From Eubacterium sp. (GTDB lineage: Bacteria > Bacillota > Clostridia > Lachnospirales > Lachnospiraceae), in NCBI GenBank assembly GCA_020844525.1, contig JAJGAH010000007.1:1-17720 (forward strand): a DNA stretch of 17,720 bases, given 5' to 3'. The notes below the pieces were generated by a model. That model ran no database searches and was not told the origin of the DNA. It saw nothing but the letters and a program-made list of their open reading frames with translations. This document shows, piece by piece, positions 1-17,720 of the stretch (position 1 is the stretch's first letter; every line of letters starts with the position of its first letter). Made by a program: the position numbers and the translations under genes.

Positions 1-1518
1 AAATTCCATGTCCTGAACCAGCTCAACGGCACCCAGATAACTTCCCTTCCTGTCACGGACTGCCATGTAGGTTACCAGCATCGTTCTTCCATTCTTCTCC
101 ATCCAGACCGGAACCCTGTCCTTGCTTCCATCACGGAAGCTGTCCAGGATGTTGCGGACCATCGGCTCAATCTTGGGCGGATGGCAGGAAAACACCTCCC
201 GGTCAATCGCCATATGGGCACGCTTGAAGACCTTGGGTCCTTCGTTAAAGAAGCGGTTGATATTGTCCGCATCAATAAAGCTGATCTCCATCGGAATCGT
301 ATTCAGCAATGCGGTGAGCTGCGGAACGGTCATATGGCCGCCCGGCATTACCACCTCACCTTCTCCGTACTTTGCAGAAGCTGAAGTATCCATCTGCTCT
401 GCGAGTGACCGCTCTGCGTCCTCCCATTTCGGGAAAGATACCCCGAGTATCTCCGCATAATCCTTGGAATCCTGATAGATGTTATACCACTCTTCCTGGG
501 TAAAATTAACCGCGCAGATCGGGAAGAGAATATTCTTTTCCTTATAGATCATCTCCTCGGCGCGGTCCAATACCTTTGAAAGTCTGTCGTACCAGCTGTC
601 ATCATGGCTTCCCGCCCTGGCAAGGCTGCTGATTTCATCACGGATCTCATCATCCACCGTCCACATGACATCGGAAGGGCCGGAAATGTCGTACTTTGCC
701 TTCAGATGCGGATACAGAAGATCTCCTTTTTTTGCATAATGTACAGAAATCTCACGAAGCCGTGCCAGAAGTAAATCGCTTACATCCTTTCCTGCAATTG
801 CCTCCCGGGCTTCTGCAATTAATGCCTCCACCGCCTGGTTTTCCTGATTAAAAAGCTGCAGCGGATGGCCCGGAACGGATTCGAGTATGCCTGCGATCTC
901 CTTCTTGTTTCCCGGATCTGCTGCCGCATCCGACATCATCTTCGCAACATCAGCGCCCTGTCCTGCAGCAAGAGATTCCTGCACCGCTTTCTCTGCATTG
1001 GCGATTTTCTCTTCGCGGGTGACACCGTGGAACAGCGCTGAGTGGACATCACAGAGCTTCTGTACTTCTCCAAGCGGTGTTCCCTCCTTCAGCAGGTCCT
1101 GTTCGGCTTTCATGATCTCAGAGGCATCCACATCCTTGAAATTCTTTACAAAATCGGCACGTACCGCTTCGAGATCTTCCCCGCTGCCCAGTCTCTTCAG
1201 ATAGCCCTTGAGCAGCTCCGTCCGCTCATCGGTCATGCCTGCGGACGCCGGCTTCTTCTCTTCCTCCCAGGGCATCTTCAGCTGCGGCATCTCGCCCTCG
1301 ATTTCAAATCCATTCGTCATGAGCGCCATCACCACATCCATCATGGAGATGTTTTTCATTTTCGCTCCTTTAGGAATGGTCATCACCCTTCCGACGGAAC
1401 TGAGCATCGCCGGTTTGGTAATTTCGGTAAAGCCAACTCCGGACAGGATGCCGGAGAGCTCCGGATACTCCTTTACCAGCTCATATACCGATTTTGAGAA
1501 ATCTATTTTTTTTGACAT
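1..1518 (-). CDS. DUF1858/DUF438/hemerythrin-like/PAS protein, partial (C-terminus off the left edge)
   Basis: 506 residues are present and the frame is still open at base 1, so the C-terminus is missing. Order of parts: a DUF1858-like start (about 1-75), a DUF438-type helical region (about 90-170), a hemerythrin/HHE-like helical region (about 212-345, with His218, His260, His271 and several Glu as possible di-iron ligands), then a PAS domain (about 390-506) with the SFIDADNINRFFNEG type of motif usual for this family. Such proteins are thought to be cytosolic sensors or handlers of oxygen or nitric oxide through a di-iron site and a PAS pocket; the signal sensed here is not known. The start at 1518 (ATGTCAAAA) follows GGGAGAG on the minus strand. 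The cupin gene lies 200 bp upstream on the same strand. The family assignment is firm, the function is inferred. Confidence 0.88.
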   Translation of the reverse strand, partial: MSKKIDFSKSVYELVKEYPELSGILSGVGFTEITKPAMLSSVGRVMTIPKGAKMKNISMMDVVMALMTNGFEIEGEMPQLKMPWEEEKKPASAGMTDERTELLKGYLKRLGSGEDLEAVRADFVKNFKDVDASEIMKAEQDLLKEGTPLGEVQKLCDVHSALFHGVTREEKIANAEKAVQESLAAGQGADVAKMMSDAAADPGNKKEIAGILESVPGHPLQLFNQENQAVEALIAEAREAIAGKDVSDLLLARLREISVHYAKKGDLLYPHLKAKYDISGPSDVMWTVDDEIRDEISSLARAGSHDDSWYDRLSKVLDRAEEMIYKEKNILFPICAVNFTQEEWYNIYQDSKDYAEILGVSFPKWEDAERSLAEQMDTSASAKYGEGEVVMPGGHMTVPQLTALLNTIPMEISFIDADNINRFFNEGPKVFKRAHMAIDREVFSCHPPKIEPMVRNILDSFRDGSKDRVPVWMEKNGRTMLVTYMAVRDRKGSYLGAVELVQDMEF

Positions 1519-1629
1519 TTTCTACTCTCCCATGTGTATGTGTGCAAGGTGTATGTGTGAAAGAGTTGCCCCTGTCAGATGAACTCTGCAGGGTTTTCTT
1601 CTCTTGCAATCTGCTCAGAAGACGGCATC

Positions 1630-1652
1630 GGCGCGCGGATGAGCCGCGCGCC
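1630..1652. repeat. perfect GC-rich hairpin between cupin and DUF438 genes
   Basis: Nine-base arms GGCGCGCGG (1630-1638) and CCGCGCGCC (1644-1652) enclose a 5-base loop. No T-run follows on either strand, so it is not a standard intrinsic terminator. Because it lies between two same-strand genes it may act as an mRNA stabilising or processing structure, or as a weak attenuator. The rest of 1519-1718 holds two GTGTATGTGTG units (1533-1558) and a short CCTGCTAT duplication; no gene is seen there. Confidence 0.6.
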
Positions 1653-1718
1653 AATGTCATCCTGCTATCCTGCTATCATCACCGGATTTCTGATATACTC
1701 TTCAATTTCAGGTACAGA

Positions 1719-2372
1719 TCAGTCCAGCGTCAGCAGCAGTGCCATCTTGAATTTCTCCGTAGCTTTTACAAAATGCAGTCCGCCCTTGGCGAAATGGAAC
1801 TCCTCCCCCGCCTTGATCGGATGCTCTTTACCCTCGTATCCGATGACGCCCTCGCCATCCAGTGCGAAGACAATAGCTTCTCCCGGTGCGGCATGCTCGG
1901 AAAGCCCTGTTCCCTTATCAAATGCCATCACCACGAATTTCATTTTGTCATTATGGATTACGTCCATGTTGACAATTCTGCCGTCCTGATAAGGAACCAG
2001 ATCCGCCAGTTTAAAGACCTCCCCGGCCTTGATTGCGCTATTCATAACGTCCTCCTTCTGAATGGATATCTCTGTATAAACTGCTCCGCTTTTCGAGCGC
2101 ATCCCCACAGGTGTGTCTGTGTGTGTCAGAATCGCCTCTCCGGAGCCCGCCTCTCTCTGGTATCCATCTCTTCCATAGACCTCCAGATCGCCCTCTGCGA
2201 CGAGAATCAGCTTGTAATACGGATAAATCTCTGCGCTGATATCCGTATCCGCCGCCAGGGAAAAATAGCTGATCTGGTTCTTGCCCTTGTATACCTCTTT
2301 GGATATGGTGCACCCGGGAACGGGAGCATTATCTCGCGCGATCGAAAAAACCTCGCCTGTTTTTTCCTGCAT
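1719..2372 (-). CDS. two-domain cupin protein
   Basis: 217 residues, complete. There are two cupin-like beta-barrel segments, at about 33-105 and 125-217. The second is well preserved: His160 and Glu165 in the first cupin motif, then a GKEHPIKAGEEFHF stretch with His193 and later His200, a set that could bind one metal ion. The first repeat lacks the histidines and probably has a structural role. There is no signal peptide or membrane segment, so it is cytosolic. Small bicupins of this kind occur in anaerobic Clostridia, often near redox or nitrogen-stress genes; the reaction is unknown. The start at 2372 follows GGTGAG with 7-base spacing. It lies 89 bp downstream of eno with no strong terminator between, so co-transcription is possible. 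Family sure, role unknown. Confidence 0.85.
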   Translation of the reverse strand: MQEKTGEVFSIARDNAPVPGCTISKEVYKGKNQISYFSLAADTDISAEIYPYYKLILVAEGDLEVYGRDGYQREAGSGEAILTHTDTPVGMRSKSGAVYTEISIQKEDVMNSAIKAGEVFKLADLVPYQDGRIVNMDVIHNDKMKFVVMAFDKGTGLSEHAAPGEAIVFALDGEGVIGYEGKEHPIKAGEEFHFAKGGLHFVKATEKFKMALLLTLD

Positions 2373-2461
2373 CTCTCATCTCACCTTTCTCCCGTTTCCG
2401 GGGCACTTGGTACATCTTTTTTCTACTGCTTCTGTGGCAAAGTGCTCTTCACACCTGATGC

Positions 2462-3808
<1,347 letters not shown>

Positions 3809-3845
3809 TTATTACATCTAACATTTGTTATATTGTCTTACTTGC

Positions 3846-3874
3846 ATTCTATCATACATGATTTTGTTTTGCAA
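3846..3874 (-). promoter_or_regulatory. sigma-A type promoter of eno
   Basis: On the minus strand, TTGCAA (3869-3874), a 17-base spacer and TAGAAT (3846-3851), with TG one base before the -10 (extended -10). The leader is about 70 bases. Within it TAACATTTGTTA (3819-3830) has 5-base inverted arms just after the expected start point and could be an operator or a chance AT-rich dyad. Confidence 0.75.
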
Positions 3875-3980
3875 AGCCGTAACACATGATACGAATTCTC
3901 TTTTTTAGTCATTTTAATATGAAATTTACCGTACCGCCCGTGACCCCCGGTATTGCGGCTGTTTCTTTATAATCTGCACC

Positions 3981-4016
3981 AAAAAAAATTCAGGCCGGGG
4001 AGTTTATTGCTCCCCT
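3981..4016 (-). terminator. distal terminator of the VWA-protein transcript
   Basis: Read on the minus strand, a GGGGAG/CTCCCC stem (4010-4015 with 3997-4002, 7-base loop) is followed within a few bases by a run of eight T (3981-3988). It is the second of two terminators with closely similar sequence (shared AAAAAATTCAGGCC unit on the plus strand). Confidence 0.8.
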
Positions 4017-4022
4017 GACCAC

Positions 4023-4060
4023 AAAAAATTCAGGCCAGGGAGCTTATGGCCCCCTGGCCC
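4023..4060 (-). terminator. proximal terminator of the VWA-protein transcript
   Basis: On the minus strand, an 8-base perfect stem (4052-4059 with 4033-4040; GGCCAGGG/CCCTGGCC) is followed by a run of six T (4023-4028). It lies about 95 bases after the VWA gene stop. Between the stop and this hairpin, ATGATATTTTCA occurs twice (4091-4102 and 4116-4127) in an AT-rich stretch with no gene. Confidence 0.82.
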
Positions 4061-4152
4061 GAAGTCGCTTTCATCATTTATGAACTTTCAATGATATTTT
4101 CAGCGATATTATCATATGATATTTTCAATGCTGATATCTGTCAGCCATATTA

Positions 4153-5904
4153 TCAAATATTGCGCAGGCAGGTCTGCAGTATACTTCCTACAGTATCCGC
4201 AAACAGATCCAGCTGACGGATTCTGGCAAACTGACGGCCGTAAATCCGCTGCACGGACGGCAGACTCTTCTCATCCCCGGTGAACACACAGAGCACCGTG
4301 ATTCCCTGCATCCTGGTCCGGTGTACCTCTGCCGCTGTATCCTCCACGCCCATCGAACCTGCATAGTCCTTGTAAATACCGGAGGAGGTCCGCACCTTCA
4401 CCGCATCATTCGGCTTGCAGTCAGAGAGAACGATCAGCAGTCTGTATTCTGCGGGATTGTTCTTCATCATGCCGGCAGCAAGGTGGATCGCAAGGCCATC
4501 CCGGTTTGCCCCGGTGGTGAAATACCGGAAAATGTTTCTGTTTTTCTTTGGCTCGTTATAATCGCGGAACATGTTCACAACTGTGTACCCATTCATGGAA
4601 CAGAAGGAATACACCCTGACCGGGATCCCGCATCTGGTCAGGCTCTCCGCAATCATGTAGCCCTGTGCCGCCACAATGGGCTGACGGTGTACCTGCGAGG
4701 TGGATGCGTCCAGAAGGATATCGACCGTCAGATTTCCAGTATTTCCCGGAAGCACCTTTCGGAACACACGATCGTCATTCAGCTCCAGTCCACGCCAGAT
4801 CAGAGAGGCATCGAGTCGTCCCGAATTGGACTTTACCTGCTGGTCATCCATCCGCATCAGCCTGGAATTCCGGATCTGATTGGTCAGCCGCAGGATCGAA
4901 AGATTGTACCGTGTGATATTTTCCTGATAAGCCTTTTCATTCTCCCTTGCCTGGTCAATGGCCTCTTTGCGCATTTTTCCAGCGAAACCTTTTTTCAGCA
5001 TCTCCTCGTCATAAGCGCCGTCCGTAAAATGGAGCCGCACGTCCGTGTGATTTCCGGTACAGTACTCCTTCTCCATTTTCTGGACGACCTTCTGATCGTA
5101 CAGCGGCTTTCCGAAGTAATCCGTGATGTATTCCCGCAGCCCCTCATCGGTCTGTGCCGAATACTTTGCAAAGGAAACACGCAGATGGCTCTGGTCAAGC
5201 ACCTCACTGCCGTATTCTGACAGATGCTCCCCGTATCCGAAGGCCAGCCGGCGAACCGGCCCCAGATCCTGCGCGCGTCCCCGTTTTCGTCTCCGTAAGA
5301 ACAGCAGAAGAAACGGACTTTTTTTCTCCTCCCTTGGGACAGGCTTCGCTGATCCAGGGCGACGATAGGTAAAGAAGGTCTCCAGCGTATCCGCAATCCG
5401 GTCAATCACCTGGTCTGTATCCAGATCGCCGCTGACCTCAATGCTGTTCAGCAGCTTGACATCCACAATATCCGGAAGCCCCTCGTTTTCACCCAGTGCC
5501 CTGCGGAAATGTCCCCGTGTCACGGCAAGCACCCGCTGTCCTGCTGAATCCTCCAGAGAAAAACTGCCCTCCAGAGCCTTTAAATGGCGCTTTGCGTATT
5601 CCCGCCGGAGATAAGGAAAAACCGGCCGCACATCCTTTTCCCGCTGAAACGTGCAGTTCTCCATGGCAAGCCAGAACAGACTTTCGTAGGCTGTCTGATC
5701 CACCTTTTCATGAAAGGTGTTGTAAAAATTCTCCAGTTTTTTCCAGTCATAGTGCTTATGCACTGCACCAACGATACTGTTCCAGTACAGATCAGCGCGG
5801 CCATCGCTGTCAAAGACACGGAATCCGGGTTCTATGTCATAATTCTCTGCACCGTTCCAGATCAGGTTCGCGGCGCGTTTTTTCTCAAATTCCGAGATTT
5901 CCAT
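4153..5904 (-). CDS. VWA-domain protein, NorD/CobT-like, partner of a MoxR-type ATPase
   Basis: 583 residues. A long, mostly helical N-terminal region (1-390, charged, with a basic patch around RRRKRGR) precedes a C-terminal von Willebrand A domain. The metal-ion-dependent adhesion site is intact: DASTS at 399-403, Thr464 in TTGANRDG and Asp495 in LSDCKPND. This arrangement and the SGRLD...L.WRGL segment before the VWA are typical of the NorD/CobT family, which work with a MoxR-type AAA+ ATPase to remodel or load metal into a target enzyme. No signal peptide or membrane segment is seen, so it is probably cytosolic. The ATPase gene lies upstream on the same strand and two terminators follow. 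NorD activates nitric oxide reductase in proteobacteria, but no such reductase is in view, so the client is unknown. Confidence 0.85.
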   Translation of the reverse strand: MEISEFEKKRAANLIWNGAENYDIEPGFRVFDSDGRADLYWNSIVGAVHKHYDWKKLENFYNTFHEKVDQTAYESLFWLAMENCTFQREKDVRPVFPYLRREYAKRHLKALEGSFSLEDSAGQRVLAVTRGHFRRALGENEGLPDIVDVKLLNSIEVSGDLDTDQVIDRIADTLETFFTYRRPGSAKPVPREEKKSPFLLLFLRRRKRGRAQDLGPVRRLAFGYGEHLSEYGSEVLDQSHLRVSFAKYSAQTDEGLREYITDYFGKPLYDQKVVQKMEKEYCTGNHTDVRLHFTDGAYDEEMLKKGFAGKMRKEAIDQARENEKAYQENITRYNLSILRLTNQIRNSRLMRMDDQQVKSNSGRLDASLIWRGLELNDDRVFRKVLPGNTGNLTVDILLDASTSQVHRQPIVAAQGYMIAESLTRCGIPVRVYSFCSMNGYTVVNMFRDYNEPKKNRNIFRYFTTGANRDGLAIHLAAGMMKNNPAEYRLLIVLSDCKPNDAVKVRTSSGIYKDYAGSMGVEDTAAEVHRTRMQGITVLCVFTGDEKSLPSVQRIYGRQFARIRQLDLFADTVGSILQTCLRNI

Positions 5905-5979
5905 CTTGCCTCCGTGTACACATAACGCATATATCGATAATGCATATGAAGCTCTGGCAGGGATTTCATAGCCTTGTCG

Positions 5980-6264
5980 TCATTCGCAAACCGGCTGTAA
6001 CAAATCTTTATCCTTGTCTTTGCTGCTGCGGAACTCCTCAGGCGCTAAAGCGCCTTCGTCAAACAGTCCTCGCCATTTACTTCATTGGCTGCGTCCGGAT
6101 AAATCTTTGAACAGCCGGTAATGCTCTGACAAATAGTCTATGAAATTCCTGCCCGCGCTCATATAGTGGACATCCATACTATGAATAGTGACACCTGCTG
6201 TATGCCCCACATAGTTCTCAATATCTGCGACGATACGAACTTCTGAAGATCCGAACTTAATCAG
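5980..6264 (-). pseudogene. coding-looking remnant frame without a start, interrupted by TGA
   Basis: Directly after the ATPase gene and overlapping its last codons, the minus strand holds a 60-codon open frame (6264-6085) with protein-like composition (for example VRIVADIENYVGHTAG and NFIDYLSEHYRLF), ended by TGA at 6082-6084. The same frame then stays open for 33 more codons to a TGA at 5980-5982. No ATG, GTG or TTG precedes the conserved-looking part; the first ATG is internal (6175-6177). It is in the +1 frame relative to the ATPase end, next to a T5 run, so it could be a frameshifted C-terminal extension, a decayed gene, or a repeat that happens to be open. The palindrome GGCGCTAAAGCGCC (6041-6054) lies in its second half. 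I do not recognise the product. Confidence 0.35.
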
Positions 6265-7186
6265 TAAAAATTTTATCCCTCGTGAGATCTGCCGGAAAAC
6301 GCACCGTAATCATGTCCTTGACCAGCTGCCGCTCATACTCATCGAAGCACTTATTCACGATACCAAGTTCGATGGCATCCACTGCCTTCAGTCCATGACT
6401 GATCAGATTGATGGATGCCATCAATCCACGCAGATCCAGCGCCTTTGTGGATATTTCACCTCCCTCACATTTTCTGCGGATATCGTGGAAAAGCTGAGAA
6501 AACTGCGCCGCGTACTCCTCCCGGATCGTCGGGAATTTGTCCCGGATCAGCTTGTTCAGGTTTTCTTCACTGATGACCGGCATCTGTATGATCAGAAAAC
6601 GGGAGGCCAGGGCTTCATTCAGCTCTCGTGTACCCGCATAGCCATAGTTCATCGTTGCAATAAAACGGGAAGCTTCATTCAGGCTGATGCGGTCATAGCC
6701 CGGCACATCAATGACACGACGGAAATCGAGAACAGCGTGCATCACAGCCAGGGATTCATTTCTGGCCATATTGATTTCATCCAGCACACCGAATCCGCCC
6801 TCCTCGGCCACTCTGAGAATCGGGCCCTTGCGGAGCCGGACCGCCCCGTTTTCAAAGGTGTCCGCTCCGATCAGCGATGCCGCGTCCGTATTAATATAGA
6901 GGGAAATGTCCCACTCCGGCCTGTGAAAGACCGCTGCAAGGTCCTGCGCAAGCACATTTTTACCGGTTGCTTTCGGACCGGCCAGAAGCAGATGTTCTCC
7001 GACCAGCAGGGAGGACAGCGCCTTTTCCCACACATCAGTGCCGTAATAGTGGTACATCGGGTCCGGTACCCTGCGCTCCATATCCGGACTCAGCTTATAA
7101 TATGTCCTGAAGTAACTGACCTCAGAGAGAATACGGTCAGACACCCCTTCTCTTTTCAAAAAATCCATCATCTCTGTTTCTGCCAT
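6257..7186 (-). CDS. MoxR-type AAA+ ATPase (NorQ/CbbQ/GvpN-like)
   Basis: 309 residues. It is an ATP-driven chaperone subunit expected to work with the VWA protein encoded downstream. Visible motifs: Walker A GPKATGKN at 70-77 (Asn in place of the usual Ser/Thr), Walker B with LDE at 135-137, sensor 1 Asn180 in IATMN, a likely arginine finger at Arg196 in LASRF, and a C-terminal helical part with DLRGLMASI at 251-259. No membrane segment. The frame is open further upstream to 7285, but AGGAG at 7194-7198 sits 7 bases before the ATG at 7186, and the extra N-terminal residues do not look like family sequence, so I use 7186. Stop is TAA at 6257-6259. About 350 bp separate it from the VWA gene, longer than usual for such pairs. 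Confidence 0.87.
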   Translation of the reverse strand: MAETEMMDFLKREGVSDRILSEVSYFRTYYKLSPDMERRVPDPMYHYYGTDVWEKALSSLLVGEHLLLAGPKATGKNVLAQDLAAVFHRPEWDISLYINTDAASLIGADTFENGAVRLRKGPILRVAEEGGFGVLDEINMARNESLAVMHAVLDFRRVIDVPGYDRISLNEASRFIATMNYGYAGTRELNEALASRFLIIQMPVISEENLNKLIRDKFPTIREEYAAQFSQLFHDIRRKCEGGEISTKALDLRGLMASINLISHGLKAVDAIELGIVNKCFDEYERQLVKDMITVRFPADLTRDKIFTD

Positions 7187-7356
7187 TTTCATACTCCTTT
7201 TTCCAGAAAACCCACTATTGTCATATACCCCATGCGCCAAACGCGATACCTCATTATCCCCGATACAAATCATATCTCTGCACAAATCACGGGAACAAAC
7301 CAGCTCCTATCCTGACCACAGGCAGACACTCCACAGCTCAAAACTGCTTATGCAGT

Positions 7357-7397
7357 AAAAAGGGAACAGCACGGCAGAAAATCTGTCGACTGTCCCC
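7357..7397 (-). terminator. terminator of the cstA transcript
   Basis: On the minus strand an 8-base stem (7390-7397 with 7362-7369, GGGGACAG/CTGTTCCC, one G-T pair), with a small inner CAGA/TCTG helix, is followed at once by five T (7357-7361). It lies about 125 bases after the cstA stop and before the ATPase start, so it separates the two units. Positions 7398-7522 hold only a weak GGGC/GCCC hairpin. I found no convincing promoter for the ATPase in 7187-7356. Confidence 0.75.
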
Positions 7398-7522
7398 CTC
7401 ATATTCACATATTCTCCTGTACTCTTGATACGAACACAACCTGTTCCGTTCTCACGAAAGGGCCGCACATGCGCCCTCTCAAATGCAGATCACAGGCGTT
7501 CCGCACAGATTTCTGCTCTCTG

Positions 7523-9073
7523 TTATGCCGCAGCGCTCGCTACAGCCTTCTTTTTGCCGGCCATAACAATGACGATCAGATAAACGATGGTAAATGCTGC
7601 ACCAACGCCATATGCTCCCGGCCACGGAAGGTTGAATCCAATCTTGGCGTTCATAATAAACGAGCAGGTGACAAATGCATAGAAGGCACCCGGAATCAGA
7701 GGCATCCACACAAATTTTGACTTTTTCTGAATCATCATCCAGATCGCGATGCCTGCAAGTGCGAACAGGGAAATCATCTGGTTGGACCAAGCAAAGTATC
7801 TCCAGAGAACATTGAATCCGTTGGAATCAAATTTCGCCCATATCAGAATAACCGCTACAAGTGCGAATACCGGAAGCGCAAGACCAATCCTTTTTCCATT
7901 GGTATCCTGTTTCAGATGGAAGGTATCGGAAAGCGTCAGACGAAGTGCACGAAGCGCTGTATCGCCAGAAGTAATCGGAAGTACGATGACACCTATCAGA
8001 GCAATGATACCGCCGACCGGACCAAGTGCGTTCTTGCAGAGGATACCGACGACAGAGGTAGCGCTGATCTTTGTCAGCTCACCGTTCACCATGCCGAAGA
8101 AGGACCATACGCCGTCCACCTGCTGCATTGTAACACCGCCGTTTGCCGCACCGAGGTTGATCATAGCCATGGCACCGGCAGCCCAGCACATTGCGATGAA
8201 GCCCTCCACGATCATCATGTTGTAGAAGGTCATGCGTCCTTCCTTCTCACTCTCGATCGTACGGGAGATCAGGGCAGTCTGTGTGGAATGGAATCCGGAA
8301 AGGATACCGCAGGCAACTGTAACGAAGAAGATCGGGATGAAATGACCAGTGCTGAAGTAAGCGCCATAGTCAAAGCCCGCTCCGGCTGCTGTTGCGGTAT
8401 TCCAGCTTCCCCAAAGCTCTGTCAGCGGATACTGTCTTGCAAAGATCGCAACGAAGATACCTACTGCGGAAAATACCAGGATCATTCCGAAGATCGGATA
8501 TACACGTCCGATGATCTTATCAATCGGAAATACCGTGGCAATCAGATAGTATACGAAGATCACTGCATACACAATCCATGTGGTCGGATCCGTCGGAGCG
8601 CCGCTCCATCCGAATACCTGAGTGGTCGCAATATCACCCGGAGTGTAGATAAATACCGCACCTACCAGAAGCAGAAGGATGCAGATAAAAATGTCATACA
8701 GCCAGAAGACTACCTTGTTTGTGTAGTTCTTTACGAAGTCCGGCATCTGTGTGCCGCCGTCCCTGGTGCAGATCATGCCTGAGAAATAGTCATGCATGGA
8801 TCCGCCGATGACATTTCCGATCGGAATCGCCAGAAAGGCAATCGGGCCAAACAGAATTCCCTGAATCGGGCCGAGAATGGGACCGGTTCCTGCGATGTTC
8901 AGAAGGTTGATCAGGGAATTTCTCCATGTCTTCATGGGGACATAATCGACTCCATCCTGCTTTGCATAGGCAGGCGTCTCACGATCGTCCGGTGCGAAGA
9001 CTGTCTCGCAGAACTTTCCGTAGAGCGCGCCGCCCACGAAAAGGATCGCAAGACCGATGATAAAAGTGACCAT
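7523..9073 (-). CDS. cstA: CstA-family transporter (peptide or pyruvate uptake)
   Basis: 516 residues, an integral membrane protein with many hydrophobic segments from residue 2 onward. The N-terminal half has the family hallmarks: a loop with YVPMKTWRNSLINLLNIAG, then GPILGPIQGILFGP and GNVIGGSMHDYFSGM, and the QTALISRTI region further on. It is shorter than E. coli CstA (about 700 residues) and belongs to the short form common in Firmicutes. Members of this family import peptides or pyruvate, often when carbon is limiting; the substrate here cannot be told from sequence. The start at 9073 follows AAAGGAG with 7-base spacing. It appears to be a single-gene unit with its own promoter element (9159-9164) and terminator (7357-7397). 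Confidence 0.93.
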   Translation of the reverse strand: MVTFIIGLAILFVGGALYGKFCETVFAPDDRETPAYAKQDGVDYVPMKTWRNSLINLLNIAGTGPILGPIQGILFGPIAFLAIPIGNVIGGSMHDYFSGMICTRDGGTQMPDFVKNYTNKVVFWLYDIFICILLLLVGAVFIYTPGDIATTQVFGWSGAPTDPTTWIVYAVIFVYYLIATVFPIDKIIGRVYPIFGMILVFSAVGIFVAIFARQYPLTELWGSWNTATAAGAGFDYGAYFSTGHFIPIFFVTVACGILSGFHSTQTALISRTIESEKEGRMTFYNMMIVEGFIAMCWAAGAMAMINLGAANGGVTMQQVDGVWSFFGMVNGELTKISATSVVGILCKNALGPVGGIIALIGVIVLPITSGDTALRALRLTLSDTFHLKQDTNGKRIGLALPVFALVAVILIWAKFDSNGFNVLWRYFAWSNQMISLFALAGIAIWMMIQKKSKFVWMPLIPGAFYAFVTCSFIMNAKIGFNLPWPGAYGVGAAFTIVYLIVIVMAGKKKAVASAAA

Positions 9074-9158
9074 AGTGCTTCTCCTTTTCCGCCCACGATA
9101 TTCCGGCAGATTGCCGTTTCACTTTACTGTGGTAACGTGGAACATTTAATTAATTTCC

Positions 9159-9164
9159 ATTATA
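9159..9164 (-). promoter_or_regulatory. probable -10 element of cstA
   Basis: TATAAT on the minus strand, 86 bases before the cstA ATG, with no good -35 at 16-18 bases (best ATTATT). A strong -10 with a weak -35 suggests a need for an activator. A GGAA...TTCC dyad (9139-9142 and 9154-9157) covers the expected start point, and a GTACAC...GTGTAC dyad lies upstream at 9257-9279. The leader also has a CGGCA/TGCCG hairpin. The remaining sequence to 9414 is AT-rich with no gene. Confidence 0.5.
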
Positions 9165-9256
9165 CCAAGTTTTTCTAAAAAAATAATCCTTTTTTTATAC
9201 TTTCTTTATTTTTGAGATTTTTAGCTTTCCGACCTCAGATCGCAGTGTTATTTTTG

Positions 9257-9279
9257 GTACACGGCTGGGAAAAGTGTAC
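9257..9279. repeat. GTACAC...GTGTAC dyad upstream of cstA
   Basis: Six-base inverted arms (9257-9262 and 9274-9279) separated by 11 bases, about 95 bases upstream of the cstA -10. It may be an activator site or part of the 3' end of the upstream gene's transcript; there is no T-run suitable for a terminator on the minus strand. Confidence 0.35.
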
Positions 9280-9414
9280 ATTTCCGTATTTTTTTCGGTT
9301 AATTCTTTTATACTTCAAATTTTTACATTGATAAATGCGGTTTACGCAAAACAAATGATGTGGCAGCAAAATTTATGCACGAAAGCCCTGCATTCAAACC
9401 TGTCACCGACAATT

Positions 9415-10419
9415 TTACCGATAATCCGATACGAGGAACAACGGCTTGATCCGGATTACCTCATCATAATCCTGCCTGTCCAGCGCGACGGTATGGTCCA
9501 TGCCCTTCAGATCTTCCTTCAGCACAGCCATGGCGCCTTCCAGATCCACAGCCCTCTGCTCCTTCAGAATCCGGATCATGCGGTCACAGACGATCGGGTG
9601 GGCATAGCAGGCCGGAAGGGGAAATCCAGGATAGCTGTTGATATGATGCTGCATATTGTCCAGTGCCTTCTTCCACTCCCTGTCCGCTTTTTTCCGATTT
9701 CTGCCGGGCGTGGGAAGTACCCTGCTGTTCATCATCATAAATACAGCCGCTGCACCGATCAGAATCAGCATCAGCGCGGTCATCTTCGAAAGACCAAACC
9801 GAAGTCCTGCTACAGCGACAGCGATACAGACGATTCCCGCTATCAGAATCAGCCCTGCCAGGACCTGCCAGCCGGGTTTGATCAGGTCACAGCTCCTCTT
9901 GATTCTGGCTCTGGCGATCAGCTCCTGTGAGAGTCCCGGACGCTTATGCAGCACTTCTTTTGCCTTCTCCAGCTGGCGGACTGCATGGGCTGCCTCTCCC
10001 TGCAACTCTGCCTTTTCCAGCTTTGCCGCCCGCTCCGCCTTTTCTCTGTCCGCGGCCTCGCTCTTCGGACTTTTCAGTGAAATCTCCGGATGGGTATGCT
10101 CCAGCTCTGTGAGCAGGGCGTCCGCATCATTCAGATAACGGAAGCTGCACTGCTTCTCCTGGCCGTTTTCATAGCGGAACACCAGATACAGAATCGGTGT
10201 GAGGAATGCCTTTCCGCTGCCCTTGCTCACGGCTACACGCTTGTAAACATGCGTCAGCTGTGCATACGGAATATAAAACTTCCGCGGTGTCAAAGCCCCT
10301 CCGATATAGACAGCCTTCTCCCCGAGGCCGCACTGATCATACTTCTTGCATTTTTTTCTGTCTTCCCGGAGCTCCTCCGGCGCAATCGTAACCGTACTGA
10401 GCGGCTGTGGTGTTCCCAT
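9415..10419 (-). CDS. unrecognised membrane protein with coiled coil and two transmembrane helices
   Basis: 334 residues. I do not recognise a named function. The N-terminal part (about 30-105) alternates beta-like segments (KAVYIGGALTPRKFYIPYAQL ... LVFRYENGQEKQCSFRYL) and resembles a small PH-like or bPH domain. A charged, Ala/Glu/Lys-rich coiled coil follows (about 118-160). Two hydrophobic helices (about 185-206 and 212-230) are joined by a short turn, so both soluble parts should lie on the same side, probably the cytoplasm. The C-terminal 100 residues are helical and charged. The start at 10419 follows GGGGAGG with a 7-base gap. One palindromic element copy lies just 43 bases upstream, so the promoter must be inside or very near it. 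No partner gene is obvious. Confidence 0.75.
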   Translation of the reverse strand: MGTPQPLSTVTIAPEELREDRKKCKKYDQCGLGEKAVYIGGALTPRKFYIPYAQLTHVYKRVAVSKGSGKAFLTPILYLVFRYENGQEKQCSFRYLNDADALLTELEHTHPEISLKSPKSEAADREKAERAAKLEKAELQGEAAHAVRQLEKAKEVLHKRPGLSQELIARARIKRSCDLIKPGWQVLAGLILIAGIVCIAVAVAGLRFGLSKMTALMLILIGAAAVFMMMNSRVLPTPGRNRKKADREWKKALDNMQHHINSYPGFPLPACYAHPIVCDRMIRILKEQRAVDLEGAMAVLKEDLKGMDHTVALDRQDYDEVIRIKPLFLVSDYR

Positions 10420-10462
10420 TTCATTTCCTCCCCAGTTTCATTTTCCAATCTAAAAAATATAC

Positions 10463-10717
10463 TGATGTAAGGGTCAAAAGATGTGCGCATTTGAAATTGT
10501 CTTAAAATTCTCACGGTTTCGACAAGCAAGAAGTACTAAGGCTCTTCAATTTTGCTAAAGACGTTCAGAAAAAGTCAAAACTCGCTGCATTCTGCAGCTC
10601 AGACAGTTGACTTTTTCTGAACAACGCAAAATCTCATCGCCAAGTACTTCTAGCATGTCTGCAAATGTTCGAATTTTAAGACAATTTCTTTAGCGCTTAC
10701 ATTTTGCCCCAACATTA
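10463..10717 (+). mobile_element. 255-bp palindromic MITE-like element, copy 1
   Basis: Non-coding, and matched in reverse orientation by 15246-15500. It begins TGATGTAAGGGTCAAAAG and ends with a diverged inverted version (CATTTTGCCCCAACATTA). Inside are perfect 18-base inverted arms (10493-10510 and 10671-10688), then AGAAGTACT/AGTACTTCT arms, then 16-base arms (10563-10578 and 10607-10622) around GCTGCA-TTC-TGCAGC (10584-10598). The whole unit can fold into one long hairpin. The 196-base core differs from copy 2 at about 10 positions. It has no transposase and no open frame, so if mobile it needs an enzyme from elsewhere. No clear target duplication is seen, so the ends are approximate. Confidence 0.8.
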
Positions 10718-11056
10718 TGCGATTATACATTATAAAACTATATTTTTCTTCGTCATTCAGCATACCGAAGAAGCACATACAAGCATAGTATACACTGTGT
10801 TTATCGGCAGAGCACTATGAATTCGAAATCATTTCCATTCCCAGATATTATCTTTGATACAACAAGTCAGCACTCGGCAAGCGGGCCATAAAAGCCCTGC
10901 GTTCTTATCAATCCATCCTTCCGGGAAACATATGATAAAGTATGCAAATCTCATCACTTCTGATATAATGCAATCTGATTCAGAGAATCAAAGCGTATCA
11001 ATAAGTCTGTATGAAAACGATTCATCGTCTGCAATAAATAAGGGAGCTGCCAATAC
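10718..11056. other. intergenic region upstream of the SNF2 helicase gene
   Basis: AT-rich sequence with no supported gene. A frame from a TTG at 10854 overlaps the helicase start by ATGA but has no ribosome binding site and contains the likely helicase promoter, so I do not call it. Confidence 0.6.
10961..10969 (+). promoter_or_regulatory. extended -10 promoter of the SNF2 helicase gene
   Basis: TGATATAAT: a consensus TATAAT at 10964-10969 preceded by TG one base upstream. There is no good -35 at 17 bases (TATGCA). It lies about 88 bases before the helicase ATG. The whole promoter lies inside the segment bounded by the two inverted elements, so it would move with the gene on inversion. Confidence 0.55.
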
Positions 11057-14000
11057 ATGAAGAGCTGGAGAAGTCTGTTTACACAGAACATTCTGAGCAG
11101 GGGAAAAGCCTACTACAATGCCGGAAAAGCCAAAAAGCTTTCCGATTCCGAGGATCCGCATGATCCCTACATAGACCTCTATGATGCCACCGTCCGTGGC
11201 AGCAGGAATTACCATGTGCAGATCCGGGCGACGGGTCAGTACATCAAAGACATGTCCTGTACCTGCCCCTATGCCGAACAGGGTAATGCCTGCAAGCATG
11301 AGGCGGCCGTGCTTCTGGCAATTGAAAATGAATATGGCAAGCTATACGTCAATGAGGAATCAAATGCAAAATCCGATCATGACAGTACTGCTTCTTCTCA
11401 GATACACGATGATGCTGCGTCTGGCTCAAATCGCAGTGGAAGTGCCCGGCCAGACACCCGCACCCAGCAGACGCCCGTTGAAACGGCGGATGTTTACGAC
11501 ATTATGGACCAGGACGGAAATATCATAGCCCATGGCAAAAAGAGCAGCCTCGCCGGAGAACGCGTCGTTGATATCCGGGATGTCATGCAGAAGTTTCAGA
11601 ACCTTCAGGAAGAAAACAAGCGGGATCGTGAGGCCAATGCAGATCAGGAACAGACAGCTACCTACAAGCCGGATCACTATCACTATTTCCATCCGGAGAA
11701 ATTCCGTCAGCATCTGAATATCTCCAGCGCCCTATTGTATCAGGCAGAGGAAATTGCATATCCGGAAAGACAATCCGGAACCACCGGCTCACGCACACGA
11801 GGATGGGGACCACGCCAAAACCGTAAAAGCACTCCTGACACACGCATCACCGAATTCAACGTCAGCACCGGATACCTGCAGCATTCTGATAACTCTTCAT
11901 CCATGTCTCCGATGGTCGGACAGGCATCTGCCAGATTCGAGGGAAGTGATGGACCGTTTAGAGTCACACTGCTTTTTGACCAGAACAAGATTCTTACCTC
12001 CCAGTGTATGAACTGGGATTGCCGCTATTCTGAGGGTTATCCCACAGAAAACCCGCGGAAGCTCTGCGCCCATGAGCTTGCCGTTCTGATACTTCTGGAG
12101 GATTATCTGCATAAGCATGAACTTGGAGACGCTTCCAGCTACGAAGCAGAAGGCTTTCTCACCGGATTTTCTACAGCCGGAACACCAGAAATGTCCGGGA
12201 AGAATCAGGATACCTCTCTGCGGTCTGCGGAGAATCTCACTCTGGAGCCCCGTCTGGAGCTGGAGGCTGATTCACTGCTCTCCGCAACCTTTTATATCGG
12301 AGCAGGCAGACTCTACAAAATCAAGAACCTCGGCGAATTTCTTACGCAGATGCAGCACAGGGAACGCACGCGCTTCGGAAGTGCCACGATGCTGCAGCTC
12401 GGCGAAGACTATCTGAAGGACGAGGAAAGCCGTTCCTGGTATCACTTTATCGAGGACGCCCTGGAGGACCAGCGCGAATACCGGATCTACACAGCACAGA
12501 AAATGTACGGCTATTCCGATAACAATAAACTGGATACAGATGTAAACCTGCCTCTGTTCGGCACACGGCTGGACCGCTTTGCCGATTTGATCGGCGACCG
12601 CCCCTTCGAGCTGTGGGACAAGCAGTTCTCTGCAAAGGATGGTAAGAAAACGATACGTCTGCGTGACAAGGATATGTCCGCCGTAATCAGCATCACCCCT
12701 GTAAAGGATAAAACCTATGGAAATATCAACGGCATTCATCTGACCAGCTATCTTCCCCATACGATCAACGGTATGGAACACCTGTATTATTACGATGAGC
12801 CCTGGCTGAACCGCCTGACAACGGAAGCGACAAGAAATCTGAAGCTTCTGAATCAGAGCGCGCAAGATAACGAAATCGACCTCGTCATCGGGCGTAAAAA
12901 CCTGGCCCGGTTTTACCATGATGTGCTGCCGAATCTCCGGAAAATCGCTGAGGTTCACGAAAAGGACGCAGCAAAGATCCAGAGCGTTATTCCTCCGGAA
13001 CCGGAATTCACCGCCTACCTGGACTACGACAGGAAAACGCTGATCTGCCATCTGGAGGCGGCCTACGGACAGGAGGTCTTTTCCGTCACGGATGCCATCT
13101 ATGCAGGACTCGAAAATATGACGCTGGTACCGACTTATCGCGACCGCAGTAAGGAAGAATTTTACAGTACAATTGCACAGCGCTATTTCCACAATTTTGA
13201 TCCGGACCTGAAGCTCTTGTACACTGAAAAGGATGATGACGCCCTCTTTGAGCTGTTGGACCATGGCATTTCGGAGCTGATGGACTATGGCGAGGTACGC
13301 ATGACGCCGCAGTTCCGCAGCCTTGGAATCCGTCACAGACTGCCCGTCAAGGTCGGCGTCAATGTAGAGAGCAATCTGCTGGATCTCTCCGTCTCCTCCG
13401 AGGATCTCACGGAAGACGAGATTCTCTTCCAGTACCGCCGGAAGAAAAAATACATCCGCCTGAAGGACGGCAGCCTGCTGAAACTGGACCAGAACGATTC
13501 CGTGGAAGAGCTCAACAAGATGCTGGAGATCCTGCAGATCCCACTGAAGGAATTTGTAAAAGGCAAGCTGCAGCTGCCTGCCTATCGCGCATTATATCTG
13601 GACCGGATGCTGGAGACGTCTGAGGATCTTTACGCCGTAAGAGACCGGCGCTTCAAGCATCTGGTCAAGGAATTCAAAACAGTGGAGGATGCAGACTTTG
13701 ATGTGCCAAAGTCCCTGGAAGGAACGCTCCGCAAATATCAGAAGGATGGCTATCGCTGGCTGCGCGTGCTTGCCCAGTACGGCTTCGGCGGTATCCTCGC
13801 AGATGAAATGGGGCTTGGAAAAACCCTTCAGGTCATCACAGTCCTGCTGGCATCAAAAGAAGAAGCAGAACAGGACAACCGGCCTGTACCGACCAGTGAA
13901 GACGCCCCCTCACGCGTAAGCCTGATCATCAGCCCGGCATCACTGATCTACAACTGGGAGGAGGAGCTGCACCGCTTTGCACCGGCCCTTCGCACGAAGG

Positions 14001-15151
14001 TCATTGCAGGGACTGCATTGGAGCGTAAAGCAATGCTCAAAGACTACGCCGATTACGACGTCATTGTCACCTCCTATGATCTGCTGAAACGCGATATCGC
14101 CGAATATGAGGACCTGAGGTTCCACTATGAGGTGATCGATGAGGCACAGTACATCAAAAATCCGGGAACAGCGGCCTCCAAGTCCGTCAAGCTGATCCAC
14201 GCTGCAACGCGCTTTGCGCTCACCGGTACCCCGATCGAAAACCGTCTGTCAGAGCTGTGGTCCATTTTCGATTATCTGATGCCCGGTTTTCTGTATCACT
14301 ATGACCAGTTCCACAATACCTTTGAACAGCCGATTGCAGGCGGCGACGAGGAGGCAGCAGAACAGCTCAAGCGGATGGTCTCCCCGTTTATTCTCCGCCG
14401 TCTCAAGAAGGATGTGCTCAAGGACCTGCCGGAGAAGCTGGAGGAAGTGCGATACGTGCAGATGGGCAAGAAGCAGCAGAAGCTCTATGACGCGGAGGTT
14501 CTCCGGATGAAACGGGACCTTGCAGAGAAGACCGATGAGGATTTCCGCAAGGGCAAACTCGAAATTCTTGCGGCAATCACGCGGATCCGGCAGATCTGCT
14601 GTGACCCGTCCCTGTGCTATGAGGACTATGACGGTGAATCCGCCAAGCGGGAGGCTGTCCTGGACCTGATCCATTCGCTGACCGATTCCGGGCACCGCGC
14701 TCTCCTGTTCTCGCAGTTTACATCCATGCTGTCTCTGCTGCGGGAGGACCTGATCCGGGAGAAAATCCCCTTCTTTGAGATTACCGGTGCCACCCGTAAG
14801 GAAGAGCGAATCCGTCTGGTGCGTGAATTCAATGAGAACCCGGATATCCCGGTCTTCCTCATCTCCCTGAAGGCCGGCGGGACCGGCCTGAACCTGACAG
14901 GGGCAGACGTCGTCATCCACTATGACCCATGGTGGAACACCTCCGCAGAGGACCAGGCCACAGACCGTGCCCACAGAATCGGACAGAAGCGTGTCGTGAC
15001 CGTCTACAAGATGATCATCCGCAACTCCATGGAGGATCGGATTCTGGAGATGCAGAAACGGAAAAAGGACCTGGCGGACCAGATCCTGAGCGGCGAATCT
15101 CTGGCAAGCAGCACCATCACGAAGGATGATCTGATGCAGATCCTTTCCTGA
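11057..15151 (+). CDS. SWIM zinc-finger SNF2-family DNA helicase/translocase
   Basis: 1364 residues. N-terminal SWIM zinc finger with Cys68, Cys70, Cys79 and His81, then a low-complexity polar linker (about 95-220). A second Cys/His cluster (Cys317, Cys322, Cys337, His339) resembles a variant SWIM. The middle (about 370-880) matches the SNF2-associated region of Firmicutes helicases. The motor has DEMGLGKT (916-923), DEAQ (1028-1031), LTGTP (1055-1059) and a helicase C part with GGTGLNLTGAD, WWNTSAEDQATDRAHRIGQ (about 1292-1312). All catalytic motifs are intact. It is an ATP-driven duplex DNA translocase; the role in bacteria of this type is not settled (transcription or repair are candidates, defence is possible). 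The start at 11057 follows AGGGAG. It is a lone gene between two inverted elements. There is no own terminator other than the hairpin of copy 2. Confidence 0.95.
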   Translation: MKSWRSLFTQNILSRGKAYYNAGKAKKLSDSEDPHDPYIDLYDATVRGSRNYHVQIRATGQYIKDMSCTCPYAEQGNACKHEAAVLLAIENEYGKLYVNEESNAKSDHDSTASSQIHDDAASGSNRSGSARPDTRTQQTPVETADVYDIMDQDGNIIAHGKKSSLAGERVVDIRDVMQKFQNLQEENKRDREANADQEQTATYKPDHYHYFHPEKFRQHLNISSALLYQAEEIAYPERQSGTTGSRTRGWGPRQNRKSTPDTRITEFNVSTGYLQHSDNSSSMSPMVGQASARFEGSDGPFRVTLLFDQNKILTSQCMNWDCRYSEGYPTENPRKLCAHELAVLILLEDYLHKHELGDASSYEAEGFLTGFSTAGTPEMSGKNQDTSLRSAENLTLEPRLELEADSLLSATFYIGAGRLYKIKNLGEFLTQMQHRERTRFGSATMLQLGEDYLKDEESRSWYHFIEDALEDQREYRIYTAQKMYGYSDNNKLDTDVNLPLFGTRLDRFADLIGDRPFELWDKQFSAKDGKKTIRLRDKDMSAVISITPVKDKTYGNINGIHLTSYLPHTINGMEHLYYYDEPWLNRLTTEATRNLKLLNQSAQDNEIDLVIGRKNLARFYHDVLPNLRKIAEVHEKDAAKIQSVIPPEPEFTAYLDYDRKTLICHLEAAYGQEVFSVTDAIYAGLENMTLVPTYRDRSKEEFYSTIAQRYFHNFDPDLKLLYTEKDDDALFELLDHGISELMDYGEVRMTPQFRSLGIRHRLPVKVGVNVESNLLDLSVSSEDLTEDEILFQYRRKKKYIRLKDGSLLKLDQNDSVEELNKMLEILQIPLKEFVKGKLQLPAYRALYLDRMLETSEDLYAVRDRRFKHLVKEFKTVEDADFDVPKSLEGTLRKYQKDGYRWLRVLAQYGFGGILADEMGLGKTLQVITVLLASKEEAEQDNRPVPTSEDAPSRVSLIISPASLIYNWEEELHRFAPALRTKVIAGTALERKAMLKDYADYDVIVTSYDLLKRDIAEYEDLRFHYEVIDEAQYIKNPGTAASKSVKLIHAATRFALTGTPIENRLSELWSIFDYLMPGFLYHYDQFHNTFEQPIAGGDEEAAEQLKRMVSPFILRRLKKDVLKDLPEKLEEVRYVQMGKKQQKLYDAEVLRMKRDLAEKTDEDFRKGKLEILAAITRIRQICCDPSLCYEDYDGESAKREAVLDLIHSLTDSGHRALLFSQFTSMLSLLREDLIREKIPFFEITGATRKEERIRLVREFNENPDIPVFLISLKAGGTGLNLTGADVVIHYDPWWNTSAEDQATDRAHRIGQKRVVTVYKMIIRNSMEDRILEMQKRKKDLADQILSGESLASSTITKDDLMQILS

Positions 15152-15245
15152 TAGAAATCCTTTTCGGATGCTCTCCTGCCTTTTGCTGCATTGCTATGAG
15201 CTCAATATTTTCAAAAATATCTATACTACGATGTTCTTGACCATA

Positions 15246-15500
15246 TGATATTTGGCCAGGAAAAAAATGTATGGGGAATTGTCTTGGAATTCGAACATTT
15301 GCAGACATGCTAGAAGTACTTGGTGATGAGATTTTGCGTTGTTCAGAAAAAGTCAACTGTCTGAGCTGCAGAATGCAGCGAGTTTTGACTTTTTCTGAAC
15401 GCTCTTAGCAAAATTGAAGAACCGTAGTACTTCTTGCTTGTCGAAACCGTGAGAATTTCAAGACAATTTCATAAACATACATCTTTTGACCCTTGCATCA
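15246..15500 (-). mobile_element. 255-bp palindromic MITE-like element, copy 2 (inverted)
   Basis: Reverse complement of the unit at 10463-10717 and of the same length. Inner terminal arms are 15275-15292 and 15453-15470; the 16-base central arms are 15341-15356 and 15385-15400. The outer end CCCTTGCATCA (15490-15500) includes the three bases of the cysN stop codon. It lies between the converging helicase and cysN genes, where its A-rich/T-rich central hairpin could end transcription from both sides. The octamer CATATGAT occurs at 15242-15249 and 15499-15506, near both ends but not in exact register with the boundaries. Positions 15152-15245 hold no gene; ATATTTTCAAAAATAT is a weak dyad there. 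Confidence 0.8.
15341..15400. terminator. possible two-way terminator hairpin within element copy 2
   Basis: Perfect 16-base arms with GAAAAAGTCAA on one side and TTGACTTTTTC on the other, enclosing GCTGCA-GAA-TGCAGC-type inner arms, lie between convergent genes. The T-run is inside the stem rather than after it, so terminator action is inference. No other terminator is seen for either gene. Confidence 0.4.
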
Positions 15501-17147
15501 TATGATCCAGTTATCATTCTCCATCGTCATCCCGGCTGTCGTGATCCGGAAGATTCTGGAATAAATGTTCTCCGGCGAAGCATCCCCTTCACCACGAATA
15601 GCACTCCATGTCTTGTAGTGCTCGTCAGACGCAAGTGCATCATCTGTCTTCTCCTCGCCTCCAGTCACCAGAAGGACGATCAGACCCGCATTATAGAGAT
15701 GAGACACCACCTTCACATAATCCTCTCCCGGCTCCGGCTGATAAAGATAGGTGTGCCGGCCGTTTCTGACCAGCATGTACTCCGCCTCTGCAATCGCATC
15801 GATATCGGTACCGTCAGTCTTTGGATTGAATTCAATCACTGCCGGTGTCTGCCAGTTAAGCGCTGCTCTTGAGCTGCGGTCTGCATGCGGCGTTCTCTTT
15901 TTCCCGCTGCCAAGCGTACGAATTACACCGCAGGCTGAAGTCATATTGCTGATTCTGTCGATCAGAATCAGCTCGCCCATCGTCCGGTAATCCCCGAAGG
16001 GCGCCGCGATGACCGGCTCTGTCACGGCGATAGTGACAATAGCAATTTCATTTTTACGGAGAACAGAGGTCTCCTTATGAGCTCCCGTATTCACATCGAT
16101 CGAATAGGCAATGGAGGTTACGATGCCTGGTATCTGCTTCGTTCCAAGCTTGACCAGAAAATTCTTTCCAACGGTCAGCGCCTCATCGTCCATCCACAGG
16201 ATCTCTGTCTCAAAGGAATCTGCCGCCCGCAGACTTGTGCCGGACTCAATGACACAGCCACGGGACACGTCAACCTCCCGGTCCAGCTGAATCGTGACGG
16301 GCTGTCCGGTCCCTGCCTGAGCCACCTTCCGGTCCGCCCACAAGATGCTCTTTACATGTGCCTCCTCACCGCTTGGCAGTGACCGCACGCTGTCCCCGAT
16401 ATGAACGGAGCCATGCTCAATCTGTCCCTCAAAGCCACGGAATTCATGATTCGGACGGCAGACTCTCTGCACCGGCATATAAAAGCCACGCCCGGCCTCA
16501 TCCTCATCCCCGGTATCTACAGTCTCAAGGTAATCAAGCAGTACAGGTCCCTTGTACCAGTCCATATTCTCTGAGCGCTTCGTGATGTTGTCGCCCTCGG
16601 TGGCCGAAACCGGGATAATCACAATGTTGTACAGACCAAGTTCCTCGCGAAGCTCTTCAATCTGCTTCTCAATTTCCCGAAAGCGTTCTTCCGAATATCC
16701 GGCAAGGTCCATCTTGTTCACAGCAAACACAAAGTACCGGATGCCCATCAGGGCACAGATCCTTGCATGCCGTCTGGTCTGTACGAGAACCCCCTTGGTC
16801 GCATCAAGGAGAATGATGGCAAGCTCCGCAAAGGACGCGCCGCAGGCCATGTTTCTCGTATATTCCTCATGGCCTGGCGTATCCGCACAGATAAAGCTCC
16901 TTCTGTCCGTTGTAAAATACCGGTACGCCACATCGATCGTGATGCCCTGTTCTCTCTCCGCCATCAGACCGTCCAGCAAAAGAGAGTAATCGATCTCTCC
17001 GCCCCTGGACCCCACACGGGAATCCAGCTTCAGTGCCTCCTCCTGATCCGCATAGATCAGCTTGGCATCATAGAGAAGATGACCGATCAGGGTTGATTTT
17101 CCATCGTCTACACTTCCGCAGGTAATAAACTTCAGTAATCCGCTCAT
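15498..17147 (-). CDS. cysN: sulfate adenylyltransferase large subunit with degenerate APS-kinase-like tail
   Basis: 549 residues. GTPase subunit that drives formation of adenosine 5'-phosphosulfate from sulfate and ATP together with CysD, in sulfate assimilation, in the cytosol. The elongation-factor-like GTPase motifs are intact: GSVDDGKST (11-19), REQGIT (65-70), DTPGHEEY (89-96) and NKMD (144-147). Beta-barrel domains follow to about 425. The remaining 120 residues are an extension absent from E. coli CysN: AVIEFNPKTDGTD...GRHTYLYQPE...NAGLIVLLVTGG aligns in order with APS kinase, but the P-loop (GLSGSGKS) is replaced by NPKTDGTD and the domain is shortened. The ATG at 17147 lies one base after the cysD stop; the frame is open further upstream but inside cysD. 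The stop codon overlaps the end of a repeat element. Confidence 0.95.
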   Translation of the reverse strand: MSGLLKFITCGSVDDGKSTLIGHLLYDAKLIYADQEEALKLDSRVGSRGGEIDYSLLLDGLMAEREQGITIDVAYRYFTTDRRSFICADTPGHEEYTRNMACGASFAELAIILLDATKGVLVQTRRHARICALMGIRYFVFAVNKMDLAGYSEERFREIEKQIEELREELGLYNIVIIPVSATEGDNITKRSENMDWYKGPVLLDYLETVDTGDEDEAGRGFYMPVQRVCRPNHEFRGFEGQIEHGSVHIGDSVRSLPSGEEAHVKSILWADRKVAQAGTGQPVTIQLDREVDVSRGCVIESGTSLRAADSFETEILWMDDEALTVGKNFLVKLGTKQIPGIVTSIAYSIDVNTGAHKETSVLRKNEIAIVTIAVTEPVIAAPFGDYRTMGELILIDRISNMTSACGVIRTLGSGKKRTPHADRSSRAALNWQTPAVIEFNPKTDGTDIDAIAEAEYMLVRNGRHTYLYQPEPGEDYVKVVSHLYNAGLIVLLVTGGEEKTDDALASDEHYKTWSAIRGEGDASPENIYSRIFRITTAGMTMENDNWII

Positions 17148-17148
17148 C

Positions 17149-17720
17149 TTAGAAATACCCCTCTCTCTTCCGTCTTTCCATGCTCGCCGCCCCGTCATGA
17201 TCAATGACACGGCTGGTTCTCTCGGATTCCACCGCACCAAGGGTTTCCTCCACAATCGCATCCAGTGTATCCGCCTCTGATTCGAAGCCACCGGTCAGCG
17301 GATAGCAGCCCAATGTGCGGAAACGTATTTTCTTGTGCATGATATCGGACGGCTTCAGCTGCAGCTTCTGCACAATGCGGTCGTCATCCACCATGATCAG
17401 ATTGCCGTCCCGCTCAATACACGGGCGCTCCTTGGCATAGTAGAGAGAGACAATCTCCAGATTCTCCCGCTGAATGTACTGCCAGATATCCTTCTCTGTC
17501 CAGTTCGAAAGTGGAAAAACCCGCATGCTCTCGCCCTTGTTGATCTGGGTGTTGTAGAGCTTCCACATCTCGGGGCGCTGGTTCTTCGGGTCCCAGGCCT
17601 GTGCGGAATTCCGGAAGGAGAAGATCCGCTCCTTCGCACGGGACTTCTCCTCATCCCTTCTGCCGCCGCCGAAGGCAGCCGTAAATCCATAGGTCGTTAA
17701 TGCCTGCTTCAATGCCTGGG
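17149..17720 (-). CDS. cysD: sulfate adenylyltransferase small subunit, partial (N-terminus off the right edge)
   Basis: The last 190 or so residues of CysD, the PAPS-reductase-like subunit that makes the adenylyl transfer. Clear family segments: [51 protein letters not shown] and [13 protein letters not shown], and the usual C-terminal ERKREGYF-type ending ([10 protein letters not shown]). The frame is open to the last base of the window; the start lies outside. Stop is TAA at 17149-17151, with cysN one base further, so the two are translationally coupled as is usual. Nothing abnormal is seen in the visible part. Confidence 0.96.

Follow-up and report, generated by a model that had tools for sequence, protein, structure and literature searches.

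The two inverted, non-coding repeats that bracket a helicase gene in the stretch of Eubacterium sp. DNA analyzed here (17,720 nucleotides, hereafter the window) are best read as copies of an old, mostly immobile, non-autonomous, MITE-like palindrome carried on ends that recur across the host family, with the pairing around the helicase being coincidental; we place the probability of this reading at roughly 0.7.

Both copies span 257 bp from wing to wing, with their ends assigned by the family consensus, and the proposal that two equal-length elements face each other in opposite orientation is borne out. Copy 1 (10462–10718, forward strand) lies between the start of a reverse-strand ORF (9415–10419) and the helicase gene. 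It consists of a left wing (10462–10492), the first 19 bases of which agree with the family-wide end motif at 17 positions, a 196-bp core (10493–10688) bounded by an 18-base inverted repeat (10493–10510 and 10671–10688), and a right wing (10689–10718; end motif 15 of 19). Copy 2 (15245–15501, reverse strand; 196-bp core at 15275–15470) runs opposite to copy 1, with the 3′ end of the helicase gene on one side and that of a CysN-like gene on the other. The end motif is present at both termini of both copies. A mechanical repeat search of the window recovered the pair as inverted arms at 10463–10686 and 15277–15500 (224 nt, 93% complementary), and a hand count on the alignment of the two cores gave 10 differing positions, in agreement with the earlier estimate of about 10 of 196. 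Neither window copy has a target duplication, and the triplets flanking the pair on the outside (ATA and ATG) are unmatched. The 257-bp element contains no gene-like ORF. Folded as RNA, copy 1 reaches −103.1 kcal/mol (z −12.3), a stability equaled in 0 of 200 shuffles. No terminator-like site was found inside either window element, the region as a whole having 7 vs. 5.4 in shuffles. Each core contains the same promoter-like match (TTGACT, spacing 18, CAAAAT; 9 of 12), at 10549–10578 on the reverse strand and 15385–15414 on the forward strand; across the whole region such matches are not in excess (7 vs. 5.6 in shuffles).

The genome from which the window derives is a draft (2.53 Mb in 384 contigs, 69% complete), in which assembly joins made through the near-identical 196-bp core may be wrong. 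The repeat occurs in at least 40 places of this genome (at least 85 matches; 40 of 68 candidates scored, and matches merged by place). These comprise 22 copies with the long core (contig ends truncate five), 17 copies that are short or have one arm, and a single inner fragment. When the central junctions of the 12 two-armed short copies were compared by eye, eight shared one junction, one was off by a single base and three differed, which suggests that the short copies are long copies shrunk by central deletion. The terminal motif has decayed in many of the copies. A target duplication is kept in only two (loci L002 and L003) of the 29 places tested, cut and one-armed copies having been left out; at these two loci the duplications lie outside the wings, so that the wing-to-wing unit is there the inserted unit. 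The small number of duplications is explained by decay, to which chimeric draft joins could add in the case of the long copies. Neither the core nor the whole element matched viral contigs, plasmids or phages, and a core 31-mer had 0 hits in a genome-contig collection from which records of this or near genomes are possibly missing.

With simple ORF picking, the surroundings of 39 of the 40 places were examined. No ORF of at least 90 aa overlaps the element in 35 of these, and the four overlaps were judged mostly spurious. Among the 32 copies with both sides scored, 17 lie between codirectional, 12 between convergent and three between divergent neighbors; in the codirectional settings the core points opposite to the genes 11 times and the same way six times (hand tally). 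The placement of the copies fits the removal of promoter-hitting insertions, or a role at 3′ ends. An element end falls within 8 bases of a neighboring stop codon in 14 of 39 copies, and of a start codon in one. Ends near a stop are seen in window copy 2 and at L003, L004, L007, L008, L009, L014, L015, L029, L031, L033, L038, L040, L041 and L042. In the case of copy 2, the CysN-like gene takes its TGA stop codon from the element's ATCAT end (15497–15501). That gene (15498–17291, reverse strand) encodes the large subunit of sulfate adenylyltransferase, CysN (TIGR02034, 530.8 bits against a cut-off of 336.1), and the GTP_EFTU match downstream of copy 2 is part of it. Two further repeats were noted elsewhere in the window: between the enolase gene and the ORF at 4153–5904 lies a 37-nt direct repeat (3978–4054; spacing 40, 86% alike), and upstream of the enolase gene a short AT-rich palindrome with a direct repeat (ATGATATTTTC units; 4091–4138).

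The sole gene between the two copies (11057–15151, forward strand) encodes a SNF2-family helicase with a weak SWIM match. In a Pfam search, SNF2_assoc, SNF2 and Helicase_C exceeded their cut-offs, and SWIM scored 19.2 bits against a cut-off of 19.6; the sequence-only reading of one enclosed SNF2 helicase gene with its upstream region therefore stands, except that the SWIM domain it named falls slightly under the threshold. That reading went on to propose that recombination between the copies inverts the helicase segment, or that the segment is mobile as a composite cassette. Two opposed copies, 93% alike over 224 nt and enclosing a single gene, are what such a switch or cassette would offer, and recombination between them, inverting the segment, is possible. 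However, the repeat is scattered over at least 40 places, and random placement of 39–60 elements predicts 1.4–3.3 inverted neighboring pairs within 5.04 kb, with a chance of 0.78–0.97 of at least one pair that close. Given so many copies and so high a chance of such a pair, the bracketing of the helicase needs no special cause; the gene sits between the two copies by chance. A parallel is found at locus L288 of another genome (G069), in which such ends abound: a lone ORF there lies between two small elements that share these ends. The unequal outer triplets count against a cassette as well, although this is a weak point because single copies in this genome have mostly lost their duplications too.

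Comparison with relatives adds no tie between gene and element. The helicase has a match at E 0.001 in nine of the 16 genomes of the genus, its own included, and full-length orthologues occur in the congeners G012 and G002, both with different neighbors, a difference that a movable or invertible segment would also produce. Yet these helicase-bearing congeners lack the element, which by blastn is absent from 40 of 40 relatives (15 of them congeners). Around four helicase relatives (L324–L327; the two orthologues and two more distant relatives), none of the ten other window proteins was found nearby (E 1e-5), and RF01699, the Rfam family discussed below, gave no match at its gathering score. The context of the helicase locus thus differs among relatives, and nothing links that difference to the element. 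Dozens of copies scattered at random, no reads with an inverted junction and a helicase locus fixed in relatives had been named in advance as what would make the pairing coincidental, and the outcome largely agrees (at least 40 scattered places, and a bracketing pair to be expected by chance). The synteny comparison suggested alongside it gave orthologues in other contexts and congeners without the element. We accordingly regard an invertible or composite helicase cassette as very improbable; a phase-variation story for this window is tempting but unsupported, and we have removed it.

The ends of the element place it in a wider group. Of 299 genomes of the host family, which we take to be Lachnospiraceae, 110 contain the end motif ATGATRYYRGGGTCAAAAG with at most one mismatch, and a genome can hold up to 163 ends, while a reversed control pattern gave six hits in the same search (our own count). 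The wing motif is also present in G009, a congener without the core, where it includes two pairs 210 bp apart. In a scan of named genomes, ATGATRTYRGGGTCAAAAG was found in at least 119 stretches; among 80 listed titles, 47 name Lachnospiraceae, six name genera placed there, and 27 bear other names or none, several of the otherwise-named genomes being ones that we take to be Lachnospiraceae members. Paired ends are mostly 40–250 bp apart. Target duplications were scored in 80 of the 119 loci, which gave 44 end pairs (in five loci, one end is counted in more than one pairing), two of them too near an end, leaving 42 testable. A perfect 3-bp direct repeat stands outside the ends in 26 of these, against 0.8 expected, and a 4-bp repeat in four; by eye, the flanks have AT on the far side of the duplicated triplet. 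Since its ends are common to short inverted-repeat elements with 3–4-bp target duplications across the family, the earlier impression that a single element looks like a MITE holds. The same ends also bound elements with other interiors (L201, L208 and forms of 40–41 bp). At L201:6315–6524 and L208:2594–2804 (MAG S27M_St_58), these ends enclose yet another long palindrome, the third type of interior and unlike the other two, and the triplets beyond the ends match.

Most visibly, these ends belong to elements annotated as RF01699 (Clostridiales-1 RNA). All eight end-motif loci tested matched RF01699 along the full length of its model (E 1.8e-33 to 9.2e-11), as did both end-paired elements of G009. 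The family occurs in 16 of 16 genomes of the genus, with at least 30 matches in six of them (no more than 38 candidates were scored), and in 32 of 61 genomes overall (26 over the cut-off), including two of 24 genomes from other families of the order; 14 control genomes gave none at E 0.001 and one, below the cut-off, at E 0.1. We then have 56 places chosen by RF01699 and not by their ends (16 for genome breadth and 40 down the ranking, some skipped). At least 11 of 19 bases match between the two ends in 46 of them; in 38 of these the inverted partner end lies beyond the model, and in the other eight the only pairing is with its closing stem. Duplications of 3–4 bp were scored in 27 of the 46, all within the 38 with a partner end beyond the model, whereas shuffled flanks for the same 46 rows averaged 1.5 and never exceeded seven; several G015 copies are near-identical, so these rows are not all independent. 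Among the other 10 places, a triplet match was likewise seen in two. The end sequence drifts by lineage (e.g., ATGATTTAAACGCCAAAAG in G015), with ATGAT and CAAAAG mostly kept. In some congeners, RF01699 elements were observed in tandem, at G008:C35:17977–17995 (L130), G010:C37:1372–1870 and G015:C88:26302–26641.

These ends and target duplications are sequence evidence that RF01699, listed by Rfam as an sRNA family, has the anatomy of a transposon. Weinberg et al. (2010; PMC2864571) class Clostridiales-1 among the probable RNAs that are neither switches nor cis-regulatory. That it is an ordinary sRNA gene, whose inverted ends and flanking repeats are incidental, would agree with this listing, with the fit of a multi-hairpin model to entire elements across many genomes, and with the 18 of 56 places that have no partner end beyond the model (in eight, the best partner is the closing stem). 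It is made improbable by matched 3–4-bp repeats at the element ends in 27 of the 56 places (1.5 expected for the 46 rows scored), by the high copy number in six of 16 genus genomes, and by the same ends recurring around the other interiors described above. Mobility and a functional RNA could both hold together. We found no description of RF01699 as mobile in the licensed PMC subset, a body of text to which supplements and subscription papers do not belong; were it a transposable element, both the annotation of its copies and the interpretation of expression signals at those sites would change.

The window element itself is not an RF01699 member. The model had no match to the window at the gathering score, nor to L001, L009, L002, L003, L007 or L014 even at E 5; other Rfam families reported at E up to 5 for the element loci were weak and unrelated, and were taken as chance. 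By eye, the six RF01699 copies of the window's own genome have ends unlike the ATGATRYYRGGGTCAAAAG type. With no interior match and with those copies bearing other ends, it is the end motif alone that joins the window element to this group, and from it we infer a relation by shared mobilization.

No autonomous element was found in the sample searched (119 end-motif loci, 20 Y1 loci and the G069 pairs). When the ORFs near 168 end sites of the 119 loci were compared all against all, no protein family was shared with more than five other loci, and no protein at a fixed offset from the end sites was seen by eye. Y1 transposases, present in 12 of 16 genus genomes, were considered as the mover and rejected, as the 20 Y1 loci examined hold no end motif at up to three mismatches. 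Three candidates for an autonomous element were likewise set aside: a 3.3-kb end pair at L176, whose enclosed genes look host-like by eye; G069 L288, which is two small elements flanking one ORF; and G069 L289, which has one small element and one further end only.

Within the window's own genome, variation is distributed unevenly along the element, making it a clear system for asking why the core of a palindrome stays uniform while its ends decay. Among 17 of the 22 long copies (the five cut by contig ends omitted), the mean pairwise difference is 0.69 and 0.68 in the two flanks, 0.42 and 0.50 in the wings, and 0.02–0.08 across all parts of the core, and the step from wing to core is completed within two bases at both borders. 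Short copies (n = 11) show the same step, from 0.56 to 0.06 over 76 adjacent bases, in an ungapped comparison whose long-copy core value (0.134) is too high owing to one or more indels (L008). The step falls inside 76 adjacent bases, which a short read of typical length would cover, so that it is unlikely to stem from repeat collapse. Distances in the wings and in the core are uncorrelated (Mantel r 0.10, p 0.29), as are those of the left and right wings (r 0.18, p 0.15), and the two core halves are weakly correlated (r 0.38, p 0.03). The four-gamete rule is broken in 21 of 28 pairs of eight informative core sites, compared with 21.8 in shuffled columns; chimeric draft joins would blur these tests of linkage. 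Standard pairing holds in 301 of the 306 outer-stem cells of the 17 long copies; L010, L012 and L016 show double changes. Core remnants, judged by eye at 24 wing sites, are clear in 13, doubtful in two and missing in nine. Uniformity of the core probably reflects selection on it or gene conversion between copies.

The core could be a functional sequence (e.g., a 3′-end processing signal, or a protein-binding or chromosome-organizing site) maintained on dead insertions, with transposition mere history; we consider this a serious possibility, though one we would bet against. The sharp step at both borders in long and short copies, the preserved outer-stem pairing with its double changes, and the predominance of convergent over divergent settings (12 vs. 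3 of 32 scorable copies) all speak for it. Against it, core orientation in codirectional settings is unbiased (11 opposite, six same), neither window element has a terminator-like match, much of the core is lost in 17 of 40 places, and core variants mix as shuffled columns do, as gene conversion likewise predicts. Sharp borders also suit a nested insertion, in which the 196-bp core is a separate, younger element that homed into the center of old wing-only palindromes, and so do the near-perfect 18-base inverted repeat, the lack of correlation between core and wing distances, and the nine wing sites with no visible remnant. Clear remnants at 13 of the 24 sites point the other way; moreover, no clean empty center linking a left and a right wing was seen among the sites inspected, the core has no flanking duplication of its own by eye, and the duplications of L002 and L003 sit outside the wings, which leaves nested insertion unlikely. 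A broader, speculative and rather doubtful scenario takes Clostridiales-1 RNA to be the body of a transposable element found across Lachnospiraceae, with a conserved multi-hairpin fold that would serve its own mobilization as ssDNA or transcript; the unrelated long palindrome of the window species would have taken over the same ends, its core kept uniform over some 40 loci by palindrome-triggered gene conversion.

The reading that we prefer, an old and mostly immobile MITE-like palindrome, would work as follows. Its terminal inverted repeats belong to the group of short elements found across the host family, in which paired ends and duplications are observed. A putative transposase acting on these ends would insert elements at AT-NNN-AT and duplicate the middle three, sometimes four, bases. 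In the window's species the shared ends carry a different, genome-specific palindromic interior of 196 bp, and its copies would mostly have stopped moving, with ends and duplications decaying around a near-uniform core kept so by selection or by conversion between copies; some long copies would have been shortened by central deletion. Several observations run against this account: the searches described above gave no transposase, a duplication is kept in only two of 29 copies of this genome, the link to RF01699 elements is through the end motif alone, the sharp border of the core is unlike simple decay of a whole element, and the nine of 24 wing sites without a core remnant would equally be expected had the core entered old wings at a later time.

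Among known systems, REP and BIME-type palindromes, which are moved by Y1 (RAYT) transposases, resemble the window-type copies in being intergenic palindromes near the 3′ ends of genes; to our knowledge, however, Y1 elements would not be expected to have long terminal inverted repeats together with target duplications. The window element is closer to MITEs in being short, non-coding and multi-copy, with terminal inverted repeats and, in the wider group with the same ends, short target duplications. It differs from them in that no parent transposase was found at the 119 end-motif loci, and in that its ends are far less conserved than its interior, whereas in a recently active MITE the ends are expected to be the better conserved part. 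With regard to RF01699 elements, its interior is unrelated and forms one long palindrome instead of several hairpins, and the RF01699 copies of its own genome bear other ends; what the two share is the terminal motif ATGATRYYRGGGTCAAAAG, a similar length, a multi-copy and intergenic distribution, and duplications of 3–4 bp, found around RF01699 elements and around two copies in this genome.
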